In this document: positions 1 to 40,791 of the stretch, one piece after another
How the letters are laid out: each line of letters opens with the position of its first letter
Numbering within the stretch: position 1 is the first letter of the stretch
From: Desulfobulbaceae bacterium
GTDB lineage: Bacteria > Desulfobacterota > Desulfobulbia > Desulfobulbales > SURF-16
Reading direction: 5' to 3'
NCBI GenBank assembly: GCA_020444175.1
Contig: JAHLLM010000047.1
Location: 1-40,791, forward strand
DNA length: 40,791 nucleotides
Notes under the pieces: model-generated
Databases searched by the model: none
Seen by the model: the letters and a program-made list of their open reading frames with translations, nothing else
Told to the model about the DNA's origin: nothing
Made by a program: the position numbers and the translations under genes

Positions 1-775
1 GCATGGCCACTTCGTTTATGTCCACCCCTTTTAACTCGGCAACCTTTTGTGCAGTGTAAAGAGTATAACATGGTTCGTTTTTTTTGCCTCGACGGGGAAC
101 AGGAGCCAAAAACGGAGCATCTGTTTCCACAAGAAGCCGGGATAGAGGAATTGAACGAACGGCATCCTGCAGGGTATCGGCTTTGTTAAAGGTGACAACT
201 CCGGGAATTGATATAAAAAATCCCAGATCAATAAATTTTCGGGCAACTGCAGCATCACCTGAAAAACAGTGGATGATTCCTCCGCTTGGAAACGGTCCGC
301 ATTCACAGAGAAGCCTGTAAATGTGTTCATGGGCTTCCCTGTCATGGATGATGACGGGAAGTTCAAGTTCTTTTGCCAGTTGAAGCTGTCCCTGAAAAGC
401 CTTTTCCTGTGTGTCAAGAGGGGCATAGTTTTTCACCGTGTCAATGCCGATCTCGCCGTAGGCAATAACGCGTTTCCGGTGAGCAAGTTCCCGCAGTGTG
501 GTGCCTGCCTCGGGCGTGAATTCTTCGGCATGGTGGGGGTGGATGCCGACCGCTGCGTAGACGTTGTCATGGGCCTGGGCAAATTGAACCGCTCTTTTTG
601 AACTTTTTATGTCTATGCCGATGGTAATGATATTTTTGACTCCGGCGGCAAGAGCCCGGTCAACGGCCTCTTGTGCCTCTTCATCAGTGCCCAGCATATC
701 CAGGTGACAGTGCGTGTCAACCAGGAACAGGTTGTCATTCAGGACGGGAAGGGGAGGTATTTTCTTTTTCGACAC
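1..775 (-). CDS. TatD/YcfH-family metal-dependent hydrolase (C-terminus cut by window edge)
   Basis: The protein is read from a GTG start at 775 and is open to the window edge, so the C-terminus is missing; about 258 residues are visible. Features of the TatD amidohydrolase fold are the N-terminal metal ligands in VDTHCHLD (about residues 19-26), AVGIHPHHAEE, YGEIGID, PVIIHDREAHEH, GIIHCFSGD and the late VETDAPFLAPVP block. The family comprises 3'-5' DNases and related phosphoesterases acting in the cytoplasm on a two-metal site. No ATG lies nearby and no strong ribosome binding site precedes the GTG, so the exact start is uncertain. The usual Tyr-Tyr after GEIGLD is replaced by Thr-Val-Lys-Asn-Tyr, a mild divergence. 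The family call is firm; the substrate cannot be stated. Confidence 0.88.
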   Translation of the reverse strand, partial: MSKKKIPPLPVLNDNLFLVDTHCHLDMLGTDEEAQEAVDRALAAGVKNIITIGIDIKSSKRAVQFAQAHDNVYAAVGIHPHHAEEFTPEAGTTLRELAHRKRVIAYGEIGIDTVKNYAPLDTQEKAFQGQLQLAKELELPVIIHDREAHEHIYRLLCECGPFPSGGIIHCFSGDAAVARKFIDLGFFISIPGVVTFNKADTLQDAVRSIPLSRLLVETDAPFLAPVPRRGKKNEPCYTLYTAQKVAELKGVDINEVAM

Positions 776-988
776 GGTAGATTTGTAATATTTTTTTATG
801 GAGTTAAATTGCGAAACACACGAAGAGCGCGAAGTTAAGAGAAAAAAGCTCCATTTACTTCGTGGGTGGAAAAATTTTTTTCAACAACGAACAGCTTCTG
901 TTGATGACGGTGACCATTCATTAACAACATATTGAAATTTATGCAACAAAGGGGTAATGAACATACACAGGGATTCTATTTAAAATTT
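776..988. other. AT-rich intergenic stretch without a supported gene
   Basis: The stretch lies between the divergently oriented TatD-like gene and the repeat upstream of the nitroreductase. It contains a short CACGAAG/GCGAAG motif (about 813-832) that recurs as CACAAAG-type variants near 9450, 9550-9585 and 19738-19760, and a pair of ATGGAG/CTCCAT arms (about 798 and 850). I see no convincing open frame or promoter. Confidence 0.5.
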
Positions 989-1169
989 GATTACCACTGA
1001 AACTCAGCCAGTCTTGCAGCAGGTACTGTAATGCATTAATAATTCAAAAAATACTGTCTACACAAAAGTCATTCCCGCGAAAGCGGGAATCCAGAGTAGC
1101 TGGCTAGTCCGCCTAGATTCCCGCTTTCGCGGGAATGACGTATAAAAAGGCTGAAGATGGGTGGTAATC
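989..1169 (+). repeat. 181-bp MITE-like repeat, copy 1
   Basis: The element starts GATTACCAC and ends GTGGTAATC, which are perfect 9-bp terminal inverted repeats. In this copy the flanking bases extend the inverted symmetry to about 19 bp with one mismatch. Inside it, two 23-bp arms (1068-1090 and 1117-1139) are exact inverted copies, and each arm is itself nearly palindromic around CCCGCGAAAGCGGG. The second copy at 36383-36563 has the same length and orientation and differs at one base (1160 against 36554). It carries no coding capacity, so any movement would depend on a transposase elsewhere. It ends 27 bp before the nitroreductase ATG and may influence its expression. Confidence 0.9.
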
Positions 1170-1196
1170 AAAATTTAAAATAAGGAGAACGCGAAT

Positions 1197-1709
1197 ATGT
1201 CTTTGTCAGTGCTTGATGCTATTTATCAGAGGAGAAGTATACGGGAGTTTACCGAAGAAGAAGTGGCGATGAAAGATCTTACGGAAATTATAAAGGCCGG
1301 TATCTGGGCTCCTTCCGGTCTGAATAACCAGCCCTGGCGCTTTGTTATTATTGTTGATGAAACAAAAAGAAAGGAGATCAGTACAACAACCCATTACAGT
1401 CATATTGTTCTCGGGGCCAGGGCCTTGATCGCCGTGTATCTCGATAAAGACGCCATGTACGACGATGTGAAGGATCATCAGGCCGCAGGTGCATGTCTTG
1501 AGAATATGTTGCTTGCCACTGAGGCCCTTGGGCTAGGAGCCGTCTGGCTGGGTCAGATTTTGAAGAAAAAGGAACAGGTCAATGCAATCCTCGACATTGA
1601 TGCAGCAGGCTATGATCTCATGGCTGTACTTGCCATTGGTCATCCAGCGCATCATAATCAGCAGTCTACCCGTAAAGACCTGGATGAATTTGTTCTAAAG
1701 ACTTTGTAA
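1197..1709 (+). CDS. Nitroreductase-family flavoprotein
   Basis: The 170-residue protein has the FMN-binding signature of the NfsA/NfnB-type nitroreductase superfamily: RRSIREF at residues 12-18 and APSGLNNQPWRF at 38-49. The late GLGAVWLGQI segment and the VLAIGHPA block are also typical of the compact members. These enzymes use FMN and NAD(P)H to reduce nitro compounds, quinones or related acceptors in the cytoplasm, usually as homodimers. The ATG at 1197 follows AAGGAG at about 1182. The length is short compared with classical ~215-residue members but normal for the compact subgroup common in anaerobes. The stop codon TAA (1707-1709) lies inside the left terminal repeat of the following element. 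The physiological substrate cannot be inferred. Confidence 0.92.
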   Translation: MSLSVLDAIYQRRSIREFTEEEVAMKDLTEIIKAGIWAPSGLNNQPWRFVIIVDETKRKEISTTTHYSHIVLGARALIAVYLDKDAMYDDVKDHQAAGACLENMLLATEALGLGAVWLGQILKKKEQVNAILDIDAAGYDLMAVLAIGHPAHHNQQSTRKDLDEFVLKTL

Positions 1710-1884
1710 CTATTCAGCTGCACCTCATCTTCGAACGATCAGGCCTGCTCACATAGACGGGCTATCGGAGTCTCGCAAGCTCGCTTACCTGCCTCGCAGG
1801 CCTGCTTGTCCAAATCTAAGGCACATCTGAATAGTTACGACCTGGAGTTGAGGCCCATTTCGAGCCCTCGCTGAATAGATACAA
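1706..1884 (+). repeat. Palindromic intergenic repeat element (GTAACTATTCAG family), composite
   Basis: GTAACTATTCAG at 1706-1717 is the exact inverted copy of CTGAATAGTTAC at 1827-1838, bounding a 133-bp unit with internal GCAGGCCTG-type palindromes. It continues into a 52-bp module (1833-1884) that recurs in inverted orientation at 40718-40769 with a single mismatch. The left terminal repeat provides the TAA stop of the nitroreductase. There is no coding capacity. It is probably a non-autonomous dispersed element. Confidence 0.8.
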
Positions 1885-1906
1885 GACCATTTAAATGGAG
1901 GAAGTA

Positions 1907-2404
1907 ATGTCGCTTTTCACGAAACAATCAGTCATTTCACGTTTTTTTCTTTCCTGTCTGCTCCTTTTGTTTTTTGCAACAGGCTGTGCCTATTTCGGCG
2001 GAGATGATACGGAGGAGGAAATGGCTTCCTCCGTACCCCAAAGTCAGCCTTACTACCCGAAAGATTTTAAAGAAATTCTTATTCCCGATGGGTTGACCAT
2101 GAATCGGGAAAATACCATGTTTGTCAAAACAAATTCCTTTAACGGTGGTATTCTCAACTTCGAAGGTCGTATTGAAGTGAATTCACTGACGGAATTTTTT
2201 GAAAATTCCATGTCCAAAAAAGGCTGGAAGCTGTCCGGTTCGGTCAAGGCGCAAAAAAACCTGCTTATTTTTACCCAGCCTGGCAAGACATGCATGATCA
2301 CCATTTCAGAAAGTAAATTTAATATCAATACAGAGGTCAACGTCTATATATCCGAAGAAGTCAACCAGGATTCGATTTCATCCATGCCTCTGTCCATGGA
2401 ATAG
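1907..2404 (+). CDS. Predicted lipoprotein of unknown function
   Basis: ATG at 1907 is chosen over an in-frame ATG at 1895, because GGAGGAAG (1897-1904) is then a well-placed ribosome binding site. The 165-residue product has a short basic N-terminus, a hydrophobic stretch (about residues 13-24) and a lipobox-like ATGC with the acceptor cysteine at residue 27, followed by an acidic linker. The remaining roughly 120 residues look like a small mixed alpha/beta domain (IPDGLTMNRENTMFV, then LTEFFENSMSKKGWKLSGSV). I do not recognise the family with confidence. Small lipoproteins with a similar layout are common in deltaproteobacteria. It precedes coaBC by 77 bp, but nothing ties the two functionally. 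Confidence 0.8.
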   Translation: MSLFTKQSVISRFFLSCLLLLFFATGCAYFGGDDTEEEMASSVPQSQPYYPKDFKEILIPDGLTMNRENTMFVKTNSFNGGILNFEGRIEVNSLTEFFENSMSKKGWKLSGSVKAQKNLLIFTQPGKTCMITISESKFNINTEVNVYISEEVNQDSISSMPLSME

Positions 2405-2481
2405 GAACATATTAAATACCTGTCAAGCAACCCTTGCACGCGTGTTAAGCCAACTTAACCTTGGGAACCAATACATCTATC

Positions 2482-3693
2482 ATGTCTCAAATATTATCGG
2501 GAAAGAATATTCTCTGCGGAGTAACCGGCTCTATCGCCGCTTACAAAACGTGTGACTGGGTGCGATCCCTAAAACGTGACGGGGCCGAGGTGAATGTGGT
2601 TATGACTGAATCGGCTGCCAAGTTTGTAGCGCCACTCACGTTCAGCGCCTTAACCGGTAACAGAACATACTGCTCCATGTTTGATGCTCAGGATGAAGAA
2701 AAGATTCCGCATATAAACCTTGCCCGCTGCCATGATGTTATCCTGATTGCCCCGGCCACAGCCCAGACCATTGCGCGTCTTGCCCATGGCATGGCTGATG
2801 ACCTTCTTTCAACCATTGTTCTTGCCGGTGAGGCACCGATTATCGTTTGTCCGGCCATGAACAGCAAGATGTACCTGCATGCCGCCACCCAGGAAAATAT
2901 CAAGAAAATGAAAAGGTACGGCTACTCTGTCATTGAGCCGGAATGCGGCAGTATGGCGTGTGGAGAAGAAGGACCGGGCAGACTTCCTGATTGGGAGCGG
3001 GTTCGGAGCGAGCTTATTCGTTCCCTGTCAGAGCAGGAGCTTGCCGGCAAGACAGTAGTTGTCACAGCCGGACCCACTGAGGAGCCTATCGATCCAGTTC
3101 GCTTTATCGGCAATCGTTCTTCCGGGAAAATGGGCTACGCTTTGGCCGAGGCCGCAAAACAGAGGGGGGCTGAGGTCATTTTAATCAGTGGTCCGACTCA
3201 GATTGCCCCTCCGGCAGGTATAGAGTGTGTCAAAGTCAGAACCGCCGAAGAAATGTACCGCGAAGTGCTCGGGAGCGTTGATGTTGCCGATATTATTGTA
3301 AAGGCTGCTGCTGTTTCCGATTTCAGGCCCAGAGAGTGTCATGCCCGGAAGGTCAAAAAAACAGAAGCTGATTTGACCGTTGCCCTTGACGCAAATCGTG
3401 ATATTCTGCAGAAGCTGGGAGAAATAAAAAAGGAAAAAGCAAAAGCACCTGTTCTTGTCGGTTTTGCGGCAGAAAGTGAAAACATTCTGGAATACGGCAG
3501 GCAGAAGCTTGAAAAGAAAAATCTCGATTTCATCGTCATCAATGATATCAGCGCAGAGGACAGCGGCTTTGCCGTGGACACCAACAGGGTGATAATTCTT
3601 GACAGAAAGGGAGGGGAGATCCAACTGCCACTCCTGTCAAAGGAGGAGACTGCCCACAGAATCTGGGATGCAGTTATCGGGGCAGATTTATAA
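2482..3693 (+). CDS. coaBC: Bifunctional phosphopantothenoylcysteine decarboxylase / phosphopantothenate-cysteine ligase
   Basis: This 403-residue enzyme carries out two steps of coenzyme A synthesis: ligation of cysteine to 4'-phosphopantothenate, then FMN-dependent decarboxylation. The N-terminal CoaC half shows VTGSIAAYK (about 14-22), LIAPATAQTIARLAHGMAD, PAMNSKMY and the active-site Cys160 in GSMACGEEGPGRLP. The CoaB half begins near VTAGPTEEPIDPVRFIGNRS and has KAAAVSDFRP with Lys274, the equivalent of the nucleotide-site lysine known in E. coli CoaB. The length fits the family. The ATG at 2482 is favoured, though an upstream TTG at 2461 keeps the frame. The ribosome binding site is weak for both. 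The gene is convergent with the small membrane protein at 3714-3923. Confidence 0.97.
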   Translation: MSQILSGKNILCGVTGSIAAYKTCDWVRSLKRDGAEVNVVMTESAAKFVAPLTFSALTGNRTYCSMFDAQDEEKIPHINLARCHDVILIAPATAQTIARLAHGMADDLLSTIVLAGEAPIIVCPAMNSKMYLHAATQENIKKMKRYGYSVIEPECGSMACGEEGPGRLPDWERVRSELIRSLSEQELAGKTVVVTAGPTEEPIDPVRFIGNRSSGKMGYALAEAAKQRGAEVILISGPTQIAPPAGIECVKVRTAEEMYREVLGSVDVADIIVKAAAVSDFRPRECHARKVKKTEADLTVALDANRDILQKLGEIKKEKAKAPVLVGFAAESENILEYGRQKLEKKNLDFIVINDISAEDSGFAVDTNRVIILDRKGGEIQLPLLSKEETAHRIWDAVIGADL

Positions 3694-3713
3694 AAACGGG
3701 TTGCCGTTGCCGG

Positions 3714-3923
3714 TCAGGCTTCCGGGATCAGGTAGGTAAGAATAACGGCACCAATGATGAGAAGCAGGGGGCCGTTTGTGAAGTAGATGAAGTATATCAG
3801 GGAATAGCGGTTTCCCATGATCTGTTTTAACTGTTTTTTGTCTATGATCCCCGGTATCCAGAATATCAGCGAAACAATTGTCCCGATAACGACAAAGCCG
3901 ATACCAATCAGTTTAATAATCAT
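3714..3923 (-). CDS. Small two-helix membrane protein
   Basis: The 69-residue product contains two hydrophobic segments, roughly residues 4-25 and 46-65, separated by a basic loop (DKKQLKQIMGNR). It starts at 3923 behind a purine-rich GAGGAAAGAGC stretch. It lies 48 bp downstream of the large AsmA-like gene on the same strand and could be the last gene of the pepF operon. I do not recognise a family. It is probably an inner-membrane protein, and it is short enough that coding status rests on frame length, start context and the clear membrane pattern. Confidence 0.6.
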   Translation of the reverse strand: MIIKLIGIGFVVIGTIVSLIFWIPGIIDKKQLKQIMGNRYSLIYFIYFTNGPLLLIIGAVILTYLIPEA

Positions 3924-3971
3924 TTTACAGCTCTTTCCTCTGTTTTCATTTTAAATTCGTAATTATTCCTC

Positions 3972-6900
3972 TTATTCTTCTGTATCGTCAATATCATACT
4001 CTTTTTTCTTTGATCCTGGCAAGAGATCCAGGGGAAAAGTCAGTGTATCAAAGATAAAATCCACTGCAGCCTTGCCGATTGCAAGGGGCGAAAGAACACT
4101 TATCTGCGGTTCTTTCAAGTTTCCGGATACCTTGACGGGATAGGTCATAATGTGACGTTTTTTCCCTCCTATAATGCGACCGACCAGAGGGACGATATTT
4201 ATAATTTTATCGATTGACTTGAAAGGAACGATAAAAAATGTGAGATTTGCCTCCATATTGCGAAGGTTAATTTTGCCTTGGGCCATAACATCCATTCCTT
4301 CCCCTTCCATGACGGCTTTATCAAGAATGAGGTGGTCATTTTCCACATGGCCGTAGACCTCAAGTAATTTATAATGAAAGCCGCGGGAAAACAAGCCCTG
4401 GTAAAGATCCGTGAAATTGATAAGCTTGAAGATCTTGGGGAGCAGGGTCATTTTTTCCAAAACCCCCTTTTCCGCCTTGAAATTAAACTTGCCGGATGAC
4501 AGGATACCGTTCTCATCATTTAATGAGGCGGAAACTGTAAAAGGCCCTGTTATCACTTTTTTCTCCACCCCTGCACAGGGAAAGAACTCTTCAAAGCGTG
4601 GCGCGGTTCCTTCCGGGGTGGTCAGTGTAAAATGTTTGCTGCTTTCATCCCCAATCCAGTCAAGTGTTCCGTCAAGGGCAAGACCGCAGAAAAGAGAATC
4701 GGTCAATGTCAAGGTGGTGGAATCATCGCCACTGAAAGCAATTTTACCTTTCAGGTCAGTAAGCTTGTAACTCTCTTTTTTATCTTCTTTGAGAGTTTCG
4801 GCAAACAGCAGTTCATCTGCTTCAAGTCTGATTGATCCTCGAATTTTTTTGGACAGGGTGCTTTCAGCTTCTTCGAGCCTGTTTATTTTCTTTAAAAAAC
4901 CGGTGAAGTCATCGACAAAATGAGTAAGCGTATTCTGGGAAATGCTTGGGGAGAAAAGGGACAGGTCTGCTGCCACAAAATCAGGGCTGAAGGTAAGATC
5001 ACCCTGGCTGTGGACCCTTTCATTTTCAAAAAGGAACTCAAGGTCATGGATGGTCAATTTTGTTCCGGAGCCCTGCAGGGAGAGCCTGGTGATGGAAAAC
5101 TGTCTTAAAAAATCACCCCAGACCCATTGCAGATCATGGGCCTGGATATTGCCCTTGAAAAGCACGCCCTGTTGCTGATCCTTGGGAAATGAAAGCTGGA
5201 AATAACCGTCAAGCCCGCCGTCTAGCAGCATTTGATTACTGAGGATGGCTGCAACGTTTTTCTTTTCCAGTGTCCCTTTAAAGCTTATTTCCGGAATAGC
5301 CAGGCGTGAATCGCCGCTAATTGTGATAATGGCGTCATCCTTGTCAGTAAAAAAATGGAGACTTGTCCTTTGATGCCGGCCTTGGTGGATAGCAATATCA
5401 ACAACAGCTTCAACGGGCACCCCTGCAATGGATCTGTGCTGCAGTGTACCGTAGATGCCGATGTCCTGCCCGGCAAAGCTGATTTTGAAATTTTTCAGGT
5501 GATTTGGAATGGTAGGAAAAAATCTGTCCGGAATCCAGTCTTGTTCTTTAAGCCAGTTTCCCTGGGCAGGCAGGAGGTCGCCATTAAGAGCAAGCCAGCC
5601 GCTGAATCCAGAAAAATTTTCATGTTTCAAGCGACTTGAAACAGATAAAGGGCTGCCCTGAAATGTCACATCAGCGTTTGAAAGGATCATTTCATTATCT
5701 GTGAAGCGCAGCGTCCCTTTACTGACCAGGAGAGGGTCGTCAAGATGCGGAGTCGAAACATGCATCTTCTCACAGGTTGCATCAATCTGGTACTTCCATT
5801 CTGCGGGAGAGAAAAAGGGGCCGCTGACATGGCCGTTATAGATTGAAAATGTGCCGTCAATGTCGCGGATGCTGCTCCGGAGAAAATCCCGGATAAGAGG
5901 ATAGCGGTTCAGTTCTGAAAAAAGCTTTTCCGCATTAATCCCCGCATTCATGCTTGTTATTGAAAAAGGAGGGGCCTCATCACCCCATGAGGCATCACCG
6001 GCAAGATTATGGACTTCATGGGGACCGACGACAGCGGCAATGTCTTTCCAGTAAACCGTATTCTCCTTAATATGAAGCGCCCCGCCCTTGAAGGCCAGCG
6101 GCCAGCTCAATCGGTCGTAATTGAGTACCGTGCCGCTAAGGTCCGGAACAAAAACTTCGACATCGAAATCGCGCAAATGGTCTCCAATGGTCAGATGACC
6201 TTTTTGCCGTCCCTTGGAAGAGAATTTTTTCAGTTCTTTTCTGAAACCATCGTCATCAATAAGATGATCAAGCATATCCGGCAGGGTGGCGAGGTCTGCG
6301 TCAATATCCAGGTCGAGTTTAAAGAGCCAGTTGTCTTCCGACAGGCCCAGGCTGAAAGAACCGTTGGAGCCGTAATGGTTTGCAAGCCAGCTGGTGAGAT
6401 GATGTCCATGGATTTCACCATCCTTGATTATGATAGGGCCGGTGGCACGTTCCAGGTTCAGATCAACCTCGGGAACATGAATGCTTGCATGGTCAACATT
6501 GACGTTAATGACCATCTCCTTGATTTCTTTAAACCCGGATACCGGCGCGTCAAATGTATAGGTGGCGGATTTTGCCTTCCCTCCACGGACAATATTACAG
6601 ACTGTTTTGGTAATGGCGTTGTCGCCAATGAGCGCGAGAAGTTTGGAGCGCACGCCATCGAGGTTTATATCTTCAGCGGCAAGATCGAGTCTGTAATGGG
6701 CCAGATCGGAATCATCCGCAAAATAGCGTTTTATTTTACCGGAAAACGAAACAGCCGGGTCGAGCAGATGCAGACCGTACAGCGTTGCCGTGAAATCTCG
6801 ACCGTTTTTTTCAAGAAGCATATCTGCATCCTTGATGTGAAAAAATTCGGCCTTTTCAAGACGTTGCAGTGAAAAATCAGGGACATCTCCGCTGAATAGA

Positions 6901-7619
6901 ATCTGCGTGTTGTCAATTCCATCGCCAATGATGTCAAAGCTGAAATCAACCTCTGACCGAAGAAGCTTCATGACGTCAGTGCGTAGTTTCAGAAAGCGGG
7001 TTGGGTCGAATTTGACGGCATCAAGGGTTGCCGAATAGGAGTGCGATTCAGCAAAATAGGATCCTTTCAGGGCAAGGTGTTTGGCGAAATCAGCTTTGCC
7101 GGCAACGGAAAAAAGAGCATGGTCTTTTTTTTGACGTATTTTTAAACTTATCTCCGAAAGAGATGTTTTTTTGATAAGGAAATTGTCCTTTTCAAAGGAA
7201 TCAAGGGACAACATTGCGTCATCAACCGTAATATGAGCATGGGGCAACCGGGGCAGTGAACTCGTGGCTGAATCCCAGAATGAAGACTTCAGGGTAACGT
7301 GCGGTGAACGAAAATAAAGGCGCCCTATAGCAACATCCCCTGAAAAAAAGGCTTTCCACTGGGGGTAAATCCTGACTTTGGGCATGTTCACCACAAAGTC
7401 AGGATGAATGATTCTGGTGCCTAAAATAGTCAGATGGGGAATGGGCGCCCATTGCCAGCGAATTTCAGCTGTTACAATATCCGCGCCCAGGGTTTTACCG
7501 GCCTCCTGTACAAATTTCTCCTGTACCTGTTTAATGGCCACGAGTTGTGGTGAGAGGAAAAGGAGAAGACCAAGAACAAGCAGGACCGGGACGAGTATTT
7601 TAACTGTCCGACGTACCAT
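3972..7619 (-). CDS. AsmA/YhdP-like large envelope protein
   Basis: The 1215-residue protein has a single N-terminal membrane anchor (about residues 6-26, LVPVLLVLGLLLFLSP) followed by a very long periplasmic region rich in alternating beta strands. The opening section (ADIVTAEIRWQWAPIPHLTILGTRI) resembles AsmA N-terminal domains. The C-terminal part (KFNFKAEKGVLEKMTLL through INLRNMEANLTFFIVPFKS and YPVKVSGNLKEPQISVLSP) matches the AsmA-like C-terminal region found in YhdP-type proteins. Members of the AsmA/TamB/YhdP group are thought to bridge the periplasm and to move phospholipids toward the outer membrane or support its biogenesis. It starts 9 bp after the pepF stop, so it is probably co-transcribed with pepF. 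The exact subfamily is uncertain. Confidence 0.85.
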   Translation of the reverse strand: MVRRTVKILVPVLLVLGLLLFLSPQLVAIKQVQEKFVQEAGKTLGADIVTAEIRWQWAPIPHLTILGTRIIHPDFVVNMPKVRIYPQWKAFFSGDVAIGRLYFRSPHVTLKSSFWDSATSSLPRLPHAHITVDDAMLSLDSFEKDNFLIKKTSLSEISLKIRQKKDHALFSVAGKADFAKHLALKGSYFAESHSYSATLDAVKFDPTRFLKLRTDVMKLLRSEVDFSFDIIGDGIDNTQILFSGDVPDFSLQRLEKAEFFHIKDADMLLEKNGRDFTATLYGLHLLDPAVSFSGKIKRYFADDSDLAHYRLDLAAEDINLDGVRSKLLALIGDNAITKTVCNIVRGGKAKSATYTFDAPVSGFKEIKEMVINVNVDHASIHVPEVDLNLERATGPIIIKDGEIHGHHLTSWLANHYGSNGSFSLGLSEDNWLFKLDLDIDADLATLPDMLDHLIDDDGFRKELKKFSSKGRQKGHLTIGDHLRDFDVEVFVPDLSGTVLNYDRLSWPLAFKGGALHIKENTVYWKDIAAVVGPHEVHNLAGDASWGDEAPPFSITSMNAGINAEKLFSELNRYPLIRDFLRSSIRDIDGTFSIYNGHVSGPFFSPAEWKYQIDATCEKMHVSTPHLDDPLLVSKGTLRFTDNEMILSNADVTFQGSPLSVSSRLKHENFSGFSGWLALNGDLLPAQGNWLKEQDWIPDRFFPTIPNHLKNFKISFAGQDIGIYGTLQHRSIAGVPVEAVVDIAIHQGRHQRTSLHFFTDKDDAIITISGDSRLAIPEISFKGTLEKKNVAAILSNQMLLDGGLDGYFQLSFPKDQQQGVLFKGNIQAHDLQWVWGDFLRQFSITRLSLQGSGTKLTIHDLEFLFENERVHSQGDLTFSPDFVAADLSLFSPSISQNTLTHFVDDFTGFLKKINRLEEAESTLSKKIRGSIRLEADELLFAETLKEDKKESYKLTDLKGKIAFSGDDSTTLTLTDSLFCGLALDGTLDWIGDESSKHFTLTTPEGTAPRFEEFFPCAGVEKKVITGPFTVSASLNDENGILSSGKFNFKAEKGVLEKMTLLPKIFKLINFTDLYQGLFSRGFHYKLLEVYGHVENDHLILDKAVMEGEGMDVMAQGKINLRNMEANLTFFIVPFKSIDKIINIVPLVGRIIGGKKRHIMTYPVKVSGNLKEPQISVLSPLAIGKAAVDFIFDTLTFPLDLLPGSKKKEYDIDDTEE

Positions 7620-7628
7620 GCCCTGGAA

Positions 7629-9401
7629 TTACTCAATACTTGTCAGCATTTCGTCGATAATTGACAGGCCTCCCTGCCAGAAGGATGTGTCATTTAAATC
7701 CACTCCAAAGGGCTGGAGCAGTTCATAAGGGGAAAGACTGCCACCCTGGGTCAGGAGATTGATATATTTGGGGACGAAATCATCTCCTTCTGTCTTATAA
7801 AGCTTGTAAAGGGCCAGGACAAGCAGCTCCCCGAAGGCGTACGAGTAAACATATCCGGGGGAATGGAGGAAATGCGGGATATAGGACCACCATATCTTAT
7901 AGTTGTCAGAGAGCTGCACCGAATCGTCAAACATCTCTTCCTGGGTGGAAATCCACAGTTCAGACATTTTTTCATCCGACAGTTCACCTGTATCCCTTCT
8001 GGCATTGTGAATAAGGTTTTCAAACCTGTTCATGGACACCTGGCGGAAGACAGTGGCAAAGATGGATTCCAGCTTCTGGCAGGTGAAGGCCTTGCGCTGG
8101 GCCGGATCCTGCATGGATTCAAGCTGATCATGGAAGATAAGGAGTTCTGCAAAAACAGAAGCAGTTTCGGCCAGGACAAGTGGGGTATTGCTGTTGAAAT
8201 ACCCTTGCTGGGAGGCCAGAAATTGATGTACGCCATGACCCAGTTCGTGGGCCACGGTGGAGACGTCTCTGACATTTCCCGTGTAATTTACCATGACATA
8301 TGGATGCACCTCCGGCACGCAGGGATGGGCAAAGGCCCCGCCACGCTTGCCGTCCATGACGGGAGCATGTATCCAGTTTCGATCAAAGAAGAAAGAGGCG
8401 ATTTCCGCCATCTTGGGTGAAAACTTGCGGAAACCGTTGAGAACCATATCCCGGCAGGTTTCCCAGTCAATCGCTTGGGAAGGCAGGTTCGGCAGCGGAG
8501 CATACCGGTCGTAATCCTTCAGGCTGTCAAGACCGAGCAGCTCTTTTTTGATCCGATAGTAACGCTGCACGATATCGTAACGGGAGGTTGTTGCCTCAAT
8601 CAGCACCTCAACGGTTTCATCCTCCAGCTCATTGGAGAGGTTCATGGAATTGACCCATGAAGGATAATGACGCAGGCGGTCGTCAATCATTTTGTCGGCA
8701 AGCAGGGTGTTGAATATATGGGTCAGGATATGAAGCTGACTTTGCAGTCCCTGGGTCAGGTCATCTGCAGCCTGCTTTCTCACCTCCCTGTCCGGGCTGT
8801 AAAGATCTGAAAGAACCTCTTCTTCAGTTCGTTTGTCTTTACCGAACTGCAGATGGCCAAGAACCTTCTCAAAAAGATTGGTCCAGCTTCCGGAACCCAC
8901 AGGAGAGATTTCAATGAGCAGGGTTTCTTCTTCCTGGGAAAGCATATGGGGGGCATATTTGCGTATGTTCTGCAGATAGTGGCGGAAATGGTCGGCTTCC
9001 TTGTCCCTCAGGATAGCCTCGGCAGTATCGCTGTCCATTTTGCTCCATTCCAGTTCAAAAAAAACGGTTTCCCTGGAAATGCGGCTGGCTGTCTCCTTGA
9101 TTTCCTGGAGAAAAGCCCCTGCCTCGGCATTTTTGATCTGGGTGGTGAAGTTTAAAAAGGCAAAGGTGGCAATCCTGCCGATAAATGAGGAAATTCTTTC
9201 AAGTCGTCTGACCGTGCGGGCCAGGGTTGCAGGCGACAGGGTGTCGAGTTTTCCGGCAAAAGATTCTTTGAGAAGAACCGCTTCTTCCTGGCAAAAGTCA
9301 ATATCGTCCTTAATGAGCGGGTCTTGGATTGACTCATAAAGATCCGTCAGATTCCAGGTTACGGGGGAGGTTCCGAGTTGTTCGTTTAAAGTGTCAGACA
9401 T
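7629..9401 (-). CDS. pepF: M3-family oligoendopeptidase F-type metallopeptidase
   Basis: This is a 590-residue zinc endopeptidase of family M3 (clade M3B). The catalytic HELGH is at residues 385-389 in VAHELGHGVHQF, followed about 25 residues later by the third zinc-ligand helix around LAETASVFAEL. The N-terminal half carries the helical channel typical of these enzymes, which hydrolyse oligopeptides in the cytoplasm. WNLTDLYESI near residue 16 is the usual M3B opening. The length is normal and the start is ATG at 9401. The AsmA-like gene follows after 9 bp. The upstream region is shared divergently with the topoisomerase gene. Confidence 0.95.
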   Translation of the reverse strand: MSDTLNEQLGTSPVTWNLTDLYESIQDPLIKDDIDFCQEEAVLLKESFAGKLDTLSPATLARTVRRLERISSFIGRIATFAFLNFTTQIKNAEAGAFLQEIKETASRISRETVFFELEWSKMDSDTAEAILRDKEADHFRHYLQNIRKYAPHMLSQEEETLLIEISPVGSGSWTNLFEKVLGHLQFGKDKRTEEEVLSDLYSPDREVRKQAADDLTQGLQSQLHILTHIFNTLLADKMIDDRLRHYPSWVNSMNLSNELEDETVEVLIEATTSRYDIVQRYYRIKKELLGLDSLKDYDRYAPLPNLPSQAIDWETCRDMVLNGFRKFSPKMAEIASFFFDRNWIHAPVMDGKRGGAFAHPCVPEVHPYVMVNYTGNVRDVSTVAHELGHGVHQFLASQQGYFNSNTPLVLAETASVFAELLIFHDQLESMQDPAQRKAFTCQKLESIFATVFRQVSMNRFENLIHNARRDTGELSDEKMSELWISTQEEMFDDSVQLSDNYKIWWSYIPHFLHSPGYVYSYAFGELLVLALYKLYKTEGDDFVPKYINLLTQGGSLSPYELLQPFGVDLNDTSFWQGGLSIIDEMLTSIE

Positions 9402-9810
9402 GTATTACTCCTGTCGGGCTAATCTGTTATGATGATTATGTTTTTTTCACAAAGACCGCGAAGGTGTAAAAAATGGAGATGATCATCCGGTAAATCAGTA
9501 TCTGTTATTTTATTTCGGAGTCTTCAAATATAAAATACGAAATCAGAATGCTTCGTGTTCTCTGTGCTCTTTGTGGTGAATAAACATTTTTTGCTGTTTG
9601 CAATATGTTCTGGGTTCTGGTTGTACTGTTAAGCAGTTACAAAAAAATACATTACCGCAACTAGTGGAAGAGGCAAAGAATTTTTTGAAAGAGAGAACTT
9701 CCTTTTTAAATAGTGTTGCAGCCATTCGTAAAGAACGATAGAGTGTTCGGGCTGAAAGGCCGGAATTTTTTTGTCGCTTCAATCAATCTTTACCTTTAGT
9801 ACACGATTTT
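9402..9810. other. Divergent intergenic region between pepF and the topoisomerase operon
   Basis: About 410 bp with no supported gene. It contains CACAAAG/GCGAAG-type short repeats (9449-9467 and, reversed, about 9545-9585) and a GTTCTGGGTTCTGG run near 9606. A 79-codon minus-strand frame is largely these repeats and was not accepted. Promoters for both flanking genes presumably lie here, but no clear -35/-10 pair was found. Confidence 0.5.
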
Positions 9811-11637
9811 ATGTCAGCAACAGCCTCCTACGATGAATCAAAAATAAAAACCCTCAGCTCCCTTGAACATATCCGCCTGCGCCCCGGTATGTATATCGGC
9901 CGGCTTGGTAATGGTTCTCATCCGGATGATGGTGTTTATATACTGCTCAAAGAAGTCATCGACAACGCTGTTGATGAGTTCATCATGGGTGCCGGCAAAA
10001 GAGTGGACATAAACATAGATGACTCAAGGCGGGTAAAAGTTCGCGACTTTGGTCGCGGCATTCCACTTGGCAAACTTGTTGAATGCGTTTCCGTTATCAA
10101 TACAGGGGCAAAATACAACACCGATGTTTTTCAGTTCTCGGTTGGCCTGAACGGTGTGGGAACCAAAGCCGTCAATGCCCTTTCCAGCGAATTTACCGTT
10201 ACCTCATTCAGGGAAGGACGTTTTGCCAGGGCTGTTTTTGCCGATGGTGTTCTTTCAGACCAGGATGAGGGAGAAACAACCGAAAAAAACGGCACCCTTG
10301 TTGAATTTTTTCCCGATGAGCGTCATTTTGCTGATTTCAGCTTTAATTTTGATTTTATCAGAAAAAGGCTATGGCGTTATGCCTATCTCAATGCCGGCCT
10401 CAAACTCAACTTTGACAATGAATGCTTTTATTCCTCCCAGGGACTGCTTGATCTCCTTGATAATGAAATAGAAGAAGAAAGCCGTCTGTATAAGCCCCTT
10501 TACTACAAGAATGATATCCTGGAATTTACCTTCTGTCATACTGACGGTTACGGAGAAAATTATTTTTCTTTTGTTAACGGGACCTACACAAATGAAGGAG
10601 GGACCCATCTTTCCGCGTTCAGGGAAGGAATCCTCAAAGGGGTCAATGAATTCACCGGCAAAAAATTTGTGGGAAACGATGTGCGTGAAGGTGTTGTCGG
10701 CGCCATTGCCTTTAAAGTAAAGGACCCGATTTTTGAGTCCCAGACAAAAAACAAGCTTGGGAACACGGAGATAAGGGCTACTATCGTTAATCGTGTAAAA
10801 GACTTTGTCTGCGATTTACTTTATAAGGAAAAGGACGTTGCCGAAACACTTATTCATAAGATTCAGCAGAATGAAAAAGTCCGCAAGGAACTGCAGCACG
10901 TTCGCAAAGAGGCCAAGGCCAAGGCCAAAAAAGTGGCAATACGGGTGCCCCAGCTCAAAGATTGCAAGTATCATCCCTCCAAAGAGCGCCCATCCACTTC
11001 CGGTCGGGAAAACATGCTGTTTATCACCGAGGGCCAGTCAGCATCCGGTTCCATTGTCAGCGCCCGTGATCCCATGACCCAGGCTGTTTTTTCCCTGAAG
11101 GGAAAACCGATGAATGTCTATGGCCATGCCATGCAGCTTCTCTATAAGAATGATGAAATGTATAATATGATGCGGGCCCTGAATATTGAAGAATCCGTGG
11201 GAGGTTTGCGCTATGACAAGGTCATTCTGGCAACCGATGCGGACGTTGACGGCCTGCATATCCGCAACCTGCTTCTGACTTTTTTCCTGACGTACTTTGA
11301 AAACCTTGTCAAGCGAGGACATGTCTATATCCTTGAGACACCCCTTTTCAGGGTGAGGAACAAAAAGGAAACAGTATACTGCTACACGGACAAGGAACGG
11401 TCTGCTGCCGAGAAAGCGCTTAAAGGGCGGGGCAAGGCAACAAAAAATGTTGAAATTACACGTTTCAAGGGACTCGGGGAGATTTCGCCCCCTGAGTTCA
11501 AACAGTTTATCGGCAAGAGCATGCGTCTCCAGCAGGTCAGTATCGACAAGTTGAGCGACGTTCCCAAGCTGCTTTCCTTTTACATGGGGAAAAATACGCC
11601 GATGCGCAAAGAATATATCATGAACCATTTGACCTGA
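9811..11637 (+). CDS. parE: Type IIA DNA topoisomerase, ATPase (B/ParE-like) subunit
   Basis: The 608-residue ATPase subunit cooperates with the following ParC-like protein to pass one DNA duplex through another. Visible are the GHKL ATP site (EVIDNAVDEF; later GLNGVGTKAVNAL), the transducer domain and the TOPRIM domain with ITEGQSASGSI (Glu407) and LATDADVDGLHI. The closing FKGLGEISPPEF block is also typical. The sequence style (TQAVFSLKGKPMNVYG) resembles the ParE branch best known from Bacteroidetes rather than E. coli GyrB. The Asp that follows Gly in the usual EGDSA motif is Gln409 here. The stop lies 10 bp before the parC-like ATG. It is probably a second type II enzyme in addition to gyrase, but without the rest of the genome a gyrase role cannot be excluded. 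Confidence 0.9.
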   Translation: MSATASYDESKIKTLSSLEHIRLRPGMYIGRLGNGSHPDDGVYILLKEVIDNAVDEFIMGAGKRVDINIDDSRRVKVRDFGRGIPLGKLVECVSVINTGAKYNTDVFQFSVGLNGVGTKAVNALSSEFTVTSFREGRFARAVFADGVLSDQDEGETTEKNGTLVEFFPDERHFADFSFNFDFIRKRLWRYAYLNAGLKLNFDNECFYSSQGLLDLLDNEIEEESRLYKPLYYKNDILEFTFCHTDGYGENYFSFVNGTYTNEGGTHLSAFREGILKGVNEFTGKKFVGNDVREGVVGAIAFKVKDPIFESQTKNKLGNTEIRATIVNRVKDFVCDLLYKEKDVAETLIHKIQQNEKVRKELQHVRKEAKAKAKKVAIRVPQLKDCKYHPSKERPSTSGRENMLFITEGQSASGSIVSARDPMTQAVFSLKGKPMNVYGHAMQLLYKNDEMYNMMRALNIEESVGGLRYDKVILATDADVDGLHIRNLLLTFFLTYFENLVKRGHVYILETPLFRVRNKKETVYCYTDKERSAAEKALKGRGKATKNVEITRFKGLGEISPPEFKQFIGKSMRLQQVSIDKLSDVPKLLSFYMGKNTPMRKEYIMNHLT

Positions 11638-11647
11638 TGAGTGGATT

Positions 11648-13627
11648 ATGAATATGAATACTCTGACAGATTACGGCTCCCTTCATCAGCTTTTTGATGA
11701 AAATTTCATGGACTATACGTCCTATGTTATCAAGGAGAGGGCAATTCCGGACGTCACGGACGGACTCAAGCCCGTGCAGCGCCGTATCATGCAGACCCTC
11801 TTTAACATGGATGACGGCCGCTATAACAAAGTTGCCAACGTTGTGGGCGAGACCATGAAGCTTCACCCCCACGGCGATCAGTCAATTTTTGCGGCCCTTG
11901 TCAATCTGGCCAACAAGGGTTTTCTCATTGATCGGCAGGGGAACTTCGGCAACATCTTCACAGGTGACGGGGCCTCGGCCGCCCGCTACATAGAATGCCG
12001 CTTAACGCCCCTGGCCAGGGAAATCCTGTTTAATAAAGACCTCACTGAGTTTGTCGATTCCTATGACGGGCGCATGCAGGAACCGGTTGTCCTGCCTGCC
12101 AAGCTGCCCCTGCTGTTGATGCAGGGTGCTGACGGCATCGCTGTGGGCATGGCCACGAAGATCCTGCCCCATAATTTCTGCGAGCTGCTTGAGGCACAGA
12201 AAAAAATACTACAAGATGAGCCCTTTGAAGTCTTTCCTGATTTTTTCCAGGGCGGACGTATGGATGTTTCCGGTTATAACGACGGCAACGGCAGGATCAA
12301 GTGCCGGGCCAGGATTGAAGAGATAAACGACAAGACCATCCATATTAAAGAAATTCCATATACAACGACAACCCAGTCGGTGATGGACAGCATCGAAAAG
12401 GCGGCTAAAACCGGTAAGATAAAGATTGTTTCCATCAACGACTATACGGCCGAAGAGGTTGAAATTGAGATCAAACTGGCCCGGGGCATCTATGCCCAGG
12501 AAACAATAAGCGCCCTGTATGCCTTTTCAGACTGCGAGGTTTCCATCAGTCCCAACCTGACGGTTATCCAGGACAACAGCCCCTGTAACATTTCCGTTTC
12601 CGATGTACTTCGCCACAACACGAAAAAACTTAAAGACGACCTTGAAAAAGAGCTGCTCATAGAGCTTGACCGTTTGCGGGAAAAACTCCATGCCCATCTG
12701 CTGGAGCAGATATTCATAGAAGAGCGTCTTTATAAACAGATTGAAGAGTGTGCAAACTATAAGCTTGTCGTTGATACGGTTAGAGACTCCCTCCTGCCTT
12801 ACAGGGACCAGCTGCTACGGGATGTAACAAAAGAAGATATAGAGCGGCTTCTTGAAATCCGTATCCGTCGCATATCACGCTATGATATTGCCAAGAAGCA
12901 GAAAGATATCAAGGAGATCAAGAAAAAGACACGGCAGGTGGAAAAGGACCTCAAGGATATGGTCGTTTTTACCCTGCGCTATCTTGACCGTCTCCTTCAA
13001 ACATATGGACCTCTTTATCCGAGAAGAACGGAAATAACGACCTTTTCCGAAGTGGAGGCCCGTAAGGTGGCTCTGTCGAATCTCACTGTCGGCTACCAGA
13101 AAGAGAACGGTTTCCTTGGGTATCAGGTCAAGACGGATTGCGACGTGTCTTTTGCCTGTTCGGAGTACGATAAGCTCCTTCTCATATTCAATACCGGCAA
13201 ATACAAGGTCATTAACGTTGCTGATAAAGTTTTTGTGGGTTCGGATATCTACTGGGTCGGCCCTATAGACGAGAAGCTTATTTTCAACGTAATCTACCGG
13301 GATGGCGCTGAGAGCATGAGCTATTTCAAACGCTTCAAGTGCCCCAAGTTTATCCTGGAAAAAGAGTACCCGCTTTTCGTTGAACACAAAAAGTCACTTA
13401 TCCAGTTCCTGTCACTGGGTGAGGAGGGCAAAGTACGGGTCTATTACAGACCGTCCAAAAGGGCCAAAAAGAATTACGAGGATTTTGAATTCAGTGATTT
13501 TCTGATTAAAAATGCGGCGGCAAAGGGAAAACGCGTTTCAACCAGGTTTGTGCGCAGGGTCAATGAACTTACTGAACAGAAGAAGGATGAGGACGAAGAC
13601 GGTCCGAAGGTTGTCCCATTGTTTTAA
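11648..13627 (+). CDS. parC: Type IIA DNA topoisomerase, cleavage (A/ParC-like) subunit
   Basis: The 659-residue DNA cleavage-religation subunit has the winged-helix entry IPDVTDGLKPVQRRIM (about 33-48), the HPHGD motif (73-77) and the catalytic tyrosine Tyr114 in AARYIECRLTPLA, which forms the covalent DNA link. The coiled-coil stretch around residues 330-440 is highly charged. The C-terminal region after about residue 480 is short and lacks a recognisable GyrA box, as in ParC-like proteins with a reduced pinwheel. At the positions matching E. coli GyrA Ser83 and Asp87 it has Gln78 and Ala82. Start ATG 11648 is used; ATG at 11654 is an alternative. It is cotranscribed with the ParE-like gene. 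Confidence 0.9.
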   Translation: MNMNTLTDYGSLHQLFDENFMDYTSYVIKERAIPDVTDGLKPVQRRIMQTLFNMDDGRYNKVANVVGETMKLHPHGDQSIFAALVNLANKGFLIDRQGNFGNIFTGDGASAARYIECRLTPLAREILFNKDLTEFVDSYDGRMQEPVVLPAKLPLLLMQGADGIAVGMATKILPHNFCELLEAQKKILQDEPFEVFPDFFQGGRMDVSGYNDGNGRIKCRARIEEINDKTIHIKEIPYTTTTQSVMDSIEKAAKTGKIKIVSINDYTAEEVEIEIKLARGIYAQETISALYAFSDCEVSISPNLTVIQDNSPCNISVSDVLRHNTKKLKDDLEKELLIELDRLREKLHAHLLEQIFIEERLYKQIEECANYKLVVDTVRDSLLPYRDQLLRDVTKEDIERLLEIRIRRISRYDIAKKQKDIKEIKKKTRQVEKDLKDMVVFTLRYLDRLLQTYGPLYPRRTEITTFSEVEARKVALSNLTVGYQKENGFLGYQVKTDCDVSFACSEYDKLLLIFNTGKYKVINVADKVFVGSDIYWVGPIDEKLIFNVIYRDGAESMSYFKRFKCPKFILEKEYPLFVEHKKSLIQFLSLGEEGKVRVYYRPSKRAKKNYEDFEFSDFLIKNAAAKGKRVSTRFVRRVNELTEQKKDEDEDGPKVVPLF

Positions 13628-13634
13628 AACAAAC

Positions 13635-13698
13635 GTTCTGGGTTTTGAGTTCAGGGTCATGAATGCTTCATTTCAACTCAGTGCTCAGTGCCCAGAAC
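13635..13698. terminator. Nested hairpin between convergent genes, possible bidirectional terminator
   Basis: Outer arms GTTCTGGG (13635-13642) and CCCAGAAC (13691-13698) and inner arms GAGTT (13647-13651) and AACTC (13675-13679) pair in one structure. It lies between the parC-like stop and the stop of the convergent PhnA-like gene. No long T-run follows, so terminator function is inferred from position. Confidence 0.4.
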
Positions 13699-14093
13699 TA
13701 TCCTTTCCCAACCCATTCCTCTATCTCGGGGCTGATATAGAGGTTGTCCAGAAGGGCGGAAGCCCACTCGCAGTCCTCTGCGGACAACGACCGGCAGAGG
13801 CGGACAGCCGCAACCTGCACAGGGGAAACATCACTCCAGATAATAGACTCCAGGAAACGCCAGCGCTGCTGGTCAAGATGACCCCCTTCAACGCCATGGC
13901 GGCATTCGCTGCAGACGAGGATGGCATGTTCTGAATCCGGTTCCTCCGGCAGAGGGGGAATTTCAACCGGTCTCAGGCTTTCCCCGGCCACCTCGCAGAG
14001 TTCACATTTTGAACCCGAACGCCGCACCAGAGTTTTGCCGAGCGATGCCACTGCATCCAGGCGGGCTTTATGGAGGTCATGTCCTCTTGACAT
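13698..14093 (-). CDS. PhnA-like zinc-ribbon domain protein
   Basis: The 131-residue product shows the layout of the PhnA-domain family seen in proteobacteria: a basic N-terminus, GSKCELCE with a CxxC pair, PPLPEEPDSEHAILVCSECR with the second CxxC, then the characteristic WRFLESIIWSDVSPVQVAAVRL segment and a C-terminal helix ending in EEWVGKG. The two CxxC pairs should bind one zinc. Despite the name, involvement of this family in phosphonate use is doubtful and its molecular role is unknown. It starts at 14093, 26 bp after the cyclophilin stop on the same strand, so the two may form a unit. Confidence 0.72.
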   Translation of the reverse strand: MSRGHDLHKARLDAVASLGKTLVRRSGSKCELCEVAGESLRPVEIPPLPEEPDSEHAILVCSECRHGVEGGHLDQQRWRFLESIIWSDVSPVQVAAVRLCRSLSAEDCEWASALLDNLYISPEIEEWVGKG

Positions 14094-14118
14094 TCTCTGG
14101 AGTCCTTTTTATCCGGGG

Positions 14119-14703
14119 TTATTTTTTCTCGTACACCTTGGTCATAACAACATCCGTTTTCGGAACATCGCGGTAGTAACCCGAGGTGCCGGTGGGGGTG
14201 GCGACTATTTTATCCACCACATCCATGCCGCCCACAACCTTGCCGAAAACCGCGTAGCCGAAGCCCGCGCTTGTTTTTCCTCTATGATCAAGACTGGCAT
14301 TAGCAGCGACATTGATAAAAAACTGACTGGTGGCGCTGTAGATATCCTGGGTACGAGCCATGGAAAGTGTGCCCCGTTTGTTTTTCAGGCCATTATCAGC
14401 TTCATTGACTATGGGGGAGTGCGTCTGCCTTTTTTTCATGCCCGGTTCAAAGCCGCCACCCTGTATAACAAAACCAGGGATGACGCGATGGAAAATGAGG
14501 CCGTTAAAAAAGCCTTCTTTGACATAGGTGCGGAAATTTGCGCAGGTTATTGGTGCCTTGTCGTCAAAAAGTTCTATGGTGATTGTGCCGAGGGTTGTCT
14601 CCATTGTAATGTTGTTTCCTTTATTTTGCGGCGCACTATCAGCTGCAAAAACAGTAACGGGTTGGCTCAGCAACAGAAAAAAAACCAGCAAACGATAAAT
14701 CAT
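14119..14703 (-). CDS. Secreted cyclophilin-type peptidyl-prolyl isomerase
   Basis: This cyclophilin catalyses cis-trans isomerisation of Xaa-Pro bonds. ATG at 14703 is chosen because GGAGGAAAG precedes it closely; the frame is open further upstream but without a ribosome binding site. The 194-residue product begins with a signal peptide (MIYRLLVFFLLLSQPVTVFA, cleavage likely after AFA-type VFA), so it should act in the periplasm. Family motifs are FHRVIPGFVIQGGGF, SQFFINVA and FGYAVFGKVVGGMDVVDKI. Metazoan-type tryptophan is absent, as in PpiA/PpiB. A second, cytosolic cyclophilin occurs at 19149-19679. Confidence 0.92.
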   Translation of the reverse strand: MIYRLLVFFLLLSQPVTVFAADSAPQNKGNNITMETTLGTITIELFDDKAPITCANFRTYVKEGFFNGLIFHRVIPGFVIQGGGFEPGMKKRQTHSPIVNEADNGLKNKRGTLSMARTQDIYSATSQFFINVAANASLDHRGKTSAGFGYAVFGKVVGGMDVVDKIVATPTGTSGYYRDVPKTDVVMTKVYEKK

Positions 14704-15026
14704 ATCTTTCCTCCAGGTGATTAAATTGGTATATCTTGTCCGCAAATGGACATTTTCTCCATACCCGGTTCACAGTTTTTTGACAACGTTTCCTTGCTTT
14801 GCTGCGATGTAACCTTGTCTCTGAGAATAGGTTTGATTTTTAGGGTGCCACAATATATAGTGTGTTAGAGTTGGATCGGCCGGTTTATCTGGTATGTTGC
14901 ATCCAGTGCCGATAACTGTTTTATTTAACAGTAAATAGTGAGTGTCTGTCCAGGATTTTTACGTGTCGGCGATGGTTAGTGTTTTAGGTAACCCCTCAAC
15001 AGATAAGTCTTTACGGAAATGAATTG
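14704..15026. other. Divergent intergenic region, no gene seen
   Basis: About 320 bp separate the secreted cyclophilin from the Bax-like gene transcribed the other way. There is no supported open frame, repeat copy or strong hairpin. It presumably contains two promoters, but none could be assigned with confidence. Confidence 0.5.
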
Positions 15027-16118
15027 ATGAAATCCCGTTTTCTTGCCCCAGCGACTTCATTGCAGGGAGTCATAAAATTTCTTGTTCCTGCTGAGGACGA
15101 TCCTCCTGAAAAAAAGATAATAGCCGTCAGTGGCGTTGTTTCTTTTGTCTGCCTCAGCCTGATTCTTATTCTTCTTAGCACCCGTCATACCCCGCAGGGA
15201 CAATCTGTTGAAGAAATGGCAGAAAAGTCAACTGCAGCCCCAGCCATTATGGCCAAAATGGAAGAGCGAGCCCATACGCTGCAGGTCAAATCAACGGCAG
15301 ACCTGCTTGAAAATCTACAGAATCGGGATCTCTGGGATATCGGCTCAGAAGAAACCGTGCAACCGGTTTTGTTTGCCAATTTCCCCCAGGACATGAAGAA
15401 ACTCGATGTTGAGACGCGCAAAAAGGCCTTTATCAATACCATGCTGCCGATCAGTCTCATTGCTCTGTCTGAAGTTGAAAACGAAAGGGAGCAACTGAGC
15501 GCTATCATCTCCAAATTTGATCTCGGCAATAATGAGCTCACTTTCGGTGAAACCGCAGACTGGCCGGATGGTATTTCAGATAAAGAAATAAAGCTTCTTG
15601 AACAGTTGACTGAAAAATACCGGACAAATTCCATTCCGGATCTTTTTGACAGAATCAATGTACTGCCGGTCAGCCTTATCCTTGCCCAGGGGGCAATAGA
15701 ATCATCCTGGGGAAGTTCACGGTTTGCGGCAAAGGGCAACAATCTCTTCGGTGTCTGGACCTGGGGTAAAAAGGGAATTGTGCCGTCCAGGCGCGCAAAA
15801 GGCTCAACCCATAAAATAGCTGTTTACGACTCCCTGCTGGCATCGGTGCGAGCCTATCTCCTTATACTGAACCGTCTTCCGGCCTATGCGAGTTTGAGAA
15901 AATTGCGCGTCGAGTCAGACAGCTCCCTTGCTCTGGCCGATGGGCTTCTCTACTACTCCCAGCGCCGTGGCGAATATATAAAAGATGTGAAGCGCATGAT
16001 AAAGAACAACGAGTTGCAAAAATTTGACAGCGTTAAACTCTCGGAAAATTATAAATGGGTTTCGCCTGATTCACTCCGACTTGTTTCTCTTGAAGGGGGA
16101 GATAATGCAAAGTTGTAA
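15027..16118 (+). CDS. Bax-like glucosaminidase-domain protein, membrane anchored
   Basis: The 363-residue protein has one hydrophobic segment (about residues 33-53, IIAVSGVVSFVCLSLILILL) that should anchor it with the bulk in the periplasm. The C-terminal half matches the Bax/glucosaminidase domain: LPVSLILAQGAIESSWGSSR with candidate catalytic Glu225, NNLFGVWTW, and YDSLLASVRAYLLILNRLPAY. Enzymes of this lysozyme-like fold cut the glycan strands of peptidoglycan. An ATG at 15027 directly follows an in-frame TTG. The downstream deacetylase overlaps its end by 14 bp, so translation of the two is probably coupled, which suggests a joint role in cell-wall or exopolysaccharide remodelling. Confidence 0.85.
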   Translation: MKSRFLAPATSLQGVIKFLVPAEDDPPEKKIIAVSGVVSFVCLSLILILLSTRHTPQGQSVEEMAEKSTAAPAIMAKMEERAHTLQVKSTADLLENLQNRDLWDIGSEETVQPVLFANFPQDMKKLDVETRKKAFINTMLPISLIALSEVENEREQLSAIISKFDLGNNELTFGETADWPDGISDKEIKLLEQLTEKYRTNSIPDLFDRINVLPVSLILAQGAIESSWGSSRFAAKGNNLFGVWTWGKKGIVPSRRAKGSTHKIAVYDSLLASVRAYLLILNRLPAYASLRKLRVESDSSLALADGLLYYSQRRGEYIKDVKRMIKNNELQKFDSVKLSENYKWVSPDSLRLVSLEGGDNAKL

Positions 16119-17205
16119 AAAGTACATTTTTCCAGGATGTTGCAGCGCAAACCTCATTCTTTTTCTCGTTTTAGTTTTTTCTCTTCCCGTTCTGATATCC
16201 CCCAAACCCGTCATGGCCGAAGGCCCCGGAGTCACGGTTTTCATCTACCACCGTTTCGGTGAGGACAAGTATCCTACTACCAATGTTTCCGCCGAGCGCT
16301 TTCGTGAACAGCTTGCCCATCTGATGATGAATAATTATCAGGTCATCGCCCTGAAAGACATGATCCAGGCCATAAAGAATAATACACCTCTTCCTGAAAA
16401 GGCGGCGGTTATAACCATTGATGACGGTTACCGCAGTGTCTATGATGTTGCCTGGCCGGTATTGAAGTCTTTTGGGTATCCATTTACCGTTTTCCTGTAT
16501 GTCGAGGGGGTTGACAAGGACTTCAGAGGCTACATGAGCTGGGATCAGATAAGGGAAATGCAGGAGGCTGGTGTCGATTTCCAGGATCATTCCTATTCCC
16601 ATTTTCATCTTGGCGACCGCCCCGAGGGTCTTGATGAGGCTGGATATCGGGCCTGGATCAGTAAGGATTTGCAGAAAGGATCACGGATTCTGGCTGAGAA
16701 ACTCGGTGAGCGTCCATCAATTCTGGCCATACCCTATGGAGAATATAATTCCGTGGTGATTGACGAGGCAAAGGCCCTGGGCTATGAGGCCATATGCAGC
16801 CAGGACCCTGGTTCAATAAGCGCCGAAACAGATATCTGGTCGATTCCCAGGGAGCCTATTCTCGGCAATGAATGGAGCACCATGGCCCATTTTGAAGAGG
16901 TTTTAAACCGCATTGACATGCCGGTTACCCTGGTTGAACCGCCGTCAAAACCTTTAAAAACTGATAAGGTCAGCCGGTTCAGCGCCGGTCTTCTCTATCC
17001 GGAGCGTTATCAGAAGGGCACCATGGGCATTTATGTGAGCGGCCTTGGCTGGCATCGGGCCAAGCAGGATGGCAATTTTGTCTATTTTGACAGCGACAAA
17101 CCCCTGCAGCGTCATTTGAACCGCGTGACGGTAAGCGGCCGCGATAAGGAATCCGGACGCCTGGCACTGCGCACCTGGCTTTTGATCAGACCGGAAAAGC
17201 AGTAG
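16105..17205 (+). CDS. Secreted polysaccharide deacetylase (NodB homology)
   Basis: ATG at 16105 sits behind GGGGGAGA and gives 366 residues with an N-terminal signal segment (LILFLVLVFSLPVL, cleavage near VMA-EG). The NodB domain shows the metal-binding TIDDGY (Asp106-Asp107) and the HxxxH pair in DHSYSH (His162, His166), with a late IPYGEYN motif. Such enzymes remove acetyl groups from N-acetylglucosamine-type polysaccharides. The opening VTVFIYHRFGEDKYPTTNVS is typical of PgaB-like and peptidoglycan deacetylases. An extra C-terminal beta-rich region (about 280-366) of unknown role follows. The start overlaps the Bax-like gene by 14 bp. The TAG stop coincides with the first bases of a RAYT-type repeat. 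Confidence 0.9.
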   Translation: MQSCKKYIFPGCCSANLILFLVLVFSLPVLISPKPVMAEGPGVTVFIYHRFGEDKYPTTNVSAERFREQLAHLMMNNYQVIALKDMIQAIKNNTPLPEKAAVITIDDGYRSVYDVAWPVLKSFGYPFTVFLYVEGVDKDFRGYMSWDQIREMQEAGVDFQDHSYSHFHLGDRPEGLDEAGYRAWISKDLQKGSRILAEKLGERPSILAIPYGEYNSVVIDEAKALGYEAICSQDPGSISAETDIWSIPREPILGNEWSTMAHFEEVLNRIDMPVTLVEPPSKPLKTDKVSRFSAGLLYPERYQKGTMGIYVSGLGWHRAKQDGNFVYFDSDKPLQRHLNRVTVSGRDKESGRLALRTWLLIRPEKQ

Positions 17206-17343
17206 GTTGGGTAGAGCTGGTTGAAACCACCATATGTTTCGTTGGGTTTCGTTCGGCCCCTGCCTCTTCATCGTCCTTCCGTGAAAACCAGTTAAGCGAA
17301 ACCCAACAAATTCGGAGTGGAAGATCACTCTACCCAACCTACG
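17202..17343 (+). repeat. RAYT-type palindromic repeat, copy R1
   Basis: This copy starts GTAGGTTGGGTAGAGC and ends CTCTACCCAACCTACG as outer inverted arms, with inner arms GTTGGGTTTCG and CGAAACCCAACAA. It overlaps the deacetylase stop codon TAG (17203-17205). It is the only copy far from the transposase on this side. Confidence 0.88.
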
Positions 17344-17401
17344 CCACTTGTGGATAAGGGGCAAGGGGGGAAGTGTAAGGCGGGGAAGCTTTTAAAGAAA
17401 A

Positions 17402-18445
17402 TTATTTCCCAAAACCGCAGATCGGGTACGTACAGTTCTTGCAATTTCTGCACAACCCGCCGTGACCGAGGCTTGCCAGGTCGTGTCGGGTTATTTTTTC
17501 TCCGCTGAGCACCCGAGGCAGTATCAGATCAAAGATGGTGATACGATGGAACATGCCGCAGGCGGGCAGTCCCAACACCGGAATCTCTCCGATTCTTCCC
17601 ACCAGAAACATGGCCCCCGGCAAAACAGGCGTGCCGTAGACAATATCGGTTGCTCCGGCTTCGGCTATTCCCATTCGCGTCACATCATCAGGATCAACCG
17701 ACATGCCGCCGCTTGTCACAATAAGGTCGGCTCCTGCCGCAATGCAGGCCTTGATTTCTGCCGCAATAATCTTCGCATCATCAGGGGCAAAGGCCACCTT
17801 TTTCACCCTGGAGCCAATTTTTGCCAGTTTTTCGCGCAGCACGGGTTCAAAGGCGTCCTTTATCCTGCCGTGATATACCTCGTTGCCTGTAATAACGAGT
17901 CCCGCCTTGGCCCTTCTCAGTTGCCTGACCTGAAGAATACCCTCCGTCTTTTTGGCAATTGCAACGGCCCTGTCAACCACTTCTTTTTTTGAGGTCAGGG
18001 GAATGAGCCTGGTGGCTGCCACCTGCTCGCCCTTTTTAACAGGGGTATTATCGTGCAGAGTGGCACACATCACCTCGCCGAGCATGTTGAATTCATAGAG
18101 CGCCTGGGAATTAACCTTGAGCAGTCCATCATGTTCGGCCAGCAGGCTTAATTTTCCCTCGTCCGGTTTTCCGGCACAAGTGACGCCGCTTCCGGCCAGG
18201 GCACCAGCCAGGAGCAGGGCTGCCTTGTTTTCATGGATCTCATCTTCATCCAGGCTGAGAATATAAATATGCTCTTTGCCGAGACGTCTCAGGTGTTCGA
18301 CATCCTCCGGTTTTATAATATGCCCTTTTTTAAAGGCAGGCCCCTTGAAGGATGCGTCATCATCCGAAGCCTGTCTGATTTCAGTAATATCATGGGGCAG
18401 GACCATTCCAACGGCCTGGTCAACGGGTATGGTTTTTGTGGGCAT
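17402..18445 (-). CDS. Molybdopterin-binding (MoeA/MogA-fold) protein with four-cysteine tail
   Basis: The 347-residue protein contains a molybdopterin-binding domain over roughly residues 175-310: AGLVITGNEVYHGRIKDAFEP and LIVTSGGMSVDPDDVT are its key blocks, followed by YGTPVLPGAMFLVG and VLGLPACG. The first 170 residues are a variable section resembling the MoeA N-terminal region. The family handles molybdopterin in molybdenum cofactor synthesis or delivery. The C-terminus ends in a CxxCxxCx4C cluster (Cys332, 335, 338, 343) in GGLCRNCKNCTYPICGFGK, which could hold an Fe-S cluster or zinc. The gene lies downstream of the FmdE-family gene on the same strand, which suggests a shared link to a molybdenum or tungsten enzyme. 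It lacks clear evidence for MoeA ligase activity. Confidence 0.85.
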   Translation of the reverse strand: MPTKTIPVDQAVGMVLPHDITEIRQASDDDASFKGPAFKKGHIIKPEDVEHLRRLGKEHIYILSLDEDEIHENKAALLLAGALAGSGVTCAGKPDEGKLSLLAEHDGLLKVNSQALYEFNMLGEVMCATLHDNTPVKKGEQVAATRLIPLTSKKEVVDRAVAIAKKTEGILQVRQLRRAKAGLVITGNEVYHGRIKDAFEPVLREKLAKIGSRVKKVAFAPDDAKIIAAEIKACIAAGADLIVTSGGMSVDPDDVTRMGIAEAGATDIVYGTPVLPGAMFLVGRIGEIPVLGLPACGMFHRITIFDLILPRVLSGEKITRHDLASLGHGGLCRNCKNCTYPICGFGK

Positions 18446-18535
18446 GGCGGTAATAATGGTGAGGCGTGAAGTGTGAGGTGTGAGGTGTAAAAAAGCTTTT
18501 CAACATCCCCTCACTCCTCACCCCTTACTCTTCAC
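18446..18535. repeat. Degenerate GTGAGG-type repeat spacer with imperfect inverted symmetry
   Basis: GTGAAGTGTGAGGTGTGAGG on one side faces an imperfect complement CCTCACTCCTCACCCC on the other, around AAAAGCTTTT. Related GTGAGGAGTGAGGTGTAAGG runs occur at 20447-20467, 21517-21550 and 21718-21750 beside RAYT-type repeats. It may fold between the fmdE-like and molybdopterin-binding genes. Confidence 0.5.
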
Positions 18536-19147
18536 TTACAGTGGTTTATAGTATCTGCCGTAGGCGCAGCTTTTGCAGAGGATCTTGCCGTCTTTTTCGA
18601 TCTCGCGGCAATCCTGAACCCAGTCGCCGCAGCCCTGACACTGGACCCGCTTCATGGGACGTCCCGGCATATCGCAATCCGGAATGGTGATTGCCACCTG
18701 CTCGATTGCAAAAAGTTCATCCTCGGGCATGACGCGGTAGGCTTCGAGCTGCTGTTTGTATTTGCCTTCGACTTCGGGGGTGTATTTTTTGGCAAGCTCC
18801 CTGGCTTCCTCTCGGGCAGTAATGCGAACAGCCTTGCCTGTTTCCAGATTGACGAAGGTGGCTGCCATTATGCCGTAATCGAGCCATTTCAGGGAGCGTT
18901 TACCGAGACAGCAGCCGGTAACGGTCTGGATGGCATCTGTAGCGCACCGATCAATTTCCACCAGCACGTACAGTTTCTTGCGCTCGCTGCCTTTGGGATC
19001 GTCAATGCCTATTTCACGAAGTCCGATCATGGACATACGAACGCCGATCACCTGACCTGCGCAGACGTGGCCATGAATCCTGGTGGAATCCTCCAGCAAT
19101 TCGTCAAAATTCGTCTGGCTGAGAGGTTTTGTTATGCCGACAGCCAT
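18536..19147 (-). CDS. FmdE-family protein with C-terminal zinc ribbon
   Basis: The 203-residue protein matches the FmdE family (named from formylmethanofuran dehydrogenase subunit E). It has RIHGHVCAGQ (His25, His27, Cys29), CATDAIQTVTGCCLGKRSL and a C-terminal zinc-ribbon with CQGCGDWVQDC followed by CKSCAYGRYY. The N-terminal core probably binds a metal through its His/Cys residues. In non-methanogens the protein is usually found next to molybdenum or tungsten cofactor genes and its exact function is unsettled. Here the molybdopterin-binding gene lies 90 bp downstream, and a cyclophilin stop lies 2 bp upstream, so it could be cotranscribed with both. No formylmethanofuran dehydrogenase genes are in the window. 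Confidence 0.9.
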   Translation of the reverse strand: MAVGITKPLSQTNFDELLEDSTRIHGHVCAGQVIGVRMSMIGLREIGIDDPKGSERKKLYVLVEIDRCATDAIQTVTGCCLGKRSLKWLDYGIMAATFVNLETGKAVRITAREEARELAKKYTPEVEGKYKQQLEAYRVMPEDELFAIEQVAITIPDCDMPGRPMKRVQCQGCGDWVQDCREIEKDGKILCKSCAYGRYYKPL

Positions 19148-19148
19148 G

Positions 19149-19679
19149 TTACGCTTTTTTCAAATGAGGATGGTTCAGGTCAAGGGCCTTGTTCCATTCG
19201 TCAACCCGGTCTTTCCGGCTGGCCAGGAGGTCGCTTGTGTCGCCCTCAATGGTGACGGTGTTGATTTTATCTCCCTGGCTTATGGAATTGACCACATCCA
19301 TATCTTCCTGACCGGCTACCTCGCCGAAAACCGCGTGTTTGCCGTCAAGCCAGGGGCAGGGGACATGGGTGATGAAGAACTGGCTGCCGTTGGTGGCAGG
19401 GCCTGCGTTGGCCATGGAAAGTTTGCCAGGGGCGTCATGGACCAGTTCCGGGTCAAATTCATCTTCAAAACGATATCCGGGCTCGCCTGTCCCTGTGCCC
19501 AGCGGGCAGCCGCCCTGGATCATAAAGTCATTGATCACACGATGGAAATTCAAATCATCATAAAAACCGCGCTGGACAAGATTGACAAAGCTTGCCACTG
19601 TCAGGGGCACCTTGTCTGCAAAAAGTTTCAGCTTGATCATACCTTTGCTAGTATCCATTTTAGCGACGAGTTCACTCAT
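19149..19679 (-). CDS. Cytosolic cyclophilin-type peptidyl-prolyl isomerase
   Basis: ATG at 19679 ([13 protein letters not shown]) gives 176 residues without a signal peptide; a longer in-frame reading to 19760 has a repeat-derived, unlikely N-terminus. Motifs are [34 protein letters not shown] and [19 protein letters not shown], which cover the active-site Arg and the Gln-Phe-Phe strand. It should speed proline isomerisation in cytosolic protein folding. The last 20 residues ([19 protein letters not shown]) extend beyond the usual core. Its stop is 2 bp before the FmdE ATG, so it probably heads a unit cyclophilin > fmdE > molybdopterin-binding protein. Confidence 0.93.
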
Positions 19680-19866
19680 GATTTTACCCTTTTGTTTTAT
19701 TTGAAAGTTGATTAGTTTCTGGAATAAATAAAAAATAACCACAAAGAGACAAAGGCACAAAAAAATCTTTCATTTTTGTGTTTTTTTACGCATTTGCAGC
19801 TAACACGTTTTATACATGATACCTCATGTTTTTTCAACACATGACAGGTGTCGGCACGGAGAAATA

Positions 19867-20457
19867 ATGAAATACCAGCAATTAAGTGAAGAAGAGGAAA
19901 TCCGCGATATTTTTTTCGGCATTATCAACCGCTTTATCGGACTCCATACCAGGGAATCAGTTCAGCGGTCCGCCAATGACACGGCAAACGAGTATCCCTT
20001 TGTTCCCATGGATACGAGGCAGCTCTTTGATCAGCTCTATTTTACAGCCAGATACCTGAAGCAGAACAGGCCGGGAAAGAAAAATTTCAGTTTTATTGAT
20101 GTGGGTTGCGGCATCGGCAACGTCATGCTCTTTGCCGAGCAGATGGATTTTGATGTTTTTGGCTTTGAAAAGGACCCCTACCCATGTGAAATCGCCAAGA
20201 AAATAATGGGCGAAGACAGAGTGCGTGAAGATGATATCTGGAAGTTCGAGGGCTACGAGAATTTCGACGTTATCTATTACTTCCGCCCCTTTCCCAATGC
20301 GGATATGCAGACCAGATTCGAAAGGATGATCGAAGACAAATTAACACCGGGCGGCATCCTCATCGCCAACCGCAAGATGAGTAAAAAAATCGATTCCGAT
20401 CCCCGTTTCACAAAATTACGTCAAAACCTGCCCGTATGGCTGAAAAGTGAAGCGTAA
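19867..20457 (+). CDS. Class I SAM-dependent methyltransferase-like protein
   Basis: ATG at 19867 follows CGGAGAAATA. The 196-residue product has the SAM-binding motif I in FIDVGCGIGN (76-85), an acidic residue at the end of strand 2 (FGFEKDPYPCEIAKK) and the post-motif NFDVIYYFRPF. The late LTPGGILIANRKM strand is also typical. The substrate is unknown. The unusual YYFRPFPN in place of the more common Asn/Asp-Pro-Pro-Tyr argues against a nucleic-acid N-methyltransferase. A 17-bp piece of its 3' end (20428-20444) is duplicated exactly at 21502-21518 within the repeat array, so the flanking repeats were copied together with the end of this gene. Confidence 0.8.
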   Translation: MKYQQLSEEEEIRDIFFGIINRFIGLHTRESVQRSANDTANEYPFVPMDTRQLFDQLYFTARYLKQNRPGKKNFSFIDVGCGIGNVMLFAEQMDFDVFGFEKDPYPCEIAKKIMGEDRVREDDIWKFEGYENFDVIYYFRPFPNADMQTRFERMIEDKLTPGGILIANRKMSKKIDSDPRFTKLRQNLPVWLKSEA

Positions 20458-20469
20458 GGTGTGAAGGCG

Positions 20470-20608
20470 GTAGGTTGGGTAGAGCGTTGCCTGTTACAAA
20501 ATCATGTTGGGTTGCGCTCTTGCCCCTGGCGTTTCACCATCCAGCATGGGAAAAAATAAAGCGAAACCCAACAATAATGAGCTCCAAATCCACTTAACCC
20601 AACCTACG
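20470..20608 (+). repeat. RAYT-type palindromic repeat, copy R2
   Basis: This 139-bp copy is bounded by GTAGGTTGGGTAGAGCG and TTAACCCAACCTACG, with inner GTTGGGTTGCGCT and AGCGAAACCCAACAA arms. It begins 12 bp after the methyltransferase stop. Its loop is closest to copy R5. Confidence 0.88.
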
Positions 20609-20647
20609 GTCAGCGAAGTAAAATATGAGGGATGAGATGAAAAAGCG

Positions 20648-20789
20648 GTAGGTTGGGTAGAGCTGAACTAAGCCACCAAATTTTGTTGGGTTTCGCTCCT
20701 GCACTTTGTACTCCATCATCCCGGCATGAAGAAAAGCTAAGCGAAACCCAACAATGATCAGCCATTACACCCGCTCTACCCAACCTACG
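20648..20789 (+). repeat. RAYT-type palindromic repeat, copy R3
   Basis: This 142-bp copy with complete outer and inner arms ends 13 bp before the transposase ATG. It may therefore contain or modify the transposase promoter and leader, since its hairpins would lie in any transcript that begins upstream. Confidence 0.88.
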
Positions 20790-20802
20790 GTGTGACAAAA
20801 AA

Positions 20803-21345
20803 ATGCAATACCGCAGAGATCGGACAAAAGGCGGAACCTTTTTCTTTACCGTTGTAACGCACAACAGAAGAAAAATTCTGTGCCAACCAGATAACATCAT
20901 TTTGCTTCGCCGGATTTTCAAGGAAATGGTGACAAGGCATCCATTTGTCATCGATGCCTTTGTTCTGCTTCCGGAGCATCTGCACTGTATCTGGACGCTA
21001 CCCGATGGGGATGAAAATTTTTCCACACGCTGGCGTTTAATTAAAGGTGCTTTCACAAGAAAATGTAGTGCAAAATATAAAGCCAATCCCTCCTTATCAA
21101 GAAAAAATAAAAATGAGCAGTCTGTCTGGCAGCGCAGATTCTGGGAACATTGTATCCGGGATGAGGACGATTTCGACCGCCATGTTGCCTATATCCATTA
21201 CAATCCTGTCAAACACGGCCTTGTTTCCTCGCCTCATGAATGGCCGTATTCGAGTTTTCACCGTTACGTGCGTGAAGGAATTTATCAATTAAATTGGGCC
21301 GCGGAAAAAGAAATCATCCTCGCCCCAAAGATAGGCATGGAATAA
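20803..21345 (+). CDS. REP-associated tyrosine transposase (RAYT, Y1/IS200-like)
   Basis: This 180-residue single-strand DNA transposase of the Y1 HUH superfamily has the metal-binding HUH motif in PEHLHCIWTLP (His59, His61) and a candidate catalytic Tyr133 in YIHYNPVKHG. The motifs WQRRFWEHCIRDEDDF and EWPYSSFHRYV are characteristic of RAYTs as opposed to true IS200 transposases. RAYTs are domesticated enzymes thought to mobilise or maintain short palindromic repeats. All motifs are intact and no frameshift is seen, so it could be active. ATG at 20803 lies in an A-rich stretch with no strong ribosome binding site, which predicts low translation. Two repeats lie upstream and three downstream. 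Confidence 0.95.
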   Translation: MQYRRDRTKGGTFFFTVVTHNRRKILCQPDNIILLRRIFKEMVTRHPFVIDAFVLLPEHLHCIWTLPDGDENFSTRWRLIKGAFTRKCSAKYKANPSLSRKNKNEQSVWQRRFWEHCIRDEDDFDRHVAYIHYNPVKHGLVSSPHEWPYSSFHRYVREGIYQLNWAAEKEIILAPKIGME

Positions 21346-21361
21346 ATGATGTGCGCTATCG

Positions 21362-21500
21362 GTAGGTTGGGAAGAGCGTTGCCTGTCGTGAAATCATGTT
21401 GGGTTTCGCTCTTACCCTTGGCGCTGCATCATCCCTGCATGTGGAGAGTTGCGCGAAACCCAACAATGATGAGCCATTAACCCACTCTACCCAACCTACG
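21362..21500 (+). repeat. RAYT-type palindromic repeat, copy R4
   Basis: This 139-bp copy starts 16 bp after the transposase stop. Its right half, from GCGCTGCATCATCCCTGCAT to the end, appears identical to that of R6, which points to recent local duplication. Confidence 0.88.
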
Positions 21501-21563
21501 GCTGCCCGTATGGCTGAAGCGTGAGGAGTGAGGTGTAAGGCGTGAGACGAAAATGCGGTAGCG

Positions 21564-21703
21564 GTAGGTTGGGTAGAGCGTTGCCTGTTACAAAATTATG
21601 TTGGGTTTCGCTCTTACCCCTGGCGCTGCATCATCCCGGCGTGAAAGAAGGTTAGCGAAACCCAACAATGATGCGCCATAAACCTCGCTCTACCCAACCT
21701 ACG
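21564..21703 (+). repeat. RAYT-type palindromic repeat, copy R5
   Basis: This 140-bp copy is preceded by a GTGAGGAGTGAGGTGTAAGG spacer and, before that, by the duplicated 17-bp end of the methyltransferase gene. Its left half (GCCTGTTACAAAAT) matches R2 best. Confidence 0.88.
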
Positions 21704-21754
21704 GTTGCTTGTGGAACGTGAGGAGTGAGGTGTAAGGCGTGAGACGAAAATGCG

Positions 21755-21893
21755 GTAGGTTGGGTAGAGCACTGCCTGTTACCAAATCATGTTGGTTTTT
21801 GCTCTTGCCCTTGGCGCTGCATCATCCCTGCATGTGGAGAGTTGCGCGAAACCCAACAATGATGAGCCATTAACCCACTCTACCCAACCTACG
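21755..21893 (+). repeat. RAYT-type palindromic repeat, copy R6
   Basis: This 139-bp copy is preceded by the same GTGAGG-type spacer as R5. It ends 8 bp before the stop of the radical SAM gene on the opposite strand, so it lies in that transcript's 3' end and could serve as a terminator or stability hairpin. Confidence 0.88.
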
Positions 21894-21900
21894 GGTACGG

Positions 21901-23190
21901 CTACGGTAAATAGGTTATTTCCTGTTTAATGGATGCTTCCAGGGTCGCGTCGAGAAAATCCTTCTGGCAATCCACCTTGGCCATGTGGCCGTCGCGTTGA
22001 TAGGCCATGTAGCGGCAGCCTCCGAAGCAGAGGGGCAGATAGGTGCAGTCCAGGCATTTTTCTTCGTTTTTCCAGTGATCAAGATGGTACTGCTGCCGGT
22101 AGTCCCGCATGCCCTGCCAGACGTCCCCGCAACTGTATTCCTTATGGCCGATCATGGCCACGCACTGGTAAAGCCTGCCGTCATAATGGACCACAAAGCT
22201 GTTTTCCACATCCACCATGCACAGGGACGGGGTAATCTCATTTGCCGGATAGCCATGTTTCAATATCTCTTCCCGCAAAAAAGGGGCCGCCTGGGCCAGC
22301 CATTTTTCATTACTTGAGGCGCAGCCGCCGCAGAAGCCGGAGGAAAAATCGTCACGGACCTGCATGACAGGAGAAAAAGAAAGCTGATGAATATTTTCAG
22401 GAGTTAAACCTTGTTGCTCCAGATGGTCAAAGAGTTGCGGAAATTCCCGGTAGTTTTCCTCGGTAAAATTGCCGTTAATGGCGATTTTCAGAAGATCCGC
22501 GCACTCTCTTATATTACCCACAATAACATCAAAGCTCGGTTTGCCGGATTGATAGGGACGGAAAAAATTATGGTTTTCCGGAGGCCCGTCAATGGTGATC
22601 TTGGCCCGTTTGAGCCCAAACGGCAACAATTTCTGAACGGTTTTCCGGGTCAATAGGGAGCCGTTGGTGACCAGGGTTGTTTCAAAAAGAGCGCCCAGTT
22701 CTTCAACAAAGGGTTGTAAAGAAGCGGCAAGATGTTTGATTAGCGCCGTTGCCAGGAGGGGTTCGCCGCCGTAGAAATCAAGGGTCAGCCGGGTCATGCC
22801 CGGTTGGAAGCGTTCTTTGATAAAGCCTGCAAGCTGATCTGCGGTTTGCTTACTCATGACGCTTTTGCCCTTCTGGCTGCCCTCGTAGCAGTAGCGGCAG
22901 CGGAAGTTGCACTGCAGGTTGACAATAACAGAGACGTTCATTGCCGTGCGCCGGCTGTTGATCCGTTCAACCAGTTGGAAGGCTTCCTCCTTCTCTTTTT
23001 TAAGATCATCCACCACCAGGCCTTGTTCGCGCAGCATGCTCTCTTCATCTTCATCAAGGCAGCCTTTCTGAAGATCCTCAAGTATTGCCGCTGGAATCAG
23101 GGCTTTTGCTGCATTAAGAGTGGAATAGACGAGCCGCAGTTCGGAATCGTCTGGCCAGGGATAGACAAGGGCGTAGCGGGAAAGAAACAT
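21901..23190 (-). CDS. Radical SAM/SPASM peptide-modifying enzyme (RiPP maturase)
   Basis: The 429-residue protein has the radical SAM cluster CNFRCRYCY (Cys94, Cys98, Cys101) and the GGEPLL strand that contacts SAM. The C-terminal SPASM region holds auxiliary Fe-S cysteines: FCGGC, then SLCMVD, YQCVAM, SCGD and the CLDCTYLPLCFGGC cluster with a last DCQKD cysteine. The first 90 residues (ALVYPWPDDSELRLVYSTLN) are the kind of extension that binds a leader peptide. It resembles the maturases described for geopeptide-type RiPPs in Geobacter relatives; I recall that name but could not check it. Such enzymes install thioether or other carbon-centred crosslinks. The candidate precursor is encoded 70 bp upstream on the same strand. 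Anaerobic sulfatase maturases share the architecture, but no sulfatase is present. Confidence 0.92.
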   Translation of the reverse strand: MFLSRYALVYPWPDDSELRLVYSTLNAAKALIPAAILEDLQKGCLDEDEESMLREQGLVVDDLKKEKEEAFQLVERINSRRTAMNVSVIVNLQCNFRCRYCYEGSQKGKSVMSKQTADQLAGFIKERFQPGMTRLTLDFYGGEPLLATALIKHLAASLQPFVEELGALFETTLVTNGSLLTRKTVQKLLPFGLKRAKITIDGPPENHNFFRPYQSGKPSFDVIVGNIRECADLLKIAINGNFTEENYREFPQLFDHLEQQGLTPENIHQLSFSPVMQVRDDFSSGFCGGCASSNEKWLAQAAPFLREEILKHGYPANEITPSLCMVDVENSFVVHYDGRLYQCVAMIGHKEYSCGDVWQGMRDYRQQYHLDHWKNEEKCLDCTYLPLCFGGCRYMAYQRDGHMAKVDCQKDFLDATLEASIKQEITYLP

Positions 23191-23232
23191 GGATGTACTC
23201 GTTCAAATAAGAATGAATTGATACAAAAGGAA

Positions 23233-23252
23233 AGGGGAGCCGAAGCTCCCCT
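23233..23252 (-). promoter_or_regulatory. UUCG-tetraloop hairpin between precursor and maturase genes
   Basis: Read on the minus strand, AGGGGAGC-TTCG-GCTCCCCT forms an 8-bp GC-rich stem with a C(UUCG)G tetraloop, followed by TTTCCTTTTG. It begins 8 bp after the precursor stop and ends 42 bp before the maturase ATG. The short, interrupted T-run suggests a leaky terminator or a 3' stabiliser that yields more precursor than enzyme message. Confidence 0.7.
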
Positions 23253-23260
23253 GGTTTTTA

Positions 23261-23374
23261 TTACTCGTCAGGACCTACCGGAGCAGGTGATCCCGTTTTA
23301 CAGCAATTTGTGGTATTTGCCACCTGTTTGAGGCTGAGTTTTTGGGTAAGAACAACGATTTTCCTTTTTTTCAT
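23261..23374 (-). CDS. Putative RiPP precursor peptide (37 aa)
   Basis: An ATG at 23374 lies 7 bases after AAGGAGAG, a strong ribosome binding site, and opens a 37-codon gene. The first 20 residues are basic and leader-like (MKKRKIVVLTQKLSLKQVAN). The remainder, TTNCCKTGSPAPVGPDE, has adjacent Cys24-Cys25 and a Pro/Gly-rich tail, which looks like a modifiable core. A radical SAM/SPASM gene follows immediately on the same strand, which is the usual arrangement for such peptides. The frame is open upstream to 23524, but that extension lacks a ribosome binding site and has ordinary noncoding composition. No protease or exporter gene is adjacent, so processing would depend on genes elsewhere. The role as precursor is inference from context and peptide form. 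Confidence 0.82.
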   Translation of the reverse strand: MKKRKIVVLTQKLSLKQVANTTNCCKTGSPAPVGPDE

Positions 23375-23613
23375 GGATCTCTCCTTGTTTTTGTTTCGCA
23401 GGTTGGTTTGTGCATATTTATCTTCCCCTATTTGTTGGATTTCCCACTGATCGTGGCCTTTCAATACGGAACATAATAAAAAGAAAGCATCACCCGACTT
23501 TTTTTGAGTTGATAAATTGCTCAACCAAACCTACCACTAACGCAGTTACGTGTTAAAAAAACGAAAAAACATTTGATATTAGAATGTTATGAAAAGGAGT
23601 GATCCATGTCAAA
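23375..23613. other. Leader region of the precursor gene with a tiny opposite reading frame
   Basis: The precursor promoter should lie here on the minus strand. On the plus strand AAAGGAGTGATCCATG at about 23593-23608 mirrors the precursor start AAGGAGAGATCCATG, but it opens a frame of only five codons (23606-23623) that runs into the end of the TonB receptor gene. It could be a relic of a second precursor gene. Confidence 0.4.
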
Positions 23614-25455
23614 TCAAAAATGAAACTTTATGCCTGCCTCAACCCAACGATGGGCATTGTCATAAATTTCATGCCAGTAATCCCGGCCGTCAAAGAGGTT
23701 GTGGGCTGTGAAAAAAAGATCCATTGAAGAGCGTTCATTGAGCTGCAGAGGCTTTGTCAGACTGAGGTCCCAGACCATAGCGGTCATCCCCGTGTTACTT
23801 TTGAGGTTTTCATTCCACCACATGTAGCGGCCGAAAAGATCGGCAATAACAAAATCGGGATTGTCATAGCGCAGGGTGAGTTTAGCGCTGTAGCTGTCGT
23901 CATTGACTTCCGTACCATAAGTACCCGTATAAACATAGGTATAACTAGCTAGAGCGCTGAAGTCGTGCCAGGGGAAAGTTTCAACTTCCACTTCAACGCC
24001 GTAGCGTTTGGCTTTGCCGCCATTGTAATAGAGATCTGTGGCATAGTCATAGTCCCATTCATCTTTGACATGGTGCTCAAACAGGGTGGCCTTCAGGCGG
24101 CAGGCTGGAAGAAGTGTTGTTTCCACTCCGGCCTGATAGGAGGTGACCTTTTCCGCTTCAAGGCCGGGAACAGCGTTTATTGCCGTCGACATGTATGGTT
24201 TTCGAAATCCACGTGAAGCGAGGAATCGAAAGAGGGTGTGGTCGGCTGCCTGCCAGGTGATGCCAAGGCTTGGACTGGTGATGCTGTCGGTCAGGGAAAA
24301 ATGGTCATAGCGCACACCTGGGGTCAGGGTGAAGGAGCCAAGGGTGATTGTATCGTTTAAAAAGAGTGCCCAGGTTTCGTCATAATCCCTTTGGCTGGTG
24401 GCATCGTCATGATGGTCCCGCTCAAATTCTCCACCCAGAACAAGCACTTGCGAATCAAAAAGGCTGGTCAGGCGACTGTTAAAGCCGGTAGCGGTATTAT
24501 CATCAAAAGCGTCGAAATAGGTCATTCTGTCAGGAAGGGTATAATAATCCCTGATGTATTTTTGCTGGTAGCGGAAGGCGCCAACATTGAGGCTGACCGT
24601 GTCGCAGACCAGCGTGTCCACTGTGACGGTGGACCAGAAGTTGCGGTCCGTTCCTGTTGCACCATAACTGTATTTGTCCCAATCGAAAAAACGCATCTCC
24701 GGCTCACTGTAGCCGCTCAGGATGGTAAGGGTTGTTTGATGGGGCAGATCAATGCTTGCCTTGCCAAAGATGTCTTCCTGGTCATAATACCTGTTGTGCA
24801 GAAAGCCATCGGAACTCTGGCTGCCCGCAGCCACAAAATAACCCACAGGTCCGGCCTTGCCGGTAATGTCAACCTGATATTCCTGGGAGTTGTATTCTCC
24901 GTATGAGGCGCTGACGGTGCCGCTCGGCCGTGTGTTCTTGCCTGTTTTTTTACTGATGATATTGACCACTCCGCCCAGGGCCGAGCCCCAGGTGGACGAG
25001 GCCGGGCCCTTGATGACCTCGATACGGTCAATGATGGCAACCGGGATGGAATTGGTCACCGCCATGCCGGCACTGATATCGTTCCAGCGTACTCCGTCAA
25101 CTAGAACCAGTACATGCTCATAATCTGAATCCTGGACATGAAATGCAGTTGACTGGTTAAAGCCTCTACCATTAAAACCAACGGAAAAACCGGGCACCCG
25201 ATTCAACACCTCCGCTACGCTATGGGCGTTCATGCGTTCAATGTCCTGGGCCGTGATAATGGTGACGTTTTCCGCCACCTGTTTGATGGATTTGGCAACA
25301 CTAGTCGGCGTTTCCACCACCTCGTCCATGTCAAAATACATGGCAAGGGTTTCATCTTCCATATTCATGGACAAATCCTGGCAGAGAACCGAGTTGGGGA
25401 CAGCAAAAGGGCAGAGCAGGAGCAAGGCGGCGGTGGCAAGGAGTTTCTTCTTCAT
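23614..25455 (-). CDS. TonB-dependent outer-membrane receptor 1
   Basis: The 613-residue protein has a signal peptide (MKKKLLATAALLLLCPFAVP) and a short N-terminal section with the conserved MYFDMDEVVETPT segment that may include the TonB box. The plug domain follows: ENVTIITAQDIERMNAHSVAEVLNRVPG, then VLVDGVRWND and IEVIKGPASSTWGSALGGVVNIISK. The C-terminal 22-strand-type barrel ends in Phe, as outer-membrane proteins do. It is BtuB-like in size but the ligand cannot be read from sequence. The paralogue at 26312-28153 has the same length. Both point away from the sensor operon and lie on the same strand as the RiPP genes. Candidate ligands are a metal chelate, a cobamide or a modified peptide; this is conjecture. 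Confidence 0.94.
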   Translation of the reverse strand: MKKKLLATAALLLLCPFAVPNSVLCQDLSMNMEDETLAMYFDMDEVVETPTSVAKSIKQVAENVTIITAQDIERMNAHSVAEVLNRVPGFSVGFNGRGFNQSTAFHVQDSDYEHVLVLVDGVRWNDISAGMAVTNSIPVAIIDRIEVIKGPASSTWGSALGGVVNIISKKTGKNTRPSGTVSASYGEYNSQEYQVDITGKAGPVGYFVAAGSQSSDGFLHNRYYDQEDIFGKASIDLPHQTTLTILSGYSEPEMRFFDWDKYSYGATGTDRNFWSTVTVDTLVCDTVSLNVGAFRYQQKYIRDYYTLPDRMTYFDAFDDNTATGFNSRLTSLFDSQVLVLGGEFERDHHDDATSQRDYDETWALFLNDTITLGSFTLTPGVRYDHFSLTDSITSPSLGITWQAADHTLFRFLASRGFRKPYMSTAINAVPGLEAEKVTSYQAGVETTLLPACRLKATLFEHHVKDEWDYDYATDLYYNGGKAKRYGVEVEVETFPWHDFSALASYTYVYTGTYGTEVNDDSYSAKLTLRYDNPDFVIADLFGRYMWWNENLKSNTGMTAMVWDLSLTKPLQLNERSSMDLFFTAHNLFDGRDYWHEIYDNAHRWVEAGIKFHF

Positions 25456-25655
25456 CTTTTTCCTATTTATTTTGAACAGTTAAGGTCGATAAAACAAAAA
25501 GTCAACCATGCAAAAAATGTTGCTTGTAATGTCCTGAATTTACGTTGAAAAAGCATGATGCATGGACAATATAGGGGAATCATCTTTTAATTTCAACACA
25601 TAATGGTACATATTGATACAACGCATTGTTATAATGCGTCATTATTGGTTTTTTC
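25456..25655 (-). promoter_or_regulatory. Upstream region of TonB receptor 1 with a block shared with receptor 2
   Basis: The plus-strand block 25528-25552 (TGAATTTACGTT core, flanked by AATG and an A-run) is repeated at 28209-28233 upstream of the second receptor gene at a similar distance. It may be an operator or promoter element common to both genes. No cobalamin-riboswitch-like fold was recognised. Confidence 0.45.
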
Positions 25656-25958
25656 GTAGGTTGGGTAGAACGGATTAACTACCTCAAATTTGCTGGGTTT
25701 TGCTTCACTCTTTTCATGCCGGGATGATGGAACGCCATTGGTAAGAGTGAAACCCAACAGAATTTTATGACGGACGACGCTCTACCCGACCATTAAAAGT
25801 GGAGACGTAGATTAAAATTGTTGGGTTTCGCTTATCTCACTACATGCAGCATAATGAACCGCCAAGGGGCAAACGCGTAACCCAATAGATATTTGAGCAA
25901 AATATCCGCTTTACCCAACCTACCCCTGCTGAGAATGGAGCGGCAGGGGGGAAGCAAC
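25656..25958 (+). repeat. RAYT-type composite repeat, tandem unit R7
   Basis: The roughly 300-bp unit starts GTAGGTTGGGTAGAACGG and contains two REP-like halves: one with GTTTTGCTTCACTC/GAGTGAAACCCAACAG arms, the other with TTGTTGGGTTTCGCTT. It ends in TTTACCCAACCTACC and a GCGGCAGGGGG tail. It is directly repeated by the next unit 304 bp on. Confidence 0.85.
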
Positions 25959-25959
25959 T

Positions 25960-26262
25960 GTAGGTTGGGTAGAACGGATTAACTACCTCAAATTTGTTGG
26001 TTTTTGCTTCACTCTTTTCATGCCGGGATGATGGAATGCCATATGGGCAAGAGTGAAACCCAACAGAATTTTGTGACGGACAACGCCCTACCTGACCATT
26101 AAAAGTGGAGACGTAGATTAAAATTGTTGGGTTTCGCTTATCTCACTACATGCAGCATAATGAACCGCCAAGGGGCAAACGCGTAACCCAATATATATTT
26201 GAGCAAAATATCCGCTCTACCCAACCTACCCCTACTGAGAATGGGGCGGCAGGGGGAAGAAC
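25960..26262 (+). repeat. RAYT-type composite repeat, tandem unit R8
   Basis: This is a near-identical direct copy of R7 with scattered substitutions, for example TTGTTGGTTTTTGC for TTGCTGGGTTTTGC. It ends with the same GCGGCAGGGGG tail. The two units fill most of the gap between the paralogous TonB receptor genes. Confidence 0.85.
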
Positions 26263-26292
26263 GAGATCCGACAAGACATGGTAACCGGGTAT

Positions 26293-26309
26293 CGCTCTAC
26301 CCAACCTAC
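26293..26309 (+). repeat. RAYT-type repeat fragment R9
   Basis: Only the right arm GCTCTACCCAACCTAC remains. It ends 2 bp before the stop codon of TonB receptor 2 on the minus strand and probably marks an old insertion or recombination end. Confidence 0.7.
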
Positions 26310-26311
26310 TT

Positions 26312-28153
26312 TCAAAAATGGAGACGGAGTCCGGTTTCGACCCATCGATGAGCATTATCGTAAATTGAATGCCAGTAATCGCGACCGTCAAAGAGATTGT
26401 GGGCTGTGAAAAAAAGATCAACCGAGGTGTCACTGCTGAGAAGCAAGGGTTTAGTCAGGCTCAGATCCCAGATCGGAGTGGCGGTGGCAAGGGAGGTTTT
26501 TCGTTCTTCATTCATCCAGATATACTGGCCGAAAAGTTCGGCAATAAAAAGTTCCGGATTGTCATAGAGCAAGTTGACTTTAGCTGTGTAACTGTAGGTA
26601 TTGTCCTCTGAACCACGATTGTCCGTATACACGTAGGTAAAACTCGCCAGAGAAGTGAAGTGGTGCCAGGAGGCAGTCTCAGCTTCCAATTCATAACCGT
26701 ACCGCTTGGCCTTACCGCTATTTGAGGTTAGGTCGGTGTCAAAATCATAATGCCATCTATCTTTGACATGGTGCTCAAACAGGGTGGTTTTCAGCCGGCA
26801 GGAAGAAAAAAACGTTGTTTCCACTCCCGCCTGATAGGAGGTGACTTTTTCTGATTCAAGGCCGGGGACGGAATATTTGACGGTTAACATATAGGGTTTG
26901 CGAAAGCCCTGTGACGCAAGGAAACGAAAGAGGGTGTGGTCGTCCGCCTGCCAGGTGATGCCAAGACTGGGGCTGAAAATGCTGTCTGCCAGGGAGAGAT
27001 GGTCATAGCGCACGCCCGGGGTCAATGAAAGGGAGCCGAGTGGGATTGTGTCGTTGACAAAGAGTGCCCAGGTTTCGTCATAATCTCTTTTATCGGTAGG
27101 ACTGTCGTGGTAGGCCCGTTCAAATTCTCCTCCTGCAACAAGGACATGGGAACCAAAACGGCCAGTCAGGTGGCTGCTGACACCGCTTGCTGTATTATCA
27201 TCAAAACTATCAAAAAACGTGGTCTGGTCCGGCAGTGAATAGTAATCCCTGATGTATTTCTGTTGGTAGCGGTAAGCATTAACATTAAAGCTGATTGCGT
27301 CGTTAAGGAGCGTGTCCAGCGTGACGGTGGACCAGAAGTTGCGGTCCGTTCCTGTCGCGCCGTAATCATTTTCAACCCAATCGAAAAAACGCATCTCCGG
27401 CTCACTGTAGCCGCTCAGTATGGTAAGGGTTGTTTGATGGGGCAGATCAATGCTTGCCTTGCCAAAGATGTCTTCCCGGTCATAATACCTGTTGTGCAGA
27501 AAACCATCGGAACTCTGGCTGCCCGCAGCCACAAAATAACCCACTGGCCCGGCCTTGCCGGCAACAGTGGCCTGATACTCCTGGGAGTTGTATTCTCCGT
27601 AAGAGGCGCTGACAGTGCCGCTGGGCCGTTTGTTCCTGCCTGTTTTTTTACTGATGATATTCACCACCCCGCCCAGGGCCGAGCCCCAGCTTGAGGAGGC
27701 CGGGCCCTTGATGACCTCAATGCGGTCAATGATGGCCACAGGGATGGAGTTGGTTACCGCCATGCCGGCGCTGATATCGTTCCAGCGCACTCCGTCAACA
27801 AGAACAAGGACATGCTCAAAATCGGAATCCTGGATGTGTAATGACTCCGTCTGATTAAACCCCCTGCCGTTAAAACTGACAAAAAAACCGGGGACTCTGT
27901 TAAGTATATCTGCCACGTTATGGGCGTTTTGGCGTTCAATCTCAGAGGCCGTAATGATGGTGACGTTTTCCGCCACCTGCCTTAATGGCTTGGAGGAATG
28001 GGTTGGGGCCTCGGCCACCTCGTCCATGTCAAAATACATGGACAGGGTTTCATCTTCCATATCCATGGTCATGTCCTGACCCAGGACAGACAGCGGGGGG
28101 GCAAAGCCGGACAACAGCACTGTGACGCCGGCTGCAAGGAGTTTCTTCTTCAT
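26312..28153 (-). CDS. TonB-dependent outer-membrane receptor 2
   Basis: ATG at 28153 gives 613 residues, the same length as receptor 1; an upstream in-frame ATG at 28195 adds an implausible basic leader. It has a signal peptide (MKKKLLAAGVTVLLSGFAPP), the segment MYFDMDEVAEAPT, and a plug domain nearly identical to receptor 1 (VLVDGVRWNDISAGMAVT, IEVIKGPASSSWGSALGG). Divergence is greatest in the barrel loops, for example in the stretch after the HHVKD motif. This is what is expected after duplication with change of ligand contacts. The barrel ends in Phe. It is divergent from the PF04392-type binding protein gene, sharing its upstream region of about 320 bp. Confidence 0.94.
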   Translation of the reverse strand: MKKKLLAAGVTVLLSGFAPPLSVLGQDMTMDMEDETLSMYFDMDEVAEAPTHSSKPLRQVAENVTIITASEIERQNAHNVADILNRVPGFFVSFNGRGFNQTESLHIQDSDFEHVLVLVDGVRWNDISAGMAVTNSIPVAIIDRIEVIKGPASSSWGSALGGVVNIISKKTGRNKRPSGTVSASYGEYNSQEYQATVAGKAGPVGYFVAAGSQSSDGFLHNRYYDREDIFGKASIDLPHQTTLTILSGYSEPEMRFFDWVENDYGATGTDRNFWSTVTLDTLLNDAISFNVNAYRYQQKYIRDYYSLPDQTTFFDSFDDNTASGVSSHLTGRFGSHVLVAGGEFERAYHDSPTDKRDYDETWALFVNDTIPLGSLSLTPGVRYDHLSLADSIFSPSLGITWQADDHTLFRFLASQGFRKPYMLTVKYSVPGLESEKVTSYQAGVETTFFSSCRLKTTLFEHHVKDRWHYDFDTDLTSNSGKAKRYGYELEAETASWHHFTSLASFTYVYTDNRGSEDNTYSYTAKVNLLYDNPELFIAELFGQYIWMNEERKTSLATATPIWDLSLTKPLLLSSDTSVDLFFTAHNLFDGRDYWHSIYDNAHRWVETGLRLHF

Positions 28154-28477
28154 CTTTTTTCTTTTTATTCTCAAGGGTTGCGATAGGCGAAGCACAAAAA
28201 ACGAGTATAATGCCTTGAATTTACGTTAAAAAAACAGAGTTGGCAAACAATTTAGAGTAAAATTCTCTCAATTACAATGAATAACGGCATAATAAGTGCA
28301 TTAATTTGTTATATTTTGTTGTTATATTGAGCCATTTTGTTGGGTTTTGCTCTGCCCTTGCAGCCTGATCATGACAGCAGATATGGCATCAAGGCGAAAC
28401 GTAACGACTTCGGATTAATGATCCTCTCTCCCCAACTCTCTGGAAATACATGATAAATATTTGTTTTTTAAGTAGTA
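28154..28477. promoter_or_regulatory. Divergent control region between TonB receptor 2 and the sensor operon
   Basis: About 320 bp of AT-rich DNA serve two divergent transcripts. It contains the receptor-shared block at 28209-28234 and a decayed RAYT-type repeat (28331-28437). No open frame was found. Promoters could not be placed with confidence. Confidence 0.5.
28331..28437 (+). repeat. Decayed RAYT-type repeat R10
   Basis: TTGTTGGGTTTTGCTCTGCC and, later, GGCGAAACGTAAC and CTCTCCCCAAC retain the order of the inner and right outer arms, but with many changes and no left outer arm. It is probably an old copy. Confidence 0.55.
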
Positions 28478-29404
28478 ATGTGGAAAAATAGCAAAATGAT
28501 TATAAGAATCATCGTAACACTCTTCCTCTTTCTGGGGCTGGGCCGGGCGGCTTTTGCCTATGAGGTTGTTGTGCTTCATGGAGCAAAAATCAAACCTTAT
28601 TTAGAGGTGTCCGAGGCATTTACTGCAGAGTTTGCCCGCGTTGTCCCGGGCAGGGGCTTGAAGTCCATAGAAGACCATGTTTACCTTGAAATCTTTATTG
28701 ACCAACAGATGTCCGATCAGGAGATTGAAAGTCGCATCAAGAGATTCTCGCCTGATCTTATCCTTGCCTTGGGCCAAAGGGCTCTTGTCGCGGTCCAGGG
28801 AATACGGAATGTTCCTGTTATTTATCTCCTGGCCTCCCAACCTGAAAAAATCATGGCCGGGCACGATAATATCACAGGTGTGAGCCTGTTCCTCCCGCCG
28901 AAGCTCCAGTTTAAAGAAGTCAGGAAACTTCTGCCCCAGGTAAAAAGGGTGGGGGTTATCTACAATCCTGGACGCAGCGCGGAATTTGTCATGCAGATGC
29001 GCCAATGCTGTCCTCATTTCACTTTTATCAAAAATGAGGCGCTTTCAAGTAAAGATGTTCCCGCGCTTCTCGACTCCATTAAGGGGAAGATAGATCTTCT
29101 TTGGATGCTGCCCGATGCAACTATTATCAATCCTAAAACTTTGAAAAACTATTTTCTCTTCTCGTTTAAGCAAAAAGTCCCTGTTCTCACTTTTTCCAGC
29201 AAATACCTCCAGCAGGGTGCAGCTCTTGCCGTCACCTTTGATCTGTCCGGCCTGGGCAGACAGGCTGCAGACATTTCCTTGAGAATACTGCAGGGTGAAA
29301 AGGCGGGTTCCATTAAACCATTGGCTCCCACTCAGAGTAAGACGTATATAAATTATAAAATCTTCAATAAGTTAAACGTTCCGCTTGCTGGAGCACAGAA
29401 GTAA
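28478..29404 (+). CDS. Periplasmic binding protein of the PF04392 (ABC substrate-binding-like) type
   Basis: The 308-residue protein has a signal peptide (IIVTLFLFLGLGRAAFA, cleavage near AFA-YE) and a type I periplasmic binding fold. It shows RFSPDLILALGQRAL, NVPVIYLLAS, NITGVSLFLPPKLQF, VKRVGVIYNPGRSAEF and LDLLWMLPDATIINP-like blocks, as in PF04392 proteins often annotated as ABC transporter substrate-binding. No permease or ATPase gene is nearby. Instead a membrane histidine kinase starts 2 bp after its stop, so it probably presents a ligand to that kinase rather than to a transporter. ATG 28496 is an alternative start. The ligand is unknown; the divergent TonB receptor suggests that it may be the imported compound. 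Confidence 0.82.
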   Translation: MWKNSKMIIRIIVTLFLFLGLGRAAFAYEVVVLHGAKIKPYLEVSEAFTAEFARVVPGRGLKSIEDHVYLEIFIDQQMSDQEIESRIKRFSPDLILALGQRALVAVQGIRNVPVIYLLASQPEKIMAGHDNITGVSLFLPPKLQFKEVRKLLPQVKRVGVIYNPGRSAEFVMQMRQCCPHFTFIKNEALSSKDVPALLDSIKGKIDLLWMLPDATIINPKTLKNYFLFSFKQKVPVLTFSSKYLQQGAALAVTFDLSGLGRQAADISLRILQGEKAGSIKPLAPTQSKTYINYKIFNKLNVPLAGAQK

Positions 29405-29406
29405 GC

Positions 29407-31125
29407 ATGATTGGTCTTTTGTCGCAAATACGAAAGAATTTTTCGGTTACAATAATTCTCATATTGACCCTTGTCATGATTGTCATGGCTGCTTTTTTTG
29501 ATTTTATTCTGATTCGGGTTCAACAGAAATCCTATGAAGAACAAATCCTGCAAAATGGTCTGTCCCTGGTCAATATGGTTGCTGATACCGTAAAACTCGA
29601 AGTGTTCGCTGAAGATGTGGAGGGGCTTCAAGGCCCTGTGCAAGCTATCTTGAAGCAAAAGGACGTGAAAGAAATCGCTATATTTAATGCAGAGGGAAAG
29701 AGAATTACGGGGGGTAAAAATGATACTTCCGGTCCTTCCTTCTATGTGAATAAAGAAATCAAAGGCCTCATTGAACAGGTTGATCAGGGAGATGAAAGCT
29801 GGCAGACTGAAGAGAATTTTGTATTCATGGTTCCTGTTTTCTTTGAATTTGAAGGGGTGGATGCCCTTTATTTTGAGGAACTTTCAAGTACGCAACAGGA
29901 ATTGATCGGCTATATCTCTCTTGTTTTTTCTAAAGAGGGCTTTAAAAACAAGATTGCCCGGATTCTAGTCCGTACTGTTGTCATTGTCGGACTTTTTCTG
30001 ATTTTTGGTATTATTTTCATCTCGATGCTGATTAACCGGATGACAAGGCCTCTGCGTCAGTTACTGGCTAAAGTGAGTACGATGTCTGCAGAAACAGAAG
30101 GTGTCTCTGATTTTCATATGTTGGAAACTACTTTTGATTCGATTATTGCACAACTTGATCAGTCCTTTCAAACGATCAACGAGTTCAAAGAAGATCTTGA
30201 AGATAAAGTTGCTGAACGAACCCATGAACTGCTCTTGTCAAATAAAGACCTTGCCAGACATAAAAAGTCTCTGGAAGAAAGTAACCACAGGCTGTTTGAA
30301 GCTCTTGACGATTTACATGCTGCCCAGAAACAGATCGTTCAGAGTGAGAAAATGGCGGCCATCGGGCAGATTGTGGCCGGTGTGGCACATGAAATCAACA
30401 ATACCATTAATTTTGTTTCCGGTGCGCTGCCGTCGCTTAAAAGATCTCTTCATGATGCCAAGGAAATAATCACAGAATATGGAAAATTTGATGTCTGCCA
30501 TGACAAAGAGTCCTGTGAAAAGCGGATTGAACAAATTGAGAATCTGAAAAAAGAAATTGAATATGACGAACTTTTCGAAACCATTGATCTTCTCCTGGCC
30601 AATATTGAGGAAGGAACGTCCAGGACTGTCAGGATTGTCAAGGATCTCAAGACCTTCTCCCGTGATGAGGAGGAAGAAACATCGGCTGTCGACCTTCATG
30701 AAATTATCGAGTCATCTATTAAGTTTATGGATAATAAGAAAGGCAACAAAGTTGAAATTCAAAAGATGTATGGAGATATTCCCTTGGTCGACTGTATCCC
30801 CGACCGAATCGGCCAGGTTTTTCTCAATTTAATGAACAACAGCGTCCAGGCCATGGATGGCAAAGGAACGTTGAAAATAAGGACCTGGCAGGACCACGAC
30901 AATATCCATATCAGTTTTGCTGATACAGGATGCGGTATAAGCAAGGAGAACATGCCACGGATATTTGACCCATTTTTTACCAATAAGGAAGTGGGGAAAG
31001 GGACGGGGCTCGGACTTGGTATTTCCTATACCATAATTAAAAAACATGGCGGCGATATCGAGGTAGAAAGTGAAGAGGGCAAAGGAGCTGAGTTTGAAGT
31101 GGTTCTGCCCAAGAAGCCCTTATGA
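29407..31125 (+). CDS. Membrane sensor histidine kinase
   Basis: The 572-residue kinase has two transmembrane segments (about 13-36 and 192-214) framing a periplasmic sensor of roughly 150 residues. A HAMP-like linker and a coiled coil (about 250-315) follow. The H box is AGVAHEINN with phospho-acceptor His328. An unusual insert after it, rich in charged residues (about 345-385), separates the dimerisation helices. The ATPase domain shows NLMNNSVQAM (N box), DTGCGI (G1), FDPFFTNKEVGKGTGLGLGIS (F/G2). It is a class typical of NtrB-like kinases that pair with NtrC regulators. It sits 2 bp after the binding protein gene and is followed with 13 bp spacing by the hybrid kinase. Confidence 0.93.
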   Translation: MIGLLSQIRKNFSVTIILILTLVMIVMAAFFDFILIRVQQKSYEEQILQNGLSLVNMVADTVKLEVFAEDVEGLQGPVQAILKQKDVKEIAIFNAEGKRITGGKNDTSGPSFYVNKEIKGLIEQVDQGDESWQTEENFVFMVPVFFEFEGVDALYFEELSSTQQELIGYISLVFSKEGFKNKIARILVRTVVIVGLFLIFGIIFISMLINRMTRPLRQLLAKVSTMSAETEGVSDFHMLETTFDSIIAQLDQSFQTINEFKEDLEDKVAERTHELLLSNKDLARHKKSLEESNHRLFEALDDLHAAQKQIVQSEKMAAIGQIVAGVAHEINNTINFVSGALPSLKRSLHDAKEIITEYGKFDVCHDKESCEKRIEQIENLKKEIEYDELFETIDLLLANIEEGTSRTVRIVKDLKTFSRDEEEETSAVDLHEIIESSIKFMDNKKGNKVEIQKMYGDIPLVDCIPDRIGQVFLNLMNNSVQAMDGKGTLKIRTWQDHDNIHISFADTGCGISKENMPRIFDPFFTNKEVGKGTGLGLGISYTIIKKHGGDIEVESEEGKGAEFEVVLPKKPL

Positions 31126-31138
31126 TGGAGGAAACTCA

Positions 31139-32941
31139 TTGGATAAACTAAAACTTCTTTATGTTGATGACGAAAAGGCAAATCTGACTAATTTCAAAAT
31201 AGCCTTTAAGCGTTATTTTCAGATACTGACGGCTGAAGACGGGCAGGCTGCTTTGGATATTTTTAAAGAGAATATCGACATCGCTATTGTTGTAGCCGAT
31301 CAGCGCATGCCGGTAATGAAAGGGGTTGATCTGCTGGCTGAGATAAAAAATATTGATCCGGATGTCATAAGGATTATCCTCACAGCCTATACTGATACGG
31401 TCGATATTATTGATTCCATTAATAAGGGACATATTTACCAATACGTCATCAAACCATGGGTTGAAAGCGATCTGGTACAGGTTCTTAACAATGCGAAAGA
31501 AAATTACCAGCTTGTAAAACGAAACAAAAAACTCCTCCAGGAGCTTGACGAAAAAAACAAAGAGCTTGAGGCGGATATTGACAAAAGAAGACGCATCGAG
31601 GCCGTACTTCTTAAGCGCGATATGGTTCTGGACGCCATCAACGTCATGGCAAGCCTGCTGTTATTAAACAAGGACTGGCAGAGATATGTTGACAAACTGA
31701 TGGAGAGAATGGGCATGGTCATGGAGGTAAGCCGTGTCAGGATTTTTCAGTATCACATTGGGCAGGAAGGTGCTAATGTGGTCAACCTCAAGTTCGAGTG
31801 GGCAAATATAGATCTTGAATCTTGTCTTGATGATCCCCGCTTGCAGGAGTTTTCCGCTGATGAGACATACCTGGGGCGTTTTGAAGAGATGCTGCAAAAG
31901 GGTGAAACCGTGTATGGGGGCATGAATGATCTCAGTGACGAAGAAAAACCATGGTTGCAACAATTTGGCATAGTTTCCTTTGTGATTGTGCCTATCATGG
32001 TTGACAAAAAATGCTGGGGATTTATCTCTTTTTCCGATTTGAGCCGTGAAAGGACCTGGCAGGCGGCGGAACTTGATGTCCTGAAGACCGCGGCCAGTTT
32101 TTTGGGTACAGCCATCGAGCGGGAAGCGCTTGATAAAAAAATTCTTGCCCAGCAGGCCCAGTTGGCCCACGCCGGAAGGCTTACCTCTCTTGGTGAAATG
32201 GCTTCCGGGATCGGCCATGAAATTCATCAGCCACTCACCGTTATTAATCTCGGAGCTGAGACCTGCAAGAGCTATTTTGAGGGCTGCGACCCGCAGAGTC
32301 CTGCCGCTGAAGCAGCGGATGAAATGCGTGTCCAGGTAAGAAAAATCACCCAGATTATAAAAAGCATGCAGACATTTTCCAGAGTATCCTCAGGAAAAAT
32401 GAAAAAAATAAATATTATCTGGCCTTTACATGACTCCCTTGTTTTTTTTCGGGAACAGTTCCGGCAGCACATGATCGAATATAAGGAAGTTGTTCTTGAC
32501 GACCTGCCCCTTGTCAAAACAGACAGCCAGAAACTGGAACAGATTATTGTCAATCTTCTTTCAAATGCCCGTTACTCTGTAGATAAAATGGTCCAAATCA
32601 ATCCCGATTTAAAAAAGAGAATAACGGTAACGCTGAGCTGTAAGAATGTCTCACAACAGAACAATTCAGAACAACTCAACCAGTCGGATCAACCTGAATG
32701 TCAGTTTATTTCTTTTGAGGTGGCCGATAATGGCCTCGGTATGTCGGAATCGGTCCGTAATCGTTGTCTTGAGCCATTTTTCACGACCAAGGAAGTAGGG
32801 GAGGGCACCGGCCTTGGTTTATCCGTGAGCCATGCGATTATGAAGGAATTAAACTGCCGTCTTGAGATTGATTCTGTTGAGGGGGAGGGCTCTGTTTTCA
32901 GACTGCTGATCCCGGTGGAAGAAGAGGACAGAATCGATTAA
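31139..32941 (+). CDS. Receiver-GAF-histidine kinase hybrid
   Basis: A TTG start at 31139 is chosen because GGAGG (31127-31131) is ideally placed before it; the frame continues upstream inside the previous gene but has no other good start. The 600-residue protein has an N-terminal receiver domain with phospho-acceptor Asp54 (VVADQRMP), then a coiled coil, a GAF-like domain (about 175-335) and a kinase core with His360 in GIGHEIHQPL. N box NLLSNARYSV, DNGLGM and FFTTKEVGEGTGLGLS follow. It is soluble. It could accept phosphate from the preceding membrane kinase or regulate its own kinase core. The receiver belongs to the RpfG-like type (YVIKPW at 119-124). Confidence 0.92.
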   Translation: MDKLKLLYVDDEKANLTNFKIAFKRYFQILTAEDGQAALDIFKENIDIAIVVADQRMPVMKGVDLLAEIKNIDPDVIRIILTAYTDTVDIIDSINKGHIYQYVIKPWVESDLVQVLNNAKENYQLVKRNKKLLQELDEKNKELEADIDKRRRIEAVLLKRDMVLDAINVMASLLLLNKDWQRYVDKLMERMGMVMEVSRVRIFQYHIGQEGANVVNLKFEWANIDLESCLDDPRLQEFSADETYLGRFEEMLQKGETVYGGMNDLSDEEKPWLQQFGIVSFVIVPIMVDKKCWGFISFSDLSRERTWQAAELDVLKTAASFLGTAIEREALDKKILAQQAQLAHAGRLTSLGEMASGIGHEIHQPLTVINLGAETCKSYFEGCDPQSPAAEAADEMRVQVRKITQIIKSMQTFSRVSSGKMKKINIIWPLHDSLVFFREQFRQHMIEYKEVVLDDLPLVKTDSQKLEQIIVNLLSNARYSVDKMVQINPDLKKRITVTLSCKNVSQQNNSEQLNQSDQPECQFISFEVADNGLGMSESVRNRCLEPFFTTKEVGEGTGLGLSVSHAIMKELNCRLEIDSVEGEGSVFRLLIPVEEEDRID

Positions 32942-33067
32942 AGGGAAAAGGGATGTGCTCCACTCAACGTGTTATCCTGATGAATTTATCTTTTTCTATA
33001 TTGTGCTAAGATAGACAAAAATACATAAAAACAACAAAATGCGACAACTTCGCAAGGTTAGACTTTA

Positions 33068-34486
33068 ATGATGAAAACTGTTTTGAATCCGGATCTCCCT
33101 ATTCTTCTGGTTGATGACGACAAAGATGTTGTCAATGCAGTTTTGCGGACATTGCGCGTCAATGGTTATAACAACTTTCTTTCCGTAAATGACAGCCGCA
33201 AGGTGATTTCTCTACTGAATGAGGAAAGGGTTGCCTTGGTGCTCCTTGATATCACCATGCCCCATATTCGCGGTGATAAACTTTTAGAAGAGATTGTTGT
33301 TCATTTTCCCAACCTGCCTGTCATTATGTCCACTGCCAGTGATTCCATTGAAATGGTCGTTGGCTGCATGAAGAAAGGGGCTTTTGACTATATTACCAAG
33401 CCATTGAGCACCGGCCTTTTACTGGCATCCATCCAGAAGGCGCTGGATGTTCGGGAGCTGCGTCGGGAAAATGATGCACTGCGTGCAAAGGAGTTGAACG
33501 GCCCGCTAATGCATCCCGAATTTTTCCGGGAAACCATTAGCCAGAACAGGGAAATGTTCAATGTTTTCCACTATATCGAAACAATAGCCCCAAGCAGTCA
33601 ACCGGTTTTGATAAGCGGAGAAACAGGAGTGGGCAAGGAGCTGGCGTCCCGATCAATTCACAAGGCGAGCGGCAGGCATGGTTCCCTGGTTGCCGTCAAC
33701 GTTGCCGGCCTTGACGATGAGGTGTTCAGTGACACCCTGTTCGGACACACCCGAGGCGCCTATACCGGAGCGGGCAACTCCAGGGACGGTCAGGTGAAAA
33801 AGGCTGCGGCAGGGACGTTATTCCTTGATGAGATAGGGGATTTAAGCATGAAATCCCAGGTTAAACTCTTACGTCTCCTGCAGGAAAAAGAATACCTGCC
33901 CCTGGGAGCTGATACACCCCAGAAAAGCGATGCCCGTATTATTGTCGCTACCAATCAGGACCTTGCTGAGCAGGTGAAGGAAAATTGTTTCCGGAAAGAC
34001 CTCTATTTCCGGCTTTACGCCCATCATGTTGCCCTGCCTCCCCTGCGTCGACGGTTCGACGATCTGCCTCTTCTTGTTCCTCATTTTGTAAGGCTTGCGT
34101 CCAGGGATTTCGGTAAAAAGGAACTCCGAGTTCCCAAGGAACTCTACCCATTCCTCGAAAATTACACTTTCCCGGGGAATATCAGAGAGCTAAAAGCCAT
34201 GATATTCGATGCTGTGAGTCGCCAGAAGGGGAATACCCTTGGGCTGGACTCATTTCGGGAACACCTTGGATCTGCTCAGATATCCATGAAGCCTGGCAAA
34301 CAGGAAAAACACAGCAATGTATCTTTTGGGCAACAACTTCCATCGGTAAAAGAAGTTCGACTCCTTCTGGTCAAGGAAGCACTCAGTCGTTCCGGGGGAA
34401 ATATCAGCCTTGCGGCACGTCTTATTGGTCTTTCCCGCCAGTCTCTCAGTCAGTTTATGAGTAATCATAAGATTGTTGTTCCCTGA
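33068..34486 (+). CDS. NtrC-family sigma54-dependent response regulator
   Basis: The 472-residue regulator has a receiver with acidic pocket DDD (16-18), Asp61 in LLDITMP and Lys111. The AAA+ domain shows Walker A GETGVGKE (184-191), the sigma54-contact loop GAYTGA (230-235, with Tyr for the usual Phe), Walker B LFLDEIGD (251-258) and the arginine finger region LPPLRRRFDDLP. A Fis-type helix-turn-helix closes the protein (GGNISLAARLIGLSRQSLSQ, about 443-462). It should activate sigma54 promoters when phosphorylated, most likely by the two kinases just upstream (126 bp gap). Target promoters could not be identified with certainty. Confidence 0.95.
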   Translation: MMKTVLNPDLPILLVDDDKDVVNAVLRTLRVNGYNNFLSVNDSRKVISLLNEERVALVLLDITMPHIRGDKLLEEIVVHFPNLPVIMSTASDSIEMVVGCMKKGAFDYITKPLSTGLLLASIQKALDVRELRRENDALRAKELNGPLMHPEFFRETISQNREMFNVFHYIETIAPSSQPVLISGETGVGKELASRSIHKASGRHGSLVAVNVAGLDDEVFSDTLFGHTRGAYTGAGNSRDGQVKKAAAGTLFLDEIGDLSMKSQVKLLRLLQEKEYLPLGADTPQKSDARIIVATNQDLAEQVKENCFRKDLYFRLYAHHVALPPLRRRFDDLPLLVPHFVRLASRDFGKKELRVPKELYPFLENYTFPGNIRELKAMIFDAVSRQKGNTLGLDSFREHLGSAQISMKPGKQEKHSNVSFGQQLPSVKEVRLLLVKEALSRSGGNISLAARLIGLSRQSLSQFMSNHKIVVP

Positions 34487-34879
34487 TCATCCACAAATCT
34501 CCAGCATGGGCAATTTCATCCCCGCAGGAAAAACTGCATTATCATAAAAACTTTCTCTCCATGTTAAATCCTTATTCTTCAAGGCTTCTCGCTGAATAAA
34601 GTACTTTTGCACAAGATAGCGTCAATTTTTCCTGCAGGGGTAATTAATTATTTATACCCCATGTAAAAAAGAAAATTAAAACAAAAGTCAATTTCAGCAC
34701 CCTTCCAGCATAATTCGTTAAATAAATCGACGAACAAGAGCTTCTGGCATGATTATTCCATAATCAAATTCATAAAATGACGAGTGTACTCTTACAACTG
34801 GTGTTTTCCTTAATAAAACGGTTTGGAAAGAAAATTTTCTCTTTTAGTATTGCAATGTCCTTTATGGAGGGGAAGAGTA
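34487..34879. other. Intergenic region with a spaced inverted repeat
   Basis: About 390 bp after the NtrC-type gene contains no supported open frame. CCCCGCAGGAAAAA (34520-34533) and TTTTTCCTGCAGGGG (34626-34640) are inverted copies with a one-base bulge, separated by 92 bp, and may form a long RNA stem or bound a small element. A TGGCAT-N5-TTCCA string at 34745-34760 is only a poor sigma54 match. GGAGGGG at 34866-34872 serves the next gene. Confidence 0.45.
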
Positions 34880-35191
34880 ATGTTCGTTGATGAAAAACAG
34901 TTAAATTCGCGATTTCTTAACGCTGTTATGCGGTTGGATAATTCTGAGAATGAGTCTTTTGCCAAGTATGAAGATATACATGATTTTGTAGAGCAATTCG
35001 ATATGCTCCAGGAAATTGAACTTGAGGAATTGGACGACTTTGTTTCCGATTGCAGCGATGAAATTCCTGCATACCAGCTGGCAAGGCCGAGTCTGCTCAT
35101 TGCAATAACAAAAAAATCCATGGATGACAGTGCAAAAAAAAGAAAAATTGATCGTATTGTAATAGGTGCGAGAAATTGTTTTTCTGCCTGA
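34880..35191 (+). CDS. Small acidic protein of unknown function
   Basis: ATG at 34880 follows GGAGGGGAAGAG, a strong ribosome binding site, and gives 103 residues; an in-frame ATG further upstream has no such signal. The protein is acidic in the middle (LQEIELEELDDFVSDCSDE) and predicted mainly helical, with a basic C-terminal stretch (SAKKRKIDRIVIGARN). There is no histidine placed like that of an HPt domain, so a phosphotransfer role is not supported. I do not recognise the family. It lies 15 bp before a CheY-like receiver gene, so it may be a partner or output of that receiver. Confidence 0.7.
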   Translation: MFVDEKQLNSRFLNAVMRLDNSENESFAKYEDIHDFVEQFDMLQEIELEELDDFVSDCSDEIPAYQLARPSLLIAITKKSMDDSAKKRKIDRIVIGARNCFSA

Positions 35192-35206
35192 AAAAGACGG
35201 TGACCA

Positions 35207-35602
35207 ATGGCACAGTCCGAAAATGTGAATGAAAATAGATTCCTCATCGTTGATGATCAGAATTTAATCAGGGAGTTTCTCAAGGAACTCTTCAGCCGCT
35301 ATGACATTATTACCGAAGAAGCGGAGAATGGTGAAGAGGCTGTTTTCAAATGGGAAACCGGAAATTATTCTGCTATTCTCATGGATATCCAGATGCCCAA
35401 GATGGATGGCCTGCAGGCAACCAGACTCATCCGCAAACGGGAAAAAGAGGAAAAACGAAATTATACCCCTATTATCGCCCTGTCTGGTGTAGCCACCTCT
35501 GACCCTGAAAAGGATTGCACCAGTGCGGGAATGGACGGCTTCCTGGCCAAACCAGTCTTCATATCTCAACTTCTTGACGTGGTGCTTCCCTACGTAAAAT
35601 AA
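35207..35602 (+). CDS. Single-domain CheY-like response regulator
   Basis: The 131-residue protein is one receiver domain: FLIVDDQNLIREF with acidic pair at 16-17, Asp60 in ILMDIQMPKMDG, the Thr/Ser switch region IIALSGVATS and the conserved Lys in GFLAKPV. It has no output domain. The sequence style (QMPKMDGLQATRLIR, MDGFLAKPV) is that of receivers found in hybrid phosphorelays, so phosphate may come from a hybrid kinase. It follows the acidic unknown by 15 bp, so the two are probably cotranscribed. It is not evidently a chemotaxis protein, since no che genes are present. Confidence 0.92.
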   Translation: MAQSENVNENRFLIVDDQNLIREFLKELFSRYDIITEEAENGEEAVFKWETGNYSAILMDIQMPKMDGLQATRLIRKREKEEKRNYTPIIALSGVATSDPEKDCTSAGMDGFLAKPVFISQLLDVVLPYVK

Positions 35603-35605
35603 TCA

Positions 35606-35730
35606 ACGCCATCCTCTGTTCTGCCTCCGGGACTTCTCCTCAAAAAAACGCAGATACTTGTCTCCCCTTTTCTTGATGCTTAATGTAAACTTTTCGAGAC
35701 AAGTATTTCAGGGATAACAGAGAGGGCGGT
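35606..35730. repeat. Large interrupted palindrome after the CheY-like gene
   Basis: Outer arms ACGCCATCCTCTGTT (35606-35620) and AACAGAGAGGGCGGT (35715-35729) pair with few mismatches. Inner arms ATACTTGTCTC (35654-35664) and GAGACAAGTAT (35696-35706) pair perfectly. Together they would fold into one stem of about 125 nt. It could be a terminator, a small RNA or a decayed element. No second copy is in the window. Confidence 0.65.
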
Positions 35731-35800
35731 GTCTTACTGGAAGATGATGAAATACACAGAGCTTTAAAGAATTTTTTTTGTATTTTAACAGGTTATACCT

Positions 35801-36394
35801 ATGGATTCATTTGTATCTGCAAAGAAAGTAGAGCGTTTTGATCCCTTCCAGAGTCGTTTGTGCAGGGACGTGAGAAACGATCTTTCAGAAAATTTAATGG
35901 ATGCAATTTGTCGTAAAAAAATCGCTCCGTGTCTTGAAGTAGCCGGAAAATACAGTTACCCCGGCATATTCCCAGTCATAAAAGAATACATAAATGATCG
36001 AATTACAAGATACGAGGTTATCATTGATCAGATAAATGCGGCAAATTTCAAGCCAGACAATGTATTTGAAATTGCTCTTCTGTTGTGGGATCAGGGGCTG
36101 TTTTTCGAGGTTCACGAATGGCTTGAACAGAAATGGCTCACGTCTCAGGGAGCTGAAAAAATGGTCCTGCAGGCATTAATCAGGGCAGCGGGAACATATG
36201 TGCATCTCCAATATGGAAGACCTGGGGGAGCGAAAAAAATGGCTGCCAAGGCGGTTGATACTCTTGTCAAGTTCCCCAAAGACATCCCTGATTTCTTTAA
36301 TGTCCAGACTCTGGTAGCGCATCTTGCAAAACTTGATACTCGTCCACCAAAGCTAGGTGCTGAAGAACTCGTAAAAAAATGTGATTACCACTGA
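35801..36394 (+). CDS. DUF309-family protein
   Basis: The 197-residue protein carries a DUF309 domain in its C-terminal half: FEIALLLWDQGLFFEVHEWLEQKWL and the following VLQALIRAAGTYVHLQYGRPGGAKKMAAKA, with the conserved Glu-His pair in FFEVHEWLE. The N-terminal 90 residues are extra compared with minimal members. The family has no established activity; the E-H residues suggest a metal or substrate site. The last codons (Asp-Tyr-His) and the TGA stop are provided by the 181-bp repeat that begins at 36383, so the natural C-terminus may have been longer or different. The start ATG at 35801 has only a weak upstream AGG. Confidence 0.82.
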   Translation: MDSFVSAKKVERFDPFQSRLCRDVRNDLSENLMDAICRKKIAPCLEVAGKYSYPGIFPVIKEYINDRITRYEVIIDQINAANFKPDNVFEIALLLWDQGLFFEVHEWLEQKWLTSQGAEKMVLQALIRAAGTYVHLQYGRPGGAKKMAAKAVDTLVKFPKDIPDFFNVQTLVAHLAKLDTRPPKLGAEELVKKCDYH

Positions 36395-36563
36395 AACTCA
36401 GCCAGTCTTGCAGCAGGTACTGTAATGCATTAATAATTCAAAAAATACTGTCTACACAAAAGTCATTCCCGCGAAAGCGGGAATCCAGAGTAGCTGGCTA
36501 GTCCGCCTAGATTCCCGCTTTCGCGGGAATGACGTATAAAAAGGCTGAAGATGAGTGGTAATC
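36383..36563 (+). repeat. 181-bp MITE-like repeat, copy 2
   Basis: This copy has the same length, orientation and terminal repeats (GATTACCAC/GTGGTAATC) as the copy at 989-1169, with a single base difference by eye (A at 36554). It begins inside the DUF309 gene and supplies its last three sense codons and stop. Here the flanks do not extend the terminal inverted repeats as far as in copy 1. Confidence 0.92.
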
Positions 36564-36603
36564 AAATAAAAAAAAGTGCAGGGGAGAAATGGTAGGGGCG
36601 GAC

Positions 36604-37176
36604 TTACAGTAAATCTTTTCTGGTAAAAATGACCTGAATCGGCACGGAAAGCATGTTGGTGTGGAGAAATTTCTTTATCTTCTCAATGCCTTTCCCATCC
36701 TGACTGTCAATGATGATGATGATTTTGACAATTTCACCACCAAGCTGAATTACCTGCTGAATAGAACGGATTATCTGGCTGCCGGATGACACGACATCCC
36801 CGACTATGGCAACCCTGTCGCCACCCTTTATCCGTGATTCAATCCATTTAGGGTCATTGATGTTGCCCTCTTTCTTTATGGTGTCCCGGATATAAAATAC
36901 GCCGATTTTTTTTAAAAAGGCCGCCCTGCACAATATGGAGGCAACGCTGTGAGCCGGGCCGCCGACAGCCAGGATGTCGAGATCCTTAATTTCATTAAAC
37001 ACAACCTCTCCGGCCAGTTCAACCCCTCTGTGTTTCAGGGAAATCTCAAGAAAATCAAAAAATTCGCTGACAATGCCGGACGGTGTTTTAAAATGGCTGT
37101 TTTTTTTATAAGCGCGTTTTCTGATGAGTTCTTTGAGTTGTTCTTTTATCTCAAGGGTGTTGGCTGTCTCTTCCAT
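36604..37176 (-). CDS. Orotate phosphoribosyltransferase-like protein
   Basis: This 190-residue protein has the type I phosphoribosyltransferase PRPP-binding motif in VAIVGDVVSSGSQI (about 122-135) and the upstream ILAVGGPAHSVASILC strand-turn. The order FKTPSGIVSEFFDF, then VAIVGDVV, matches the PyrE branch, in which the enzyme forms orotidine monophosphate from orotate and PRPP. The usual pyrophosphate-contact lysine-containing loop (K-x-K before HG) is not obvious and YIRDTIKKEGN may take its place. It could therefore be a divergent PyrE paralogue or a regulator of the PyrR-like kind. It starts 13 bp after the DEAD-box helicase stop, with no clear ribosome binding site in between. Confidence 0.75.
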   Translation of the reverse strand: MEETANTLEIKEQLKELIRKRAYKKNSHFKTPSGIVSEFFDFLEISLKHRGVELAGEVVFNEIKDLDILAVGGPAHSVASILCRAAFLKKIGVFYIRDTIKKEGNINDPKWIESRIKGGDRVAIVGDVVSSGSQIIRSIQQVIQLGGEIVKIIIIIDSQDGKGIEKIKKFLHTNMLSVPIQVIFTRKDLL

Positions 37177-37189
37177 AACACCAAAAACC

Positions 37190-38659
37190 CTATTTTCTTC
37201 TGTGGGATCGAGATTTATTAAACCCCTGTTTTTTTCTGGGCGAGGTTTTCAGTTTTTTCAGATCGATGCTTTCGGGGAGCTTCAACCACTCATCATCAGG
37301 GTACTGGCAGTGAAGTTTGTGCCCGATATACTCCTCGATATCCGGAATATAAAAAGAATCCTCTTCGCTCGCAAAACTGATTGATATGCCGCTTTGCCCC
37401 GCTCTTCCAGTCCTGCCGATACGATGGACATAATCTTCCGCATCGTAGGGAAGGGTGAAATTTATAACGTGGCTGACACAATCGACATGAATACCCCGAC
37501 CAGCCACGTCCGTGGCGACAAGGACCTGGATTTTCCCTGATTTGAATTTGTCCAGGGTGTCCATTCTCTTTTTCTGGGCCACATCACCAGAAAGCTGGTC
37601 ACAGCTTATTTTACAAAAACGAAGTACCTCTGTGAGTTTTCGTGTTTCGTCACGCCTGTTGCAAAAGATAATTACCCGTTTGAGGTTCTGTCTTGTTATG
37701 AGATTATACAAAAGGGCATATTTCTGTTCAACCGTGATCAGATAGATGATCTCCTTAATCGCCTCAACCGTAACCTGTTCCGGTTCTATTTCAACGATCT
37801 CAGGGTTCTCAGTCCATTGAGACGCAAGATGGGTGACTTCCGGGGTAAGGGTGGCACTGAAAAGAAGAGTCTGTCTCTTCTTTTTGGCAGGAAGGCTGTA
37901 GACGATATGTCTGACATCGGGAATAAAGCCCATATCAAGCATACGGTCAGCTTCATCGATTACAAAAATTTCAACCTGTCCGAGATGGACAACCTGCTGC
38001 CTCTGAAAGTCGAGAAGCCTTCCCGGGGTGGCAACAACAATATCCACCTGCCTTTCAAGCAGCAAATCAAGTTGCTTCTGATAGTCCATTCCTCCATAAA
38101 CAGCCACGGTATTCAGTCCGGTATATCTGGATAAGGCTTCGCAGTCCTCGGCTATCTGGATAACAAGCTCTCTTGTCGGTCCGATGATAAGAGCTCTGGG
38201 GCTGGCACTCTTGTGTGATTTCCGTTCATTTTTCATCAGCCTTGTCAGTAATGTGATGAGAAAGGCTGCGGTTTTGCCTGTACCTGTCTGGGCCTTGCCG
38301 GTTGCGTCACCGCCCTTTAATGTGTGCTCAAGGATTGCCGACTGGATTGGCGTGCAGTATTTAAAAGCAAGATCTGCGATGCCGCGCATAATAGTTGCCG
38401 GGATATCGAAATCATGAAACCGTACCCGTCCTTCAACTTGCGGCACATCGAATTCGGCAATATCCCAGGGAGATGTGTCGATTACCTTTTCTTTGATTAT
38501 CGGTTTTTGCTTCTTTTTGCGGGCAGGGACACGTTTTTCTTTTTTTACCTTTACAACATCAAGGCCAAATATTGCTCCGTGAACAATATATGTAGAACTC
38601 GGGTCATTGTCGGTCTGCTTATTCTGTTTTTGGTGGGGTCGTGCTGTTGTATTTGCCAT
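37190..38659 (-). CDS. DEAD-box ATP-dependent RNA helicase (RhlB/RhlE-like)
   Basis: The 489-residue helicase has a complete core: Q motif CTPIQ (102-106), Walker A AQTGTGKT (123-130), PTREL, TPGR, DEAD at 235-238 in VIDEADRMLDMG, SAT, and the C-terminal ATDVAGRGIHVD and HRIGRTGRAGQ motifs. An N-terminal extension of about 75 residues is rich in Lys/Arg (VKKEKRVPARKKKQKP) and the C-terminus ends in a basic SPRKKQGFNKSRSHRRK tail; both probably bind RNA. It should remodel RNA in decay, ribosome assembly or cold adaptation. The PyrE-like gene is immediately downstream on the same strand. No S1 or OB domain is present. Confidence 0.96.
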   Translation of the reverse strand: MANTTARPHQKQNKQTDNDPSSTYIVHGAIFGLDVVKVKKEKRVPARKKKQKPIIKEKVIDTSPWDIAEFDVPQVEGRVRFHDFDIPATIMRGIADLAFKYCTPIQSAILEHTLKGGDATGKAQTGTGKTAAFLITLLTRLMKNERKSHKSASPRALIIGPTRELVIQIAEDCEALSRYTGLNTVAVYGGMDYQKQLDLLLERQVDIVVATPGRLLDFQRQQVVHLGQVEIFVIDEADRMLDMGFIPDVRHIVYSLPAKKKRQTLLFSATLTPEVTHLASQWTENPEIVEIEPEQVTVEAIKEIIYLITVEQKYALLYNLITRQNLKRVIIFCNRRDETRKLTEVLRFCKISCDQLSGDVAQKKRMDTLDKFKSGKIQVLVATDVAGRGIHVDCVSHVINFTLPYDAEDYVHRIGRTGRAGQSGISISFASEEDSFYIPDIEEYIGHKLHCQYPDDEWLKLPESIDLKKLKTSPRKKQGFNKSRSHRRK

Positions 38660-38949
38660 ATTCGCCAGGTATTATTTGATTGCCTTTATGAGGTGTATTT
38701 ACGAGGGATGTTGATTTTTATTTTACAAGATGATTTCTTTCTATATACACTATCCGGAGTGTATCATCTTTAAAAATGAAATAAATTCATGATTTAGTGT
38801 TACAACCAGGGGCCACGGTCTCTCTTGAATGCAATTTGAGGTACGGTGAAGGGGAAGAGGTAGAAAAAAAGCTAAAATGATGAAATAAATGAATTTATAT
38901 AACCAGACTGATTCTTCCTCCTTAAAGAAGATCTGTCTCCGGTACGCTT
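38660..38949. other. Upstream region of the helicase gene with a hairpin
   Basis: About 290 bp with no supported gene. ATACACT (38745-38751) and AGTGTAT (38758-38764) form a stem, with AAGATGA/TCATCTT (38727-38733, 38764-38770) as partial outer arms. It lies about 85-110 bp upstream of the helicase ATG, in its probable leader. It could be an operator or leader structure. Confidence 0.45.
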
Positions 38950-39144
38950 TCAGTCCTGCCCTTCATCCTCTTTCTGGCGGCATCGTAAACAGAAGGCTGC
39001 CGTGGAAAGAATGACAAATACCGCAAACCAGGTGGTCATTGTCCAGTTACCCATGCTGTAACCCGAAACATACGTAATGATGAGTATGGCAATGAATGCA
39101 CATGCTGAAGCAAACAGGCAACAACACTTTTTGTCTTTGATCAT
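38950..39144 (-). CDS. Small two-helix membrane protein
   Basis: ATG at 39144 is preceded by GAGGAAC at a good distance. The 64-residue product begins MIKDKKCCCLFASACAF, has two hydrophobic spans (about 8-28 and 34-53) and ends in a charged tail with a CLRCRQKED motif. The three adjacent cysteines near the start and the CxxC-like pair after the second helix are notable, but I recognise no family. It is isolated between the helicase and the porin gene, both of which point away from it or lie on the other strand. Confidence 0.6.
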   Translation of the reverse strand: MIKDKKCCCLFASACAFIAILIITYVSGYSMGNWTMTTWFAVFVILSTAAFCLRCRQKEDEGQD

Positions 39145-39236
39145 GGTGTTCCTCGCATTTACTGGTGTTCGTGTGCTATAATTTTATATTACCCTATTTC
39201 ACAGGTGAAGATCGATGTTTTTTTGATTATTGCAGA

Positions 39237-39265
39237 CCCTTGGCCAACATGCCGCACGCCAAGGG
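39237..39265. other. Hairpin upstream of the FadL-like gene
   Basis: CCCTTGGC (39237-39244) and GCCAAGGG (39258-39265) form a perfect 8-bp stem with a 13-base loop. It lies about 100 bp before the porin ATG, and could be a leader structure or a protein-binding site. Confidence 0.45.
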
Positions 39266-39367
39266 CGCCTTGGATTTCCGATCAGATGCTAACGATTTCA
39301 CCACATTTGTTTCCCTTTTTAGGAAATTTTACCATTTTTTATTTTTTTCAAGTAGTATTAAAGAGTA

Positions 39368-40672
39368 ATGCATCCAGATAATCAATCAATAAAAATTTTA
39401 AGCAGTGTATGTCTCTTTTTCCTTACGTGTTTTCAAGGAATATCTCCCTTTTCCGTATATGCCACAAATGGTTATATTACACATGGGTATGGCGCTAAAA
39501 GTCATTCCCTGGCCGGCGCAGGCTCCGCTCTTCCTTTGGACGGCATGGACGCAGCATCCAATCCTGCAACAATGGTTTATCTTGGTGATCGTCTTGACGC
39601 CGGGGTTTCGGCATTTGTACCCAGTCGCGGATTCAGTGCCCATAATGATTCTCCGGCAAACGGTTTTGCCGAGTTGAATACCGGTCATTACGACAGCAGG
39701 AACAGTGTTTTTTTCATACCGCATTTTGCCCGAAACTGGATGCTGGACTCAAAATCGTCTTTTGGCGTCAGCGTAGGGGCGCATGGAGGCATTAATACGG
39801 AATTTGACAGCGCTGTTTTTTCTGCATTCAACAATCCTGCCGGTACGGCAAGCTCCCCGACAGGGATAGATGTGCAGCAGCTTTTTGTAGGTCTGACCTA
39901 TTCGCGTAAATTCCTTAAAAATCATTCATTCGGAATTACGCCGGTGATTGTAGGCCAACAGATCAAAGTGACGGGACTTGAACCTTTTCGGGCATTTTCA
40001 GATTCTCCTGACCATGTTTCCAATAATGGATATGATTATTCTTATGGCGGTGGGGTAAGAGTTGGCTGGTTAAGTCAACTGTCTGACACTTTTTCAGTAG
40101 GATTTTCATATCAGAGCAGACTCTATATGTCGAGTTTTGATGATTATAGAGGTCTTTTCGCTGAGCAGGGTGACTTTGATATACCTCCGAACTTTGTGGC
40201 CGGCTTGTCCTGGAAAATGACCCCGAAGCTGACATTTGTTGCTGATGTTCAACGTATCCTTTTTGAGGAAATAGCCGCAATTTCCAACCGTTCTGACCTG
40301 CTCTGTTCTCCTGGCGCTGTTATTCTGGGGACGGACGACGGGCTCGGCTTTGGCTGGGAAAATATTTCGGTGGGCAAATTTGGTCTGCAGTGGCAATACA
40401 AGCCGGATCTGACCTTGCGAGCCGGGTACAGCATCAGCAACCAGGTTATCCCGGAGGATCAGGTGCTCTTTAATATTGTGGCACCTGCCGCAGTGCGGGA
40501 GCACTACACGTTTGGACTCACCAAGGTTATTGACAATGTTGAAATAAACCTGGCGTTTATGTATGCGCCGCAAAGAAATATTAAAGGGACTAATCCCAAT
40601 ACAGGTTCGGAAACCATCAGTCTTGAAATGAGTCAGTATGAAATGGAAATCAGTTTTGGATTTCGTTTTTAA
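39368..40672 (+). CDS. FadL/OmpP1-family outer-membrane transport protein
   Basis: The 434-residue protein has a signal peptide (ILSSVCLFFLTCFQGISPF, cleavage near VYA-TN) followed by the mature start TNGYITHGYGAKSHSLAGAG, a hallmark of the FadL family, in which an N-terminal hatch segment fills the barrel. The NPATMVYLGDRLDAG block and alternating aromatic strands continue to a terminal FGFRF, as in barrel proteins. FadL-type proteins take hydrophobic compounds such as long-chain fatty acids or aromatic hydrocarbons across the outer membrane by lateral diffusion. Specific ligand residues cannot be identified. ATG at 39368 follows a weak AAAGAG. Confidence 0.93.
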   Translation: MHPDNQSIKILSSVCLFFLTCFQGISPFSVYATNGYITHGYGAKSHSLAGAGSALPLDGMDAASNPATMVYLGDRLDAGVSAFVPSRGFSAHNDSPANGFAELNTGHYDSRNSVFFIPHFARNWMLDSKSSFGVSVGAHGGINTEFDSAVFSAFNNPAGTASSPTGIDVQQLFVGLTYSRKFLKNHSFGITPVIVGQQIKVTGLEPFRAFSDSPDHVSNNGYDYSYGGGVRVGWLSQLSDTFSVGFSYQSRLYMSSFDDYRGLFAEQGDFDIPPNFVAGLSWKMTPKLTFVADVQRILFEEIAAISNRSDLLCSPGAVILGTDDGLGFGWENISVGKFGLQWQYKPDLTLRAGYSISNQVIPEDQVLFNIVAPAAVREHYTFGLTKVIDNVEINLAFMYAPQRNIKGTNPNTGSETISLEMSQYEMEISFGFRF

Positions 40673-40717
40673 TATGGCTTATCTCGCTCTGGGCTATCCC
40701 CGTCTTTGAAATTATTT

Positions 40718-40769
40718 TGTATCTATTCAGCGAGGGCTCGAAATGGGCCTCAACTCCAGGCCGTAACTT
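40718..40769 (-). repeat. 52-bp dispersed repeat module, inverted copy
   Basis: This is the exact reverse complement of 1833-1884 except for one base (GGCCGT against GGTCGT). It contains the CTATTCAG end motif of the element at 1706-1884. The element may continue beyond the window, so its size here is unknown. Confidence 0.85.
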
Positions 40770-40791
40770 ATAGTTGTTCCAAAAGGAAAAA

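Follow-up and report, generated by a model that had tools for sequence, protein, structure and literature searches.

The stretch of DNA analysed here (the window: 40,791 nucleotides, contig JAHLLM010000047.1 of a Desulfobulbaceae bacterium) carries on its minus strand a small peptide gene followed by a gene coding a radical SAM/SPASM enzyme, with two genes for TonB-dependent receptors upstream of the pair; genes for a binding protein, two kinases and a response regulator are located on the plus strand. The features are:

21901-23190, minus strand: geopeptide radical SAM/SPASM maturase, 429 aa, with a predicted N-terminal RRE-like domain (residues ~1-85); TIGR04280
23233-23252, minus strand: GC-rich hairpin, then TTCCTTTTG, terminator/attenuator-like, in the gap between precursor and maturase
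23261-23374, minus strand: geopeptide-type precursor, 37 aa, Cys24-Cys25; ORF and family profile
23614-25455, minus strand: TonB-dependent receptor 1 (member of the geopeptide-linked clade), immediately upstream of the precursor; PF00593 108.1 bits, PF07715 85.9 bits, tree, BtuB-like fold (Z 41.4)
26312-28195, minus strand: TonB-dependent receptor 2, tandem paralogue, 75% identical, start codon uncertain; Pfam match, tree
28478-29404, plus strand: periplasmic binding protein, ABC_sub_bind; PF04392 86.2 bits
29407-31125, plus strand: histidine kinase, 2 nt past the binding protein; PF02518 96.1 bits
31070-32941, plus strand: receiver-GAF-histidine kinase; Pfam match
33068-34486, plus strand: sigma-54 response regulator; PF00158 186.4 bits, PF00072 85.5 bits

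The precursor ORF begins at ATG 23374, behind a GGAG ribosome site, and its stop codon ends at 23261; the encoded peptide is MKKRKIVVLTQKLSLKQVANTTNCCKTGSPAPVGPDE. The maturase ORF (ATG 23190, stop 21901) follows on the same strand after a gap of 70 nt. The original prediction, made from the DNA letters, had described a 37-residue Cys-Cys peptide and a SPASM enzyme as a RiPP pair similar to geopeptide-type systems, and its coordinates were confirmed. The enzyme matches TIGR04280 along residues 1-427 with 524.7 bits (curated cut-off 400), the next NCBIfam match being CefB, with 174 of 600 bits. The radical SAM domain is recognized by PF04055 (53.3 bits, gathering 29.5) and the SPASM domain by TIGR04085 (54.8 bits, cut-off 27), with the Pfam SPASM model PF13186 at 18.5 bits, below 21.5. 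The radical SAM cysteines C94-x3-C98-x2-C101 are invariant in an alignment of 24 sequences, and so are C324, C343, C379, C382, C388, C392 and C408, the seven auxiliary-cluster cysteines of the SPASM pattern; the full SPASM cysteine set that had been read from the window is found again throughout this alignment.

Searches with the geopeptide models, as had been suggested for this pair, gave a divided result: the enzyme falls inside its family, whereas no model of NCBIfam or Pfam recognizes the peptide and TIGR04229 (geopeptide precursor, cut-off 30 bits) gives no match with it at E up to 10, the best match of the window's genome (12.8 bits) being at another place. TIGR04229 is narrow, matching 6 of 33 members of the precursor family at E up to 10; among 10 relatives, the Geotalea precursor (L044) is over the cut-off and another one reaches 29.6 of 30 bits. 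Since the enzyme exceeds TIGR04280 and the peptide lies outside TIGR04229, the former belongs to the named family and the latter to a divergent branch of its substrate family. The window thus resembles the NCBIfam geopeptide system in its maturase and in the short precursor located just upstream, which contains Cys-Cys and a VL motif; it differs in that its precursor is outside TIGR04229 and in the receptor, binding protein and kinase context that is added here. The precursor branch and the system context are new here, the enzyme family being already known. No publication on the geopeptide family or its function was found in a literature search that excluded most subscription papers, hence no claim of priority is made; a passage search gave no mention of TonB, receptor or uptake in PMC13097082, and neither geopeptide nor TonB in PMC4289311, Geobacter being present there solely under lasso peptides.

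The window peptide was recovered (E 1.8e-4 among 40,931 small ORFs; best reversed control 0.25) by a leave-family-out profile of 83 precursors, none from the GTDB family of the window, which had themselves been gathered with a profile whose 68 seeds contained the window peptide. Judged by this match, the peptide is a homologue of the precursors found beside TIGR04280 maturases, which form a wider geopeptide precursor family. Comparison of nine related precursors along 1291 codon pairs revealed 443 differing first, 318 second and 711 third positions, a pattern resembling that of a coding gene.

TIGR04280 was searched in 395 genomes of the phylum, where 40 gave a match with E up to 1e-60 and 31 were over the cut-off, and in 257 genomes of the order, with 64 and 61, respectively; named maturase loci were added from a profile search of genome contigs. 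The linkage set comprises 104 maturase loci above 430 bits (custom profile), contained in 102 stretches; 12 of 117 maturase matches, below 430 bits, were left out of the linkage counts, and L187, on the same contig as L036, was removed from every count. The 68-precursor profile gave 109 matches at E up to 1 with the 40,931 small ORFs of the stretches and 5 with reversed ORFs (best 0.13); at E up to 0.03 it yielded 100 homologous precursors, located in 97 of the 102 maturase stretches. At this E-value no precursor was found in L040, L045, L046, L169 and L171, with L045 having a weak hit (E 0.44) and the match of L046 lying at the contig start. The absence of homologous peptides beside homologous enzymes, named in the original prediction as counting against a geopeptide-type pair, is therefore not what is seen, and the assignment stands. 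Most precursors precede the maturase by no more than a few hundred nt (~1.6-1.7 kb in L036, L163, L167 and L184); they have a median length of 35 and contain Cys-Cys in 98 cases out of 100; those of L233 and L235 have a single Cys, aligned with the second Cys of the others. Cys25 is invariant in 33 aligned precursors, which fits a modification of Cys24 or Cys25; past the cysteines, the precursor alignment shows no conserved acceptor or other residue conserved as crosslink partner.

The hairpin in the gap between the two genes is a recurrent feature. None of 40 dinucleotide shuffles of the window hairpin was equally strong; a hairpin with a stem score of 18 or more, ~70 nt or less from the stop codon, is found after 76 of the 92 precursors located upstream of a maturase, including the window one, and in 71 of the 92 cases no more than 2 of 40 dinucleotide shuffles were equally strong. 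At least 4 T are present among the nine nt 3' of the hairpin in 51 of the 76. Such an element would fit a high output of precursor and a low output of enzyme.

The AlphaFold model of the maturase (pLDDT 91.7) has the SCIFF maturase CteB (5why) as best Foldseek match; with VIA-align, anSMEcpe, CteB and ChlB are nearly tied at the top (Z 26.6-27.9, CteB 27.3), and TigE also aligns. Residues 7-80 of the model fold as three strands followed by helices, and this N-terminal domain is included in the whole-model alignments, which start at residue 4 for CteB and at residue 1 for TigE. CteB is a thioether-forming enzyme with an RRE that binds the leader; given the likeness to this enzyme, thioether chemistry on Cys-Cys is the likeliest guess for the window maturase. 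This enzyme thus has its best Foldseek match among the ranthipeptide/SCIFF maturases (CteB, PapB, TIGR03974); unlike them, it reaches 136.4 of 340 bits with the PapB model NF047865 and 102.8 of 425 bits with the SCIFF model, and no conserved acceptor was seen in its precursors.

The pair had been described as a compact locus, whose product may stay inside the cell. The comparison of loci supports neither statement: the pair sits in a larger set of genes, and a TonB-dependent receptor is present within 2.6 kb, on either side, in 90 of the 90 maturase loci having at least 2.6 kb of upstream sequence. In the window, receptor 1 has both the plug and the barrel domain (PF07715 and PF00593) over the Pfam gathering score. 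A PF00593 receptor occurs within 3 kb in 26 of 27 loci from 22 whole genomes, as compared with 0.31 expected by chance, the receptor coordinates near maturases being hand-picked from the PF00593 matches for this test; the receptor of the 27th locus (G027) is missed by PF00593 and found by the clade profile. The sole PF00593 receptor of G025 is at a geopeptide locus, and so is each of the two of G098. As regards position, the nearest receptor is upstream on the same strand in 80 of the 104 loci and upstream on the opposite strand in 15, including L041, L042 and the Geotalea locus L044; two receptors were scored downstream (L168 being an artefact of an over-long ORF), and the seven loci without a receptor all have less than 1.8 kb upstream. 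The gene content persists despite this varied orientation, and in two Nitrospirota MAGs (L039 and L040) the receptor, maturase, binding protein, kinase and sigma-54 regulator are all on the same strand. When upstream regions were scanned for sigma-54 sites, these were scored in 8 of 88 for the receptor and 8 of 88 for the maturase, as compared with 61 of 1760 random windows. The linked receptor has undergone a tandem duplication in the window (23614-28195), and doubled receptors are present in L232 and L239 too.

The related loci carry the same set of genes as the window. Of the 59 long loci, which extend for at least 7 kb upstream and at least 5 kb downstream, 56 have a PF04392 binding protein within 6 kb and 57 have a kinase within 7 kb; these are raw counts, the chance expectation having been computed for the receptor alone. 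The 93 binding-protein ORFs include 66 binding protein-kinase pairs not more than 60 nt apart, 45 of which overlap. When neighbours were clustered, the maturase cluster occurred in 91 stretches, the receptor in 89, the binding protein in 75, the kinase in 72 and two response regulators in 29 and 13, every other cluster being found in 9 stretches or fewer; families were named by eye, save those scanned by profile. Precursor, maturase, dedicated receptor, binding protein and kinase form a conserved partnership. A candidate fusion of binding protein and kinase in L218 was rejected, as in the 907-aa ORF an unresolved residue precedes a stretch that does not resemble the family.

The receptor is not only close to the maturase, it also belongs to a distinct clade. 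A maximum-likelihood tree (quick mode) was built with 46 of the 89 linked receptors and 25 others from the same genome set, of which 6 from the window's genome, L246 and L261 being left out of the others since no row passed the filters; a branch with SH-aLRT 100 separates the 46 linked receptors from these others. A clade profile, trained like the other receptor profiles on linked receptors, found the receptor in 68 of the 257 genomes of the order: 60 genomes have both receptor and maturase, 4 the maturase only, 8 the receptor only and 185 neither (Fisher p 1.5e-44, which overstates independence because the genomes share ancestry). In the four maturase-only genomes (G609, G472, G484 and G570) the gene is at a contig edge, with less than 700 nt of contig upstream. 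In the phylum, each of the 31 genomes whose maturase exceeds the cut-off has the receptor at 500 bits or more, a line that was set after the scores were seen (gap from 519.7 to 463.9); the sole other phylum genome with at least 500 bits is G154, with neither precursor nor maturase at that place. Among the nine genomes having a sub-cut-off maturase only, weaker receptors are present in G096 (464 bits) and G163 (352 bits), and none was found in the other seven at E 1e-80; seven further phylum genomes, absent from the maturase list, have receptor matches of 274-316 bits.

In G096, a longer Cys-Cys candidate ORF (L179:8799-8997, profile E 0.23) lies directly upstream of the sub-cut-off maturase relative, with a 432-bit receptor 1.7 kb away. 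L180, L181 and L182 also contain sub-cut-off maturase relatives (274-299 bits, custom profile), accompanied by a kinase, a sigma-54 regulator and a TonB receptor whose clade score is low; no precursor was found beside them.

The receptor may also outlive the maturase. Three genomes of the order illustrate this: G606 retains an intact precursor that no maturase follows, G486 a precursor and pieces of the maturase, and G501 the last part of the maturase without an intact precursor; the receptor, binding protein and kinase ORFs are kept in all three. In other receptor-only genomes the contig ends ~250 nt or less past the receptor gene (G614 and G590), or the precursor and the start of the maturase are at the contig end (G487). 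The module of G539 comes with neither precursor nor maturase, and in G506 a divergent SPASM enzyme (228 bits) adjoins the receptor. Precursors or precursor-like ORFs adjoin receptors without an adjacent intact maturase in L269, L270 and L283; the last belongs to the third receptor module of G153, where the ORF L283:8443-8545 (E 0.0063) contains Cys-Ile-Cys and has no maturase beside it, and might be served in trans by the two maturases of this genome. A receptor outlasting the maturase is what would be expected from a product shared outside the cell; a second use of the receptor would give the same asymmetry.

The presence of a receptor and sensor genes beside the peptide-maturase pair suggests that the finished peptide may carry metal or act as a signal outside the cell, and then return. 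We give about even chances to an exported RiPP, probably modified on cysteine, for which the linked receptor would serve in recapture and the binding protein-kinase pair perhaps in sensing. In such a scheme, the peptide, whose gene has the hairpin at its 3' side, would be produced in excess over the enzyme; its N-terminal segment KKRKIVVL, probably strand-forming, would bind the RRE-like domain of the maturase, and the SPASM radical SAM enzyme would modify the Cys-Cys region, a thioether-type crosslink being the most likely outcome. The product would then leave the cell, perhaps via an MFS pump in some lineages, act outside as a metallophore or signal, re-enter the periplasm through the dedicated TonB-dependent receptor as its presumed ligand, and be perceived there by the PF04392 binding protein and the adjoining histidine kinase. 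More tentatively, and with the balance somewhat against it, geopeptides in general could be secreted, radical-SAM-modified metallophores or pheromones, for which recapture by the own receptor and reading by the binding protein and kinase form one circuit, the receptor-only genomes using the product of their neighbours. The constant, clade-specific receptor partner makes the RiPP directly testable, by asking whether the receptor binds the mature peptide. If it does, anaerobes such as Geobacter relatives, Desulfobulbaceae and some Nitrospirota would possess a peptide-based uptake or signalling system comprising makers and non-makers. Methanobactin and PQQ, the latter with PqqU, are peptide products recaptured by TonB-dependent transport; the geopeptide loci resemble them in combining a peptide-derived product with a TonB receptor, and differ from PqqU in the receptor itself, which has PqqU among its NCBIfam and PDB matches and scores 48.0 of 1200 bits with that model.

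The receptor, binding protein and kinase could instead serve an unrelated nutrient or metal, importing and sensing it, while the modified peptide would remain in the cytoplasm and assist that pathway as a regulator, as a chaperone or as the precursor of a cofactor. We regard this as rather unlikely, and yet it accounts for several findings. In the window's genome, L244 contains a binding protein-kinase-regulator-receptor module without geopeptide, and other binding protein-receptor pairs are also present, hence such modules serve other ligands; moreover, no MFS exporter was found in 95 of the 104 loci, and the module is kept after maturase loss in the three genomes described above. However, the receptor clade itself tracks the maturase, in 31 of 31 genomes of the phylum and 60 of 64 of the order, and precursors or precursor-like ORFs persist next to receptors in the three loci devoid of an adjacent intact maturase.

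As regards export, the original prediction had noted that neither exporter nor protease adjoins the pair, and this was borne out, with no MFS match in the window. An MFS gene is present within 0.7 kb of the maturase in 9 of the 104 loci, and in 7 of these it lies on the opposite strand; the four that were scanned exceed the gathering scores of PF05977 and PF07690 and match EntS and macrolide pumps under the cut-off. The sole recurrent peptidase family recognised is of the M23 cell-wall type (8 stretches, downstream, opposite strand), which is no likely leader protease. A small Cys-containing RiPP with an occasional MFS gene could also be a microcin-like antimicrobial, since TonB receptors are entry routes for microcins, with the receptor as entry gate or as part of self-protection. 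This is improbable: a binding protein and a sensor kinase accompany nearly all the long loci, and a receptor in the producers would presumably expose them to their own product.

The receptor could, on the other hand, be a cobalamin or corrinoid transporter with a merely historical peptide neighbourhood. BtuB is its best fold and the BtuB model TIGR01779 its best NCBIfam match, with 162.7 bits; the cut-off of this model is, however, 599.7 bits. The fold and the profile matches make the receptor similar to BtuB and to catecholate receptors (CirA), from which it differs in being under the cut-off of each of 25 NCBIfam receptor models among the matches listed, and in that the sampled linked receptors form a clade of their own. 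No Rfam family reached its gathering score in the window and five loci, so no cobalamin riboswitch was found in these six sources, and the linkage of receptor and peptide survives differing gene orders. With a score so far below the cut-off and no riboswitch, cobalamin transport is a rival rather than the answer, and we judge it decidedly improbable. An anaerobic sulfatase maturase with its sulfatase elsewhere, and a chance ORF as peptide, is hardly credible: anSMEcpe is among the closest folds and the genome contains a PF00884 protein, but the enzyme has 69.7 bits against a cut-off of 349.45 with TIGR03942 and 524.7 against 400 with TIGR04280, and the precursor family is conserved. These results contradict the reading, which the original prediction had named as one that would refute it.

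A Fur-type regulator is located just downstream of the maturase, on the same strand, in 4 stretches (for example L217:8098-8748), which is suggestive of metals, the cases being too few to use. An ORF located between the maturase and the binding protein of a Nitrospirota MAG (L040:11323-11995) resembles, on visual inspection, a small methyltransferase. In the window, repeated blocks with GTAGGTTGGGTAGAGC / AAACCCAACA, in both orientations, occur at 20443-21896 and 25656-26256 and flank the peptide-receptor region; a Y1 (IS200-like) transposase at 20803-21345 adjoins them, and the blocks look like a REP-type element family.
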